A stretch of 53,455 nt of DNA, taken from assembly GCA_900319465.1 (NCBI GenBank), contig ONOL01000011.1, positions 1 through 53,455 on the forward strand, read 5' to 3'. Every line of letters starts with the position of its first letter. The first letter of the stretch is position 1. Under the pieces are notes generated by a model. The model saw nothing but the letters and a program-made list of their open reading frames with translations. It made no database searches and was not told the DNA's origin. Below are positions 1-53,455 of the stretch, piece after piece. The DNA is from an uncultured Eubacteriales bacterium. Its GTDB lineage: Bacteria; Bacillota; Clostridia; Oscillospirales; Oscillospiraceae. Made by a program: the position numbers and the translations under genes.

Positions 1-76
1 TGGTGCTCCAGCGGGGATTCGAACCCCGGACACCCTGCTTAAAAGGCAGGTGCTCTGCCTACTGAGCTACTGGGGC
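1..76 (-). tRNA. tRNA-Lys (anticodon TTT)
   Basis: Read on the minus strand, this is a complete cloverleaf. The acceptor GCCCCAG pairs with CTGGAGC, allowing a mismatch. The anticodon arm CCTGC/GCAGG holds a CTTTTAA loop with anticodon TTT, the T arm contains GGTTCGAATCC, and CCA is encoded. It is the last member seen of a minus-strand tRNA cluster that probably continues left of the window. Confidence 0.95.
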
Positions 77-208
77 ATGTCGTCCGAGCAGACTCCCGGT
101 CGTCTTACTTCCGTGCTGCATCACGAAAGCGCGCTCCTTTCGCTGCTCGTCCTCTCAGAATCAACCCCGCTTTTCCGGGATTTGATTCCGTAAAAAGGCG
201 CTTTTGTT

Positions 209-242
209 AGCGTTTGATGTGACTGCCGCCACATCAAACGCT
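209..242 (-). other. 13-bp perfect hairpin abutting the tRNA-Gln 3' end
   Basis: Arms 209-221 and 230-242 are exact inverted repeats (AGCGTTTGATGTG and its complement) around an 8-nt loop. The structure touches the encoded CCA of the tRNA-Gln gene. No T-run follows on the minus strand, so it may be a processing or weak terminator structure rather than a classical intrinsic terminator. Confidence 0.5.
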
Positions 243-315
243 GGCTGGGATGGCGGGACTCGAACCCACTATATCGGAGTCAAAGTCCGGTGTGTTACCA
301 TTACACTACATCCCA
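242..315 (-). tRNA. tRNA-Gln (anticodon TTG)
   Basis: On the minus strand the acceptor TGGGATG pairs with CATCCCA. The anticodon loop is CTTTGAC (anticodon TTG), and the T arm GTGGGTTCGAGTCCCGC and encoded CCA are present. Confidence 0.93.
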
Positions 316-329
316 AAATGTCGGAGGAA

Positions 330-354
330 AAGAGGCCGGCGCCGCCGGCCTCTT
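330..354 (-). terminator. Intrinsic terminator behind tRNA-His
   Basis: Arms 330-340 and 344-354 form an 11-bp GC-rich stem with a 3-nt loop. On the minus strand it is followed by a short T-run (TCTTTTCC). It lies between tRNA-His and tRNA-Gln, which suggests that the tRNAs are not one uninterrupted transcript. Confidence 0.55.
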
Positions 355-359
355 CCTTG

Positions 360-436
360 TGGGGTGGGATATGGGGCTCGAACCCACGACACCCGGAACC
401 ACAATCCGGTGCTCTGCCAACTGAGCTAATCCCACC
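360..436 (-). tRNA. tRNA-His (anticodon GTG)
   Basis: On the minus strand the acceptor GTGGGAT pairs with ATCCCAC. There is an extra 5' G (G-1) opposite C73, the hallmark of tRNA-His. The anticodon loop TTGTGGT gives GTG, and CCA is encoded. Confidence 0.94.
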
Positions 437-547
437 AAATCGTCCGGGCAAGCCCGGCGCATATACAGTTTCACACCCGGCCGGACAAAGCCCGATTCCG
501 GGGGCAGAAGGAGCCTGCGAAAGGATGCAGCAGGCTTCTTCTGACGT

Positions 548-624
548 TGGCACGCCAAGAGGGATTCGAACCCCCGACCTACTGCTTAGAAGGCAGTTGC
601 TCTATCCTGCTGAGCTATTGGCGC
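548..624 (-). tRNA. tRNA-Arg (anticodon TCT)
   Basis: On the minus strand GCGCCAA pairs with TTGGCGT. The anticodon loop is CTTCTAA (anticodon TCT), the T arm contains GGTTCGAATCC, and CCA is encoded. A weaker hairpin (about 506-542) lies directly downstream and could be its terminator. Confidence 0.94.
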
Positions 625-660
625 ATATCAATCCGCGCCAGCCCTTGCTTTTTATGGCAT

Positions 661-734
661 TGGAGCGGGTGATGGGAATCGAACCCACGTATCCAGCTTG
701 GAAGGCTGGTGTTCTACCATTGAACTACACCCGC
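661..734 (-). tRNA. tRNA-Gly (anticodon TCC)
   Basis: On the minus strand GCGGGTG pairs with CACCCGC. The anticodon loop CTTCCAA gives TCC, the T arm contains GGTTCGATTCC, and CCA is encoded. It is the promoter-proximal member of the minus-strand cluster. Confidence 0.94.
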
Positions 735-833
735 GCGTCCGTTCCCTTAAAGCTAAGAAATAATACCATATTGGGGGGGATCATGTCAACCGTTTTCTGA
801 AAAATCTTCCGGGAAAAACTTGTGAAATCCCTA

Positions 834-862
834 TTGACTTTAATAATGCAGCGTGTTAGTAT
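834..862 (+). promoter_or_regulatory. Promoter of the lysA riboswitch leader
   Basis: TTGACT (834-839) and TAGTAT (857-862) are separated by 17 bp, a good sigma-A pattern. Transcription would start just upstream of the lysine riboswitch. Confidence 0.7.
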
Positions 863-869
863 GTCGAAC

Positions 870-1037
870 GTTGAAAGAGGCGCGGCGTCCATCAGTAGCC
901 TCCCGCAACGTCAGGCACGGCGGGAGGGGGAAAGGGGCCGCCGCCGAAGCGCCGCGATTCCGCCTGGGGAAACGGCGCTGGGGCCGGGGAGAAGATCTCC
1001 GGCACTGTCACGGTCAACCGTGGAGCGCTGTCGACGG
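870..1037 (+). ncRNA. Lysine riboswitch (L box)
   Basis: The leader carries the conserved blocks of the lysine aptamer in the right order: AGAGGCGCGGCGTC...ATCAGTA near the 5' end, GGGGGAAAGGGGCC followed by GCCGAAGC, CTGGGGCCG, and ACTGTCACGGTC ending in the diagnostic CCGTGGAGCGCTGTC. An intrinsic terminator follows and then lysA, the classic arrangement for lysine feedback on diaminopimelate decarboxylase. Known L boxes turn such genes off when lysine binds. Exact ends were set by eye. Confidence 0.9.
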
Positions 1038-1063
1038 ATATGGGGTGCTCCCCTGCCGTCTTT

Positions 1064-1092
1064 ACCGCTCCACGGGAGCGGTTTTTCTTTTT
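1064..1092 (+). terminator. Riboswitch-controlled terminator before lysA
   Basis: The stem ACCGCTC (1064-1070) and GAGCGGT (1076-1082) has a 5-nt loop and is followed by TTTTCTTTTT. It sits between the aptamer and the lysA ribosome binding site, so it is the expected expression platform. Confidence 0.85.
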
Positions 1093-1108
1093 CCAAGGAG
1101 GTCATCCC

Positions 1109-2404
1109 ATGTTATCCGACAACATCCGCCGAAGCCCGGACGGCACCCTGTTTTTTGCCGGGCAGAGCGTTATCGCGCTCGCCAAGCGTCACGGCACCCC
1201 GCTCTACCTGATGGACGAGGACAGGGTCCGTTCCAACTGCCGCATGTATCTCGACGCCTTCCGCCGGAACTTCGGCGACGGCGCGCTGCCGCTCTACGCC
1301 GGGAAAGCCGCCTCCTTCAAGCAGATGTACCGCATTATGGCCTCCGAGGGCATGGGCGTGGAGGCCGTCTCGATCGGGGAGATCTACACCGCCCTGTCGG
1401 CGGGCTACCCCGTGGAGCGCGTATACTTCCACGGCGACGGCAAAACCGAGGCCGATGTCCGCTTCGCGATGGAGGTGGGCGTGGGCTGCTTTGTGGTGGA
1501 CAACGAGAACGAGCTGCGGCTCGTGAACGCGGAGGCGCTGCGCCGCGGCAGGCGGCAGAAGGTGCTGCTGCGCATCACGCCGGGCATCGACCCGCACACC
1601 TACGAGGCCATCAACACCGGGACGGTGGACGTGAAGTTCGGCGTACCGCTGGAAACCGGACAGGCCTTCGCCTTCGTGCAGGAGGCTCTGCTCCTTCCCG
1701 GGCTGGAGGTGGCCGGGCTCCATTGCCATGTGGGCTCCCAGGTCTTTGACGAGGACGTGTTCGAGCGCACACTCGATATCATGGTGGGCTTCATGTCCTC
1801 GCTGTACCGGACGCTCGGATTCGTGACGCGGGAGCTGGACGTGGGCGGCGGCTACGGCGTACGCTATGTGGAACAGGACAAGCAGGCCGACATCCCCGGC
1901 CGCATCGCCGCGGTCGCTGCGCATCTCAAGCAGCTCTGCGCCGACGCCGGGCTTCCCCTCCCCTTCTTCCTGATGGAGCCGGGGCGCAGCATCGTGGCCG
2001 ACGCGGGAATGACGGTCTACACCGTCTCCACCGTCAAGCACATCCCCGGCTTCAAGCGCTACGCGATCGTGGACGGCGGCATGGCGGATAATCCCCGCTA
2101 CTGCCTCTACCGGGCGCAGTACACCGTGCTGAACGCGGACCGCGAGGCTGCGGACACGGCCGTATTTGATCTTGCAGGGCGCTGCTGCGAGAGCGGGGAC
2201 ATCATCCAGCCCGCCGTAACGCTGGCAAAGGACACCGCGCCCGGCGACCGGATCGCCGTGTGTACCACGGGCGCCTACAACTATTCCATGTCCTCCAACT
2301 ACAACCGCCTCGGCCGTCCGCCGGTGGTGATGCTGCGCGGCGGCGAGAGCTACACCGCCGTTCTGCGCGAGAGCGTGGAGGATATCTGCGCGCTGGATTT
2401 GTAA
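1109..2404 (+). CDS. lysA: Diaminopimelate decarboxylase
   Basis: This is a 431-residue PLP enzyme catalysing the last step of lysine synthesis, meso-diaminopimelate to lysine plus CO2. The fold-type III barrel starts with LYLMDEDRVRSNC. YAGKAAS carries the PLP lysine (about K66). HCHVGSQ and the glycine-rich GGGYGVRY bind phosphate. The C-terminal part has CESGD and GAYNYSMSSNYN, typical of the substrate site. ATG 1109 was chosen because AAGGAGG lies 7 bp upstream; the longer frame would start inside the terminator. The riboswitch upstream independently supports lysA rather than a related carboxynorspermidine or arginine decarboxylase. Confidence 0.95.
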   Translation: MLSDNIRRSPDGTLFFAGQSVIALAKRHGTPLYLMDEDRVRSNCRMYLDAFRRNFGDGALPLYAGKAASFKQMYRIMASEGMGVEAVSIGEIYTALSAGYPVERVYFHGDGKTEADVRFAMEVGVGCFVVDNENELRLVNAEALRRGRRQKVLLRITPGIDPHTYEAINTGTVDVKFGVPLETGQAFAFVQEALLLPGLEVAGLHCHVGSQVFDEDVFERTLDIMVGFMSSLYRTLGFVTRELDVGGGYGVRYVEQDKQADIPGRIAAVAAHLKQLCADAGLPLPFFLMEPGRSIVADAGMTVYTVSTVKHIPGFKRYAIVDGGMADNPRYCLYRAQYTVLNADREAADTAVFDLAGRCCESGDIIQPAVTLAKDTAPGDRIAVCTTGAYNYSMSSNYNRLGRPPVVMLRGGESYTAVLRESVEDICALDL

Positions 2405-2425
2405 GCCACGTTTACACTTTGGTCA

Positions 2426-2454
2426 TTGTATCTGCACCCCGATTGCGGTATAAT
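2426..2454 (+). promoter_or_regulatory. Promoter of the 2493 gene
   Basis: TTGTAT (2426-2431), a 17-bp spacer and a perfect TATAAT (2449-2454) lie about 40 bp before the next start codon. Confidence 0.65.
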
Positions 2455-2492
2455 ATACAAAAATACAAATGACCGGCGAAGGAGGGTATCCC

Positions 2493-3098
2493 ATGAAGAA
2501 GTATAAACTGATCGCCCCGCTGGCGCTGGGCGCCGCCGCGGCGCTGGCCGCGGGTGTCGCCGCGCTGCTGAAGAAGCCGGCGGAAGCCGCTGAATCCGCC
2601 GCAGCCCCCGCGCCCAAAACGCCCGCCGTGCCGAAGCACCGCTGTGTCGGCAGTTACAGCTTCATCTCCGGCTTTCAGAACGCCGTGACCGTGGAGATGG
2701 AGATGGACTATGACAGTGAGAAATACAGCTTTGTCGTGATCGAAGACGAGTTTCCCAGCTATTCGGGCGACTCCCACGTCGCCGTCGTCTACGGCGAGGA
2801 CTTCAACATGCAGCTCGAGTACGCCGCCTACTACAAGGGCGAGGATTTCGCCGGGCACGTGAAAACGCTGGGCGAAAAGTACCAGGGTATCGCGCCCGTG
2901 CGCTTCGGCGGCGTCGAGGGCATCCGCTTCATCGACGGCGACAACGTCTGTCTGGCGCTGCCCATCCCCAACGACGCCAGCAGCTTCCTGCTGGTCACGC
3001 TGATGAAGAACCCGGGATATGACGAGGACGTCTCCACGCTCCCCGACCACCCCGACCTGCGCTATATGCTGGGTACCCTGCGCTTCACGCTCCACTGA
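2493..3098 (+). CDS. Exported or membrane-anchored protein, unknown function
   Basis: This 201-residue protein has an N-terminal MKKYK charge cluster followed by an Ala/Leu-rich hydrophobic stretch (about residues 6-26), then an Ala/Pro-rich linker (about 27-48) and a soluble domain. The hydrophobic stretch could be a signal peptide or an anchor; there is no lipobox cysteine. The soluble part reads as one compact alpha/beta domain, and I recognise no family in it. ATG 2493 is preferred over the in-frame ATG at 2469 because AAGGAGGG lies just upstream. It has its own promoter and terminator and is therefore monocistronic. Confidence 0.8.
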   Translation: MKKYKLIAPLALGAAAALAAGVAALLKKPAEAAESAAAPAPKTPAVPKHRCVGSYSFISGFQNAVTVEMEMDYDSEKYSFVVIEDEFPSYSGDSHVAVVYGEDFNMQLEYAAYYKGEDFAGHVKTLGEKYQGIAPVRFGGVEGIRFIDGDNVCLALPIPNDASSFLLVTLMKNPGYDEDVSTLPDHPDLRYMLGTLRFTLH

Positions 3099-3114
3099 GC
3101 CGTCCTGTTCACCC

Positions 3115-3148
3115 CGGTCCCTCCGCCGCGGCGGAGGGACCGTTTTTA
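3115..3148 (+). terminator. Intrinsic terminator after the 2493 gene
   Basis: A 28-bp perfect palindrome (3115-3142, CGGTCCCTCCGCC and its complement) is followed by TTTTTATTT. Confidence 0.9.
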
Positions 3149-3171
3149 TTTAAAATTTTGAAAATTTTTTC

Positions 3172-3200
3172 TTGACAAAGCCGGCCTTATCCTGCATGAT
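3172..3200 (+). promoter_or_regulatory. Promoter of the alpha-oxoamine synthase gene
   Basis: A perfect TTGACA (3172-3177) and CATGAT (3195-3200) are 17 bp apart, shortly before the start at 3231. Confidence 0.6.
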
Positions 3201-3230
3201 AGTCCTATCCCATACAACGAGGTACAGACA

Positions 3231-4424
3231 ATGGATATCTTCACCAAATGCGAGAAATTTACCGCCGCGGACGAGCTGCGGCAGCAGGATCTCTTCCCCT
3301 ACTTCCGGGAGCTTCAGTCCCGGCAGGACACCGAGGTCATCATGGAGGGGCAGCGGCGTATCATGCTCGGCTCCAACAACTATCTGGGGCTGACCACCGT
3401 GCCGGAGATCGTGAACGCCGCCAAAGCCGCGCTTGACGAATACGGCACCGGCTGCTCCGGCTCCCGGCTGCTCAACGGCACGCTGATCCTGCATCAGCAG
3501 TTTGAGAAAGAGATGGCCGCCTTCCTCGGCAAGGACGACGTGGTCACCTTTTCCACCGGCTTCCAGTCCAACCTCGGCATTATCAGCGCCATCGTCGGCC
3601 GCGGGGACTACGTGATCTGCGACAAGGAGAACCACGCTTCGATCTACGACGGCTGCAAGCTCAGCTACGGCAAGATGCTGCGCTATAACCACGCCGACAT
3701 GGACGGGCTTGAGGCGCAGCTGAAAAAGGTGCCGGAGAGCGCCGGCGCGCTGATCGTCACGGACGGCGTGTTCTCGATGGGCGGCGATATCGCGAAGCTG
3801 CCCGAGATCGTGGCGCTTGCCAAACGCTACGGGGCGCGCGTCATGGTGGACGACGCCCACGCGCTCGGCGTGATCGGCCGCGGCGGCCGCGGTACCGCGA
3901 GCTACTTCGGGCTGGAGGACGAGGTGGACATCTACATGGGCACCTTCTCCAAGTCCCTCGCCTCCCTGGGCGGTTACATGGCGGCCAGCGCGAAGGTGGC
4001 CGATTACGTGCGCTGCAATTCGCGGCCGTACATCTTCTCCGCCTCCGTCCCGCCCGCCTGCATCGCGGTGGCGACCGCTTCCCTGCGTTATCTGATTGCC
4101 CATCCCGAGCGGGTCGACCGGCTGCAGGCCATCGCCCAGTACATGCGCGAGCAGCTGCTGGCCCGGGGCGTGAGCATCCGCGTGGCCAAGACGCCCATCA
4201 TCCCCATCTACACCTATGATATGCTGCGCACGCTGCAGGTACAGAAGGAGCTGTACGAGCGCGGGGTGTACGTCAACGCCTCCCTGCCCCCCGCCACGGC
4301 GCCCAACGAGTGCCTGCTCCGCTGCAGCCTGATGGCGACGCACACGGAGGCCCAGGTGGACGAGGCGGTGTCGATCATTGCGGACGTGCTGTCGCGTCAC
4401 CGGCTGGAGCCGAAAGAAGCGTAA
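3231..4424 (+). CDS. Alpha-oxoamine synthase (KBL/BioF/serine palmitoyltransferase family)
   Basis: This 397-residue fold-type I PLP enzyme condenses an amino acid with an acyl-CoA and releases CO2 and CoA. Visible motifs include LGSNNYLGL near the N-terminus, GTGCSGSRLLNG, the PLP-stacking region DKENHASIYDG, DDAHALG with the cofactor aspartate, and GTFSKSLASLGG holding the Schiff-base lysine (about K241). Length fits the family. The sequence alone does not separate 2-amino-3-ketobutyrate CoA ligase, BioF and serine palmitoyltransferase-like enzymes. No biotin or threonine genes are adjacent, so a lipid or other role stays open. The ribosome site is weak (GAGG, 8 bp upstream). Confidence 0.88.
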   Translation: MDIFTKCEKFTAADELRQQDLFPYFRELQSRQDTEVIMEGQRRIMLGSNNYLGLTTVPEIVNAAKAALDEYGTGCSGSRLLNGTLILHQQFEKEMAAFLGKDDVVTFSTGFQSNLGIISAIVGRGDYVICDKENHASIYDGCKLSYGKMLRYNHADMDGLEAQLKKVPESAGALIVTDGVFSMGGDIAKLPEIVALAKRYGARVMVDDAHALGVIGRGGRGTASYFGLEDEVDIYMGTFSKSLASLGGYMAASAKVADYVRCNSRPYIFSASVPPACIAVATASLRYLIAHPERVDRLQAIAQYMREQLLARGVSIRVAKTPIIPIYTYDMLRTLQVQKELYERGVYVNASLPPATAPNECLLRCSLMATHTEAQVDEAVSIIADVLSRHRLEPKEA

Positions 4425-4430
4425 ACAAGG

Positions 4431-4473
4431 ACCGGAGCTGTGAAGCAAGCCTTTCTTCACAGCTCCGGTTTTT
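4431..4473. terminator. Bidirectional terminator between convergent genes
   Basis: ACCGGAGCTGTGAAG (4431-4445) and its exact complement (4455-4469) form a 15-bp stem followed by TTTTTC on the plus strand. The minus-strand racemase gene ends inside it (stop at 4457), so it can serve both converging transcripts. Confidence 0.85.
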
Positions 4474-5266
4474 CAATTTGATATTCGCCCGTCAGGCGTG
4501 TCCTCCCCCACAGAAGGGTCTGGCCGCCGATGGGATCGCTCTCCACGCGCAGGCAGCCGCCCGGCTCCCGCAGCGCGAGGCTGACCGGCGCGCCGCTTTT
4601 CGCGGCGAGCGCCATGCCCGCGGCGGCGCTTCCGCTGGCGCAGGCCTTCTCCCAGAATACCGTCCCGCTGCCGGGGATGTACACCAGCGGGGTAAGCGCG
4701 TCTCCGTCGAGGAACATGAGCCCCAGGCCCTGCGCCAGCAGCGTTTCACAGAAGGCGCGGACGGCCCGCTCCGCCTCGCCCCGGTTGCCGAGAAGCGAGA
4801 AAAAGGGAGATTCCGGCGTGATGACGAGATGGGAGATCCCCTGCATCCGGACCGTCGGAAGCGTCCCCCGCAGCGTGCCGAAGGCGTAGGGAAGCTCCCG
4901 GACGCTGAGCGCCGCGGGCATACGGACCCCGGCGGAAAAGCCGCCGTCCTCCTCCCGCCGCAGGCGCACCTCGACCGGCCCCGCCGCTCCGGAGACGCGA
5001 AGGAACACCGCCGGCGTGCCGCGTCCGGTGCGAAGCCGGAAGAGCGCGGCGGCGCTCATGCTCGCGTTGCCGCAGAACTCGCCCCCCGCCATGCGCAGCA
5101 CGGGCCCGTCTTCCGAAAAACGCACAAAGCCCACCTGCTCCACCTCGGGATGCCTTCGCATCAGCAGCGCGCCGACGGCTGGCTGCTCGCAGGCCGGCGT
5201 CTCGCTCTCCACGAGCGCGGTGATATTCCCCGTGGGGTCAAAGATGCTGTATCGAAGCTTCCCCAT
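4457..5266 (-). CDS. DapF-fold amino acid racemase, CntK (histidine racemase)-like
   Basis: This 269-residue cofactor-independent racemase has two catalytic cysteines of the DapF fold: GGEFCGNASMS (about C65) and ACASGSAAAG (about C209). The N-terminal FDPTGNITALVES and the segment LVYIPGSGTVFWEKACASGS resemble staphylococcal CntK, the L-to-D histidine racemase of staphylopine synthesis, more than true DapF, which has GNGxRC and ACGTGA. The start lies 3 bp after the ABC ATPase stop, with no strong ribosome site of its own, so it is probably translationally coupled. The context suggests a D-amino acid linked to the imported substrate. Histidine specificity is an inference; no staphylopine synthase is nearby. 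Confidence 0.8.
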   Translation of the reverse strand: MGKLRYSIFDPTGNITALVESETPACEQPAVGALLMRRHPEVEQVGFVRFSEDGPVLRMAGGEFCGNASMSAAALFRLRTGRGTPAVFLRVSGAAGPVEVRLRREEDGGFSAGVRMPAALSVRELPYAFGTLRGTLPTVRMQGISHLVITPESPFFSLLGNRGEAERAVRAFCETLLAQGLGLMFLDGDALTPLVYIPGSGTVFWEKACASGSAAAGMALAAKSGAPVSLALREPGGCLRVESDPIGGQTLLWGRTRLTGEYQIEKPEL

Positions 5267-5269
5267 CGT

Positions 5270-6043
5270 TCAGCGCTCGAACACCCGCAGAAACTGCTTC
5301 GTTCTCTCCTCCCTGGGGTTTTCGAAGACCTCGACCGGGTCGCCCTGCTCCACGATCACGCCGCCGGCCATGAAGATGACGCGGTTGCTGACCGCCTTGG
5401 CAAAGGGCATCTCGTGCGTGACGACCACCATGGTCATCTTCTCCTCGGCAAGCTGCCGGATGACCTTGAGCACCTCGCCCGTCAGCTCCGGATCGAGCGC
5501 CGAGGTGGGCTCGTCAAAGTAGAGGATCTCCGGCTTCATCGCGAGCGCGCGGGCTATGGCCACGCGCTGCTGCTGGCCGCCGGAGAGCTGGTAGGGATAG
5601 GCCTTTTCCTTCCCCTCCAGACCCATCTTCCGCAAAAGGGAATTGGCCCGTTCGTATACCTCGTCCCTGTCCTCCCCGTGCAGGATCGGAGCCTCGGAGA
5701 TGTTCCTGAGCACCGAATAGTGGGGGAAGAGCTGGAAATTCTGGAATACCAGCCCAAAACGCGTGCGGAAGCGGTTCAGCTCCGCCCGCGGGGCGTAGAC
5801 GCCGTCCTTCACGGCGTAATTCCCGTCGTAGAGGATATCCCCGCCGTCGGCCCGCTCCAGGAAGGACGCGCAGCGCAGCAGCGTGGATTTGCCCGAGCCG
5901 GAGGGCCCGATAATGGAGATAACGTTCCCCCGCTCGACGGAGAGGGAGATGTCTGTCAGCACGGGCAGCTCGCCGAAGGCCTTCTGCAGAGAGCGGATGC
6001 TGAGGATGCTGGGCGTCGCGCCGTTCCTCTTTTCGTCTGCCAT
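5270..6043 (-). CDS. Polar amino acid ABC transporter ATP-binding protein
   Basis: This is a 257-residue ATPase of the GlnQ/HisP class. Walker A is GPSGSGKST, the Q-loop is in [10 protein letters not shown], the signature is LSGGQQQR, Walker B is [12 protein letters not shown], and the H-loop is VVVTHEM. It energises uptake together with the permease and binding protein upstream. The frame also has a GTG start at 6058 overlapping the permease stop, but ATG 6043 is preceded by GAGGGGG at good spacing and is preferred. Confidence 0.93.
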
Positions 6044-6054
6044 TTCGTTCCCCC

Positions 6055-6702
6055 TCACCGATAGTAATCCAGCCGCTTCTCCACCCGGCCCATCACATAG
6101 TCGACGATCACATTGAACAGATAATAGAACACGCCGGCCACAATAAAGGGCAGGAAGCTGGTCTGGGAATTTGCGATCTGTTTGCCGATGGTAAACATCT
6201 CCTGATACGAGACCGTAAAGGCCATCGAGGTATCCTTGACCAACGTGACGACCTCATTGGTGACGCTGGGCAGGATACGCTTGATCACCTGGGGCAGGAT
6301 GATGCGCAGGAAGGTCTGGAATTTCGTGTAGCCCAGCACCTCCGCCGCCTCATACTGGCCGACCGGGATGGACTCGATGCCGCCGCGGTAGATCTCCGCG
6401 AAGTAGGCCGCGTAGTTGATGGAAAAGGCCACCACCACCGGGATCAGCTTGTTGCGCGCCACGGTAGCCCCGAACAGGTAGTAGGGGCCGTAGGTGACCG
6501 CCAGCAGCTGCAGCATCAGAGGCGTGCCGCGCAGCACCGTGATCACGCCGCGCGTGACCGCGGAGACGACTTTGGCCTTGCTCATGCGCAGCAGCGCCAC
6601 GATCATGCCCAGCGGCAGGGAAAACAGAAGCGTCAGGAAAAAGATGGCGCAGGTCTTGCCCAGGCCCTCGCTCATCTTGACGATCATGGTCATCAGCGAC
6701 AT
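6055..6702 (-). CDS. Polar amino acid ABC transporter permease
   Basis: This 215-residue HisM/GlnP-type integral membrane protein has about five hydrophobic segments and the EAA loop that docks the ATPase ([21 protein letters not shown] region). RGTPLMLQL is typical of the family. It is the only permease seen, so it likely works as a homodimer. It lies between the ATPase gene and, across a 155-bp gap with a hairpin, the binding protein gene. Confidence 0.92.
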
Positions 6703-6762
6703 ATGGAAACCTCAATTGACACAGTAGTTGATACGGAAGCGGCCTGCTCAGGCGCGCGTCTG

Positions 6763-6809
6763 TTTGAAAAAGAGTTAGGCGAGTTCGTAAACGGATACGA
6801 ATTCGCCTA
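6763..6809 (-). terminator. Intercistronic attenuating terminator
   Basis: Arms 6776-6789 and 6796-6809 pair over 14 bp with one mismatch. On the minus strand ACTCTTTTTC follows. It sits after the binding protein gene and before the permease gene. A leaky terminator here would make the binding protein more abundant than the membrane components, as is common in such operons. Confidence 0.65.
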
Positions 6810-6857
6810 TTACTCTCGTCGATCATTCGAAGCGGCCGCCGCCCTTGCGGCAGCAAA

Positions 6858-7658
6858 TCACTTGTTCAGGAAGATCAGGTTGTTGACGATCGCGGAATAC
6901 TTGGGGTTGGAAGCGATCTCGGCATAAGCGCCGCTGTCCACCAGAGCCTGCACGGCCGCGTCGATCTGCGCGCAGAGCTCGCCGTCGCCGGAACGGAAGG
7001 CGATGCCGTACTGCTCGGCGCCGAGGCTCTCGTTGATGACCGTAAGGCCGTCGTGCTCGGCGACATAGCTCTCAGCCACGGGCAGATCCACAAACACCGC
7101 GTCCACGGCGCCGCCCTCAAGCTCCGTAAAGCACTTGAGGAAGCTGTCGCAGGTCAGGATGCTGTCAAAGGTGGCAGCCAGATCCGCAAGGCTGTCGTTC
7201 AGCAGGGCCTCGCCGGAGGTGCCGAGCTGCACCGCCACGACCTTTCCGGCCAGATCCGCCGAGGAGGCATAGCCGCTGTCCGTCTTCACCACGAGCACCT
7301 GCGAGTTGTCATAGTAGGGTTTGGAGATCACGTAGCCGGCTTCTTCCATCGTGTCAAGGATCGTCATGCCGGACCAGATGCAGTCGCACTCCATGGAGTC
7401 GAGCTGCACGAGCTTCTCGTCCCAGTTCACGGGGAAGATCTTCAGCTCCCAGCCCAGAGAATCGCAGACCGCCTTGCAGACCTCCACGTCAAAGCCGGTG
7501 TAGCCGCCGTCGTCCCCCAGATAGCTGAAGGGGGGATATTCCGGGTCGATGCCCATGATGAGGCTGGTCCTCTTCTGCGCGGAAGCGGCCTGATTGCCAC
7601 AGGCGCACAGGGCCAGCAGCAGCGCCGCAGCCATCAGCATTGCAAGTATCTTTTTCAT
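6858..7658 (-). CDS. Amino acid ABC transporter substrate-binding lipoprotein
   Basis: This 266-residue solute-binding protein has a lipoprotein signal peptide (MKKILAMLMAAALLLALCAC, probable lipidated Cys20). The mature domain begins with GIDPEYPPFSYL and GYTGFDVEVCKAV, typical of family 3 amino acid binding proteins, followed by a hinge region and a second lobe with AFRSGDGEL. ATG 7658 was chosen for GGGAGG 8 bp upstream and the signal peptide start; the longer frame adds unrelated residues. It has its own promoter and a palindrome upstream. Confidence 0.92.
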   Translation of the reverse strand: MKKILAMLMAAALLLALCACGNQAASAQKRTSLIMGIDPEYPPFSYLGDDGGYTGFDVEVCKAVCDSLGWELKIFPVNWDEKLVQLDSMECDCIWSGMTILDTMEEAGYVISKPYYDNSQVLVVKTDSGYASSADLAGKVVAVQLGTSGEALLNDSLADLAATFDSILTCDSFLKCFTELEGGAVDAVFVDLPVAESYVAEHDGLTVINESLGAEQYGIAFRSGDGELCAQIDAAVQALVDSGAYAEIASNPKYSAIVNNLIFLNK

Positions 7659-7691
7659 GTTGTCGTCCTCCCAGTTGATTTTTACCTCAGC

Positions 7692-7719
7692 ATGATAACA
7701 CATTAGCACGATAAAGCAA
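7692..7719 (-). promoter_or_regulatory. Promoter of the amino acid transport operon
   Basis: On the minus strand TTGCTT (7714-7719) and TATCAT (7692-7697) are 16 bp apart, followed by the binding protein ribosome site. Confidence 0.55.
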
Positions 7720-7737
7720 GTGTTTTTCTTCGTTTCG

Positions 7738-7756
7738 TTGTGCAAATTTCGCACAA
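7738..7756. promoter_or_regulatory. Candidate operator upstream of the transport promoter
   Basis: TTGTGC and GCACAA form a 6-bp inverted repeat across a 7-bp A/T-rich centre. It lies about 19 bp upstream of the transport promoter -35 box and between two divergent promoters. The binding regulator is unknown. Confidence 0.4.
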
Positions 7757-7773
7757 TGGACATTCCGGGCGAA

Positions 7774-7809
7774 TTGTCTCTTTAATTCCTACTAAAATTA
7801 TAGTAGAAT
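7774..7809 (+). promoter_or_regulatory. iscR promoter with Rrf2-type operator
   Basis: TTGTCT (7774-7779) is followed by a TATAGT-like -10 (about 7799-7804; the spacing is long). The -10 is embedded in the imperfect palindrome ATTCCTACTA (7785-7794) and TAGTAGAAT (7801-7809). Such an operator over its own promoter fits autorepression by the Rrf2/IscR protein encoded next. Confidence 0.6.
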
Positions 7810-7839
7810 AAAGTCAGTGCAGAGAACGGGAGGACGCAT

Positions 7840-8271
7840 ATGAACATTACCAGTAAAGGCCGCTACGCGCTGCGCGTAATGCTCGATCTTGCCCAGCACC
7901 GGGAGGAGGGCTTCGTGTCCCTCAAAACCGTGGCGGAGCGGCAGGGGATCTCCATGAAATATCTGGAGATGATCGTGGGCTGCCTGAAAAAGGCGGAGCT
8001 TCTGGACAGCACGCGCGGCAAGGAGGGCGGCTACCGCCTCAACCGGGACAGCGCGGATTACAGCGTGGGCGAGATCCTGCGCTCCATCGAGGACAACCTG
8101 GCCCCCGTCTCCTGCATCAGGGACGGCGTCGTCCAATGCGACCACGCGTCCGCCTGCATGACCGTGCCCATGTGGAAGGAGCTGGACGATATCACCAACG
8201 CCTATCTCGACAAGGTCACGCTCCTGGATCTGCTGACGGGCGACAAGTGGAAAGCGGTTGACAAAGGCTGA
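7840..8271 (+). CDS. iscR: Rrf2/IscR-type Fe-S cluster regulator
   Basis: This 143-residue winged-helix protein begins MNITSKGRYALRVMLDL and has the recognition region SLKTVAERQGISMKYLE. Three cysteines at about 92, 100 and 106 match the spacing of [2Fe-2S] ligands in IscR. It precedes the cysteine desulfurase and scaffold genes and has a palindrome over its promoter, so it likely senses Fe-S status and represses the operon. The related cysteine regulator CymR also belongs to Rrf2 but lacks the three cysteines. The ribosome site is GGGAGG at 7825-7830. Confidence 0.88.
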   Translation: MNITSKGRYALRVMLDLAQHREEGFVSLKTVAERQGISMKYLEMIVGCLKKAELLDSTRGKEGGYRLNRDSADYSVGEILRSIEDNLAPVSCIRDGVVQCDHASACMTVPMWKELDDITNAYLDKVTLLDLLTGDKWKAVDKG

Positions 8272-8285
8272 TCCTGTGATATAAT
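8258..8285 (+). promoter_or_regulatory. Second promoter in front of iscS
   Basis: TTGACA (8258-8263) lies inside the last codons of iscR and TATAAT (8280-8285) follows after 16 bp. Both hexamers are perfect. Just downstream, ATTCC...GGAAAT (about 8284-8308) faintly resembles the iscR operator, so this promoter may also be controlled by IscR. Confidence 0.7.
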
Positions 8286-8337
8286 TCCCAGTGGAACAAT
8301 AGGAAATAAAAACTGCAGATAGAAAGGAAGACCCCCT

Positions 8338-9525
8338 ATGTTTGTTTACGCCGACAACGCGGCGACCACCAGCGTATCCAAAACCGCGCTGGAGGCCATG
8401 CTGCCGTACCTGACGCAGAACTACGGCAACCCCTCCAGTCTTTACTCCTTCGGCCAGAAGGCCGCCGAGGCGCTGCAGAGCGCCCGTGAGACCGTGGCCG
8501 GATGCATCAACGCCGATCCCCGGGAGATCCTCTTCACCTCCGGCGGCTCCGAGGCGGACAACCAGGCCATCGTCTCCGCGGCGAAGCTGGGCGCCCGCAA
8601 GGGCAGGAAGCATCTGATCTCCACCCGCTTCGAGCATCACGCCGTGCTGCATACGCTCGCCAAGCTGGAGAAGGAGGGCTTCGAGGTCACGCTGCTCGAT
8701 CCCCATGCCGACGGCGTCATCCGCCTGGAGGACGTCGAGGCCGCCATCCGGCCGGACACCGCGCTTGTGACCGTGATGTTCGCCAACAACGAGATCGGCA
8801 CCGTGCAGCCCATCGCGGAGATCGGCGCGCTCTGCCGCAGCAGGGGCGTCCCCTTCCATACCGACGCCGTGCAGGCAGCGGGGCATATGCCCATCGACGT
8901 GAAGGCCATGAACATCGACATGCTCTCCATGTCCGGCCACAAGTTCCACGCGCCGAAGGGCGTGGGCGTGCTGTACGCACGGCGCGGCATGGTGCTCACC
9001 AACCTCATCGAGGGCGGCGCCCAGGAGCGCGGCAAGCGCGCCGGCACCGAAAACGTAGCCGGCATCGTGGCGCTGGCCGCGGCGCTGAAGGAGTCCTGCG
9101 AGCACATGGAGGAGAACACCGCCAGGATCCTCCCCATGCGCGACAAGCTCTTTGCGGAGCTTGCGAAGATCCCCCACAGCAAAATCAACGGCAGCCTTGC
9201 GCATCATGTGCCCGGCACGGTGAATATGTGCTTTGAGGGCATCGAGGGCGAAAGCCTTCTGCTCCTGCTGGACGATAACGGCATCTGTGCCTCCTCCGGC
9301 AGCGCCTGCACCTCCGGCTCGCTCGACCCGAGCCACGTGCTGCTGTCCATCGGGCTGCCCCACGAGGTCGCCCACGGCTCCCTGCGCCTGTCCATCGGCG
9401 AGTACAACACCATGGAGGAGATCGACCACATCATTGAGACCGTTCCCAAGGTTGTGGCCTATCTGCGCGGCATGTCCCCGGTCTGGGACGAGCTGCAGAA
9501 GGGACAGCGTCAGCATCTGATCTGA
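8338..9525 (+). CDS. iscS: Cysteine desulfurase (NifS/IscS)
   Basis: This 395-residue PLP enzyme converts cysteine to alanine and a protein persulfide for Fe-S assembly. YADNAATT opens the protein. [10 protein letters not shown] holds the PLP-stacking histidine, the Schiff-base lysine lies in [10 protein letters not shown] (about K202), and the active-site cysteine is in [17 protein letters not shown] (about C324). The HVL and SGS segments fit group I (IscS/NifS) rather than SufS. It stands between iscR and iscU with a strong internal promoter. Confidence 0.96.
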
Positions 9526-9632
9526 GCAAAATCAATGTTTCATATTCATTTGCCTTCCCCCGATACGGGGAGGCGGCCCGCAGGGCCGGAGGGGTTGTCA
9601 CCTTCCAAATAAGGAAAAGGAGAAAGCAAATC

Positions 9633-10076
9633 ATGGCACTTTACAGTGAAAAAGTTATGGATCATTTCCGCAATCCCCGCAACGTCGGCCAGATCGACGA
9701 CGCCGACGGCATCGGCGAGGTCGGCAATGCCAAGTGCGGCGACATCATGCGCATGTATATCAAGGTGGATGAAAACCGCACCATCACCGACATCAAGTTC
9801 AACACCTTCGGCTGCGGCTCGGCCATTGCCACAAGCTCCATGGCCACCGAGATGATCAAGGGCAAGACCATCGACGAGGCGCTCGCGCTCTCGAACAAGG
9901 CGGTCGTCGAGGCGCTGGACGGGCTGCCCACGCACAAGATCCACTGCAGCGTGCTGGCCGAGCAGGCCGTGCGCGCCGCCGTCAAGGACTACTACGACCG
10001 CAAAGGCATCGCCTACGATCCCGCGGACTTCCGGGAGATGGACGAGGAGGAGCTGCACGAGCACTGCGGACTCTGA
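9633..10076 (+). CDS. iscU: Fe-S cluster assembly scaffold (IscU/NifU N-domain)
   Basis: This 147-residue scaffold receives sulfur from the desulfurase. The three conserved cysteines are C35 (NAKCGD, with the Asp two residues later), C61 (TFGCGSA) and C105 (HCSVLAE). No C-terminal Nfu domain is present. A 107-bp gap separates it from iscS, and AAAGGAGAAAG lies before the ATG. A strong terminator closes the operon. Confidence 0.95.
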   Translation: MALYSEKVMDHFRNPRNVGQIDDADGIGEVGNAKCGDIMRMYIKVDENRTITDIKFNTFGCGSAIATSSMATEMIKGKTIDEALALSNKAVVEALDGLPTHKIHCSVLAEQAVRAAVKDYYDRKGIAYDPADFREMDEEELHEHCGL

Positions 10077-10097
10077 TTGTCTCGCCGCCAGGCAAAG

Positions 10098-10143
10098 CAC
10101 GGCGGGAACGTATCGCACGGATACGTTCCCGCCGTGTTTCTAT
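10098..10143 (+). terminator. Terminator of the isc operon
   Basis: CACGGCGGGAACGTATC (10098-10114) and its exact complement (10120-10136) form a 17-bp stem with a 5-nt loop, followed by TTTCTATT. Confidence 0.9.
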
Positions 10144-10191
10144 TATACGGATACCCGACAGAAAGCAGGCAAAGATTTGCGAGACCGGATT

Positions 10192-10248
10192 GCGCCGGAC
10201 AAGGCGGACTCCGCAGAGCACAAGGGAGAGTTATGGTCAGGGAGCCCA
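10192..10248. repeat. Dispersed repeat, copy 1 (second copy near 32091)
   Basis: The block starting GCGCCGGACAAGGCGGACTC and continuing through CCGCAGAGCA to TATGGTCAGGGA recurs with few changes at about 32091-32147. Both copies lie just beyond a strong intrinsic terminator. No ORF explains it. It may be a small interspersed element. The remainder of 10140-10380 holds nothing else I recognise. Confidence 0.55.
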
Positions 10249-10382
10249 ACGCAGGCTGGCACCGTTCCGGCCGCAAAGATCGTCTTGTTCTTATTGGGTA
10301 CCCGTATGATTCTGCCGCGGCGCGAAAACGCCGTTATCAGGCGCGGGGAAGCCCGCAAAAGCCGTCTGCCTCCTGCTGCGCG

Positions 10383-13300
10383 TCAGGTCAAGGAACTGAA
10401 ATACGCATTTGCCGCCTGGTTGTAGAGATAGAGCGCCTTGGCCAGATTGACCATGTCGTTGTTTGTGCTGACCTGCAGGATCTGGTAGGCATAGCTCAGG
10501 GCGCTGAAGCGGAAGGCGTAGGTCTCGCTGCCGCACTTGACCGTGTAGGCGTGGGGGGTATCCAGATCCTTCGCCGCGATGTTCGGCAGCGCCACATAGT
10601 AGCGGTTCGCGGAGGAATAGACCGCCGTCGCCGTCTTGCTGTCGACCGTAAAGCTGTAATTGCCGATCACCTGTCCCGATTTGAGTGTGAAGTACTGGCG
10701 CAGGGTGTTGTCGGACTTGAACATGACCGAGGCCGTATGCAGCTCCATCCCGGAAGTTTTTTCCGACTCATAGACCGGCGCGAAATCGTTCAGCTGCGTG
10801 AGCTTCACGGCCGTGACCTCATCGGCCACCGTGAGCCCGTCGGCCTTGTAGCCGAAATAGAGCTGGGCGGCGGTGCCGTAGTTCTCGGCCGCCCGGGCGA
10901 GCGCGACCATCTTGGGATTGGTGCTCGTCTGCTGCGACTTCTGGAGATAGGACATGACCGAGGAGGTATAGCCCGTGCCGGTGATCTCCTTATCCTTGAC
11001 GTAGAGCGGGACGGGATTGCTGTTGCCGTAATAGAGCCGGAGCGTCGCCACCTCGCGCATCTCCTTGGCGACCACGGGCAGGCTGAACACATGGCAGTTC
11101 ACGCCGCCGACGGCGTTGATGCGCGCCGCGGAGAGCTTGAGCTTCGTGTCCGTGTTCTTGAAGTTGATGATCACATAGGCGTTCGCGTCCTGCTTAACCT
11201 GCTCGGAGAGCTTCAGGTAGAAATTCAGCTTCAGCTCACCCTTGAAGGTGACGCTGTCCGCGTAGGCGTAGGAGACGTCGCCCTCCTCCCAAACGGCGTA
11301 GAGGGTGGTATTTTCGGTAAGCGCGAGGCTGCCGCCGGGCTGGCATTCCGCCGCCGCAGCGTCGGCCGCTTTCGCCCAGCCGGTGAAGCGGAAGCCGTTC
11401 TTCGTCGGCTGTTCGGTGCTGAGCGTGATCGCCACGCCGTAGCGTCCGGTCTGTTCGGCGATGCTGCCGCTGCCGCCGTTCGCGTCGTAGCGCAGGCTGA
11501 ACTCCTTCAGCTTCCAAACGGCGTAGAGGGTGGTTTCCTCCGTAACCGTCAGGCTGCCGCCGGGCTGGTACTCCGCCGCCGCAGCGTCGGCCGTTTTCGC
11601 CCAGCCCTCGAAGCTGCTGCCTTCCTTCGTCGGCTCCTCGCTGCTGAGCGTGACCGTCTCGCCGTAGCGGACGGTCCGGCCCGCGATGCTGCCGCTGCCG
11701 CCGTTTGCGTCGTAGCGCAGGCTGAACTCCTTCAGCTTCCAAACGGCGTAGAGGGTAAGATCCCCGGTGACCGTCAGGCTGCCGCCGGGCCGGTACTCCG
11801 CCGCCGCAGCGTCGGCCGTTTTCGCCCAGCCCTCGAAGCTGCTGCCTTCCTTCGTCGGCTCCTCGCTGCCGAGCGTGACCGTTTCGCCGTAGCGGACGGT
11901 CCGGCCCGCAAGGCTGCCGCTGCCGCCGTTTGCATCATAGCGCAGGCTGAACTCCTTCAGTGTGAGGAGCCAGTAGCCGTTCTTGTCCTTATCGGTGAGG
12001 AACACGTTCGCCGGCAGGCCGGAGACCTGCGCGAAGGGATCCTCCGCATCGTTGGAGACGCGCAGCGTACCGCTGCCCGTGTAGCCGCCGGTAAAGGTTC
12101 CGGTCACGTCCTTGGCCAGCGTCAGCACGCCGCTGTTCACGATCCTGCCGGGTGCGGTAAAGGACTGGTACACCGTGAGATTGCCGATATTCGTGAGCGT
12201 CACGCCCTCGCCGGGGGCGACGGAATAGCCCGCGTCCACGATCACGCGGCTGTTTTTCGGCATCGTCAGGTCGGCGCTGAGCGTGATCGCGGCCTTCGGA
12301 TAGATGCGGTGAAGCACTGCGCCGTCCTTGTCTGCCGCGGCAATTTCACAGGCGCTGCGCAGCGAGCTCTCATCGGCGGCCGTATGCTCCACGTTGTAGT
12401 AACCGCCGCCGGTCTTCATCCTGGACGTGCGCCGGAACGCGGGGTCCGCGAAATACGCGCTGCCGCCCTTCTCGACCGTCAGGCTGCCCGAGACGCTCAG
12501 GGGCGCCGACGCGGCCGTCAGCCGCAGCGTTCCGCCGACGCTCATCGTGCCGGCGATCTCCGCCTTCTGCGCCGTCACGCTGCCGCCGGCGGCGACGGTC
12601 AGCACAGCGCCGTCCGCCACCGTGAGCGTCCCCTCCGCGAGCGTGAAGCTCACGCCCCTGGGGATCGTCACGTCCTTGCTCACGAGGAAGCTGCCCGTGC
12701 CGGGATAGCGGATCTTCGTCACGCCGTTGGCCAGATCCTCCAGCAGCTCGTCCACCGTCGTCACGATGCCGGGCGTCCGGGGGGCGGGCGGCTCATAGGC
12801 TGTTGCGGAGACCGTGAGCTCTTCGTCGGAGAAGATGGCGCGGGTCTTGTCGTCGTACTGGTAGCGGATCGCCTTGGATTTGACGGAAAAGGCATAGCCG
12901 TCCTCCACGCTGCCACTGCTGCAGCTTGCGAGGAAGAGCCCGTCCGGGTAACCCACGGAGCCGGCGTCACAGTTGGTCACGTCCACCAGATAGATCCTGC
13001 CGTCCTCCATGCGCACGAGGTCCCACATATGGGACCCGGCGCCCGTGCCGCCGCTCATGGTTCCGGTCACGCAATAGACCGTCACCGGGCCGCTGAACGT
13101 CGTCCGGTCGCAGAGGTACTGGAAGGCCTTGGCATAGCCCTCGCATACCACATTGGTAAGGGGGTCTTCATCAAAGACCGAGATGATCTGCCAGGGGTCG
13201 CCGTAGGCGCTGCCGTTGTTGAGCGCGGCATCGTCGTAGCTGACCGCGTCGCAGATACGGGTCCGGTAGCCCTTCAGCTTCTCCAGATCGCTGCAGCCCT

Positions 13301-14426
13301 CGAACTGCGCAACGATGGCCGCCGCGTTGGCAACGGCCTTGCTGATCCGCTCGCCCTGGCTGCCGTCCACGCCGCAGAGATAGCGGGTAAGGCTCCCGTC
13401 CGCGTTGGTGATATCCACATAGGTCTCGTCGGAATAGCTCGCGATGACGGCAAAGGTAAAGACCATGGAGCCGGCGATCCGGATCCTGTCCGCGTTGCCG
13501 GCAAAGCTGTAGGACTTGAGCGCGGTGCCCACGGTCTTGTCATACCAGTACATCTCATAGGGGCAGGCGCTCTGCAGGCTGTTGACCACGCGGCGCAGCT
13601 CGAAGCCCAGCTGCGCGTTCACCGCGGCCATGGCCTCGGCGGTATAGGTCTTTTTGCCGTCCGCGTCTTCGGTGACCAGAGTCTCCAGCCCCAGCTCCTC
13701 CGCCGTCCAGGAGTTTTTCTCCAGGTTCAGCTCCTCTACGCTGATCGTGAACACGGAAGAGCTGACCGACCCGGCGGCCACGGCGGCGACCTTATCCTTC
13801 AGGATGCCGTATACGGTGCTGTTGATGCCCGTCAGGCTGGCCGCCGGATCGCGGACCGCGCGCAGGCGCATCCGGTTTGCGGAGCTCCTGTAGGAATCCA
13901 GCTGCTTCCGGGCATAGGCGTCGAGCAGCACATCGTCCCCCTCGGCCGCGCCGGGAACGTAGATCTCCACCGCCTGTTCGACAGAGAGCGCAAGCTCCTC
14001 CTCAGAGTCGTCGTTCTCCCTGCCCTCTTCCCGGCTCTCCCCGGTCTGCTGGAGCTCGCCGTCCGTCTTTTCCTCCGGCTCCTGCTCCTGGGCCCGCTCC
14101 GCCGGTTCCCCGGCGTCGGCCGTCTGCCCGCCGGGCTGCTCCTCCTTCGCCGCATCGTCCGCGGCGTCTCCCGCCGCTTCGGACGTGCCCGCCCCCTCCG
14201 GCTCGCCGGTCTCTTCGGGCGTGCCCGTCTCCTCCGGTAGGCCGGTTTCTTCCGGCTCCGCAGGGGCGTCGGCTGTCTCCCGGGCGTCAGCGTCCTCGGC
14301 CGGCTCGGATACGGCAGCCGGCTCCGGCAGCTCCGCCGGCTCCGCGGCAAGCGCCGCCGACGGCAGCAGGGACGCAAAGAGCACAAGGCTCAGCAGCAGA
14401 GACAGGATCTTTTGCATTCTTTTCAT
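10383..14426 (-). CDS. Large secreted surface protein: transglutaminase-like domain and InlB-type repeats
   Basis: This 1347-residue protein has a signal peptide (MKRMQKILSLLLSLVLFASLLPSAALAA), then a Glu/Pro/Ala-rich low-complexity region (about 30-150). A transglutaminase/protease-like domain follows with NVVCEGYAKAF (C428), GSHMWDL (H466) and VDVTNCD (about D482), a plausible Cys-His-Asp triad. Next come beta-rich segments with repeated VADGAVLTVAAGGS-like turns, three 75-residue InlB-B repeats (YDANGGSGS...GWAKTADAAAAEY...YAVW), and an all-beta/alpha C-terminal domain. No LPxTG or SLH anchor is visible. ATG 14426 with upstream AAAGGTGAG is preferred to a GTG four codons earlier. It is likely a cell-surface or adhesion factor; its substrate is unknown. 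Confidence 0.85.
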   Translation of the reverse strand: MKRMQKILSLLLSLVLFASLLPSAALAAEPAELPEPAAVSEPAEDADARETADAPAEPEETGLPEETGTPEETGEPEGAGTSEAAGDAADDAAKEEQPGGQTADAGEPAERAQEQEPEEKTDGELQQTGESREEGRENDDSEEELALSVEQAVEIYVPGAAEGDDVLLDAYARKQLDSYRSSANRMRLRAVRDPAASLTGINSTVYGILKDKVAAVAAGSVSSSVFTISVEELNLEKNSWTAEELGLETLVTEDADGKKTYTAEAMAAVNAQLGFELRRVVNSLQSACPYEMYWYDKTVGTALKSYSFAGNADRIRIAGSMVFTFAVIASYSDETYVDITNADGSLTRYLCGVDGSQGERISKAVANAAAIVAQFEGCSDLEKLKGYRTRICDAVSYDDAALNNGSAYGDPWQIISVFDEDPLTNVVCEGYAKAFQYLCDRTTFSGPVTVYCVTGTMSGGTGAGSHMWDLVRMEDGRIYLVDVTNCDAGSVGYPDGLFLASCSSGSVEDGYAFSVKSKAIRYQYDDKTRAIFSDEELTVSATAYEPPAPRTPGIVTTVDELLEDLANGVTKIRYPGTGSFLVSKDVTIPRGVSFTLAEGTLTVADGAVLTVAAGGSVTAQKAEIAGTMSVGGTLRLTAASAPLSVSGSLTVEKGGSAYFADPAFRRTSRMKTGGGYYNVEHTAADESSLRSACEIAAADKDGAVLHRIYPKAAITLSADLTMPKNSRVIVDAGYSVAPGEGVTLTNIGNLTVYQSFTAPGRIVNSGVLTLAKDVTGTFTGGYTGSGTLRVSNDAEDPFAQVSGLPANVFLTDKDKNGYWLLTLKEFSLRYDANGGSGSLAGRTVRYGETVTLGSEEPTKEGSSFEGWAKTADAAAAEYRPGGSLTVTGDLTLYAVWKLKEFSLRYDANGGSGSIAGRTVRYGETVTLSSEEPTKEGSSFEGWAKTADAAAAEYQPGGSLTVTEETTLYAVWKLKEFSLRYDANGGSGSIAEQTGRYGVAITLSTEQPTKNGFRFTGWAKAADAAAAECQPGGSLALTENTTLYAVWEEGDVSYAYADSVTFKGELKLNFYLKLSEQVKQDANAYVIINFKNTDTKLKLSAARINAVGGVNCHVFSLPVVAKEMREVATLRLYYGNSNPVPLYVKDKEITGTGYTSSVMSYLQKSQQTSTNPKMVALARAAENYGTAAQLYFGYKADGLTVADEVTAVKLTQLNDFAPVYESEKTSGMELHTASVMFKSDNTLRQYFTLKSGQVIGNYSFTVDSKTATAVYSSANRYYVALPNIAAKDLDTPHAYTVKCGSETYAFRFSALSYAYQILQVSTNNDMVNLAKALYLYNQAANAYFSSLT
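11291..11965 (-). repeat. Three tandem 225-bp coding repeats
   Basis: The junction CTTCCAAACGGCGTAGAGGG recurs at exactly 225-bp steps (11286 variant, 11511, 11736). Each unit encodes one 75-residue InlB-B repeat. Units 2 and 3 are almost identical at the DNA level, implying recent duplication or gene conversion. Confidence 0.9.
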
Positions 14427-14551
14427 GTATATACTCACCTTTATCGAAGTGTGATGACAGCAATAACGATACAGAGTAATTATATCTCACAACGCCGCTG
14501 TCTGTCAATCGTCCGCGGGACATTCTGTCACACATTTGTAACCAAACCGGG

Positions 14552-14585
14552 TCTGACAAATTTTATCCCCGCCCTGTGCTACGAT
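14552..14585 (+). promoter_or_regulatory. Candidate spoIIG promoter with wide spacer and 0A-like box
   Basis: CTGACA (14553-14558) and TACGAT (14580-14585) are 21 bp apart, near the unusually wide spacing known for the Spo0A-dependent spoIIG promoter. TCTGACAAA (14552-14560) over the -35 is a two-mismatch match to a reversed 0A box (TTCGACAAA). The -10 lies very close to the ATG at 14592, so a transcript would have almost no leader; this weakens the call. Confidence 0.35.
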
Positions 14586-14591
14586 AGCGCC

Positions 14592-15413
14592 ATGCAAGTG
14601 ATCTATCTGGATTCCCTGTTCCTGCTGAACCTGTTGGCGGACTATCTGCTGTGCCTGTGCGCGGGACGGCTGTGCGCACTGGTGCTGCGCCGCGGCCGCT
14701 ATCTGTCGGCGGCCCTGTTCGGCGCCGCCTACGCCGCGGCCGTTTTTCTGCCGGGAATGTCCTTCCTCTCCCTCCCGGCGGCCAGGCTTGCGGCGGGGAT
14801 CGTCATGGGCCTCGTCGCCTTCGGGCGGGAACGGCAGCCGTTGAAATGCACGGCGGTCCTGCTGCTGGTCAGCGCGGCCTTCGGCGGCGCGCTCTGGGCG
14901 GTCTCGCTCTCGCTCGGCGGCGGTTACAGCGGCGCGGGCGCGGTCCTGTCCCTGCCCGCGCTCGGTCTGAGCTTTGCCGTCATCTACGCGCTGCTCGCGC
15001 TGCTGCTGCGGGCCAGGCGGCTTCTCACCGAACGCAGGCGCGTTCTGGTCAGCGTACGCTTTCTCGGCCGGGAGGCCGCCTTCCCCGCGCTGGTAGACAC
15101 GGGCAACGCCCTCTCCGACCCGCTCACCGGGCGGCACGTGCTGGTCGCCTGCCCCCACGCGCTGCGCCCGCTCTTTTGCCAGCACAGCGCGCTCTTCGAG
15201 CAGCTGCCGCCGGTGGAGCTGCTGGAGGCGCTCGGACACGTCCCGGAGCTGAAGGGCCGCTTCCGCCTGCTGCCCTACTCCAACCTCAGCGGAAGCGGCG
15301 TGCTGCCGGTTTTCCGGCCGGAATCGCTGCTGCTGGACGGCGAGCGCGCGGAGGATCTGCTGATCGCCGTTTCCCCGCAGGCGGCAGGGGACGGTTTCGA
15401 GGCCCTGCTGTAA
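14592..15413 (+). CDS. spoIIGA: Sigma-E processing peptidase SpoIIGA
   Basis: This 273-residue protein starts MQVIYLDSLFLLNLLADYLLC and has five hydrophobic segments in the N-terminal half. The aspartic-protease half carries ALVDTGNALSDPLTG, with the catalytic Asp in DTGN. In sporulating Firmicutes it cleaves pro-sigma-E at the septum after engagement of the forespore. The next gene is sigE, the standard spoIIG order. ATG 14592 matches the family N-terminus; an upstream in-frame extension of 60 residues is not plausible. Confidence 0.92.
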   Translation: MQVIYLDSLFLLNLLADYLLCLCAGRLCALVLRRGRYLSAALFGAAYAAAVFLPGMSFLSLPAARLAAGIVMGLVAFGRERQPLKCTAVLLLVSAAFGGALWAVSLSLGGGYSGAGAVLSLPALGLSFAVIYALLALLLRARRLLTERRRVLVSVRFLGREAAFPALVDTGNALSDPLTGRHVLVACPHALRPLFCQHSALFEQLPPVELLEALGHVPELKGRFRLLPYSNLSGSGVLPVFRPESLLLDGERAEDLLIAVSPQAAGDGFEALL

Positions 15414-15415
15414 GA

Positions 15416-15456
15416 AAGCTCTGACAGAACGCTGCTTCGCGTCCTGTCAGAGCTTC
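15416..15456 (+). other. Intercistronic hairpin between spoIIGA and sigE
   Basis: AAGCTCTGACAG and CTGTCAGAGCTT form a 12-bp stem around a 16-nt loop. No T-run follows, so it is more likely an RNA-stability or attenuation element than a full terminator. Confidence 0.45.
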
Positions 15457-15512
15457 GTAACGGGGAGGCGCTCTCCCTCCCCCCTATCTGTGTTCCCTTC
15501 AGGAGGTATCTT

Positions 15513-16235
15513 ATGTTATGTAAACCACAAATCCTGTTTCTCCGCGAGCAGCTCCTGCGTATCCTGGGGATCCGTCCGCCCTCGGTATTCTACATCGGCG
15601 GGAGCGACACGCTCCCCCCTCCCCTGGGCCGGAGCGAAGAGGACGCCGCCGTGGAGGCGCTCTCGGCCGGGGACGAGGCGGCGCGAAGGAAGCTGATCGA
15701 ACATAATCTGCGGCTGGTGGTGTTCATCGCCAAGCGCTTCGAAAACACCGGCATCAATATCGAGGATCTGATCTCCATCGGCACGATCGGGCTGATCAAG
15801 GCGGTCAACACCTTCCAGTCCGGCAAGAACATCAAGCTCGCCACCTATGCGTCCCGCTGCATCGAGAACGAGATCCTGATGCATCTGCGCAAGGTGAGCT
15901 CCCAGCGCGGGGAGCTGAGCTTTGACGAGCCGCTCAACACGGATTGGGACGGCAACGAGCTCCTGCTCTCCGACATTCTGGGCACCGACGCCGACGAGGT
16001 CTCGCGTCCGCTGGAGGACGACGCGGAGGTATCCATGCTGATGGCGGCGCTCTCCACGCTGGAGGAGAGGGACCGGCAGATCATCCGCATGCGCTTCGGC
16101 CTGCCCTCCGGCCGCGAATACACGCAGAAGGAGGTGGCGGACGCGATGGGGATCTCCCAGAGCTACATCAGCCGTCTGGAAAAACGGATCATCGACCGTC
16201 TGCGCAAAGAAATGCTGCGGCAGATGCAGGTGTGA
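15513..16235 (+). CDS. sigE: Sporulation sigma factor, mother-cell sigma-E
   Basis: This 240-residue sigma-70 factor has a 30-residue N-terminal pro-sequence-like region (about 1-30), region 2 with [27 protein letters not shown] and [12 protein letters not shown], and region 4 with [15 protein letters not shown] and the [24 protein letters not shown]. It follows spoIIGA and has AGGAGG before the ATG. It directs early mother-cell transcription after SpoIIGA processing. This is strong evidence that the host lineage can sporulate or did recently. Confidence 0.95.
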
Positions 16236-16284
16236 GAAGCGCCCGGCCGACGCGGGCAGATCCTCCGGTTTTCTCCGCGCGGCC

Positions 16285-17661
16285 TTACTTCACCAGGTTC
16301 ACGACCCATCTGCCGCTGCGCACGAGGCAGAAGCCCAGCACGCACTTGATGAGCGCCAGGGACTCGACGACGACGTACATGGGCAGGATCGGCATCGCGG
16401 TAAAGCGGGAGAGGAAGAAGGCCGCCGGAATGGAAACCAGCCAGGTAAAGAGGCTGTCAAAGACGAAGGTGATCACGGTTTTGCCGCCGGAGCGCAGCGT
16501 GAAGTAGCAGGAGCTGGCATAGGCGTGCACAGGCATCAGCGCCGCGCCCACCAGCAGAAGCCGCACCGCGAGCGCCTTCACGCCCGGCGTGGTGTTGTAC
16601 AGATCGGGCAGCAGCGGCGCGGCCAGCGCCATCAGGCCGCCCACCACGAGGCTCTGCGCCACGGAAAAGGCGAGCAGCTTCCGGTCGTCCTCCCGGGCCT
16701 TCTCCAGCTCGCCCGCGCCCAGAAGCTGGCCGATGAGGATGGCGATGGCGTCGCCCATGGCGATGAAGGCGCAGAAGAAGAGGTTGGAGATCGTCGAGGA
16801 GATGTTGAAGGCGGAGACGACCTCGAGCCCGCGCAGCGAGTAACACTGGTTGAGCGTGGTCATGCCGCCGGACCAGAGCAGCTCATTGAGAAGCAGCGGC
16901 AGGCCCATGGCCGCAATCTGTCGGAAAAGCGCGCCGTTCACCCGCAGCGAACGGAACGCGCCCTCCACATAGGGGCAGCGATCCCGGTGCCGGTAAGGCC
17001 AGATCATCACGATGCCGCACTCCACAAAGCGGGCCAGCACCGTCGCCCACGCAGCGCCCACCACGCCCATGGCCGGAACGCCGAGCTTGCCGAAGATGAA
17101 GACGTAGTTGAACACGAGGTTGACGAAGACCGCGATGATCCCCGCCTTCATGGGCAGTACGGTCTCCCCCGCCTGCCGCATCGTGCTCGAATAGATCTGG
17201 CCGGCGGCGAAGGGCACGAGCTGCCAGAGCATCACGGCCAGATAGTCCCTGCCGTAGCGGAGCGTGGCGGCCAGATCGAGCCCCTCCTCACCCTCGTGCA
17301 GAAACAGGCTGATCAGGTCGCCGCCGAAGCGGAGCAGCACGCCGCCGAACAGCAGCACCGCGCCCGCCGCCACAAAGAGCTTGACGCGCATGGTCTGGCG
17401 CACGCCCTCCTGGTCGCCCTTGCCGAAGAACTGCGCGGTAAAAATGCCGGGGCCGGCCAGGCCGCCGAAGACGCAGAGGTTGAACACGAAGAGGAGCTGG
17501 TTGACGATGGCCACGCCGGACATGGGCTCCGTGCCCACCTGTCCGACCATGACGTTATCCAGCAGGCTCACAAAGTTCGTGATGAGGTTTTGAAGGAAGA
17601 TCGGAATCATCACCGTAAAAAGCTTCCGGTAAAAGGCTTTGTTCCCGATGTATCTGTTCAT
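16285..17661 (-). CDS. MATE-family efflux transporter
   Basis: This 458-residue membrane protein has about 12 hydrophobic segments in two similar halves. FLQNLITNFVSLLDNVMVGQVG is the typical N-terminal MATE signature, and the second half repeats the pattern (ELLWSGGMTTLNQCYS). Such proteins export drugs or metabolites with Na+ or H+. ATG 17661 begins MNRYIGNKAFYRKL; an upstream ATG is possible but adds no family-like sequence, and the ribosome site is weak. Confidence 0.9.
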   Translation of the reverse strand: MNRYIGNKAFYRKLFTVMIPIFLQNLITNFVSLLDNVMVGQVGTEPMSGVAIVNQLLFVFNLCVFGGLAGPGIFTAQFFGKGDQEGVRQTMRVKLFVAAGAVLLFGGVLLRFGGDLISLFLHEGEEGLDLAATLRYGRDYLAVMLWQLVPFAAGQIYSSTMRQAGETVLPMKAGIIAVFVNLVFNYVFIFGKLGVPAMGVVGAAWATVLARFVECGIVMIWPYRHRDRCPYVEGAFRSLRVNGALFRQIAAMGLPLLLNELLWSGGMTTLNQCYSLRGLEVVSAFNISSTISNLFFCAFIAMGDAIAILIGQLLGAGELEKAREDDRKLLAFSVAQSLVVGGLMALAAPLLPDLYNTTPGVKALAVRLLLVGAALMPVHAYASSCYFTLRSGGKTVITFVFDSLFTWLVSIPAAFFLSRFTAMPILPMYVVVESLALIKCVLGFCLVRSGRWVVNLVK

Positions 17662-17758
17662 GAGAAGCACCCGTTCCTTGGAATATGGAATCCGCGTCAT
17701 TCTACACGATATGCGCGGAAAAAGCAAGCCTCTCCGCCCTGACGCGGCTCTCAAGGAC

Positions 17759-17789
17759 AAAGCCTCCGGCAAAAACGGCCGGAGGCTTT
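17759..17789. terminator. Terminator downstream of prsW
   Basis: AAAGCCTCCGGC (17759-17770) pairs with GCCGGAGGCTTT (17778-17789). It follows the prsW stop on the minus strand and lies upstream of the MATE gene. The T-run is short. Confidence 0.65.
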
Positions 17790-17817
17790 GTCTGTCCGCT
17801 TCTTTCGCGGCGGGCGC

Positions 17818-18531
17818 TCAGAAAACGTCCCAGTGGGGATTCAGATACTGGTCGTTGCGCGAGATGTGCAGCACCAGGCGGTAGGCCGTGATGAACATGG
17901 CCAGCACAAACACGACGAACACGGCGCTCAGCGCCTCGGTCTGCCGGACGGCGATGAAATCGTACAGTCCGTGGAGGATCGCCGGGACCAGCACCGCCAT
18001 CCTGCGGCAGCGGCCCGAACGCTTCGGATCGCCCTGCAGATCGCGGCGCTTGGCCGAGCCGTACCACGCGCCCATGAACACGCCGAAGCAGGCATGTCCC
18101 GGCACGGCGGTCAGCGCTCTGGCCACGGCGGCGCCGATGCCGTACTGCATCACGTAGCCGATGTTCTCCCAAAGCGCAAAGCCAAGCGAGACGGACACGG
18201 CGTAGACCACGCCGTCAAAAAGGCAGTTGAACTCCGGCGAGCGCCAGGTGCGGTTCTTGAGCAGGAGGTACTTGAAGCCCTCCTCCGCAAAGGCCACGAT
18301 GCCGAAATACATGATGAGATCGTAGGGAAGCGTCCCCTCCGAATAAAAGCAGGAAAGCACAATATCGCCGATCTGCTCGGTCAGCGAGGCGAGCAGCGTC
18401 GAGAGTATCCCCAGCACCACGAGCTTCAGGATGAGACCGACCGGCTCTTTTTCCAGCCGGTCCGCCCGGTAGACTTTGAACAGCAGCCAGATCGCGGGAA
18501 CGATCGCCGCTGCGATCAGCACAGTTTCCAT
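17818..18531 (-). CDS. prsW: PrsW-family intramembrane metalloprotease
   Basis: This 237-residue membrane protein carries all PrsW motifs: AFAEEGFKYLLL (EExxK), FDGVVYAVSV, LWENIGYV, the histidine in PGHACFG, and LHGLYDF near the C-terminus. PrsW performs site-1 cleavage of anti-sigma factor RsiW in Bacillus; related proteins act in other stress or germination pathways. It is last in an operon with a Gx transporter and a NusG domain II protein, with GGAGGG overlapping the upstream stop. Its target here is unknown. Confidence 0.88.
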   Translation of the reverse strand: METVLIAAAIVPAIWLLFKVYRADRLEKEPVGLILKLVVLGILSTLLASLTEQIGDIVLSCFYSEGTLPYDLIMYFGIVAFAEEGFKYLLLKNRTWRSPEFNCLFDGVVYAVSVSLGFALWENIGYVMQYGIGAAVARALTAVPGHACFGVFMGAWYGSAKRRDLQGDPKRSGRCRRMAVLVPAILHGLYDFIAVRQTEALSAVFVVFVLAMFITAYRLVLHISRNDQYLNPHWDVF

Positions 18532-18535
18532 GATG

Positions 18536-19027
18536 TCATCCCTCCACGCGGATACGTTTGACCAGGATCCCCGCCAGAAGCCCGATCACGATGCCGGCGA
18601 GCGTGCCGCTGAGCACCAGGAAGGGCAGGTAGTAGCGGATCACGTCGGTCTGCAGCAGCAGGCAGGCCATCGCGATCTGCCCGACGTTGTGCAGCACGCC
18701 GCCCGCCACGCTCACCGCGATCTCCGAAAACAGCCCCGTCTTTTTCAGCGCGGCCATGCTGATCAGGCTCAGCACCGCGCCCGCCAGGCTGTAAAAGAGG
18801 CTGGCGAAGCTGCCGAACAGGATCGAGACCAGAAAGACGCGGATCAGCGAGATCAGCGCGGCCTCCTTCCAGCCCAGCTGATAGAGCACGAACACCACCG
18901 CGATGTTGGCCAGCCCCATCTTCACGCCGGGGATGGACACGAACGCGGGGATCTGGCTCTCCACGAAGGACAGGATCATGGCCAGCGCGATCGCAAGCGC
19001 CATGACCGTCACTTTCTTTGTCCTCAT
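18536..19027 (-). CDS. Gx transporter family membrane protein (heptaprenyl diphosphate synthase component I-like)
   Basis: This 163-residue protein has five or six hydrophobic segments and typical sequences IPGVKMGLANIAVV and GGVLHNVGQI. Databases often call the family heptaprenyl diphosphate synthase component I, but it is an ECF-S-like membrane protein. It is commonly paired with a NusG domain II protein, as seen here, and similar pairs (EetB/EetA) occur in flavin-based extracellular electron transfer loci. That functional link is inferred. ATG 19027 with upstream GAGGGCGG is preferred. Confidence 0.82.
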   Translation of the reverse strand: MRTKKVTVMALAIALAMILSFVESQIPAFVSIPGVKMGLANIAVVFVLYQLGWKEAALISLIRVFLVSILFGSFASLFYSLAGAVLSLISMAALKKTGLFSEIAVSVAGGVLHNVGQIAMACLLLQTDVIRYYLPFLVLSGTLAGIVIGLLAGILVKRIRVEG

Positions 19028-19037
19028 GCCGCCGCCC

Positions 19038-19421
19038 TCATCCGAAGATGTCCACGCCGCCGTCATCTCCGCCTTCCACGGTGACGATCAGCTGGTTGGG
19101 CAGGCAGACGATCAACTGACCGTCCAGATGGATCTTACCCATATGCACACAGATTTTATCCGGGCAGGTAGCCTCGGACAGATACGCGAAGCCATCCTCG
19201 ATCACGAGCGTGTTGGTGCCGCCGTTGAGCGGAAAGACGCCGTTCCGGTCCAGAGGGTAGCGGCCGGCCTCCTCGCCGTTGATGATCACGACGGCGCAGG
19301 CGCCCTCTTCCCTGCCGGCGCTGAAAGCGAAGTACAGCACCAGCGCCAGAAGCAGGAGGCCGAGGATCAGCGCCGCGTCCAGCAGCGTTCTCTTTTTCTT
19401 CGACATTTCTTTCTTTCCCAT
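19038..19421 (-). CDS. Membrane-anchored NusG domain II protein
   Basis: This 127-residue protein has one N-terminal transmembrane anchor (about residues 12-34) and an extracytoplasmic NusG domain II-like beta domain. The segment EATCPDKICVHMGKI with CPDKIC and a further cysteine in IVCLPNQL is characteristic. It is the first gene of the NusG-II/Gx/PrsW operon, with a good promoter at 19491-19519. The second ATG (MSKKKRT, 5 codons in) is an alternative start. In other Clostridia this family sits with Gx transporters and FMN-binding or ApbE proteins. Confidence 0.83.
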   Translation of the reverse strand: MGKKEMSKKKRTLLDAALILGLLLLALVLYFAFSAGREEGACAVVIINGEEAGRYPLDRNGVFPLNGGTNTLVIEDGFAYLSEATCPDKICVHMGKIHLDGQLIVCLPNQLIVTVEGGDDGGVDIFG

Positions 19422-19490
19422 CCGCCGTCTCCCATTCCGCTGTTTTTTGCCGGCGCAGACGCTTTTCCGATCCGCTCCGGTATCGGTATT

Positions 19491-19519
19491 ATTGTAGGAG
19501 CCGCGCAGTCGATTGTCAA
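19491..19519 (-). promoter_or_regulatory. Promoter of the NusG-II/Gx/prsW operon
   Basis: On the minus strand TTGACA (19514-19519), a 17-bp spacer and TACAAT (19491-19496) form a strong sigma-A promoter. Confidence 0.75.
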
Positions 19520-19548
19520 GAAAAACCCCCGGCCGGCGGCCGGGGGTT
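19519..19548 (-). terminator. Terminator of the LysM protein gene
   Basis: A GC-rich perfect stem (about 19524-19548, AACCCCCGGCC and complement) is followed on the minus strand by TTTTTC. It directly precedes the promoter of the next operon. Confidence 0.85.
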
Positions 19549-19569
19549 GGTGTTTGTAAACGCTGCAGA

Positions 19570-20805
19570 TCAGGAGGCGGGCTTGAAGGTCACGGAAATG
19601 CTCACTTCGTAATCCGGCATGGTGAAGCTGTTGTTGGTGACCGCCACGGCCTCGGTGCCGCCGGTCTTCGTAACGGAGATGCCGTTGAGCACATAGCCCT
19701 TGTCGGGGATCGGGTAGATCGTGACGACCTGGCCCTTATCGGCGGTGTTGACGGTCTTGCCGCCCACCTGCATCAGATAGGTGCCGTTGGAGCCGGTGTG
19801 CATGCTGTAAGCGCCGGTGCTGCCGATGCCGCCGGTGCCGGTGCCGGTGCCCGAGGCCGGGGGGCCGCTCGCGATCGTGCCGGGGGCGGGCAGGATCAGG
19901 ACCTTGCCCACGTACAGCTTGCTGTAATCCTTGATGTTGTTGGTCGTGGTGATCCAGTTGTAGTTCTTGGCAAAGTCAATGCCCAGATCCTTGCAGACCT
20001 TGGCCACCGTGTCGCCCTTCTTGAGGGTGTAGGTGATGGTGGGCGTGGTGACGGTCGAGCCGGAGCCGGGGACCAGGCTGCCGCCGGCGCCGTTGACCAG
20101 GACGGGGATATACACAATCTCGTTGACCTTGATGCTGGCCATGTTGTCCTTGTTGTTGATGGCCTTGATGATCCGCTCGTTCTTGCCGTAGTCGACGCCG
20201 AAGGACTTGCAGATGCCGACGACGGTGTCGCCCTTGACGACCCGGTGCGCGACGACCTTATAGTAGGCGCCGGAGGCGGGCGGGGTGAGGCTGGGCAGCA
20301 GCAGGACCTGACCGACCTTCAGCTTGGCGTAGTTGGTGATGTTGTTGAGCTTGGTGATGGTGTTGGAGTTCTGCTGGAAGCTGACGCCGTAGGCGTTGCA
20401 GATCTTATACACCGTTTCGCCCGAGGCCATCGTGTGCGAGATCAGGTAAGAGACCACGACGTCCGTGCTTCCGGGCGGGATGACGCCGGGGCTCACGATC
20501 GGAGCCGGGGTCGCCGTCGAGGGCGTGGGGCTGGGCAGCGAGGGCGTGGTGCCCGGCGCGGGCAGCGTCAGCACCTTGCCCACGGGCAGCGTGGTGTAGT
20601 TGGTGATTTTATTGGTCTTGGTGATCCAGTCGTAGTTCTTCACAAAATCGATGCCCAGATCTTTGCAGACCTTCGCCACCGTATCCCCGCTCTTGAGGGT
20701 GTAGGTGATGGTGGCATCGGCGAAAGCGGTCGTAGTCAGCAGGCCGCCCGCGAGTGACATAACGAGAACCAGACTCAGCAGGACAGAAAGCAGACGTTTT
20801 TTCAT
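19570..20805 (-). CDS. Secreted protein with four LysM domains
   Basis: This 411-residue protein has a Sec signal peptide (MKKRLLSVLLSLVLVMSLAGGLLTTTAFA) and four LysM repeats, each running from Y-x-L/V-K-x-G-D-T-V to V-G-x-V/I-L/Y-x-L/I-P. Repeats 1 and 4 are nearly identical (GDTVAKVCKDLGIDF). Pro/Ser/Thr- and Gly-rich linkers separate them. The C-terminus (YVLNGISVTKTGGTEAVAV...FTMPDYEVSISVTFKP) is a divergent beta-repeat common on clostridial surface proteins. LysM binds peptidoglycan, so it is probably a wall-attached protein; no enzyme domain is seen. GGGAGG precedes ATG 20805. Confidence 0.9.
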   Translation of the reverse strand: MKKRLLSVLLSLVLVMSLAGGLLTTTAFADATITYTLKSGDTVAKVCKDLGIDFVKNYDWITKTNKITNYTTLPVGKVLTLPAPGTTPSLPSPTPSTATPAPIVSPGVIPPGSTDVVVSYLISHTMASGETVYKICNAYGVSFQQNSNTITKLNNITNYAKLKVGQVLLLPSLTPPASGAYYKVVAHRVVKGDTVVGICKSFGVDYGKNERIIKAINNKDNMASIKVNEIVYIPVLVNGAGGSLVPGSGSTVTTPTITYTLKKGDTVAKVCKDLGIDFAKNYNWITTTNNIKDYSKLYVGKVLILPAPGTIASGPPASGTGTGTGGIGSTGAYSMHTGSNGTYLMQVGGKTVNTADKGQVVTIYPIPDKGYVLNGISVTKTGGTEAVAVTNNSFTMPDYEVSISVTFKPAS

Positions 20806-20894
20806 GATCGTTCCTCCCAGGGCTGATTTCAGCCCGAATTCCCTTCGAAAGAGAAAGATCCAAGATCTATCCACACTTCGAGCATTGTAAGCTA

Positions 20895-20923
20895 ATTATA
20901 AAAGCTTGGTTACCATAATGCAA
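20895..20923 (-). promoter_or_regulatory. Promoter of the LysM protein gene
   Basis: On the minus strand TTGCAT (20918-20923) and a perfect TATAAT (20895-20900) are 17 bp apart, in an AT-rich patch that stands out from the flanking genes. Confidence 0.75.
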
Positions 20924-20978
20924 GAGGGAATTTATCATTTTATAAAAAATTAAGAAATACGCGCTCGTTTTTCACCTC

Positions 20979-21905
20979 TCAGCCCACCGTCCGGAGCGCT
21001 TCCGGCAGGAAGCGGATCAGATCCGAGGGCGCGAGGGCGTGTTCTCCGAGCGCCTTCGCGGCGAGATCGCCGGCCAGTCCGTGCAGATAGACCGCGCTGC
21101 GCGCCGCCCGCAGGGGCTCCAGCCCCTGCGCCAGCAGGGCGCAAAGGATCCCGCACAGCACGTCCCCGACCCCACCCTTGGCCATGGCCGGGCCGCCGGT
21201 GGGGTTGACACTCGCTTCCCTGCCGCGGCAGACCAGCGTCCCGCAGCCCTTCAGGACCAGGATCACGCCGGGATGCTTCTGCGTAAAGCGCAGCGCGCCG
21301 TTGAGCCTCCCCGCCGTCAAATCCCCGCCGATGCGGCGAAACTCCCCCTCATGGGGCGTGAGGATCAACGGGGCGCGGCATTCTTTGAACAGCTCCGCAT
21401 GCCCGGCGCAGACCGTCAGCGCGTCCGCATCGAGGACGAGAGGGCAGGCCGCCGCGCGCAGGAGCGCGCGTACGATCGCCTCCGCGTCCGGGCCGGTGCC
21501 GAGCCCCGGGCCGACGACACAGGCATCCGCCTTTTCGAGCGCGGGCAGGAGCTCCGGCAGGGCTTCCGCCGCGGCGCAGCCGTCCGCGTTCCCGGTCAGC
21601 GGCTTGACGACCGCGCCGTCACAGCGCACGGCCGCGATCGCATACACGCTCTCGGGAACCATGAGCTGCGTCAGTCCCGCTCCGCTGCGCTCGCAGGCAT
21701 TGGCCGCCAGCACGGGAGCGCCGGAGAAGCCGCGCGACCCGGCGATCAGCAGCGCCCGGCCGTAGCTGTATTTATGGCTGACCGGCTTTCTGTGCGGCAG
21801 ACGCGCATCCTCCGCCCCCGTCTCCGTCAGGAAGAACGGCCCGTTCAGCGCGGCCGCCGCATCGAAGTACCGCTCCGCGTATTCCGTAAGCCCGAGCTCT
21901 TTCAT
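20979..21905 (-). CDS. nnrD: ADP/ATP-dependent NAD(P)H-hydrate dehydratase
   Basis: This 308-residue ribokinase-fold enzyme repairs hydrated NAD(P)H. Motifs include KYSYGRALLIAGSRGFSGAP, the ADP/substrate region VVGPGLG and LTPHEGEF, VLKGCGTLV, and NPTGGPAMAKGGVGDVLCG with the catalytic Asp. The usual N-terminal NAD(P)HX epimerase half is absent, leaving a short non-conserved N-terminus. GGGGAGG precedes the ATG. Confidence 0.9.
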   Translation of the reverse strand: MKELGLTEYAERYFDAAAALNGPFFLTETGAEDARLPHRKPVSHKYSYGRALLIAGSRGFSGAPVLAANACERSGAGLTQLMVPESVYAIAAVRCDGAVVKPLTGNADGCAAAEALPELLPALEKADACVVGPGLGTGPDAEAIVRALLRAAACPLVLDADALTVCAGHAELFKECRAPLILTPHEGEFRRIGGDLTAGRLNGALRFTQKHPGVILVLKGCGTLVCRGREASVNPTGGPAMAKGGVGDVLCGILCALLAQGLEPLRAARSAVYLHGLAGDLAAKALGEHALAPSDLIRFLPEALRTVG

Positions 21906-21971
21906 TCTTCCGTCCTCCCCTGCTTCCGTTTCTTGGGCGGAGCCGTCTCCGGCGCCGCGTTTTTCACCTCG

Positions 21972-22766
21972 TTACCGGCAGTTTACCGTTTGCCGCCGCC
22001 CGCGCAGCAGGTCGGCGAGCGCGAACGCGCCGGTGATCACCGTCATATACACGCCGAGAATGACGATGCTGGGCAGCAGATACAGGAAGGGCACGGGGAT
22101 CCAGCGGTGGAAGATCTCCAGCAGGAAGTTGCCCTCCGTCTCGACCGCAAAAAAGTAATTGGCTTTCGGATGCAGCCCGCTCGCCCGCAGGAGCAGGTCG
22201 ACGAGGAAGACGATGAAAGAGATGGCGAGCGCGCTGAGCGCCGTGCGCGGCAGATCGCGGAACCTCGGCCGATAGAGCCCGAAGCACACGATGGCCAGCC
22301 CTTCGATCACGATCATGAAGTGTGTGCCGTAGAAGCCCAGCATCCGCGGCAGCAGCAGCGAATAACCGTCAAAGCCGTTGCCGGGCATGGCGAGCGCCAT
22401 CATGGCGCCAAGCGGGGCGAGGAAAAAGCCGAAGCTCATCAGCACCCGATCCCGGCGCAGCACAGCGACCGGGATGAGCATCATGTTGATGTTGCAAAGC
22501 TGCAGCGGCAGCTCGCCCCACCAGTTGAAGCCGCCCATATTCGCCGTGATCACGTCGTACTCCGCGTCGAGGGAGAGGGCGTACTTATAGATGAAGTAGC
22601 CGACAAAGGTCACGAGGCAGGCGGCGATCAGTACCCAGCGTCTGGTGTTCTCGCTCTTTTTGCGCAGCAGGATGCTTGAGAGCGCCAGCAGCGCGAGAAA
22701 GGCCGCGAACACAGTCAGAAAGACGGTGTTGAAGGGCCGGATCACCCAAAGATCGGTATTCTGCAC
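21972..22766 (-). CDS. YwaF-like (TIGR02206) integral membrane protein
   Basis: This 264-residue protein has about seven hydrophobic segments. The block NWWGELPLQLCNINMMLIP and the second-half FYGTHFMIVIEGLAIV match the YwaF family of Firmicutes, whose function is not settled. Translation starts at a GTG with GGGGGA upstream. It has its own promoter at 22841-22869. Confidence 0.78.
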   Translation of the reverse strand: MQNTDLWVIRPFNTVFLTVFAAFLALLALSSILLRKKSENTRRWVLIAACLVTFVGYFIYKYALSLDAEYDVITANMGGFNWWGELPLQLCNINMMLIPVAVLRRDRVLMSFGFFLAPLGAMMALAMPGNGFDGYSLLLPRMLGFYGTHFMIVIEGLAIVCFGLYRPRFRDLPRTALSALAISFIVFLVDLLLRASGLHPKANYFFAVETEGNFLLEIFHRWIPVPFLYLLPSIVILGVYMTVITGAFALADLLRGRRQTVNCR

Positions 22767-22840
22767 AGAGCAGTCCCCCTTTTTTATCTGCGTTCTCCCC
22801 TCGCCGGGGCGGGAAAGGCGCCGATCGTTTTCTTTTTAAC

Positions 22841-22869
22841 AGTATAGCAGATGTTGCCGCGGCATACAA
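22841..22869 (-). promoter_or_regulatory. Promoter of the YwaF-like gene
   Basis: On the minus strand TTGTAT (22864-22869) and TATACT (22841-22846) are 17 bp apart. Confidence 0.7.
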
Positions 22870-22945
22870 GGACGAGGCAGAGAATATTGTAAATTTCGCC
22901 AGGCCGCCGGGAGAAGGCCGCAGGCGGGGCAACAGCCGGGCAAAA

Positions 22946-22990
22946 GGATCTCCGGCGGATACGGAATTATCCGTCTCCGCCGGAGATTTG
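22946..22990 (-). terminator. Terminator downstream of the 23057 gene
   Basis: ATCTCCGGCGGA pairs with TCCGCCGGAGAT, and an inner short stem (GACGGATAATTCCGT region) is possible. CCTTTTG follows on the minus strand. Confidence 0.65.
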
Positions 22991-23056
22991 TCTGCGCGGC
23001 TTCCTCGCGCCGCCATGCGGGCGGCGCTTCCGCGGCCGTTTACGCCTGAGCGGCAA

Positions 23057-23731
23057 TCACGCTTCCGTCGTCTGCGGAGGGCTCCATACGAAAAAGCCCT
23101 CGGCTTCCGCAAGCCGCTTCAGCAGATCCAGCAGCGCGGAAGAAGGATCGTATACGGTCATATGCGTCCCGCCGGGCTCAAGGTCGGCCATGGCATTGCG
23201 CTCCGGGAACACGGCGCGCAGATACTCCTTGCCCGAAAGGGTTTCGAGTCTGTCGGCGAAGCGTCCGGGATCGGGGTTTGTTTCCCAGGTCCCGCAGGAG
23301 TCGAAGGAGACGTCCATCCGATAATAGCAGTTGAGCCGCAGGAGGAGCTCCGCGTATCTGCGGCGCAGCGCCCGGAGCCGCTCCGCTTGGAGGAAGTATC
23401 GCTCCACGGCGAAATACTGCCCTCCGTGCTTTCCCTCCGCGGGCGCCTGCCCGGGGAGGATGTCTACGATCCGGTACGGCCCTTCCAGCAGCTTTCCCAT
23501 CAGCACGTCATAGCGGCGGGGATCTTCGCCGGCCTTGTCCGTCGTCGACAGCTCCTCGATCGTCCGGATCTGCGAAAGGAAGAAAAACGTATCGCCGAGC
23601 CGGATGCTCTCCTCCGCGCGGTCGAATTCGTGGAGGCCGAAGCCGGACGGATACGCTTCCGCGACCCCGGTGAATACTTCGCCGTATTCATCGGTAAGCC
23701 TGATTCTTTTTCCCTCGTATCGCTGCAGCAA
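23057..23731 (-). CDS. Conserved hypothetical protein
   Basis: This 224-residue soluble protein starts at TTG with AAAGGAG upstream. The first 60 residues (YEGKRIRLTDEYGEVFTGVAEAYPSG) look like a small beta-barrel of the Sm-like kind. The rest is alpha/beta with a YFAVERYFLQAERLRALRRRYAELL helix. I do not recognise a characterised family. It stands alone, with a terminator downstream. Confidence 0.7.
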   Translation of the reverse strand: MLQRYEGKRIRLTDEYGEVFTGVAEAYPSGFGLHEFDRAEESIRLGDTFFFLSQIRTIEELSTTDKAGEDPRRYDVLMGKLLEGPYRIVDILPGQAPAEGKHGGQYFAVERYFLQAERLRALRRRYAELLLRLNCYYRMDVSFDSCGTWETNPDPGRFADRLETLSGKEYLRAVFPERNAMADLEPGGTHMTVYDPSSALLDLLKRLAEAEGFFVWSPPQTTEA

Positions 23732-23959
23732 GCTTCCCGCTCCTTTCCCGCGTGCGCGCTTCGCTTCCGCTCTGTCCTCCCGCTCTCTTCACGCCCCTCC
23801 GGCCGGATGGCAGCTCCCGATACTCCGCTTCTCCGGGGCAGTCTTTCCCGGGTCGCTCAGCTCGTTCGTCGGGGCGCCGTCACGATGGACGGCGTGTCCT
23901 TCGGCAGGCAGAACTCCCTGCCTGCCTATTTCCAGGCAAAGGCCACGGCGTTCTCCTTC

Positions 23960-24511
23960 TTATCCGTTCAGCTCCAGCCGCATGAGCAGCAGCTCCTGCC
24001 AGCCGCTCAGTCGGGAGCGGAAGCCCTTCGGGTTGCGCCCGTACTCGACAAAGCCAAGGCTCCGGTAGAGGGCGACGGCGCGGCTGTTGTCCGCCACGGC
24101 CTCCAGCTCCAGCTGGACGTAGCCCGCGGCCCTGGCGCACTCGATGCAGGCCTCCGTCAGCGCCCGGCCGATCCCGAGCCGCCAGTACGCCTTGTCCACG
24201 CTGACGCCGAACTCCGCCCGATGCCTGATCTTCTCTTTTCTTCCGACGCACCCGATCCCGGCCGTGCCCACGACGCTTCCGTCCAGCTCCGCCAGGATCT
24301 CGATCTCGTCCGCGCTCTCCGTCCGCTTTTGCAGGAAGCGCCCTTCCTCCTGGGCGCTCATGCTCGTCTCATCGGGGTAGGTGAGCAGCATATCCGTCTG
24401 CGCATGCGCCAGAAGGAACGCGTCCAGCACCGCCTGTCCGTCCCGTTCGGTCGCGTTTCGGATGACGCAGCTTCTTCCGTCCTTCAATGTAACCGTCCTG
24501 CGGTATTCCAT
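23960..24511 (-). CDS. GNAT-family N-acetyltransferase
   Basis: This 183-residue acetyltransferase has VVGTAGIGCVG (beta-4), the acetyl-CoA motif WRLGIGRALTEACIECAR, LELEAVADNSRAVALYRSLGF and a C-terminal LLLMRLEL. The substrate is unknown. ATG 24511 has GGAGGGG 7 bp upstream; the much longer open frame upstream is not coding. It is divergent to the hydrolase gene that follows. Confidence 0.87.
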   Translation of the reverse strand: MEYRRTVTLKDGRSCVIRNATERDGQAVLDAFLLAHAQTDMLLTYPDETSMSAQEEGRFLQKRTESADEIEILAELDGSVVGTAGIGCVGRKEKIRHRAEFGVSVDKAYWRLGIGRALTEACIECARAAGYVQLELEAVADNSRAVALYRSLGFVEYGRNPKGFRSRLSGWQELLLMRLELNG

Positions 24512-24715
24512 CCCGTTACCCCTCCTGTCAAAGCCTCCGTTTCCCGCAAAGGCCCCTGTGTTCCCAGTATACTGGCCGCTCTGCCGCGTGTCAAGCCGCC
24601 GTCTCCGGCTTGCCATCCCGCGTGGTGTGTGATATTCTGTTTTTGACCGGGGCTTCCCGCCGACGGAAAAGCTCCGGCTGCCGGGACAGTTTTGCTGATC
24701 GGGGGTGTTTGGATC

Positions 24716-25561
24716 ATGTGGGAAAAGGTTTTTCAAACGGAGTGCGGGCCGATCCGCTACTGGGTGGGCGAGGGCGCTTCGAAGACAGCGCCCCAGCTCG
24801 TGTTCCTGCCGGGGCTGACGGCGGATCACCGGCTGTTTGAAAAGCAGACGGCCTGTTTTGAGGGGAAATACCCGCTGCTCGTCTGGGATGCGCCGGGGCA
24901 CGCGGCCTCATGGCCTTTTTCGCTGACCTTCACGCTGGCGGACAAGGCCCGCTGGCTGGCGGAGATCCTGCTGCGGGAGGGCTTCCGCGAGCCGCTCGTC
25001 ATCGGCCAGTCGATGGGCGGCTATGTCGGGCAGATGTTCGCGCAGCTCTATCCTTCGAGGCTCCGGGGCTTTGTCTCCATCGACTCCGCGCCGCTGCAGC
25101 GCGAATACGTGACCGCGGCGGAACTCTGGCTGCTCAAGCGGATGGAGCCGGTCTACCGGCGCTATCCGTGGAAGTCGCTGCTGAAATCCGGCACGAACGG
25201 CGTGGCCACGTCTGCGTACGGCCGGAAGCTGATGCATGATATCATGATGGTCTACGATGGGGACCAGGAGCGCTACGCGAAGCTCTCCGGCCACGGCTTC
25301 CGGATGCTCGCCGAGGCGATGGAGGCCGATCTCCCCTATGCGATCCCCTGTCCCGCCCTTCTCATCTGCGGGGAAAAAGACCGCGCCGGCTCGTGCATCC
25401 GCTATAACAGGGCGTGGCATAAAAAAAGCGGCATCCCGATCGCGTGGATCCCGGGCGCGGGGCACAACGCCAACACCGACGCGCCGGCACGCGTCAACGA
25501 GCTGATCGAAAGCCTGGCGGAAAAGCTGTCCGTACCAGGGAGGGAGGAACACGATGTTTGA
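24716..25561 (+). CDS. Alpha/beta hydrolase
   Basis: This 281-residue protein has an oxyanion region FLPGLTADHRLF, the nucleophile elbow GQSMGGYVGQ, and a C-terminal GAGHNANTDAP holding the catalytic histidine; the acid is likely in ICGEKDRAG. The substrate is unknown. It overlaps the MBL-fold gene by 8 bp, so the pair is probably co-translated and may act in one small-molecule hydrolysis step. Confidence 0.87.
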   Translation: MWEKVFQTECGPIRYWVGEGASKTAPQLVFLPGLTADHRLFEKQTACFEGKYPLLVWDAPGHAASWPFSLTFTLADKARWLAEILLREGFREPLVIGQSMGGYVGQMFAQLYPSRLRGFVSIDSAPLQREYVTAAELWLLKRMEPVYRRYPWKSLLKSGTNGVATSAYGRKLMHDIMMVYDGDQERYAKLSGHGFRMLAEAMEADLPYAIPCPALLICGEKDRAGSCIRYNRAWHKKSGIPIAWIPGAGHNANTDAPARVNELIESLAEKLSVPGREEHDV

Positions 25562-26432
25562 ACTGAACCAGGTCGCCGCGCGCACCTATTATATCCAAAG
25601 CCCCGCGAAGATCGGGCTTTTCCGGCTCAGCGAGCGGGACGTCTGCCTGATCGACAGCGGCAACGACAAGGACGCCGGCCGGAAGGTCCGCCAGCTTCTG
25701 GACGCCAACGGCTGGCGGCTCACCGCGATCTACAACACCCACGCCAACGCCGACCACATCGGCGGCAACCGCTACCTGCAGGCGCAGACCGGCTGCCGGA
25801 TCTATGCGCCGGGGATCGACTGCGCCATCACCCGCTCCCCCATTCTGGAGCCCGCCTTCCTCTACGGCGGCTTCCCGTGCCGGGATCTGCGGCACAAGTT
25901 CCTTCTGGCGCAGGAGAGCGACGCGCGGGAGCTGACGCCGGCGGCGCTTCCCGAGGGCTTCGAGATCCTCCCCCTGCCGGGACACTTCTTCGACATGGTG
26001 GGCTTCCGGACGCCGGACGACGTGGTGTTCCTGGCCGACTGCCTGTCGAGCAGGGAAACGCTGGAGAAGTACCAGATCGGTTTTCTCTACGACGTGGCCT
26101 CCTATCTGAAAACGCTGGAGGCGGTGAAAAGCATGCAGGCGGCGGTATTCGTCCCGTCCCACGCGGCCGCCTGCACACAGATCGCGCCGCTCGCGCAGCT
26201 CAACATCGACAAGGTGCTGGAGATCGCGGAGCGGATCGTCGCGCTCTGCCGGGAGCCGCTGTGCTTTGAGGAGATCCTGCAGCGGCTGTTCACGGCCTAC
26301 GCGCTGACCATGAACTTTGAGCAGTACGTCCTCGTCGGCAGCACGGTGCGCTCCTATCTGGCCTGGCTGCGGGACGCCGGGAGGCTGGACTTCCTGTTCG
26401 ACGGCGGCAGGATGCTCTGGAGAAGCGTCTGA
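25554..26432 (+). CDS. MBL-fold metallo-hydrolase
   Basis: This 292-residue metallo-beta-lactamase fold protein has the metal-binding motif THANADHIGG (in place of HxHxDH, with Asn at the second position), PLPGHFFDMVGF and VFLADC. The C-terminal winged-helix-like part (about 215-292) resembles MBL hydrolases linked to small-molecule or RNA substrates. GGGAGGAACACG precedes the ATG inside the previous gene. Confidence 0.87.
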   Translation: MFELNQVAARTYYIQSPAKIGLFRLSERDVCLIDSGNDKDAGRKVRQLLDANGWRLTAIYNTHANADHIGGNRYLQAQTGCRIYAPGIDCAITRSPILEPAFLYGGFPCRDLRHKFLLAQESDARELTPAALPEGFEILPLPGHFFDMVGFRTPDDVVFLADCLSSRETLEKYQIGFLYDVASYLKTLEAVKSMQAAVFVPSHAAACTQIAPLAQLNIDKVLEIAERIVALCREPLCFEEILQRLFTAYALTMNFEQYVLVGSTVRSYLAWLRDAGRLDFLFDGGRMLWRSV

Positions 26433-26448
26433 CTGCCTGTGCCGGATC

Positions 26449-26493
26449 AAAACGATCGCCTGAAAGCGAAAAGCTTCCAGGCGATCGTTTTTT
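26449..26493 (+). terminator. Terminator of the hydrolase pair
   Basis: AAAACGATCGCCTG (26449-26462) and its complement around 26477-26490 form a 14-bp stem followed by TTT. The following gap to 26684 contains no gene I can support. Confidence 0.9.
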
Positions 26494-26683
26494 GCTCAGG
26501 GTTATCTCGTTCAGCGCGCGGCGGGCTGCGGACGCAGCCCCGCTCAAACACCTTCCCGTGAGACGCGCTGCTTCCGGGCGGCGCCGAAGCATTCGAGGCG
26601 CTCCCGCACACCGGGCCGATCCGCCCGTCCGCCCGGAACAGGCGGCTTTTGCGCCTCCCATGCGTTTTTTTCGTGTATTTCCA

Positions 26684-27433
26684 TCAGTAGATCTTCACCG
26701 CCGGCGCAAAGCCCTGCGCCGCCGCTTCCGCGCTGCCGTCCCCGATCAGCGTGATCGCGAGATCCTCGGAGATCTCAAAGCGGCAGCTAAAGCAGAGGTC
26801 GCCGTCGCTGCGCTCCCAGGGGCGGGTATAGGTGAAGGTCACCTGCGCCGTCCCGGCCTGCTTCGGGATCAGGAGAAAGCGCTGCCATCCGCCCGCGCCG
26901 CTCACGGGCTCCGACTGCGGTTCGGCGATGTAGCTCCCGCGGATCTCAAACAGGTCGGCGTCCTGCGCCGCCTCCCAGCCGAAGCCGGTGGTCGGGTTGG
27001 ACGCCACGGTCAGTGCGAGCGTCTGGCCGGTCACGACCTCGCCCGTCCAGTCGATGATCCCGCCGAATTCGCAGATCCTTGCATAGCCCATCGCGGCAAG
27101 CTTCGCCGCCGCCTGCTTGGAGCGGTTCCCGCTGCGGCAGTAGATCAGGAGGGTCTGGTCGGGGTCCGGCAGCTCCTCCGGGCGCGTTTCGCCGATGCTC
27201 TCGTTGGGAATGCAGATCGCGCCGGGGATGTGGCCGCTCTCGTACTCGTCAAAGCGGCGTACGTCCACGATCACCGCCCCGTCGTCCTGCTCCATCATCT
27301 GCTTTGCGGTCTCCTGGTCGATCTGCCGGTAGCCCGGGGCCGTATCCGGCGGCTCCGTGCTCCGCCCTTCGGCCGAGCAGCCCGTCAGAAGCAGCAGACC
27401 GGCCAGCAGCAGGATTCCTGTTCGTTTCATCAT
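26684..27433 (-). CDS. Lipoprotein fusing a rhodanese domain to a chagasin-type protease inhibitor
   Basis: This 249-residue lipoprotein (signal MMKRTGILLLAGLLLLTGC, probable lipid Cys19) has two domains. Residues about 36-135 form a rhodanese domain with VIVDVRRFDEYESGHIPGA and the active-site loop YCRSGNRSKQ. Residues about 138-245 match inhibitor family I42 (chagasin): SNPTTGFGWE, GAGGWQRF and TRPWE correspond to its three inhibitory loops. The fusion suggests an extracytoplasmic factor that handles sulfur/redox and blocks cysteine peptidases. GGAG precedes the ATG. It follows a small membrane protein gene by 25 bp. Confidence 0.85.
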   Translation of the reverse strand: MMKRTGILLLAGLLLLTGCSAEGRSTEPPDTAPGYRQIDQETAKQMMEQDDGAVIVDVRRFDEYESGHIPGAICIPNESIGETRPEELPDPDQTLLIYCRSGNRSKQAAAKLAAMGYARICEFGGIIDWTGEVVTGQTLALTVASNPTTGFGWEAAQDADLFEIRGSYIAEPQSEPVSGAGGWQRFLLIPKQAGTAQVTFTYTRPWERSDGDLCFSCRFEISEDLAITLIGDGSAEAAAQGFAPAVKIY

Positions 27434-27458
27434 CCCGGCTCCTTTTCCTGCGCGATCC

Positions 27459-27680
27459 TCACGCCACATCCCGGAACACCCGATAGAATCTGGCCATGAG
27501 GGGGATGTAGGTCGCGGAAAACACCGCGAGCGCGGTGAGAAAGACCGGCTTTCTGTTTTTCCTGCCGACGGCCATGCCGAGCATCATGCCCAGCGAGATC
27601 AGGCAGAACTTCAGCACGGCGATGGTGAGCCAGTCGCTGGTTTGGAGATAGCGGTTCGCGGCGTCAAACAGTTTTTTCAT
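27459..27680 (-). CDS. Small membrane protein
   Basis: This 73-residue protein has two hydrophobic segments (about residues 18-40 and 46-66) separated by a basic GRKNRK loop. ATG 27680 has GGAGG 7 bp upstream. It lies directly before the rhodanese-chagasin lipoprotein gene. Function unknown. Confidence 0.7.
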   Translation of the reverse strand: MKKLFDAANRYLQTSDWLTIAVLKFCLISLGMMLGMAVGRKNRKPVFLTALAVFSATYIPLMARFYRVFRDVA

Positions 27681-27807
27681 ATGGTTTCCTCCTTTTTTTC
27701 TTCCTGCGGGCAGCCTTGTCCGCAGGCTGGTGACCGCGGGCCGTCCTCCGCCCCCCATCGGCGGGAGGCGGCGCCGGCCCCGTGTTTCTATGACCTGCGC
27801 AGAGTCC

Positions 27808-28062
27808 TTATTTTTCTTTCCCCGGAAAGGCCTTGACGAGGTAGCGCAGATAGCCGCCGAGCACAAGGCCGACCAGAACGGCGAACACGATCTGCATGAC
27901 GGTCGAGAAAAGATCCCGGCCGCTCCCGTTGAACAGATTCACGATATGGCCGAGGCCGAAGGTCATGGCGGATACGAGGATCGCCGTTTTCAGCTTGTCT
28001 TTCTCCAGGGTCCGAAACAGGAAGCCGCGGAAAATGACTTTTTCCTTCCTCTCTGCATATTT
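27808..28062 (-). pseudogene. Truncated CPBP/Abi intramembrane protease remnant
   Basis: Minus-strand reading gives EKVIFRGFLFRTLEKDK, then AMTFGLGHIVNLFNGSG and a C-terminal transmembrane stretch ending LVKAFPGKEK and TAA (27808-27810). This is the second half of a CPBP protease: EExxFRG has become EKxxFRG (second catalytic Glu codon GAA to AAA) and FGxGH is intact. The N-terminal transmembrane half is missing and there is no convincing start codon, so it is a decayed fragment. Confidence 0.7.
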
Positions 28063-28251
28063 CGAACAGGTATCGGGATCCTCTGCCCGATGCTTACCGC
28101 TATGATATCATAAAGCTTTCCGGAAAAAAAGACGTTGCCGGAGCGCTCCGGGGCGACGGGGCAGCGCAGGCGGTCTATAATTATGTAAACCTTCCCGCGT
28201 GGCAGCCTTTCCCTTCCCGCGGCTCCCGCGCCGAACGGACGGCGCCGCGCC

Positions 28252-28968
28252 CTATTCCCCGTCCGGCTTCTGTCCGTCGTGCGCCTTCCAGGCGCATTCC
28301 GTCACCCGCATCTCCGTAAAGACCGCCGTGAAGCGGGAGTCCTCCGGGCTGCAGGCGTAGACGCCGAAGCGGATCGTCCCCGCGCCCTCCCACATATGGC
28401 AGACGCGCATCTGGGAAAAGCGCTTTCCGTCTTTGGAGCACTCGATGCAATAGTCGTCCTCCCGGCGGCTGAAGCGGTACCACATCTCCTTCACGTCGGC
28501 CGGGATCGCCGTCGTCGCCCAGTCCGAATAGCCGTGGTTGGTGACCACGGAGCCGAGATGCTGGAACTGTTCGTTCTCGTACTCGACCGACGCCTTGAGC
28601 CAGTTTTCGCTGTCGAGGTACATCACGACGCCGCACTGGTCAAAGCGGTGATGACTGCCGGAGAAATCCGTTTTTACGATAAAGGAGAAATACTTCTCTT
28701 CGGTTTCCCTTTGCAGCACAGGCGCATTGTCGTTTCGGAAGTGATAATAGGTCCGCTGCCACAGGTCGGTATGCGGCTCGGTCTTGATGGTGATTTTTTC
28801 GCTGGAAACGCTGGCTTCCTTCGGCTCTCTGGTCCATTGGAAGCATTTCGCTTCGCTCTTCCCGGCCTCCCCGCTCTGCCTGCCGGGAAGCGGCGTCCCT
28901 GTCTCCGGCAGGTCATGCTCCGGCGAATCCCACCCTGTTCTGTCCCGGCTCTCAACCGTTTTTATCAT
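28252..28968 (-). CDS. DUF1349 (concanavalin-like) family protein
   Basis: This 238-residue cytoplasmic protein lacks a signal peptide. The core RTYYHFRNDNAPVL, FSFIVKTDFSGSHHRFDQCG, VMYLDSENWLKASVEYE and TNHGYSDWAT match DUF1349, a beta-sandwich often called regulation of enolase protein 1. The biochemical role is not established. ATG 28968 has GAGGAG upstream, and a strong promoter lies at 29016-29044. Confidence 0.85.
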   Translation of the reverse strand: MIKTVESRDRTGWDSPEHDLPETGTPLPGRQSGEAGKSEAKCFQWTREPKEASVSSEKITIKTEPHTDLWQRTYYHFRNDNAPVLQRETEEKYFSFIVKTDFSGSHHRFDQCGVVMYLDSENWLKASVEYENEQFQHLGSVVTNHGYSDWATTAIPADVKEMWYRFSRREDDYCIECSKDGKRFSQMRVCHMWEGAGTIRFGVYACSPEDSRFTAVFTEMRVTECAWKAHDGQKPDGE

Positions 28969-29015
28969 AACGATCTCCTCCCCTGTTTTTCCCGCCAACA
29001 CAGCCTGTTTTATTC

Positions 29016-29044
29016 ATTATACCATCGCCCCCGGCGTATGGCAA
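29016..29044 (-). promoter_or_regulatory. Promoter of the DUF1349 gene
   Basis: On the minus strand TTGCCA (29039-29044) and TATAAT (29016-29021) are 17 bp apart. It is back-to-back with the promoter of the ldh fragment. Confidence 0.7.
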
Positions 29045-29062
29045 CGGATCCGGCCGCGGCGG

Positions 29063-29091
29063 TTGCAATTTCGCGGCGGGCGCTTTACAAT
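29063..29091 (+). promoter_or_regulatory. Promoter of the ldh-derived chimera
   Basis: TTGCAA (29063-29068) and TACAAT (29086-29091) are 17 bp apart, upstream of GGGAGG and the ATG at 29167. Confidence 0.7.
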
Positions 29092-29166
29092 AGGGTCAGA
29101 AAAAGCAGGAGAAAGGAGCACCGGCGCATAGGCGAGGACGCGTAACGATTGCCGGGAGGTGTGAAT

Positions 29167-29721
29167 ATGGCTGTCAATGACAGAAAGGCCGCCATCGCAG
29201 GCTTGGGCTTTGTCGGCTCCGCGTCCGCCTTTGCGCTGATGCAGAGCGGCCTGTTTTCCGAGCTGGTGCTTGTCAACCGCGATACAGGCAAAGCGGAGGG
29301 CGAGGCGCTGGATATCAGCCACGGTCTGCCCTTTGCCAGGCCCATGAAGATCTACGCCGGAACCTATGACGACATCGTGGACGCGGCCGTGATCGCCTGC
29401 CCCAAGCAGCGCGAGCACGACTGCGCGGAAAAGCTGACGGCGATCTTCCGCGCAAACGACGTCCGCGCGATCACGCTCTGCCGGATGTTCGTACCCTGCT
29501 GCGGCGGACTGGAATACGCGGTCTATCAGGCGCTGGCGGCTTGCGGAAAGGCGATCCCGCTGCGGATCGTCACCCTCGGCGCAGACGGGAAGATCCTAAA
29601 AGAAGAACAGCAACAAGGCCGACTCCCGGAGTTGAGTACTCCGGGAGTTTTGTTCTCTTCTTTTCCGCCCGGTACCATTCTTTCCCATGCGAACTGCCCG
29701 GCAACGCCGGAGGACTGCTGA
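29167..29721 (+). pseudogene. Chimera of lactate dehydrogenase N-terminus and an iron-sulfur protein C-terminus
   Basis: Residues 1 to about 78 are an L-lactate/malate dehydrogenase NAD-binding half: AAIAGLGFVGSASAFALM, then EGEALDISHGLPFA. At about 29395 the homology switches to an unrelated tail, RMFVPCCGGLEYAVYQALAACG...IPLRIVTLGADGKIL, which is the conserved C-terminus of a 4Fe-4S protein family. The rest of each parent is gone, and the frame reads on through the terminator at 29622. It is a deletion fusion that kept its promoter and ribosome site, so a 184-residue product could still be made but has no dehydrogenase active site. Confidence 0.75.
29622..29653 (+). terminator. Terminator inside the chimera's reading frame
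   Basis: ACTCCCGGAGT and ACTCCGGGAGT form an 11-bp stem followed by TTTTGTTC. It likely belonged to the Fe-S protein gene whose stop codon was lost from this frame. Confidence 0.75.
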
Positions 29722-29896
29722 GCGCCCTGGCGGCAATCGGCGGGCGCGGCGTGGAACGGGCGAAGGCAGAGGGCCGCTTGCTGTCAGGGACCGTCAGATT
29801 GGTATTGTTTTTTCCTGAATCGTACGGTAGAATATATTCTCGAGGAGAGCTGTGTTCTCATTCAGGATTTTTGGCGACTTGCCGGAAGGAGAAGGT

Positions 29897-31444
29897 ATGA
29901 TGGGATTGGGAACAATGTACAGGAGAGCGGCGTCTCTGCTGCTGGTCTTCGCCTTCCTTTTTACGCTGGGGTCTGTCTCCGCTTAGGCGGAGGGCGAAAA
30001 CTTGGACAAAGCCATCGTGGTCAGCGACCGGGAGGATTCTTCCGAAGCCGCAGCCAACAGCGTCACGGTTTCGGGCAGCGGCGAGTGGGTGTTCGCGGTT
30101 TATGTGGATGCGGAAAACGGAGGTACTGCCAGCGCGTCGGTAGCGAACGACGTCGCCGTACATGCGCTGAAAGGAGAATCGGAGAAGGGCTCTGCCGCAG
30201 GCGCGGAGCTTTATGCCTCCGGTTCCGGGTCGACGGCGGCGGCAGCCGTCAACGGCAATGTAAACGTGGAAGCCGAAGCAGGGGGCGCTTGCGCCGTTCG
30301 GGAAACTGCCATAGACGGTGGAAAGGCAAGCTGTGTCGTTGACGGCGATCTGAAGGCGGTGTCCCAGGGTCAAGCCTGCGTAAACGGCGTTTCTGTTCAG
30401 GCCGTCGGCGCTCAGGCGGCGATCGCGGTCGATGGGGCTATAACCGCCAAGGGAGAGCACGGATACGGCATAGAAGCGGCCGTCAGTGCGGCGGACGGGA
30501 ATGCTGCTTCTGCTGTTGTTACCGTTTTGGGGGATGTTTCGGGTGCGGATTCCGCCGTGATGATCCGGCTGTCGGAAGCAAGTGACCCGGAGGAAGCCGA
30601 CGCCTCTCTTGTCAATGTTACGGTTGCCGGCACACTGCATGCGGAAGCGGAAGAAGGAGCGGCTGTCCTGATAGATGACGGCATCCGTCCGGATAATGTA
30701 AAGCTCACCGTTTGGGCATGTGAGCTGAACAAAGACGGATGTGTTGTCGAGCAGGGAAATTTTAACGATGAAAACCAGCTGGCGGGCGCCGCGAGCACGG
30801 AAGTGAGCAGGGAAATTGAAAAAAACATTCAGTATATCATCAGGGTCGAGCAGCCGGTAAATGGCGCTGCGCTGAAGGCCGTCGACAAAGACGGCAACGC
30901 CCTGGCCAAGAGCGGCGACTATGACGTTGCCAGGGAAGGCGACGCCGTCTTCCTTAAGATAGAAGTTCAGGACGGCTATCGTGTCGTCGGCGCCTTTAAC
31001 GGTATGGGAAACAAGTTTGCGCTGCTGAGGGATGCAAAAGGGGATTACTATGTCGAAGTGCCAAGAGGCGGCGCTGTCTACCTGAGCGCGCAAGTTGAAA
31101 AGAAAGCGGAAGAGGCCAGTCCTCCCCAAGGTCCTGCGCAAGCCCAGACGGAAGCCATCGGAACCCCAATCGCCTTGCAGAAGATGGAATCGCAGTATGT
31201 TTTGATCCTTTCTGCCGCTCAGTCCAGCATGATCTTTCTTCGCTCCACTCTGGAACACTTTGCAAAAACGAGTGACAAGATGGTGATCAAAACGGGAAAA
31301 GGTTCTTACACACTGTCGATCTCGGAGTTGTTGCGTTTCAATGAAAAAGCTGTGAACTTCCGCTTTGTACTTACGGATGAGGCGCTTGAAATTTATGTGA
31401 ACGGCGAGCTCTTCCGATCTGTCGGATTTGACGAGATGGTATGA
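29897..31444 (+). pseudogene. Secreted repeat protein interrupted by an in-frame TAG after the signal peptide
   Basis: From ATG 29897 (GAAGGAGAAGGT upstream) the frame encodes a clean signal peptide, MMGLGTMYRRAASLLLVFAF followed by LFTLGSVSA, then TAG at 29984-29986, then continues open in the same frame as AEGENLDKAIVVS to 31444. The mature part (about 485 residues) has short hydrophobic/Gly-Ala repeats typical of beta-helix or adhesin-like proteins (GDGNAAS/GNVNVEAEAGG-type turns), then a globular C-terminal domain. A TTG at 30002 could restart translation without a signal peptide. Either a recent nonsense mutation or stop-codon readthrough explains it; no further lesions are seen. Confidence 0.75.
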
Positions 31445-31514
31445 TCGGCGGAACGGTCATACCATAGGGGCAGGCGCTCGGCTGCCCGGCAGGTTATCCT
31501 GCGGGCAAAGCAAA

Positions 31515-31545
31515 GGACAGGGGCAAAACCTGTCCTTCGTTTTGT
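31515..31545 (+). terminator. Terminator after the secreted repeat protein
   Basis: GGACAGG (31515-31521) and CCTGTCC (31529-31535) form the stem, followed by TTCGTTTTG. Confidence 0.7.
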
Positions 31546-31634
31546 CCGTTCCATCGGAAATGCGGCCGTTTCTTCCTCCGAAATGGGTCTCACGGCGAAA
31601 ACAGGAAAACATTTGCAAGCTGCACTGTGCCACA

Positions 31635-31663
31635 TTGCGGAATTTCGGGATTTGTGGTAGACT
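31635..31663 (+). promoter_or_regulatory. Promoter of the 31697 gene
   Basis: TTGCGG (31635-31640) and TAGACT (31658-31663) are 17 bp apart. Confidence 0.5.
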
Positions 31664-31696
31664 GTGCCCGGAGAATACGGCTCGGGAGGATCGTCG

Positions 31697-31990
31697 ATGA
31701 AGAAACGCAAGAAGATAAAGACCCTTATCCTGGCTGCTGTCCTCGGTTTTGCCGTTTCGATGGCAGTCATGGCGATATCCATATATTTCGGATATATGAA
31801 TGCCTACCACAGCAGTGTGGATAGCGGCACGGTTTCCCTGTTTGGTCTGAAAATATACAGCCTTGTCAAAGCCGGAGAGCGATATGTCGGGGTTTCAATC
31901 GGGCCAAACATGGGGATCATTTGTTCCGTATTCATTGCTGCGGCCATCATCATAGAGCGAATCCTTGCACTGGGAAAAAGGAAGAAATAA
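31697..31990 (+). CDS. Small membrane protein with two transmembrane segments
   Basis: This 97-residue protein starts MKKRKKIKT and has transmembrane segments at about 9-30 and 66-88, with a short extracytoplasmic loop (SVDSGTVSLFGLKIYSLVKAGERYVGVSIG). GGGAGG precedes ATG 31697. It is monocistronic, with its own promoter and terminator. I recognise no characterised family. Confidence 0.75.
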   Translation: MKKRKKIKTLILAAVLGFAVSMAVMAISIYFGYMNAYHSSVDSGTVSLFGLKIYSLVKAGERYVGVSIGPNMGIICSVFIAAAIIIERILALGKRKK

Positions 31991-32010
31991 ATTCCGTTTT
32001 GCAGAGATAA

Positions 32011-32047
32011 AACAGCTTGCGGGCAGTCATGTCCGCAAGCTGTTTTT
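32011..32047 (+). terminator. Terminator after the 31697 gene
   Basis: AACAGCTTGCGG (32011-32022) and its complement (32033-32044) form a 12-bp stem followed by TTTC. Confidence 0.85.
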
Positions 32048-32090
32048 CTGCCTCCGCCAGTGTTTCCCGCGTCTTCCTTTTGCTTCCTCG

Positions 32091-32147
32091 CGCCGGACAG
32101 GGCGGACGCCGCAGAGCATTATGGTGATATATGGTCAAGGAAAGCAA
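32091..32147. repeat. Dispersed repeat, copy 2
   Basis: GCGCCGGACAGGGCGGACGC, CCGCAGAGCA and TATGGTCAAGGA match the copy at 10192-10248. Immediately after it comes a short GC motif (GCGCAGCGAGCCACCGCCGC, about 32166-32185) that recurs at about 33941-33960, beyond the DUF362 gene. Confidence 0.55.
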
Positions 32148-32209
32148 CGATCAGCCCAACCCGGGCGCAGCGAGCCACCGCCGCAGCCTTCTCGTCCGAA
32201 GCGGCCGGA

Positions 32210-33373
32210 TCATTTTGAAACGGCTTTCCCGATCCATGTCCGGCCGACCTTCATCGCGCCTTTCGGGCAGAACTCCTGACAGCAGAAGCAATGGATACAG
32301 ACGCTGCGGTTGATTTGCGGCTTGCCGCGCTTCATCGTGATCGCTTTGGCCGGGCAGGTCTGCGCGCATTTGCCGCAGCCGATACACAAGGCGGGAGCCA
32401 GCTTCGGGAACGGGGTGAGGATCCTCCCGACGATAAAATCAACAACCTTGCCGGGCAGTCCGTCTCCCAGCACGTGGAAAAACACGTCGGACTGCGCGGG
32501 GACGGTTTTGAAATCCGGAACCGCAAACTGTTTCGCATCTCCGTACACAGCGATGGAAGACAGCTCCTCCGGCAGAAGAGCGCGTTTTCTCGCACGCTGC
32601 AGCGTGGGGATCTCCTCCGGGCTCAGACCGATCAGCCCGGCCGCGACGGCGTCCAGCATATGGCCGTTTTTCGCGGCGATCAGGCAGCCGATCGGGCGGG
32701 GCGTGCCCATCGTCGGGCCGTTCCCCTCCATGCCGACGACCGCGTCGCAGATGCACAGCCGGGGCGCGGAGTATTCGTATAAGTCGACCAGCACGTCGGC
32801 GAAATCCTCCGGCCGCGGGAACATATAGTGGAACTCCGGCTTTTTCGCGCCGGGAATGGAGCCGAAAAAGTTTTTGATCGCGCAGGTCATGCCCATCATT
32901 CCATGCGTTTTCAGCTTGCAGAGGTCGATGATGGCGTCTGCCTTGCCGAGATAGGCCGTGTAGGGAAAGTGCTTGGCTTTCGCGGCCTCCGGATAAGCCA
33001 CCTCCTGCACGGAAAAGTCGTCGTTCAGCTTCGCGCCGAATTCTTCCGCCCGCCGCATGCCGCAGACGTCATAGACCACGCGCAGGTACCCGGCCGAGTA
33101 GATCCCGCCCGGTCCGTCGCCGAGCACGACCTCCGCGCCGCGCTCCCGGAGCAGCTTGACGAGCGCGCAGACGACAGACGGGTGCACGGTGGCCGCGGTA
33201 TCCGGCTTCATGGCGGTCACCAGATTCACCTTGACGACGATTCGCATCCCGGGCTTGACGAACGACAGCCCGTCGATCGCGTCCACCGCCTGGCGCAGCG
33301 CCGCCTCGACGGCGGGGTCCTCGTAGCCCTCACAGGCGGCCAGCGCCACATCGTATGCTTTGTTTTGATCCAT
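32210..33373 (-). CDS. DUF362 protein with two C-terminal 4Fe-4S clusters
   Basis: This is a 387-residue protein. Residues 1 to about 290 are a DUF362 domain (VKPGMRIVVKVNLV, DGPGG, DLCKLKTHGMMGMTCAIKNFFG, GMEGNGPTMGTP). The last 60 residues are a bacterial ferredoxin with CIGCGKCAQTCP and CIHCFCCQEFCP. Such proteins are presumed cytoplasmic redox or scaffold factors; the substrate is unknown. GGAGG lies before ATG 33373. The open frame continues upstream into the SGNH remnant, but that part is not coding for this protein. Confidence 0.88.
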   Translation of the reverse strand: MDQNKAYDVALAACEGYEDPAVEAALRQAVDAIDGLSFVKPGMRIVVKVNLVTAMKPDTAATVHPSVVCALVKLLRERGAEVVLGDGPGGIYSAGYLRVVYDVCGMRRAEEFGAKLNDDFSVQEVAYPEAAKAKHFPYTAYLGKADAIIDLCKLKTHGMMGMTCAIKNFFGSIPGAKKPEFHYMFPRPEDFADVLVDLYEYSAPRLCICDAVVGMEGNGPTMGTPRPIGCLIAAKNGHMLDAVAAGLIGLSPEEIPTLQRARKRALLPEELSSIAVYGDAKQFAVPDFKTVPAQSDVFFHVLGDGLPGKVVDFIVGRILTPFPKLAPALCIGCGKCAQTCPAKAITMKRGKPQINRSVCIHCFCCQEFCPKGAMKVGRTWIGKAVSK

Positions 33374-33476
33374 CTTACAGTCCTCCTGCCGCAAACAGCT
33401 TCTTTGACGCAGACAACCGCCGCGCCACAGAAGCACTTTCGTATGTTCGATCCGGAAATCGTCCGGGACGCGGTCG

Positions 33477-33780
33477 CTATCGTTTCTGATCCAGGGCCCG
33501 ATACACCGTATCGGCAATGCGCCTTGCGCCTGCCGCGTTCGGGTGCAGGCCGTCCGGGCCGAACAGCTCGCGCTTTCCTTCGGTCGGAGCATAACGCTCT
33601 GCCAGCTCCCGTCCCGAGCATGCATCCGCAGGTCACGCTGTCGCCTACGCAGGCGACGCGCCGCTTGGCCTCTCTGCGTCCGGCGGGCAGCCGGAGCGTT
33701 GTATATCCGCACAGGATACCGGCGGCGGCGCGTATCATCAACAGGGCCAAAACCCGAATCAAGCTGACGATCCCTTTCAT
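33477..33780 (-). pseudogene. SGNH/GDSL hydrolase with internal deletion and frameshift
   Basis: From ATG 33780 the minus strand encodes a hydrophobic leader and then EAKRRVACVGDSVTCGCMLGTG (block I with the catalytic Ser). Immediately after, a different frame encodes ELAERYAPTEGKRELFGPDGLHPNAAGARRIAD (block V, catalytic Asp/His) to a TAG at 33477. The whole middle of the enzyme is missing, so the two ends were joined out of frame by one deletion. Confidence 0.75.
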
Positions 33781-34288
33781 CGTTCTTGTGGATAGCATAG
33801 CATATTCTGAGACAAATGGAAACAGGGACGCACGCACCAGCACTCAGATCAGCCAATGAAGTCCCATATAGTCCAGTAGCCTTTGGGCAGCAATATGCTT
33901 GTCTGCCCAAACTGGACGCGATCTTGCGCGAGGCGCAGCCGAGCGCAGCGAGCCACCGCCGCAACCTTCCCCCCATTACAACAAGCGGCGGGGGCGAGCC
34001 ACCGGGCGGCGAAAGACGCCCGGCATTTGAGCGAGGGGCGCAGAGAAACCCTCAGCTTTTGAATAGGCTACGGCGCACCGAGCGGAACGCGCGGCGAGGG
34101 GGGCGGCGAAGCCCCAGCCGACCGACCACCGACCAGGCAACGACCACCACCAGGCGAGGCGCAGGGGGAGGCGCGCCGCGCCGGGTGCGTGTTCACGGGG
34201 GATGTCAGTCGTTGTTGGTTTCAAGCCAAGACGGGGAACCGTCCGCTGCCCCCCAGAAGATACGCTCTCTTGTCTTCCCTTTTTCGCA
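33781..34288. other. Gene-free GC-rich stretch with hairpin and repeat motif
   Basis: No supported gene. Visible are a TTTGGGCAG/CTGCCCAAA inverted repeat within a CCAGT...ACTGG frame (about 33879-33914), the GCGCAGCGAGCCACCGCCGC motif shared with 32166-32185, and a very G/C-biased run (about 34080-34190) with CCGACCGACCACCGACC. It looks like debris of a mobile or deleted region. Confidence 0.4.
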
Positions 34289-35023
34289 TTAACCCGCCCC
34301 TTTTCTCTGATACTCCTCCAATTGCAATTCTATTTCTTCCTTGGTCAGTAAGCTCCATGCATCAAAACGATAGTTAATCGAGTTATTTTTGTAATCATAT
34401 GAAAGAACAATCCGTCTTTCCGCCAACTCCAATTGTTTGAGCTCATCAATCAACCGAAAAATCTTGGACGCTTCCTGTTCCGTGTTTTCCCTATTTAAAT
34501 CGCAATTCGTGTCAATTCTCAATTCGTATTCAATTGATTGAGACAGAGTCGACAACGGCAAATTTTCATCCAAGCCTTCCGTATTTTGAAAACGGTCAAA
34601 TAAGTATACCTTAAGTGAACCTTGGTCTCCCCAAATCTTTTTTATAACAGCGCCAAGCTCTCTCTCCAAATCAAGGCGGAAACATATTTGGATGTAATTA
34701 TCAGGGATCTGGTATCCGCCACTTTTACGAACGGGAGCGCCGCTCACAGCGTCGATCACAACTTGAAATACAATTTCCGGGGCATCCACAGGTGAGGCTG
34801 AAACATAATAATACTCGTTTATCAATCCATGAGCGTTCCGGTATTTGTATTTGGCTGAAAGAATTGTCATCTGGGTCAAATACTTTTCCCGTAAATACTC
34901 TTCAGCTGCATTGATTGCCTCCCTGCGGCCACGCAGAGAATGGATCGTGAAGATACATCCTACTGACAGAACCCCCGCCAAGACAATAGCTATCAATATG
35001 AAATGCCGTTTCTTTCTTGACAT
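34289..35023 (-). CDS. Membrane-anchored protein, YfjL-like, possibly an orphan RHS immunity protein
   Basis: This 244-residue protein has an N-terminal anchor (MSRKKRHFILIAIVLAGVLSV) with a cysteine in VGCIFT and an extracytoplasmic alpha/beta domain. AINAAEEYLREKYLTQMTILS is typical of YfjL/DUF3139-like proteins. It is visibly AT-richer than its neighbours, suggesting transfer. It lies 30 bp downstream, same strand, of an RHS/YD-repeat scrap, the usual place for an immunity gene; that role is inferred. ATG 35023 with GAGGG 8 bp upstream is preferred. Confidence 0.65.
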   Translation of the reverse strand: MSRKKRHFILIAIVLAGVLSVGCIFTIHSLRGRREAINAAEEYLREKYLTQMTILSAKYKYRNAHGLINEYYYVSASPVDAPEIVFQVVIDAVSGAPVRKSGGYQIPDNYIQICFRLDLERELGAVIKKIWGDQGSLKVYLFDRFQNTEGLDENLPLSTLSQSIEYELRIDTNCDLNRENTEQEASKIFRLIDELKQLELAERRIVLSYDYKNNSINYRFDAWSLLTKEEIELQLEEYQRKGAG

Positions 35024-35053
35024 CGTTATTTCCCTCATGCAAAACCAGGAATA

Positions 35054-35275
35054 TCAGATCACCGGACATACGCCGTCAGGGGTGCTGCCATTGAGCGCGG
35101 AAACGCGCTCCAAGCCGTAGGTGCAGCTCGTGGCCTCCCCGTTTTTGGTTTCGCCACTGACCACGCCGTCGCCATAGAGAATATCCCATGTCAGCGCGCT
35201 TGTCAAACCGTCGTTTGTCGTGCTGCTGCTCAGGAACCGGTTCGTGTTGCCGGTACGCAAAGCACAGCTTCGCAT
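35054..35275 (-). pseudogene. RHS/YD-repeat protein fragment
   Basis: The 73-residue frame contains TSALTWDILYGDGVVSGETKNGEATSCTYGLERVSAL, which resembles the linker just before the RHS core of YD-repeat proteins (normally ...ETKNGETTSYTYGLERIS). Both flanks are lost. It reads toward the 34289 gene, so a toxin-type RHS locus probably stood here. Confidence 0.55.
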
Positions 35276-35308
35276 ACGCTGGCCTTCCTGCCGCGCAGGC
35301 GCAAAGAA

Positions 35309-35343
35309 TCCCTGCTTTGTCAGGCAGACAAAGCAGGGATTTC
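35309..35343 (-). terminator. Terminator of the SOS operon
   Basis: AATCCCTGCTTTGTC and its exact complement form a 15-bp stem with a 5-nt loop, about 120 bp after the SRAP stop on the minus strand. The following T-run is short (ATTCTTTG). Confidence 0.6.
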
Positions 35344-35461
35344 AACGCCCCGTCCTGCGGTTTTGCAGGCAGCCGTTCCCGGCGGTTATTATCCCCGGGC
35401 TGATCCTTCCCTTCGGCAAATCGGTTCTTTTCTTTCGTTGAACGCCAAATCAAGCCCCGGA

Positions 35462-36106
35462 TTATGCCCGGACGGTTTTCTCCCGACGGGGCTGCTTCTC
35501 AAAAACCATCTCGGTCAAAGCCGCATCCAGCAGCATATGCGGGTTGTGATTCGGATCGATCCAGTTGTCGATCTCGCACTCCGGGAGGATCAGGGGCATG
35601 CGGTCATGGAGGAAGGCGATCGATTCGCCCGGCTCGCGCGTCAGCACGACAAAATGCGGGAAGCCGTCCTCCATGCGGTAAATGCCGCAGAGCCAGGTCA
35701 GCTTTCCTTCTTTCGGCATAACGGCGTACTTGTCCCCGGTCTTCGGCTTGCCGGACGGCATGCGCGAATGCTGCCACTCGTAATACCACGAGGCCGGGAT
35801 CACACAGCGGTGGACAGCCCAGCCGTCCCGAAAACCCGGCTTCTCCGCCGCCGTTTCGACCCGCGCATTGGCAACCGTGCGGGGAAGGCCGGGAAAATGA
35901 TAGCCCCAGACCATCGGAAACGCCGTTTTCTGCCCGGATCTGCTCCACGCAAGCACCGGCACCAGCGAGTCCGGAAACACCTCCCCCTCTGAGCGCAGAG
36001 GCTTGGCGAGCCTCTGCACATGGTTTTGATAGAGCCGGGACCGCTGTGCTTCCTCAACAATCGGGCGCAATTCCGGCGACATCTCCATATAATAGCGGCA
36101 GCACAT
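35462..36106 (-). CDS. yedK: SOS response-associated peptidase (SRAP, YedK/HMCES)
   Basis: This is a 214-residue SRAP protein. The catalytic Cys2 (MCCRYY, after Met removal), ANARVET with the active-site Asn, ASWYYEW with the Glu, and LHDRMPLIL with the His are present. HMCES/YedK forms a covalent link with abasic sites in single-stranded DNA and protects them. It is the last gene of the SOS operon; its start directly abuts the YolD stop. Confidence 0.93.
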   Translation of the reverse strand: MCCRYYMEMSPELRPIVEEAQRSRLYQNHVQRLAKPLRSEGEVFPDSLVPVLAWSRSGQKTAFPMVWGYHFPGLPRTVANARVETAAEKPGFRDGWAVHRCVIPASWYYEWQHSRMPSGKPKTGDKYAVMPKEGKLTWLCGIYRMEDGFPHFVVLTREPGESIAFLHDRMPLILPECEIDNWIDPNHNPHMLLDAALTEMVFEKQPRREKTVRA

Positions 36107-36592
36107 TCATGATTCCTCCTCAATCGAAAGCAAAGCGACGTCGTCAAGCTCGATCTCTCGGTCTCCAATCAGGATCGTCTTTCGCAGGAGGGCGTCGACC
36201 TTCCAAACCGTCCCGCTGAATCGCTCGTACGTGCCGCGGCACCCATAAGCCTCGTGGCACTCATCCTCGCACGGTTTATAGTATGTCACGGTCACGCGCA
36301 GAGGCTCCGTCTTTGCCATGCGCCGGTTTGCGGTGCGCTCATGCAGGTATTGGATCGTCCGGTTCAGATTCTCCTGCTCCTCCTCGGTCAGTTCCCTTTT
36401 CTCCACGTAGAGGCGGCGTTTCTTGTCGATCGCTTCCCGGAAACCGTCGAGCGCGTCGAAAGGCGAAAAGATCTTTGCCCGCTGGCACAGCGGCATCGCC
36501 GGGTGGCGCAGGGAGAACTCCTCGAAAGCGCCGTGCTTCGGTCGGCCGAGGGCAAGCGCCGTTTGATATTGCTGTTGAAAAAATGAATCCAT
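36107..36592 (-). CDS. YolD-like protein
   Basis: This 161-residue protein has a helical region KKRRLYVEKRELTEEEQENLNRTIQYL and a C-terminal small beta-barrel (VTVTYYKPC...FSGTVWKVDALLRKTILIGDREIELDDVALLSIEE) typical of YolD. YolD genes accompany UmuC/UvrX-type polymerases in Firmicutes and are proposed to work with them in damage tolerance. It sits 12 bp after the polymerase gene. Confidence 0.85.
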   Translation of the reverse strand: MDSFFQQQYQTALALGRPKHGAFEEFSLRHPAMPLCQRAKIFSPFDALDGFREAIDKKRRLYVEKRELTEEEQENLNRTIQYLHERTANRRMAKTEPLRVTVTYYKPCEDECHEAYGCRGTYERFSGTVWKVDALLRKTILIGDREIELDDVALLSIEEES

Positions 36593-36604
36593 AGCTGTTG
36601 AGCC

Positions 36605-38005
36605 TCAGGCGCGGTGGCCTCCGATCTGCGCGTTGCGTTCGATGGCGGTGGCACCGTCGCGGAAATTCAAACCCTTCAGTAAAGAATTGGCGCCGTACTT
36701 CTTTCGGATCTCCAGCATCGCGGTCGAGAGACTGCGCTCTTTTTCCAGGACTGCTTCGTCCGTGAAAAGGTCCATCTGAAAAGCGCTGTTGTCGCTGCGG
36801 ACGTCCTCGGCGCAGATCCCGATGCGGCGGAACAGCAGCGCGTGATCCGTCTTTCTGTCAAAGGAAGCCAGCAGCGGCGCGGCGATGGCGCTCAAAGCAT
36901 TCGTCCTCTGCCGAAGCCGGACGGTGCCATTGCTGTGGCAGGGATGCAGCCGCCCGTAAAAATCCGGCTTCACCGGACCGCTGTAATTGGGGTGAACTTC
37001 CAGACTCTCGGAATCGAAGGATACCCACCAGGTCAGCGCCATCGTCGTCAGCTTTTTCGAAAAAAGCTCCATGCACAGCGTCTCCAGCATCTCCCGAAAC
37101 ACGACGCGCGCTTCCGCGAAAGGATAGGGCCGCGGGAGCACCTGCCCGCTGGAGAGGCTGTTGGCGTTCGTCTTGTATCCCTTGATATGCTCCATCGTCA
37201 CCGGCTCGATCCCCCACGCGTGATCGATCAGGATCTCGCCGTCGATCCCGAAGCTGCGGTAAAAGGATTCCTCGTCCTGCAGCGAGCGTACGGCGATATC
37301 GCCCATGGTGAAGAGGCCCGCATCCATCAGCCGCCGCGCCTTGCCGGGGCCGATACCCCAGAAATCCGTCAGGGGCGTATGGTCCCATAACAGCTCGCAG
37401 TAAGAGCGTTCGTCCAGCTCCGCGATCCGCACGCCGTCCTCGTCGGGCGGCGCTTTTTTGGCGACAATGTCCATGGCGATCTTGGCCAGGTACAGATTGG
37501 TCCCGATCCCGACGGTAGCGGTAATGCCGGTAGTGTCCAACACTTCCTGTATCATCGTGCGGGCCATCACATGGGCGGGGCTGAGCCCTTGGGACGCCGC
37601 CTGCTTCCTGTAACGGGACAGGTACCGTGTGCAGTCAATAAAAGCCTCGTCAATACTGTAAATATGGATATCTTCCGGGGCGGCATAGTGCAAATAAATG
37701 GAGAATATGAGCGCGGAGATGCGCTCATACTCCGCCATGCGCGGCGGCGCGATATAGAACCGCGTCCTCGTATGGTGGGCGGCGTCATAGAGGGCGACGG
37801 CCTGCTTTGCCTCAAAAAGCCGGGGGCGGGCCGGCACGCCGATAGCCTTGAGCGCCGGCGAGACCGCCAGGCAGATCGTCTTGTCCGAGCGCGTCTCGTC
37901 CGCTACCAGAAGCCGCGCCTTGAGTGGGTCGAGTCCGCGGGCGACACATTCTACCGAGGCGTAATAGGATTTGAGATCAATGCAAATGCAGACACGTTCA
38001 TCCAT
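36605..38005 (-). CDS. Y-family DNA polymerase (UmuC/UvrX type)
   Basis: This 466-residue translesion polymerase has CIDLKSYYASVE with the first catalytic Asp, YSIDEAFID with the Asp-Glu pair, the thumb WGIGPGKARRLMDAG, and a little finger with NANSLSSGQVLPRPYPF. Near the C-terminus FQMDLF is a clear beta-clamp binding motif. It is part of a LexA-ZnR-Pol-YolD-SRAP operon. The start overlaps the upstream zinc-ribbon gene by 8 bp (ATGGATGA), with GAGGAG before it. Confidence 0.93.
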   Translation of the reverse strand: MDERVCICIDLKSYYASVECVARGLDPLKARLLVADETRSDKTICLAVSPALKAIGVPARPRLFEAKQAVALYDAAHHTRTRFYIAPPRMAEYERISALIFSIYLHYAAPEDIHIYSIDEAFIDCTRYLSRYRKQAASQGLSPAHVMARTMIQEVLDTTGITATVGIGTNLYLAKIAMDIVAKKAPPDEDGVRIAELDERSYCELLWDHTPLTDFWGIGPGKARRLMDAGLFTMGDIAVRSLQDEESFYRSFGIDGEILIDHAWGIEPVTMEHIKGYKTNANSLSSGQVLPRPYPFAEARVVFREMLETLCMELFSKKLTTMALTWWVSFDSESLEVHPNYSGPVKPDFYGRLHPCHSNGTVRLRQRTNALSAIAAPLLASFDRKTDHALLFRRIGICAEDVRSDNSAFQMDLFTDEAVLEKERSLSTAMLEIRKKYGANSLLKGLNFRDGATAIERNAQIGGHRA

Positions 38006-38219
38006 TGCTCCTCACCGTGCGCAAGGTCCTGCTGCCCGGCAGGGGGCGGAGCAGCTGCCAGCGGCAGTTTTTCAAATCCGTGGCGTCTCCGCCCCGCAGC
38101 GATATGAGCCGCGCCGTGCAGCCGCAGCGCCCGCATGCCATCCAGCCGTCGGTCTCCACCAGATCCAGGCAGAAATTGATCGTCCCGCAGTCCGGGCATC
38201 TCACGTCGATTCCGTGCAT
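37998..38219 (-). CDS. Small zinc-ribbon protein
   Basis: This 73-residue protein has CPDCG (residues 8-12) and CGRCGC (about 29-34), a four-cysteine zinc ribbon, followed by a basic tail. It is translationally coupled to the polymerase gene by an 8-bp overlap, so it is probably an accessory of the SOS operon. No characterised homologue is recognised. Confidence 0.75.
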   Translation of the reverse strand: MHGIDVRCPDCGTINFCLDLVETDGWMACGRCGCTARLISLRGGDATDLKNCRWQLLRPLPGSRTLRTVRSNG

Positions 38220-38235
38220 TCTTCCCTTGCCCCCC

Positions 38236-38844
38236 TCACAGCGTCTTGATCACGTGGCGGGCAATCCCCTGCACGGCAAAGCTCCTGACGGTGATGACTT
38301 TGCCGGGATAGCGCGCCTCGTTCATGTACGCGAGGACGTAGCCGTCCCTGCCTTTGCCGGCAAAGCGCTTCAGGGTGTTCTCGCCGTCCGGGTCGAGGGC
38401 GACGACGATATCCCCCACATTCGCCTCATGGCACAGCTCGACCAGGACGAGATCCCCCTCGCCGATCCCGGCATCGGCCATGGAATCCCCCTTGGCGCGG
38501 ACGAGGTAGAATTTTCCTTTTCCGAAAACAGACTCCGGCAGGCTGACGTATTCCTCGACCTCTTCTTCCTCCGTCTCCGGATCGCCGCAGCGGATGGAGC
38601 CGACAACCGGCACGGAAATATAACCGGTCCTGCACTTTTCGATTTGAGGCGAGGATCTGATCCCGCCGTCATACGCCAGGATCCCTTTTTCGGCCATCTC
38701 CAACAGATAGCGGTACGCCGTCTGCTTGGTAACGCCTACCGCATCGCCGACGGTCTGTGTGGAGGGCGTCGTCCGGTTTTCCCTGTAATACCGATCCACA
38801 AAGTCTTTGATCCGCCGCATCAGTTCCGGATTCTTGCTTCTCAT
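38236..38844 (-). CDS. lexA: LexA-like self-cleaving repressor
   Basis: This 202-residue protein has an N-terminal HTH (TVGDAVGVTKQTAYRYLLEM) and a C-terminal S24 peptidase domain. The cleavage site is VVGSIRCGDPE, where Cys86-Gly87 replaces the usual Ala-Gly (as in UmuD). Catalytic residues are S121 in AKGDSMADAG and K159 in NTLKRFAG. It probably represses this operon by binding the palindrome at 38861-38887. ATG 38844 with GAGG 7 bp upstream is preferred. The cell's main LexA may lie elsewhere. Confidence 0.9.
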   Translation of the reverse strand: MRSKNPELMRRIKDFVDRYYRENRTTPSTQTVGDAVGVTKQTAYRYLLEMAEKGILAYDGGIRSSPQIEKCRTGYISVPVVGSIRCGDPETEEEEVEEYVSLPESVFGKGKFYLVRAKGDSMADAGIGEGDLVLVELCHEANVGDIVVALDPDGENTLKRFAGKGRDGYVLAYMNEARYPGKVITVRSFAVQGIARHVIKTL

Positions 38845-38860
38845 AAGCACGCCTCGCTTT

Positions 38861-38887
38861 CTATCGGTTACGCCTCGTAACTGATAG
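38861..38887. promoter_or_regulatory. Operator of the SOS operon
   Basis: CTATCGGTTAC (38861-38871) and GTAACTGATAG (38877-38887) form a 27-bp inverted repeat with one mismatch and a 5-bp centre. It overlaps the expected transcription start and is the obvious target for the LexA-like protein. It differs from the Bacillus SOS box GAACN4GTTC. Confidence 0.75.
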
Positions 38888-38888
38888 A

Positions 38889-38917
38889 ATCATAACACAT
38901 CCAGATAGATAATGCAA
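38889..38917 (-). promoter_or_regulatory. Promoter of the SOS operon
   Basis: On the minus strand TTGCAT (38912-38917) and TATGAT (38889-38894) are 17 bp apart, directly upstream of the operator. Confidence 0.75.
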
Positions 38918-38922
38918 CAGGA

Positions 38923-38950
38923 AAATACCGTCCGCTCGCCCGGTATTTTT
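38923..38950. terminator. Insulating terminator upstream of the SOS promoter
   Basis: AAATACCG (38923-38930) and CGGTATTT (38941-38948) form an 8-bp stem with T-runs on both strands. Confidence 0.6.
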
Positions 38951-39035
38951 GTCATCCCTTCCTGTCCTGAGCGCAAGCATACAGAATCTCTGTTTCCACA
39001 GAAAAGGCTTGATACCGGTCGTCACATCCGAAACA

Positions 39036-39071
39036 GCGAAAAGGCACGACATTTCATCGTGCCTTTTGCTT
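39036..39071. terminator. Bidirectional hairpin terminator
   Basis: GCGAAAAGGCACGA and TCGTGCCTTTTGC pair over about 12 bp around a short loop, with A/T flanks on both sides. It lies between the beta-helix fragment (minus strand, ends at 39074) and the SOS operon. Confidence 0.65.
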
Positions 39072-39073
39072 AG

Positions 39074-39300
39074 TTGTGGTCGATCAGCGAAAGGCCGTGG
39101 CTGACCTCGATGGTAGAAAACACGCAGCCCATACGGCCGACGACACCGGTCTGCTCACAGTGGTGGATATGGCAGCGGCGCACGATATGGTGGCCGATGC
39201 GCTCTTGACGTGGCGCGTCGTGAAGTAGTGATCGTTCTCCGGGTCGAGGTACTTGCCGAGCGAGATGCCGCAGCACTTGCTGTTGAAGCACTACGGCCTG
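39074..39300 (-). pseudogene. Right-handed beta-helix protein fragment
   Basis: Minus-strand frames give KCCGISLGKYLDPENDHYFT, then after a frameshift ERIGHHIVRRCHIHHCEQTG and VVGRMGCVFSTIEVSHGLSL. The second block (HIHHCEQTG...VGxxGCVFSxIE) is typical of carbohydrate-active beta-helix proteins with repeated I-x-x-N-x-I-H turns. Both ends are missing. Confidence 0.55.
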
Positions 39301-39344
39301 ACCCCGTCGGAATACCGGCAGCAGAGCAGGGCGAAGGCCGCATA
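39268..39344 (+). pseudogene. AraC-family regulator C-terminal fragment
   Basis: The plus strand encodes LLLKHYGLTPSEYRQQSRAKAA and a stop at 39342-39344. This is the end of an AraC/XylS DNA-binding domain (F-K-x-x-x-G-x-T-P-x-x-Y-R). Nothing of the remaining regulator is present. The segment joins antiparallel to the beta-helix scrap. Confidence 0.6.
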
Positions 39345-39527
39345 AAGCGCGCCCCCGCCGCACGGAGGCTTTTATCGCAAACAGATGCCGCATACCTGAC
39401 GCCATTCTTCAACAGAAAAATGGACGCTTTCCGGCCGGATTTACGCAAGCTTTCTTGGCGAAGAAAGCTCTTTAGCCGCCGAGGCGGACGCCAATGCTTA
39501 AGCTTTCTTAAAACGCGCTCCGGTCGC

Positions 39528-39556
39528 TTGCTATTCCTGCCTGCAAAAGCTATAAT
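39528..39556 (+). promoter_or_regulatory. Promoter of the 39591 lipoprotein
   Basis: TTGCTA (39528-39533), a 17-bp spacer and a perfect TATAAT (39551-39556). The preceding 39345-39527 contains no gene; a short AAGCTTTCTT/AAGAAAGCTC hairpin is seen at about 39448-39471. Confidence 0.7.
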
Positions 39557-39590
39557 CTCCAAAAAACAAGCCATGAAAGGAGCAGATGAC

Positions 39591-40922
39591 ATGAACGGCA
39601 GAAAAAGCTTTTCTGTGATTTCCGCAGCATTGGCGCTGGCGCTGCTGATACCGATGCTCGGCGGCTGCGGCATACAAAAAGCCCCTGGGGAGACCGCCGC
39701 GCCCGTCTCGGCCGAAGGGGCGGCCGGTACGGCCGCTCCTGCCGAGACGCCTGAAGCCGTGTCCGGGGCCGAAGCAGCCGCTGCGTCGGAATCCGGCAGG
39801 CGGGACGGCGAGCGCTTCGATGCGGTCATCCTTCTCGAGGGCATGGAGGAAACGGTTCGCTATGAGCATGTCCGAAACGACGCGCTCGGCTTTGAGATGG
39901 ACTTCGAATATGAGAATCTCGCGCGCCGCAGCGATGCGGATCGCGAGTGCTTTGTCTCCCTCCGGGATCTCCCCGGCTCCCCCATGAACGCTCTTGAGGT
40001 GACGTACCGCGCGGAGAACGCCGAGACGGTCGCCGCGGCTGTTCGGGAAGAGCTTTCGCAGAAGTATGAGCTGCTTGAGGGCACACGCGAGCTTGCACGC
40101 GCGGGCAGCTGCCTCCGGATCGAGGCGTCCGGGCGCAAGGGCACCGGCACGATGGCGGACTTGCTGCAGGTCGTGACGATCCTCCCTGCCTCTGAAGGCT
40201 GCCTCGTCGTTACGGAGCATTTCTCTGCCGAGGCTGCCGAAGGCTTTGGGCGGCGCTTCTCCTATATGCTGAACACCCTCGCGGTCATTGACCGCCGCGT
40301 GGATAGCCTGTCGGACGAAGACGCCTTGACCGCCGTCAGGAACTATTGTACGCTCAGCAATCCGGACCTGGCGGAGATCGTAAACGCCGGGGAGTATCCG
40401 GTTTATTGGGAGCTTTCCTCAAGCACCGACGCCCAGGCCGTGGTATTGTTCCGGTCATACACGGGAGCGCAGATCCGCTATAATATGGATCGGGTCACGG
40501 GAAATACGCGCGTCACGGAGTTCGTGCCCGGCGTGAGCTCCGGGGAAACGCAGACGGACGAGAGCTTCAACGCGAGAAACTATCTGCTTTCCATCCCCGG
40601 GACATGGCAGACGGCGTCCATGGCCAATGAGGCCGACGGCACGGTACAGCCTGCGTACCATGTGCTGTTTACGCCCTCGGACATCCTGTACGGCCACATA
40701 AAGGACGGGGCGTTTGTTTTCAATCATGCCGATCCGGTCATGAGCTTTGAGAGAACTCCTGCGGGCGGGTTCATGGTGCGGGCCCTGTCTTCGAACGGCG
40801 TGCAGTACAGCTTCCGGACCAGCGAAAGCGACGCCGATGTGCTGGAATACTACGAGACGTGGGAGGAAGCCGCTTTTCCGGACAGGTACCGGGGCGGTGC
40901 GTCCCTGGTGAAAGGAAACTGA
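39591..40922 (+). CDS. Lipoprotein, unknown function
   Basis: This 443-residue lipoprotein has signal MNGRKSFSVISAALALALLIP and lipobox LGGC (C26), then an Ala/Glu/Thr-rich linker (about 27-70) and a large extracytoplasmic part. The middle (ECFVSLRDLPGSPMNALEVTYRAENAETVA) resembles the exported 2493 protein in style (both handle a conserved FxMxFxYE/MEMDYDSEKY stretch), so the two may share a domain. ATG 39591 has AAAGGAG 8 bp upstream. It has its own promoter. Confidence 0.82.
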   Translation: MNGRKSFSVISAALALALLIPMLGGCGIQKAPGETAAPVSAEGAAGTAAPAETPEAVSGAEAAAASESGRRDGERFDAVILLEGMEETVRYEHVRNDALGFEMDFEYENLARRSDADRECFVSLRDLPGSPMNALEVTYRAENAETVAAAVREELSQKYELLEGTRELARAGSCLRIEASGRKGTGTMADLLQVVTILPASEGCLVVTEHFSAEAAEGFGRRFSYMLNTLAVIDRRVDSLSDEDALTAVRNYCTLSNPDLAEIVNAGEYPVYWELSSSTDAQAVVLFRSYTGAQIRYNMDRVTGNTRVTEFVPGVSSGETQTDESFNARNYLLSIPGTWQTASMANEADGTVQPAYHVLFTPSDILYGHIKDGAFVFNHADPVMSFERTPAGGFMVRALSSNGVQYSFRTSESDADVLEYYETWEEAAFPDRYRGGASLVKGN

Positions 40923-40974
40923 CAGCGCTCGTCTCGTTGAGGTCAAACTCCGCTCGCCAAAACAGAAATACAAA

Positions 40975-41014
40975 ACACCCTGTTGTGCCAAAAATGACGC
41001 ATAACAGGGTGTTG
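40975..41014 (-). terminator. Terminator joined to the truncated flavodoxin gene
   Basis: AACACCCTGTT (40975-40985) and AACAGGGTGTT (41004-41014) pair over 11 bp. TTTGTATTTC follows on the minus strand. The flavodoxin reading frame runs straight into it. Confidence 0.7.
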
Positions 41015-41277
41015 ATGCCTCCGCAGCATTTGAGGCAGAGGAAGCCCGCGTTCTCCACCTTCAGCTTCCGGACAAACGCCAGAACCGGGTTGCTGACCGT
41101 GTAGAAACAGACTGGAAACACAAAGCCGAGCTTTTCGCCCTCTTGGAGCGTGCAGTAAAACGCCTTGCTGCGCTGAGCCTCGACGAGGGAGACGATCTCC
41201 TCGCCCTCATCCGCCAGCTTTTGCGCGGCGTACAGAGAATTGCCGGTTCCGGTGAAATATAAGATCATGGTTTGCAT
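41015..41277 (-). pseudogene. 3'-truncated flavodoxin of the EFR1 type
   Basis: The frame begins MQTMILYFTGTGNSLYAAQKLADEG, the FMN-phosphate loop of flavodoxins, and continues with GEKLGFVFPVCFYTVSNPVLAFV, as in EFR1-family flavodoxin/ferredoxins. Homology stops at about residue 88 (LKCCGG), where the terminator at 40975-41014 begins. The rest of the flavodoxin and the 2x4Fe-4S domain are deleted. It follows the GyrI-like gene on the same strand. Confidence 0.75.
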
Positions 41278-41300
41278 CTTCTCTCGGCAAGCCGGATGAT

Positions 41301-41933
41301 TTACGCTCTTCGGATCGGATGCCGTATGACGGTTTTCCACTTTTCCGGCTCGACCTTGCGCGCGTCGGACAGGTAGATCTCGTGATGGAAGCGGTCGTTT
41401 GTCATATCGTTCCGATATCCGTTTTCCTCGAGAAAGCGATCCATTCGCGCCACGGTCGCGCTCTCGTCGTCAAATGCGCCGATGTGCATGATCTGCACGC
41501 AGAGGCCCTCATCGACCGTCAGGAACTCGGCTTTCGAGCAGTCGAGTTTTTTCTTTTTCGTTGCCGTTTCCACTGCCCAGTCAAAATCCTGTTTGGTGAT
41601 GAAATCCGGAAGCCGGAGCACCGAGATCCAGCAGAATGTCGATTTGTCGGAATCGTCGATCCCGTCGACGCCGTCCTGCCACCAGAAGCCCTCAAGAGGC
41701 GGTACGACGTAATCATAAAAGCCGTCGATCCGGTAGTCGGTCTTGTAACTCATTTTCAGCGTATAGGCGACGGCATACAGCACGCCGACGGCCTCTTTGT
41801 ATGCGCCGCCTTCTTCATTGGGATCGCCTTTTCCCCTGACGGCGATATAGTTGGCCAGCGGGACCGAAATGATCTCCGGCGCATTTTTCGGCATATAGAA
41901 TTCTTTATATTCTTTTTTAAAATCAAACGCCAT
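41301..41933 (-). CDS. GyrI-like small-molecule binding protein
   Basis: This is a 210-residue single-domain GyrI/SbmC-fold protein. FYMPKNAPEIISVPLANYIAVRG at the start and VDEGLCVQIMHIGAFDDESATVARM in the middle match stand-alone GyrI-like proteins (DUF in the YdeI/BmrR-ligand class). No HTH is present. Family members bind amphipathic or cationic compounds. No obvious ribosome-site problem is seen. Confidence 0.87.
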   Translation of the reverse strand: MAFDFKKEYKEFYMPKNAPEIISVPLANYIAVRGKGDPNEEGGAYKEAVGVLYAVAYTLKMSYKTDYRIDGFYDYVVPPLEGFWWQDGVDGIDDSDKSTFCWISVLRLPDFITKQDFDWAVETATKKKKLDCSKAEFLTVDEGLCVQIMHIGAFDDESATVARMDRFLEENGYRNDMTNDRFHHEIYLSDARKVEPEKWKTVIRHPIRRA

Positions 41934-42040
41934 GATTTTTCACCCTTTCAAGATTTGCGCGTCTGCACAGAATACTGCACAGGATCGGTCATCTTCCGAT
42001 TGGTTTCCAGAAACAGGGTTTCTGCCCGACCTACCGGAAT

Positions 42041-42654
42041 TTATAACGATAATGTCGCCACTACAACATTCCTCGTTCCATGAAGAAGCCAGCTTGGAAT
42101 AATACTTCCATCACATCTTTTTTCGTTCATCCACCCTAGAAACCATCCAAAAGCTCCGGGAAGTAAAGTCATTACTATAACCACAGGTATACTGTGTGTT
42201 ACAATGCCAAAAGGGATTCCATGCATCATACCAAATAAAACCGCCTGCATGATATTTCCAGTGGTAAATCCAAGCTTTTCACCAAAGCGTTTTAACAAGA
42301 ATCCTCTAAAGACTACTTCTTCTGATAATCCCGTACGAAGAAAGCCATATGCCAACACAGCCGGAAATGCGGCAAATCCTTTATCGGCAAAGTTGCTGCC
42401 TGCTGTGGTCACCCCTTCTGGAAGAAAGCTTACCGAAAATATTGTCAGGCCTACGTACATTCCCGTGGCAATAAGAACCGCGCATGCCGTGACCCACCAT
42501 TTTCCTTCGCAACTGACTTTTTAATCCCTATCCACTGAAAGAAGTTTTGCTTTTTCCCCGAAGATATCAACCAAAAAATCAGTGGGATAAAAGAAAACAT
42601 TATTAACTGTACTATCGCGCCAACGAATTCGTTGATAAACAATTCAATCATCAT
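42041..42654 (-). pseudogene. CPBP intramembrane metalloprotease with a one-base frameshift
   Basis: Two minus-strand frames join into one protease. The first (from 42654) encodes MMIELFINEFVGAIVQLIMF to IGIKK. The second, shifted by one base, continues VSCEGKWWVTACAVLIATGM and carries LSEEVVFRGFLLKRF and LFGMMHGIPFG, the two CPBP catalytic motifs. The shift lies in an A5 run (plus 42518-42522), where A6 would restore the frame (IKKVSCEGK). It may be a real mutation, slippage, or a sequencing error. The gene is distinctly AT-rich. Confidence 0.8.
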
Positions 42655-42819
42655 CCATTCTTCTCCTGTTTTCTATGCGTAAGTCGACAAATACCGATTT
42701 GAAATTCCCGAAATCATAGGCATCCGCCAGTGATTATAGGGCGTTAATGAAGTCCTCTGAAACCGTTGAAAACAAAGGATTTTCCGCGATCTGCTCACCG
42801 AATCCCTTTATTAATTGTT

Positions 42820-42881
42820 ACACCGTTTCTACAACGCCCGCGCCGCTCATAAGGGCAAAAGCAAGGGCAAGGAAAACTCAT
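42820..42881 (+). mobile_element. C-terminal scrap of a mobile-element protein
   Basis: The plus strand reads LLHRFYNARAAHKGKSKGKENS and TAA (42879-42881). The basic tail next to TnpV is typical of proteins on clostridial mobilizable elements; the parent protein is not identified. The rest of 42655-42820 is AT-rich with no gene seen. Confidence 0.4.
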
Positions 42882-42968
42882 AACAGGATATAACAAGGTG
42901 TGGCAATCGGGAGCCTGTGACATATGTGCGAATACATCAACGGAACTATTATACAGGAGGATTTCACA

Positions 42969-43346
42969 ATGGAAAAGACTAAATATGACGAAAACAACGG
43001 ATTGTGGTACGAACTGCGAGGCGACTATTACATTCCCTGCCTAGCAGTACCGGCTCAAGAGGAAAGACCTATCGGCATTTGGGGGCGGCGGCACCTGCAA
43101 TACATCAAGAAGGAGCGCAAACCCCTGTACATGGAACTGATGACCAGCGGCAGGCTGAATACATACCTTGCCGACATCAACGAAAAGGCGACGGAGCAAA
43201 TGCTCCTGTTGGTAAAGCAGATGGCCGAGCGTGAGGGCGTCACCGAAGAGCTCAAAGCCCAAGATCAAATGCTTTGGGTACAGCGAATGAACAACATCCG
43301 GGACAGGGCAACAGAGCTTGTGAATCATGAGCTGATCTATGTATGA
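42969..43346 (+). mobile_element. TnpV-family transposon-encoded protein
   Basis: This 125-residue TnpV protein contains NNGLWYELRGDYYIPCLAVP, PIGIWGRRHLQYIKKERKPLYMELMTSGRLNTYLADINE and HELIYV, the full length of the family. TnpV occurs on Tn4451-like and related mobilizable elements; its function is unknown. GGAGG precedes the ATG and a terminator follows. No integrase or relaxase is intact nearby, so it marks an eroded element. Confidence 0.88.
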
Positions 43347-43355
43347 GGTATCGGG

Positions 43356-43382
43356 CGGCGGGGAGCGATCCCCGCCGTTTTT
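43356..43382 (+). terminator. Terminator of tnpV
   Basis: CGGCGGGGA (43356-43364) and TCCCCGCCG (43369-43377) form a 9-bp stem with GCGA tetraloop, followed by TTTTTAT. Confidence 0.9.
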
Positions 43383-43456
43383 ATATCTGCACCTCGAATT
43401 TGCGCAAGCCATACTGATGGTATAAAAATATATGATATTTTAGTATTGGCGGTGTC

Positions 43457-43485
43457 TTCCATTTGCCTTATCCTTCAAGTATAAT
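43457..43485 (+). promoter_or_regulatory. Promoter of the XRE regulator/MFS pair
   Basis: A perfect TATAAT (43480-43485) and a weak TTCCAT (43457-43462) are 17 bp apart. Confidence 0.5.
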
Positions 43486-43517
43486 AACAGCAGAAACAGT
43501 CAAAGGGGGATCAACAG

Positions 43518-44529
43518 ATGAAGCTATCGCTCTCTGAAAATATACGTTCGCTTCGGAAACAACGAAAGATGACGCAGGAAAAGTTGGCCGAAGCGCTGGG
43601 GGTTACGGTCGGCGCGGTCTATAAATGGGAATCTGGACAATCACAGCCCGAGCTGAATTTGCTCGTAGAAATGGCAGATTTCTTCGATACGTCGGTTGAT
43701 GTGCTGCTTGGCTACAGGATCCAGGACAACCGTCTGGATTCCGCTCTGGAACGGATCGGCGCATATTGCCAGTCGCTGGATCCGGCGGCGATTCCCGAAG
43801 CGGAAAAGGTATTGGGAAAATATCCTCATTCTTTTCGTGCCGTTTATGAATGTGCAAGTGTTTTCCTCGTTTACGGCGCCGCCAATCATGACCTGAGGCA
43901 ACTCAAGCGAGCCTTGGAATTGTTTGAGCGATCAAGGATGCTGCTTCCGCAGAATGACGATCCCCGCATCAGCGACGCCACAATCTGCGGAAACCTGTCG
44001 ATCGTCCGGTTCCTGCTCGGCGAACAGGAAAAGAGTCTCGAACTGTTGAAGAGAAACAATGCCGGTGGCATTTTCAGCAGTGATATCGGGGCATTCCTGT
44101 CGATCTATGGGGACGCCCCGGAAGAAGCTGGTCCTTTTTTGTCTGAAGCATTGTTATCGGGAGCATCCACCCTTTTCACCGCGATTCTCGGGTATGTGTT
44201 CCTGTATCGCTCCAGAAACGACTGGGCTTCGGCTATGGACATCCTCGCTTGCGGAAATGCTTGTTTTATTTGCTTATGTCCAAGCGAAGATTGGTATGCA
44301 GGAAGAATCATCAGATTCGTTAAAGAAAGCTCTGACGATGGCACTTCGTTTCGATGCCATGCCTGATTACAGCCTGAAAGCAATGCGTTTTGCTGAACAC
44401 ATGGATCAATCGACAGTTTTCGATATACTCGGTGCGACCGCTTCGGAAAGTATAAGCAACTTGATCGGCCTTCTGAAGGATCAGAGATTCGCCGATCAAT
44501 GGGAGGAGGCAACAAGGAATGAAAAGTGA
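43518..44529 (+). pseudogene. XRE-type regulator with TPR-like tail, frameshifted
   Basis: The first frame encodes an HTH (SLSENIRSLRKQRKMTQEKL, EALGVTVGAVYKWESGQSQP) and helical repeats up to about residue 245 (RNDWASAMDILA). From about 44250 the natural continuation lies in another frame (EMLVLFAYVQAKIGMQEESS to DQWEEATRNEK, stop 44529). One base is lost or gained near 44250. The original protein would have about 336 residues. Its end overlaps the MFS start by 11 bp, so it presumably controlled that transporter. Confidence 0.75.
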
Positions 44530-45797
44530 TAATCAAAAGAAAGGCAATGTTTTTCGAAACCGAAACTTCCGTTTGGTCTTCCTGGGTGCGCTGGTATCCG
44601 AGCTTGGCGCGATCCTGTACAGCTTCGCGGTGAGCTTCTACATCCTTGAGATCAGCGGCAACGGGACTTTGTGGCGTTGCGATGCTGGTCTTCACACCGG
44701 TCGGCGGGGTGCTCGGCGACCGGAAAAACAAGGCGAAGATCATGTATGGCTGCGATTATTTGAAGGGCGGCGTGATCATCCTCGCCACCGTGCTCATGCT
44801 GGTATTTCCCGAACCCCGTGCGCACATCGTTATTCTCTTTGTTCTTGGGATTTTCGGCAACGCAGTCAGCGGCGTCTTTAATCCTGCGGCAGGCGCGCTC
44901 TTCCCGCACATTGTCGAGGAGAGCCAGCTGCAGCAGGCCAACTCCTATTTCACTATGAAAAGCTCCTTGGAGAGCATCCTCGGGGTCATCCTGGCCGGCA
45001 TCCTCTACGCCGCTCTGCCGATTCACGTCCTGTTCTTCTTTGTCGGCATCTGCTTTGTGGCCTCCGGCATTTCGGAAATGCTGATCCGCTATGATTTCGT
45101 ACCTTCCGAAGAGCCGTTGACGCTCCGGCTCGCGCTGCACGACATGGGCGACGGAGTCACTTATCTGAAGACCAAAAAGGCGATCCTCGCTCTGTTGGCC
45201 TCCGTCCTGTTCATCAATTTCTTCTTTGCGCCGGTGACCGGGAATTTCCTTCCGTACTTTATCAAAACGGATCTGGCGAGCGCTCCGTACTATCTCTTTG
45301 ACAATGTCCTGAAGCCCGAACTGTGGTCCTCCGTATTCAGTGTATGCATCGGCCTCAGCTCGCTGCTTGGCGCGGCGATCCTGAGCGGCCGTCCGCAGGC
45401 GGACAAATGCGGTCGGAAGGTTTCCCGTCTGCTCTGTTATGTGGCCGCCCTCATCATCGGGCTAACGTTTTGCTATGCGGTCTTCGTCGACCGCGGGGCG
45501 CGGATCAACGCATTTCTGATCGCGTTCAGCCTGGGCTGCGCAATGATCGGGTTTTTGATCTCCTGTATCAACATCCCCGTCACAACTGCGATCATGCGGA
45601 TCGTGGACAAAGACAAGCTGAGCAAGGTTAACAGCCTCACCAGCATCGGTTCACAGGGTATGATCCCCCTCGCATCGGTACTGGCCGGCGTGATCCTGAA
45701 TGCTTTCGGCAGCACCGTCCTGCTGGCTTTCTGCTCCTTGGGCTTCACGGTCACTGCCATATCTCTGTTGTTCAGCCGACAATTCAAAGAGTTGTGA
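44519..45797 (+). pseudogene. MFS transporter with frameshift/small deletion
   Basis: The first frame gives MKSDNQKKGNVFRNRNFRLV and LGALVSELGAILYSFAVSFY up to EISGNGT. The second frame resumes GVAMLVFTPVGGVLGDRKNKAK and continues to 45797 with about ten further membrane segments. Compared with the usual MFS_3 layout about 8-10 residues and the frame are lost near 44665. The ATG at 44646 could give an N-terminally truncated protein. It is translationally coupled to the damaged XRE regulator. Confidence 0.78.
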
Positions 45798-45856
45798 TAA
45801 CCTTGATTACTAGGAATAGGCCCGGGTTACCATATGAAACTCTCATTAACCGTCTG

Positions 45857-45892
45857 ACGCCCTGCAAGCCTCAAACTTGCAGGGCGTTTCTA
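45857..45892 (+). terminator. Terminator of the XRE/MFS pair
   Basis: ACGCCCTGCAAG (45857-45868) and CTTGCAGGGCGT (45877-45888) form a 12-bp perfect stem followed by TTC. A second short hairpin (CCGCAGG/CCTGCGG) follows at about 45901-45918. Confidence 0.85.
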
Positions 45893-45932
45893 TGTATGCA
45901 CCGCAGGGGCTCCTGCGGTGTATTATTCTGTC

Positions 45933-46085
45933 TTAGCGTCCTCTGTCATAATCGTGACTGCGAGGGCGGGTCTGCTGCCGCCGTGCGTCGTTCCGGCGCT
46001 TGGCCTCCGCTTCCATATCCCGGAGCTTCTTTCGGATACTTTCTTTTTTAGGTGGTACCTGCTGGGGCTGGTGGCATTGCGCCAG
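45933..46085 (-). mobile_element. C-terminal tail of a mobilization-type protein
   Basis: The minus strand ends ...KKESIRKKLRDMEAEAKRRND, then ARRQQTRPRSHDYDRGR and TAA (45933-45935). Such highly charged tails end relaxases and related proteins on clostridial mobilizable elements. It meets the 5'-truncated sugar-hydrolase fragment at about 46085, so this is an insertion or deletion junction. Confidence 0.45.
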
Positions 46086-46086
46086 C

Positions 46087-46986
46087 ATGAAGGTCGGAGT
46101 CTGCCACATTTTCGAGCGCCGGGTCGGCCTATGGCCCGCGGGATTTGACGCGGACGGTGAACTCTTCTGCAACCAGCGCTACGGCGACTGGCCGATGGAT
46201 GTGGACCGACTTCGCGACGATTCCTGGGCGGAGCCGGGCTGGATGCTCCTGAGCTATGGGAAGCAGGCCTTCGCCTCCTCTTGCGCGGAGGGACATGGCG
46301 CGGAAAACGCCGTGGATGAGAAGGTACAGACCCGGTGGAAGGCAGCAGACGCCGAACCCGGACACTGGCTCTGTGTCGATCTGGGAGAGGAGATGGACGT
46401 CCATGCTGTTCAGATCAACTTTGCCGACGATCCGGAAATGAATCCCGCCTGTCCGGGCGAGTTCGTCCAGACGCCGGACACGCTCCGCTTTATCGATCTG
46501 CACAGCGGCGGACCGACGCAATGGCGGCTGGAAACGTCTCTTGACGGGGAAGGCTGGGAGCTTCTGAAGGACAACTGGGAGGCGCAGACCGATCTGTGCC
46601 ACGATCTGGTCGTGTCTGCTTCCGGTGTGAGCGCCAGATTCATCCGACTGTCCGTTCGCGCTGTCCCGTATCAGGCGATCCCCTGCGTCTCCGGTCTGCG
46701 CGTCTTCGGCAGAAGAAACGGCGAAAAGCCGCCCCGCCCGCAGGTACGGGTCGAGCGGCTCGGCGATCTTGACTTTACGGTCTCGACGGAGGAAAACGCC
46801 GACACACTGGGCTATAATATCCTCTGGGGACACAGTCCCGACAAGCTGTACCACAGCTATCTTGTAATGGGAAACGGCCTTGACAAGAAACGGATCGGCG
46901 GTATCACGAAAGGGCAAAGCCTTTTTGTGCGTGTCGACGCCTTCAATGAAAGCGGCATCACGCTCGGGGAGGTCATCCGCTTATGA
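46087..46986 (+). pseudogene. 5'-truncated glycosidase: C-terminal end with discoidin-like domain
   Basis: The frame starts CHIFERRVGLWPAGFDADGELFCNQRYGDWP, the region following the catalytic propeller in GH43-type xylosidases/arabinofuranosidases. A discoidin (F5/8 C) domain follows (YGKQAFASSCAEGHGAENAVDEK..., ...GHWLCVDLGEEMDVHAVQINF), then a fibronectin-like module (FTVSTEENADTLGYNILWGH). The catalytic N-terminus is absent, replaced by the mobilization-protein tail. The ATG at 46087 has no ribosome site. Confidence 0.7.
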
Positions 46987-47058
46987 GGAAAAGGAAAAAG
47001 ACAATCGTGATCACACAGTCGGGGCAACTCTCTTATCGTCTAAAAAAGAATAAATGAC

Positions 47059-47130
47059 AATTTATCCCCTGAGCTGAAAAACAGTTCAGGGGATAAATTT
47101 CTCCTTGACAAACCTCTCCTGGCAGACAAA
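47059..47130. repeat. Flanking direct repeat, copy A (hairpin)
   Basis: AATTTATCCCCTGA (47059-47072) and its complement (47086-47099) form a 14-bp stem; TTCTCCTTGACAAACCTCT and CTGGCAGACAAA follow. The same unit occurs in the same orientation at 51233-51308. On the minus strand it can also terminate the nrfA-resB-ccsA operon. The remainder of 46987-47233 has no gene. Confidence 0.75.
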
Positions 47131-47233
47131 TGTGGAACCGAGCTTTTTCTCCGGGGTAATGCCGGGCAGTCAGCCTTCGGCGCCTCCCCCGGATCGAAGA
47201 CGGTATGGCAGCGTATGCTTCTGTCAGTGCCGC

Positions 47234-48022
47234 TCAGGCGTAGGAGTGCAGGCCGGGCAGGAGGGTGTTGACGCCGGCAAAGGTGAACAGCACCACCGGG
47301 ATCGCGACGATCAGATACCAGGCGAGGAAGGCCGCGTCCTTTTTCCGGCGCAGGCGCAGATGCAGATACACGGCGTAAATGATCCAGGTGATCAGCGCCC
47401 AGGTTTCCTTCGGATCCCAGGTCCAGAAAGCCGACCAGGCCTGCTCGGCCCAGATCGCGCCCGAGAGGATCACGACTGTGAGGAACAGAAAGCCAAAGCC
47501 GACAAGGCGGTAGCTCAGATAGTCCATCTGCTGCAGCTTCAATTCGTCCGCCGTGCCTTGCTTTTTCATGCGGAGATAGCGCAAGCTGACGCACCCGGCC
47601 AGCACGAAGGCCGAATAGGCGAACACCGCCGAGCCGATGTGGATGCCGAACCAGGCGCTGCGCAGGGCGGGCATCAGTTCGGTGATCTCGCGCGGCTGCA
47701 GGGCGGCATAGCTCAATATCAGCAGCGCCGCGGGCATTGCGGCGACGCTCAGCCACACTGCTTTGACCTTGACGCGCAGCACGATCAGCAGCAGCGCGAT
47801 GCCCCAGGCAAAAGCGCAGGCAAACTCAAACTGGTTCGAGAGCGGCAGCCGCCGGGCGATCACGCCGCGCAGTACGAGAAAGAGCGTATGCAGCGCAAAG
47901 GCGGCGACAAAGACCGGCCAGGAAAGCCCGGCGAGCTTTTCTTTTTTGAAGGCCGCGGCGGAAAACTGCAGGACCACCGCGACAAAATACAGGCCGAGAA
48001 CGACGAAAAACAGTGCGTTCAT
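47234..48022 (-). CDS. ccsA: System II cytochrome c biogenesis protein CcsA/ResC
   Basis: This 262-residue protein has eight hydrophobic segments and the heme-handling WWD motif (WSAFWTWDPKETWALITW), with flanking histidines (FGIHIGSAVF and near the C-terminus). With ResB it exports heme and attaches it to CXXCH motifs outside the membrane. The start overlaps the resB stop (ATGA). Its presence is needed only for c-type cytochromes, matching the multiheme gene in this operon. Confidence 0.93.
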   Translation of the reverse strand: MNALFFVVLGLYFVAVVLQFSAAAFKKEKLAGLSWPVFVAAFALHTLFLVLRGVIARRLPLSNQFEFACAFAWGIALLLIVLRVKVKAVWLSVAAMPAALLILSYAALQPREITELMPALRSAWFGIHIGSAVFAYSAFVLAGCVSLRYLRMKKQGTADELKLQQMDYLSYRLVGFGFLFLTVVILSGAIWAEQAWSAFWTWDPKETWALITWIIYAVYLHLRLRRKKDAAFLAWYLIVAIPVVLFTFAGVNTLLPGLHSYA

Positions 48023-49275
48023 GCGTAAGCCTCCCTTTCACAGTCTTTCAGTAGGGTCTTCAGCTCGAGGCGTGTGCCCTCGCTCTTCGCGCCGCCGACG
48101 GCATAGCCCTCGCCGTCGACGCGCACCAGCACCGGCGGCAGGAAGAACAGCAGCGTCAGCCCCAGGAGCATCAGCACGAAGCCGACGACCAGCAGCGCGT
48201 TGACCGCGGTCGGGGTGATCTTGATGCGCAGGCCGGGGTAATTGACCGGCTCGTTGAAGGTGAAGCGGAGCGTGCCGACCTCGACCGTGTCTCCGGGGAC
48301 GAGAAAGCGCAGCGTCTGCTCTCCGTTTTCGGCGAGCTGGACGTGGTAGATCGGCCTCGGATAGCCGCCGCCCGCATTGGACACGGGCATCCGCTCACCC
48401 GAAGCGGTGACGATATAATCCGGGTACAGCGCCACATACCAGAGCCCGTTAACGTTATCCAACGAGAGAAAGGACAGTTCGGCGAGCAGGAAGACGTCAG
48501 AGCCGTCGTTTTCCAGGTTCGTCACAGTGACGGAGCCCGCGGTGCCGTAGCTCTGCTGGTAGACCTTGTAGGAGCCGAAGCTCAGCGGGTGGTTGACGCT
48601 GATCTCACCGCTTTTGCTGCGGCCGTCCGGCAGCGTAACCGTCAGTGCGCTCGTATAATCCAGCCGCCCGCTCGCGTCGGTCACCCGGAAGTCACTGACG
48701 GCAAAGCGCGCCGTGCCGCCGTTTTTCGCCGGGAGCACGACGCTCTCGCCGGGCATGCAGTCCAGATCGACGACCTGCGGCAGATAGAGTGCCGCCGCCC
48801 CGACGAGGATCGTCAGCAGGATCGCCAGATGTGTCAGAAAGCTGCCGAAGCGGCCATAGAGCCGCTTGTGCCAGACCCTCGCCCCGCCGCAGTCCGTCAT
48901 CCGGCAGCCGGTGCTCTGCAGATGCTGCTCCAGTTTTGTCAGGCCCTCCGGTGTCAGCTGAACGAGGGTCTTCATCCGCGCACAGCCTTCGACCAACGTC
49001 TGCGGCCCGCAAAAGACCGCCAAGGCGCGCAACAGCGAGCAGAGTGTCAGATTCAGGCATAGAAGCGAAAGCAGCGCAAGAAAATACCAACTTTTGAACA
49101 CCCGATTAAGCCGCAGCGCGAGCAGCAGGGTGTGCCAAGCCGGATAGGCCTCGGCGTACCAGGCGGCCGCGCGCTCCTGCGGGATTACGGAGCCGACGAC
49201 CGACAGTGCGGCGATCAGGATCAGCAGCACGATGCCGAAGCGCATCGAGCGCAGGAAATTCAGCAGTTTTTTCAT
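48019..49275 (-). CDS. resB: System II cytochrome c biogenesis protein ResB
   Basis: This is a 418-residue ResB/Ccs1 protein. Three transmembrane segments lie near the N-terminus (MRFGIVLLILIAALSVVGSVIPQ is typical), followed by a large extracytoplasmic domain (about 170-360; VFLLAELSF, GGYPRPIYHVQL) and a C-terminal membrane segment (VGFVLMLLGLTLLFFLPP). Partner of CcsA; AGGTGATCGT precedes the ATG right after an intercistronic hairpin. Confidence 0.93.
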   Translation of the reverse strand: MKKLLNFLRSMRFGIVLLILIAALSVVGSVIPQERAAAWYAEAYPAWHTLLLALRLNRVFKSWYFLALLSLLCLNLTLCSLLRALAVFCGPQTLVEGCARMKTLVQLTPEGLTKLEQHLQSTGCRMTDCGGARVWHKRLYGRFGSFLTHLAILLTILVGAAALYLPQVVDLDCMPGESVVLPAKNGGTARFAVSDFRVTDASGRLDYTSALTVTLPDGRSKSGEISVNHPLSFGSYKVYQQSYGTAGSVTVTNLENDGSDVFLLAELSFLSLDNVNGLWYVALYPDYIVTASGERMPVSNAGGGYPRPIYHVQLAENGEQTLRFLVPGDTVEVGTLRFTFNEPVNYPGLRIKITPTAVNALLVVGFVLMLLGLTLLFFLPPVLVRVDGEGYAVGGAKSEGTRLELKTLLKDCEREAYA

Positions 49276-49285
49276 ACGATCACCT

Positions 49286-49319
49286 AAGAAAACCGCCCGT
49301 CCAGCCGGGCGGGCGGTTT
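49286..49319 (-). terminator. Attenuating terminator between nrfA-like gene and resB
   Basis: AAACCGCCCG and CGGGCGGTTT pair over 10 bp, followed on the minus strand by TTTTCTTAGG. It may make the cytochrome mRNA more abundant than the maturation genes. Confidence 0.7.
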
Positions 49320-49333
49320 CGGATTTGATTCTG

Positions 49334-50968
49334 TCAGCGCTCGAACATGCCCAGGGCCTTGTTGCACAGCTCCGCAGCCTTGTCCAGACAGTAGTCCGTC
49401 AGCTCGGGGTTGTGCACGCCCTCGGCGTTCTCGACAAACACGAAGTCCCAATAGAACTGCGCGTCGCGGGCGAGGGAGCGGATCTCCTCCAGCTTAGCCT
49501 CGTCCAGCTCGTTTTCCTCCACCGCCTTTGCCAGACGCTCGGTCAGGAACTCCAGCTCGTAGCCGATGGTGTAGGTCTTGGCCTCGATACGCGCCTGCTC
49601 GTCGCGAACCTCCGCGGTCAGATCCTCGTGGCACTTGGCGCAGGTTCCCTCCAGCAGCGTTGGATTATCGAGCGGACTTCTCAGGCTGTGGCTGACGAAC
49701 ACGGTGCCGTCCTCGGCTTCGGCCTTGCCCATGTGGCAGTCGGCACAGGTGAAGTCGTTGCGGTGCGGGCTGCCCGCGCTGAGGAAGGTCTCCAGCTCGG
49801 GATGCTGCACCTTGATCTGGCGCACGCCGGTGCGGGGATTGACATAGTCGGCAAAGGGCTGCCCGTCCGGGAAGTTCGAGCCGTCGTTGAAGAAGGCGAG
49901 GATCTCGTCCGGGTGCATGGTGGCCAGGCTGCTGTGCGGCAGGGTGGTCGCGCCGCCGTTGCCGGGATCGAAGAAGTATTCGTTGTGGCACTGGCCGCAT
50001 GAGAGGGTCTCGGCGTCGATCAGCTCAAAATCCTCGCCCACGCCGTCGATCAGATAGGCATGGGTCACGGTGAAGGTGCCGGGCTGATTGGCGTGGCAGG
50101 TGTAGCAGCTCACGGGCTCGGTGAAGACCGTGGCCAGCTCCATGAAAGAGCCGCCGTAGACCTCGACGCCCTGCTCGTTGACCATGTTGGTAAACTGCGG
50201 GGTCTTGCAGGTCCAGCAGCTCGCCTTGGAGTTTTCGCCGGTGCGTTTGGTTTCGACGACGTCCGTCAGCGTATACTGGTGGGAGCGGGCGGCCTTGTAG
50301 TCCTTCGAGAAGCCGTAGGGCTCGTACAGGGTCTTGAGCATCGGGTAGTCGACGAGGTAGTCGGTCACCTCGCTGTTTTCCCCGTCCGCAAGCCAGCTTG
50401 CATAGATATAGGGGTACTCCTCGGACCAGTCCTTCGCCAGCGTCACCGTGACGCCGGACTTGGTCTGCACCTTGTCGGCGACGGTCTCGCAGTAAATAAA
50501 GGTACCGCCGAACACGGCGGGCTGGATGCCGCCCTCCTCGAGTGCGTTGATGATGGCGCTCTTGATGCCGTTGGAGCTGATGGTCGCGCCGGAGACCGCG
50601 TCGACCTTCAGGCTTTGCGCTTGGAAGATGCGGGCGGGCAGCTGCTTGACGGCCTCGGTGCCGATGCCATCGGTCTCCTTGTGGTCGCCGATCTTGATCT
50701 GATAGATCTTCTCCCCATCGGTCACGACAGTCACGGCAATGTCGCCATTGCGCCCGGGGGCGGTGCCGAGAAGGGTAAGCGCGCCTTCGGGGACCTCGCT
50801 GTCCTTCACGCCGGCGCGTGCGGGGATCTGCGCGAGGATGATGCTGACCAGCGCGACGACGACAAGGAAAACGCCGCAGAGGATACCGACCAGATCGGCC
50901 CTGGCCTCGCGCCGCACCTTTTTATCCGCGCTTTTCAGCTCGCTGGAGAATTGGCTCCATCTTTTCAT
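49334..50968 (-). CDS. nrfA: Membrane-anchored FMN-binding domain fused to a pentaheme NrfA-type nitrite reductase
   Basis: This 544-residue fusion has a cytoplasmic N-terminus, one transmembrane anchor (about 26-48) and an extracytoplasmic FMN-binding domain (about 60-145) with the flavinylation motif DAVSGATISS, Thr129 being the likely FMN-phosphodiester site. A cytochrome c nitrite reductase-like part follows. Hemes: CWTCK (251-255, the NrfA active-site Lys type), CYTCH (288), CGQCH (324), CADCH (408) and CAKCH (443). VQHPELETF and SHQYTLTDV also fit NrfA. No NrfH partner gene is present, so the FMN domain may feed electrons directly. Followed by resB-ccsA. Nitrite-to-ammonia is the presumed reaction; the flavin route is inferred. 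Confidence 0.9.
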   Translation of the reverse strand: MKRWSQFSSELKSADKKVRREARADLVGILCGVFLVVVALVSIILAQIPARAGVKDSEVPEGALTLLGTAPGRNGDIAVTVVTDGEKIYQIKIGDHKETDGIGTEAVKQLPARIFQAQSLKVDAVSGATISSNGIKSAIINALEEGGIQPAVFGGTFIYCETVADKVQTKSGVTVTLAKDWSEEYPYIYASWLADGENSEVTDYLVDYPMLKTLYEPYGFSKDYKAARSHQYTLTDVVETKRTGENSKASCWTCKTPQFTNMVNEQGVEVYGGSFMELATVFTEPVSCYTCHANQPGTFTVTHAYLIDGVGEDFELIDAETLSCGQCHNEYFFDPGNGGATTLPHSSLATMHPDEILAFFNDGSNFPDGQPFADYVNPRTGVRQIKVQHPELETFLSAGSPHRNDFTCADCHMGKAEAEDGTVFVSHSLRSPLDNPTLLEGTCAKCHEDLTAEVRDEQARIEAKTYTIGYELEFLTERLAKAVEENELDEAKLEEIRSLARDAQFYWDFVFVENAEGVHNPELTDYCLDKAAELCNKALGMFER

Positions 50969-51023
50969 GGCGTCCCTCCGAGTGACAGCCCTGTATTTCT
51001 GCAGACTATTCCACTTATTACAC

Positions 51024-51051
51024 AGTATACCATATAATCAGGATTTTTCAA
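51024..51051 (-). promoter_or_regulatory. Promoter of the nrfA-resB-ccsA operon
   Basis: On the minus strand TTGAAA (51046-51051) and TATACT (51024-51029) are 16 bp apart, about 55 bp before the start codon, which has CGGAGGGAC upstream. Confidence 0.65.
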
Positions 51052-51232
51052 GGCCAATGAGCGCAGCGTGTGACTGATTTTTTGGCCTTGCCTGGTTGCT
51101 TCAAAGTGTTCCGGCTGTCTGTGTCAATACTGCCCATGATATTGATCCGGACGCACGATGGATTTCATCTAAGAAATAAAAAGATTGTCCAATCTTTGAT
51201 CGTGCCAGTTTTTACTTTGCTGTGGAAAAAGC

Positions 51233-51317
51233 ATTTATCCCATGAGCGAGACAAAATCTCACTCATGGGATAAATTTCTCCTTGACAAACCTCTTCTGGT
51301 AGACAAAAGAGGTTTCT
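51233..51317. repeat. Flanking direct repeat, copy B (two hairpins)
   Basis: ATTTATCCCATGAG (51233-51246) and CTCATGGGATAAAT (51262-51275) form a 14-bp stem. TTCTCCTTGACAAACCTCT, CTGGTAGACAAA and a second stem AAACCTCTT/AAGAGGTTT (to 51317) follow. It repeats the unit at 47059-47130. Within 51069-51480 no protein gene is supported. Confidence 0.75.
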
Positions 51318-51329
51318 TTGATGTCTGTG

Positions 51330-51377
51330 TTGCACCAAACGGTGTCCAGACAAGGGTATTTGCACCAAAAGGTGTCT
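51330..51377. repeat. Two tandem palindromic motifs 30 bp apart
   Basis: TTGCACCAAACGGTGTCC (51330-51347) and TTGCACCAAAAGGTGTCT (51360-51377) are near-identical. Each contains CACC/GGTG around an AAAC or AAAA centre. Spacing is exactly 30 bp. They may be the ends of a lost insertion sequence or protein-binding sites. Confidence 0.55.
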
Positions 51378-51479
51378 AATTATGTAAACCGAATTGCTTG
51401 GTAGGTAGTGAACTATGTTTACGCCGTTACCACAGCCATACACTCGTGCTATCCGGACAACAAACGTATTGCCAGTTGC

Positions 51480-51653
51480 AGTACCGAAGATCATCAAATG
51501 TATATGGCCGAGAATGCCCACGAAGCCATTATTAGCCGGGAACAGTTTGCCGCTGTCCAGGCCGAGAAGGCACGGCGCAGCAATGTCACTCGGGATGATG
51601 CAGGGAGTGCCAAACGAAAAGCAACACGATATAGTTCTCGATCTGTTGAATAG
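51480..51653 (+). pseudogene. Serine recombinase fragment
   Basis: The plus strand encodes MAENAHEAIISREQFAAVQA and EKARRSNVTRDDAGSAKRKA followed by TRYSS, the middle of a large serine recombinase (the recombinase/zinc-ribbon linker region). The catalytic resolvase domain and the C-terminus are absent. It marks an excised or decayed mobile element. Confidence 0.65.
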
Positions 51654-51661
51654 CGGATTAA

Positions 51662-51895
51662 TTATACTCCAAACAGCTTTACTACGTCCTTGGCCTTTAG
51701 CACTATGCCCATTGATACGACCTTGTTATTGATCATAAGGGCCGGAGTGCTCATGATGCCATATTCCAGGATCTTCTGCATGTCGGTGATATATTCAATC
51801 TCCGCATCGACTCCTTTTTCAGCTACTGCTTCTTTCACTGCGCCAAGCAAGTTCTCGCATTTGCAACATCCGCCGCCTAATACCTTGATATTCAT
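51662..51895 (-). CDS. Small thioredoxin-like redox protein
   Basis: This 77-residue thioredoxin-fold protein has MNIKVLGGGCCKCENLL (active CxxC = CCKC) and TPALMINNKVV with the cis-proline. It belongs to the family annotated as redox-active disulfide protein 2, which commonly follows ArsP/DUF318 permease genes. It is the last gene of the arsR operon, 14 bp after the permease stop. Confidence 0.88.
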   Translation of the reverse strand: MNIKVLGGGCCKCENLLGAVKEAVAEKGVDAEIEYITDMQKILEYGIMSTPALMINNKVVSMGIVLKAKDVVKLFGV

Positions 51896-51909
51896 TTTAG
51901 ATCCTCCTG

Positions 51910-52908
51910 TTAGATAAAGATATATTGGAAGGCGTTAAAGCCATATCCAACTATGATGATGCCAATCGTACAGATGGCAATGAACGTGCCGAGTAGACGG
52001 GGTTTGACAGCCTTTCGGAGCATGATTAGCGAGGGCAGGCTTAATGCTGTGACGGCCATCATAAAGCTTAGGATTGTCCCGAGTAAAGCACCCTTTGCCA
52101 GCAACGCCTCGGCTACGGGAATGGTGCCGAAAATGTCTGCGTACATGGGAACCCCGACGATTGTCGCCAGCACTACGCCGAATGGATTACGGCTGCCCAA
52201 TACAGTTTCCACCCAGCTTTCAGGGATCCAGTTATGGATCACCGCACCGATGCCTACACCGATAAGAATGTACGGAAAGACTTTCTTGAAAGTGGAAACT
52301 ACTTGATCCTTTGCGTAAATCAAACGATCCTTTACAGTCAGATCCGGTGCTTCGATGTTGACGCCGGAATTGGCATTGCGGACGAAATTCTCCACATACT
52401 TTTCCATGTGGAGCTTTTCGATCAGCGTTCCGCCGATGACCGCGATTACCAGCCCCAGCACCACATAAGCCACGGCGGTCTTAATACCGAAAATGCTCAT
52501 CAGCAAAACAAAGCTACCGAGATCTACCATGGGGGAAGAGATAAGGAACGAGAAAGTCACGCCCAGTGGCAGCCCAGCACTGGTGAATCCCATGAAGATC
52601 GGGATGGACGAGCAGGAGCAGAACGGCGTTACCGTACCGAGCAGCGCCCCGATAATATTGGCACCAATGCCGTGGAAACGACCGAGAATTCGTTTGCTAC
52701 GCTCAGGTGGGAAGAAGCTTTGGAGATAAGAAATAATGAAAATCAGCAGACACAGAAGGATTGTAATCTTGATCACGTCATAAAGGAAAAACTGGATGCT
52801 GCCACCCCAACGGTCGGCGACATCTAAGCCGAGTGCGCTTAATCCTCTGCCGATTAGAACGTTGATCCACTTCATACCCAGGATCTGTTCTTGAATAAAC
52901 GACCACAT
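51910..52908 (-). CDS. ArsP/DUF318-family permease
   Basis: This 332-residue membrane protein has about eight to ten hydrophobic segments and the signature VTPFCSCSSIPIFMGFTSAGLPLGVTFSFLISSPMVDL, plus a second-half repeat (VGVPMYADIFGTIPVAEALL). Family members such as ArsP export trivalent organoarsenicals; others have unknown metalloid or sulfur substrates. It lies between arsR and a thioredoxin-like gene. ATG 52908 with GAGGGACAG upstream is preferred. Base composition is AT-richer than the left half of the window, consistent with acquisition. Confidence 0.87.
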   Translation of the reverse strand: MWSFIQEQILGMKWINVLIGRGLSALGLDVADRWGGSIQFFLYDVIKITILLCLLIFIISYLQSFFPPERSKRILGRFHGIGANIIGALLGTVTPFCSCSSIPIFMGFTSAGLPLGVTFSFLISSPMVDLGSFVLLMSIFGIKTAVAYVVLGLVIAVIGGTLIEKLHMEKYVENFVRNANSGVNIEAPDLTVKDRLIYAKDQVVSTFKKVFPYILIGVGIGAVIHNWIPESWVETVLGSRNPFGVVLATIVGVPMYADIFGTIPVAEALLAKGALLGTILSFMMAVTALSLPSLIMLRKAVKPRLLGTFIAICTIGIIIVGYGFNAFQYIFI

Positions 52909-52996
52909 ATTCTGTCCCTCCTCTGTTTGATACATTCAAATGTATCTATGTTTAGATCATTTTAATAGGCAATCCCACAGGACCGCCTATTATTCA

Positions 52997-53311
52997 TTAT
53001 TTGCAGCAGCAAGCAGCTTTTTCTTGTTCTTGTTCACAGTCACAGCGCACATAAGCGGAAATCATATTGCGAAATGAAGCGATTCCTTCTGGTGAGAGCG
53101 AATAGTGCATCCATTTTCCTTCCTTTCGGCTGGCAACAAGTTCACTGTCACACAAAATTTTCATATGATGAGAAAGGGTAGGCTGCGTGATGTTCAATTC
53201 CTCCAAAAGAACACAACCGCATTTTTCACCATGCTGGAGTGCAAGCATGATTGCAAGGCGGTTTTCATCTGCCAATGCCTTTACTCTCCTAACATCTTCT
53301 CTAAATCCCAT
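52997..53311 (-). CDS. arsR: ArsR/SmtB-family metalloregulator
   Basis: This 104-residue winged-helix repressor has KALADENRLAIMLAL, KCGCVLLEELNITQPTLSHHMKIL (C31-x-C33 in the alpha-3 region, similar to ELCVCDL of ArsR) and the wing RKEGKWMHYSL. The Cys-rich end (RCDCEQEQEKAACCCK) may add ligands. It most likely represses the permease operon until As(III)-type ligands bind. ATG 53311 with GGGGGCTGA upstream is preferred. Confidence 0.92.
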   Translation of the reverse strand: MGFREDVRRVKALADENRLAIMLALQHGEKCGCVLLEELNITQPTLSHHMKILCDSELVASRKEGKWMHYSLSPEGIASFRNMISAYVRCDCEQEQEKAACCCK

Positions 53312-53337
53312 ACTTGTCAGCCCCCTTTGATGTCTGC

Positions 53338-53375
53338 ATTCTAACACTCACATTCACTGTTGTCAATATGTGAAT
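53338..53375 (-). promoter_or_regulatory. arsR operon promoter with ArsR-type operator
   Basis: On the minus strand TTGACA (53361-53366) and TAGAAT (53338-53343) are 17 bp apart. ATTCAC (53352-53357) and GTGAAT (53370-53375) form a 6-12-6 inverted repeat covering the -35 box, as in other ArsR/SmtB operators. Confidence 0.75.
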
Positions 53376-53455
53376 ATTTATTTTAGCCTACTTTCATCGC
53401 AATATTTGAAGCCAATCTTGATTCGCCTAACGTCAAATATGATTCGAAGCCTTCT

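Follow-up and report, generated by a model that had tools for sequence, protein, structure and literature searches.

The ammonia-forming nitrite reductase NrfA is taught as an enzyme fed by quinol through a dedicated cytochrome partner. Solved NrfAs (PF02335; PDB 1gu6, 2j7a, 6v0a) have five heme motifs, the first CXXCK, and the catalytic Arg/Lys/Tyr/His set, with NrfH or NrfB as partner, and the Desulfovibrio NrfHA complex (PDB 2j7a) provides a membrane-bound electron entry in its tetraheme NapC/NrfH subunit. Flavins hold a comparable position on other enzymes. In the FMN_bind-FAD_binding_2 proteins Listeria fumarate reductase and Shewanella urocanate reductase, FMN_bind links the membrane to an extracytosolic reductase, and in fumarate reductases FMN_bind occupies the position of a cytochrome domain (PMC8238504, in the parts available to us). 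The same parts describe NapH-like clusters with the nitrite reductase NirS, and a multi-flavinylated Christensenellales RnfG with a multi-heme cytochrome domain, which lies inside RNF clusters and whose heme domain is not named NrfA. The flavin-for-cytochrome swap is already known, and no published account of it on NrfA came to light: the word NrfA has no uses in PMC8238504, 'nitrite' has none in the main text of PMC11334425 as available to us, and the literature searched, mostly at abstract level, yielded no description of an FMN-NrfA fusion, which may sit unremarked in supplementary tables.

The window, by which we mean the whole analysed stretch of 53,455 nucleotides from an uncultured Eubacteriales bacterium (contig ONOL01000011.1), encodes a protein that shares with NrfA the fold, the heme motifs and the catalytic residues, but has its own anchor and FMN domain in place of NrfH or NrfB. 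It shares with the FMN_bind-FAD_binding_2 reductases the link from membrane to reductase, but its head is a multiheme NrfA rather than an FAD domain, with a proposed flavin-to-heme relay; with the Christensenellales RnfG it shares the presence of FMN_bind and multiheme domains in one extracytosolic protein. The features of the locus are:

49334..50968, minus strand: FMN_bind-NrfA fusion, 544 aa, a single ORF identified from Pfam domains, alignment and an AlphaFold2 model; basic tail at residues 1-24, transmembrane anchor at about 25-47, FMN_bind at 72-144, pentaheme NrfA head at 180-538
50537..50755, minus strand: FMN_bind domain of the fusion, with the flavinylation motif DAVSGAT at residues 123-129
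49355..50431, minus strand: catalytic domain of NrfA (cytochrome c552); CWTCK is the first of its five heme motifs
48019..49275, minus strand: ResB, System II cytochrome c biogenesis, 418 aa, starting 58 nt past the end of nrfA
47234..48022, minus strand: CcsB/CcsA heme transport-ligation protein, 262 aa, overlapping resB by 4 nt (TIGR03144, 219 bits, cut-off 187.6)
51024..51051, minus strand: candidate extended -10 promoter for the operon (TTGAAA-16-TATACT, with TG), weak because one such site was found against 1.1 expected by chance

The fusion gene opens with ATG behind a Shine-Dalgarno-like GGAGGG. Its product matches FMN_bind with E 2.9e-15 (57.1 bits, cut-off 22) and Cytochrom_C552 (PF02335) with E 1.3e-69 (235.7 bits, cut-off 24.1) in Pfam; the flavinylation motif reads D123-A-V-S-G-A-T129-I-S-S and the heme motifs run CWTCK, CYTCH, CGQCH, CADCH, CAKCH. 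Residues 1-24 are strongly basic, and 27-45 form the most hydrophobic 19-residue stretch near the N-terminus. The AlphaFold2 model, built from a 45-row alignment, has a mean pLDDT of 84.0 and a pTM of 0.79; in Foldseek, E. coli NrfA ranks first among its PDB matches (1gu6_A, E 2.7e-20) and the solved FMN_bind domain 8p2b_A also matches (81 columns, rmsd 1.1). The solved NrfAs listed by Foldseek share 20-28% identity with the protein. This confirms, on the minus strand, the reading of an earlier note made from the letters alone, that an anchor, DAVSGATISS and five heme motifs with CXXCK first occupy one polypeptide. The protein falls below two NCBIfam models of ammonia-forming nitrite reductase, one equivalog and one exception (190.2 bits against 595 and 161.1 against 692.5), cut-offs that we take to suit close relatives of the proteobacterial enzymes and thus to limit the name and not the fold. 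A Pfam search found no PF00890 (FAD_binding_2) head in the fusion. A mis-fused RnfG is rejected by the rnfG model TIGR01947, on which the protein scores 23.3 bits against a cut-off of 102.

The fusion is not an assembly artefact or chance, as 44 of 84 relative rows align across the join, beginning no later than residue 30 and reaching at least residue 500; the identical join across many independent records rejects an assembly chimera. The nearest relative (L004) is 93% identical and points to Oscillospiraceae as the family of the source. Co-occurrence of FMN_bind and cytochrome c552 in single proteins, for which the earlier note proposed a search, is seen in a real family with 55 fused rows. 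A scan of species genomes gave 156 relatives, and the best 80 of these, which were kept, are all clostridial by title: 49 belong to Oscillospiraceae or Ruminococcaceae and one to Lachnospiraceae, and 61 of the 80 come from ruminant or deer gut as read from the titles.

Within the operon the order is nrfA-resB-ccsB with the fusion gene first, and no NrfH or NrfB is encoded, as had been noted. System II machinery of the ResB/CcsB type attaches heme outside the cell. Of 86 loci, 74 have a ResB-cluster gene close to nrfA and 70 a CcsB-cluster gene, many loci ending at contig ends and the clusters being named from one or a few family-searched members. No neighbour within 4.5 kb of nrfA in the 86 loci carries three or more heme motifs, except a second NrfA. 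On the 5' side of the operon the minus strand of the window holds a 20-pair hairpin with a T-tail and a near-repeat, GACACCxTTTGGTGCAA (51233-51275 and 51340-51400), and a plus-strand frame at 51408-51653 resembles, by reading, a recombinase fragment; together these are possibly the remnant of a mobile element. Elsewhere, positions 4-1038 hold five minus-strand tRNA genes and a lysine riboswitch (867-1038) before a 454-aa gene.

On balance we favour the view that the protein is a membrane-tethered ammonia-forming nitrite reductase whose built-in flavin electron entry does the job of NrfH and is fed, most probably, by Rnf without quinone. The basic N-terminus would lie in the cytoplasm, with a single transmembrane helix as anchor; outside the cell an FMN attached by ApbE to Thr129 would take up electrons at the membrane and hand them on to the chain of hemes in the NrfA head, nitrite being reduced to ammonium at the Lys-ligated heme and the hemes having presumably been attached by ResB/CcsB. 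We infer that the electrons flow from FMN to the hemes, and that they most probably come from NADH or ferredoxin through Rnf, with its own FMN subunits RnfD/RnfG, so that neither quinone nor NrfH would take part. The anchor-FMN module appears to be interchangeable between reductase heads.

The flavin site itself is strictly conserved. The column of Thr129 reads T in 55 of 55 fused rows, window protein included, a count that excludes one protein (L066) aligned over the FMN region but lacking the motif. Flavinylation targets are written as [S/T]GA[S/T]-like in the available parts of PMC8238504 and PMC11334425; as the motif fits this target, Thr129 is the expected FMN site and covalent FMN is predicted for the fusion. 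ApbE, whose absence from the same genome would have counted against the earlier note, is present there in two genes, one of them next to tatC, which exceeds its cut-off, and to a tatA/B-like gene that falls short of its model cut-offs. It is found in 73 of the 80 genomes; the seven genomes where it was not found, five of them with a fused NrfA (L018, L029, L034, L048, L050), are MAGs and may be incomplete. In four loci (L073, L075, L079, L081) the order is apbE-tatA-tatC-nrfA, as judged by clusters, with ApbE confirmed on L079.

A dedicated NrfH, the other finding that would have spoken against the earlier note, did not emerge: PF03264 (NapC/NrfH) gives no match at E up to 10 in the source genome, and none of 51 genomes, this one included, has a match over the cut-off. 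In a second set one of 29 genomes does, inside the FMN-NrfA frame itself (L058); sub-threshold matches at E up to 1 occur in 9 of the 51 and in 12 further of the 29, the best at 4.5e-4 (L082 genome). A canonical NrfH elsewhere in the genome is rejected by these searches, whose single match over the cut-off lies in an FMN-NrfA frame, with the proviso that an NrfH gene could have been missed in a source genome that is 88.5% complete.

UbiA-family prenyltransferases are used for menaquinone or ubiquinone synthesis. The source genome has no UbiA match, and of the 80 genomes only 10 have one over the cut-off, with control genomes positive in 14 of 14. The source genome also differs from Desulfovibrio, with its NrfHA, in both these respects, the tetraheme partner and UbiA. 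It does have one rnfCDGEAB operon, in which RnfC, D, E, A and B exceed their model cut-offs and the sixth gene (RnfG) is an FMN_bind protein. The earlier note had proposed to look for a membrane flavin/quinone oxidoreductase; since UbiA-family prenyltransferases are mostly missing, this membrane Rnf is the likelier donor. RnfC exceeds its cut-off in 73 of the 80 genomes, a count that does not discriminate because Rnf may be common in such bacteria anyway, and the source genome has rnf, apbE and nrfA on separate contigs. Closer linkage is seen in three relatives. In L069 the rnf genes (RnfC, RnfD with an FMN_bind domain, two genes of the Rnf-membrane-subunit cluster and an RnfB-like gene) end with rnfB at 7829 and nrfA starts at 7836; L071 has the same order, by cluster, up to a contig cut; and L078 is collinear as rnfC-D-G-E-A-B-tatA-tatC-nrfA-resB-ccsA, RnfG being assigned by motif only and the Tat names partly by reading. 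In all three the NrfA downstream of rnf is plain, not fused. The L069 RnfD (4237-5772) is a 511-aa protein in which an RnfD domain and an FMN_bind domain occur together.

The donor to this enzyme and flavin relay could be something other than the canonical Rnf: a second complex of Rnf type whose RnfG is enlarged, a different membrane oxidoreductase or, in the UbiA-bearing minority, quinol. We regard this as unlikely, if a live alternative. An apbE-rnfC2-D2-G2-E2-A2-like cluster was read in three genomes (G004, G013, G001; ApbE and RnfC named by models, the FMN domain of the G004 RnfG2 by search, the rest by their N-termini), and the UbiA-positive genomes include that of L080, which has no rnfC over the cut-off and encodes an NrfA with five FMN domains. 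The source genome, with one rnfC over the cut-off and its lack of a UbiA match, speaks against such a donor there, and the second Rnf-like cluster is absent from the window although the two genes that trail it in relatives are present (18536-19421). These two minus-strand genes, one resembling heptaprenyl diphosphate synthase component I (a Pfam name confirmed on the L080 homologue only), follow the apbE-rnf2-like cluster in G004, G013 and G001; in the window a LysM-looking protein lies upstream of them instead.

The module of anchor and FMN domain that Rnf is proposed to feed also occurs on other proteins. In the source genome itself, contig C60 (G000; L088 8135-8679) encodes a membrane anchor-FMN_bind-FAD_binding_2 protein, cut by the contig end, whose module is 39.5% identical to residues 25-153 of the fusion; the genome's own RnfG is more distant (28% over 85 residues). 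An anchor-FMN alignment search of 24 genomes found the module on FAD_binding_2 heads in L166, L169, L173 and L174, on a three-FMN protein in L168, which in L179 is directly followed by an FAD-binding-looking frame, and in L170 on a chain that has at least five FMN domains. The genomes of L168, L169 and L170 have a plain NrfA. The proteins with FAD_binding_2 heads are fumarate-reductase-like enzymes, and as they carry the same module as NrfA, several reductases probably plug into one membrane donor. A DxxGxxCG motif lies in the anchor helix (window 50825-50896, residues about 25-48). Ahead of the first heme, the pattern [DN]xx[GA]xxC[GAC] occurs in 54 of the 68 fused NrfAs, in 8 of the 45 plain ones and in none of the five in the outgroup; it was also seen by eye in six of eight module-bearing proteins that are not NrfAs. 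The Cys within the membrane and the GxxxG-like spacing suggest that the helix may dimerise or dock on a common membrane partner.

NrfA occurs rarely across the class sample (5 of 391 genomes, the source genome included) and more often across the family sample (31 of 400), in which 29 readable loci, our own among them, divide into 14 fused and 15 plain; L148 and the family match G852 were left unclassed. The 'plain' label is unsafe for L051 and L072, which are cut by contig starts, and the N-termini of L042 and L043 are uncertain. The four other class genomes with NrfA supply five plain NrfAs that serve as outgroup (L115-L119). Upstream of one, L115, lies a short NrfH-like frame (PF03264, 29.7 bits, cut-off 24.1); the other four have no multiheme or NrfH neighbour in the roughly 4 kb read and show, by reading, lipoprotein-like signals at their start and a ResB-looking neighbour. 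In a quick tree of 117 NrfA heads (106 different, duplicate genomes included, L072 left out), rooted on the outgroup, the plain heads are basal and the FMN label changes seven times, one change resting on the contig-cut L051; long branches meet in L115 and L143, and also in L144 and L080. A group of 73 rows (support 82) joins most single-FMN forms with 13 plain ones, and a plain clade (L055, L056, L059, L062, L064, L065, L068) nests among fused proteins with its anchor motif retained and the FMN domain absent. The FMN domain thus appears to have been repeatedly gained or lost on NrfA. It has also been multiplied: two FMN motifs occur in L048, L052, L054, L057, L058 and L067, and L080 (6222-9473) encodes a 1083-aa protein with five FMN_bind domains and NrfA. 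In L052, L054, L057, L058 and L067 nrfA is in tandem, a two-FMN NrfA being followed by a plain lipoprotein-like one, and such pairs may form a heterodimeric NrfA.

The claim that FMN replaces NrfH as electron entry therefore survives only in part. ApbE is present and NrfH was not found, but a one-step flavin-for-NrfH swap is too simple, because the clostridial L116-L119 have neither FMN nor, within about 4 kb, NrfH; nor is the flavin obligatory, being repeatedly gained or lost and absent from 15 of the 29 family loci. With those loci, the nested clade that keeps its anchor indicates that the flavin is dispensable in some lineages. The domain might then be a mere membrane-presenting spacer or a side branch, the donor docking on the NrfA head and electrons entering the hemes directly, as in the plain relatives; this would accord with the nested clade, with the plain lipoprotein-like and secreted-looking forms (their N-termini judged by reading) and with the outgroup NrfAs, plain in five of five. 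We nevertheless think it improbable, as an inert spacer needs neither an invariant flavinylation Thr nor multiplication up to five domains.

The active site of the NrfA head appears functional. Four residues, R242, the CXXCK lysine K255, Y331 and H389, show no variation across 85 of 85 rows, comprising the window protein and 84 rows from 79 of the 80 loci (L082 was omitted from the head alignment, as its NrfA is split over two frames and a single frame holds too few motifs). The putative Ca-site residues E330, K386 and Q388 are present in the window protein and in 76 of the 85 rows, the other nine reading D, M, N; the roles of both sets we take from E. coli and Wolinella NrfA. As the catalytic residues are intact, nitrite is likely the substrate of the fusion, and would be so in vivo. 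The link drawn in the earlier note between flavin-based electron transfer and nitrite reduction gains from this, but must be qualified in that the flavin module is common to the FMN-FAD fumarate-reductase-like enzymes. NrfA enzymes also reduce NO and hydroxylamine. It is doubtful that their detoxification, rather than nitrite respiration, is the enzyme's main task: an hcp cluster adjoins the two-FMN NrfA in three loci (L057, L058, L067; Prismane family confirmed on L057) and 15 loci have a cluster of Crp/Fnr-like regulators no more than 4.5 kb away (families confirmed on L057 and L012), but the nitrite active-site residues are all intact, and the two functions are not mutually exclusive.

With the flavin-armed NrfA, a flavin-for-cytochrome swap already known from fumarate-reductase-like enzymes reaches a multiheme terminal reductase, and NrfAs with no, one, two or five flavins form a natural series for studies of flavin-to-heme transfer. 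Its occurrence where the quinone prenyltransferase is mostly absent makes quinone-free nitrite ammonification testable in rumen and gut Firmicutes, a setting in which nitrite competes with methanogenesis for electrons. The wider proposal, in which Rnf would pass electrons from ferredoxin or NADH to a plug-in anchored flavin serving interchangeable heads, NrfA among them, with no NrfH, quinone or periplasm, is tentative, and we put it at a shade under an even chance. If true, Gram-positive gut fermenters would dispose of electrons onto nitrite through a quinone-free chain with the energetics of Rnf.
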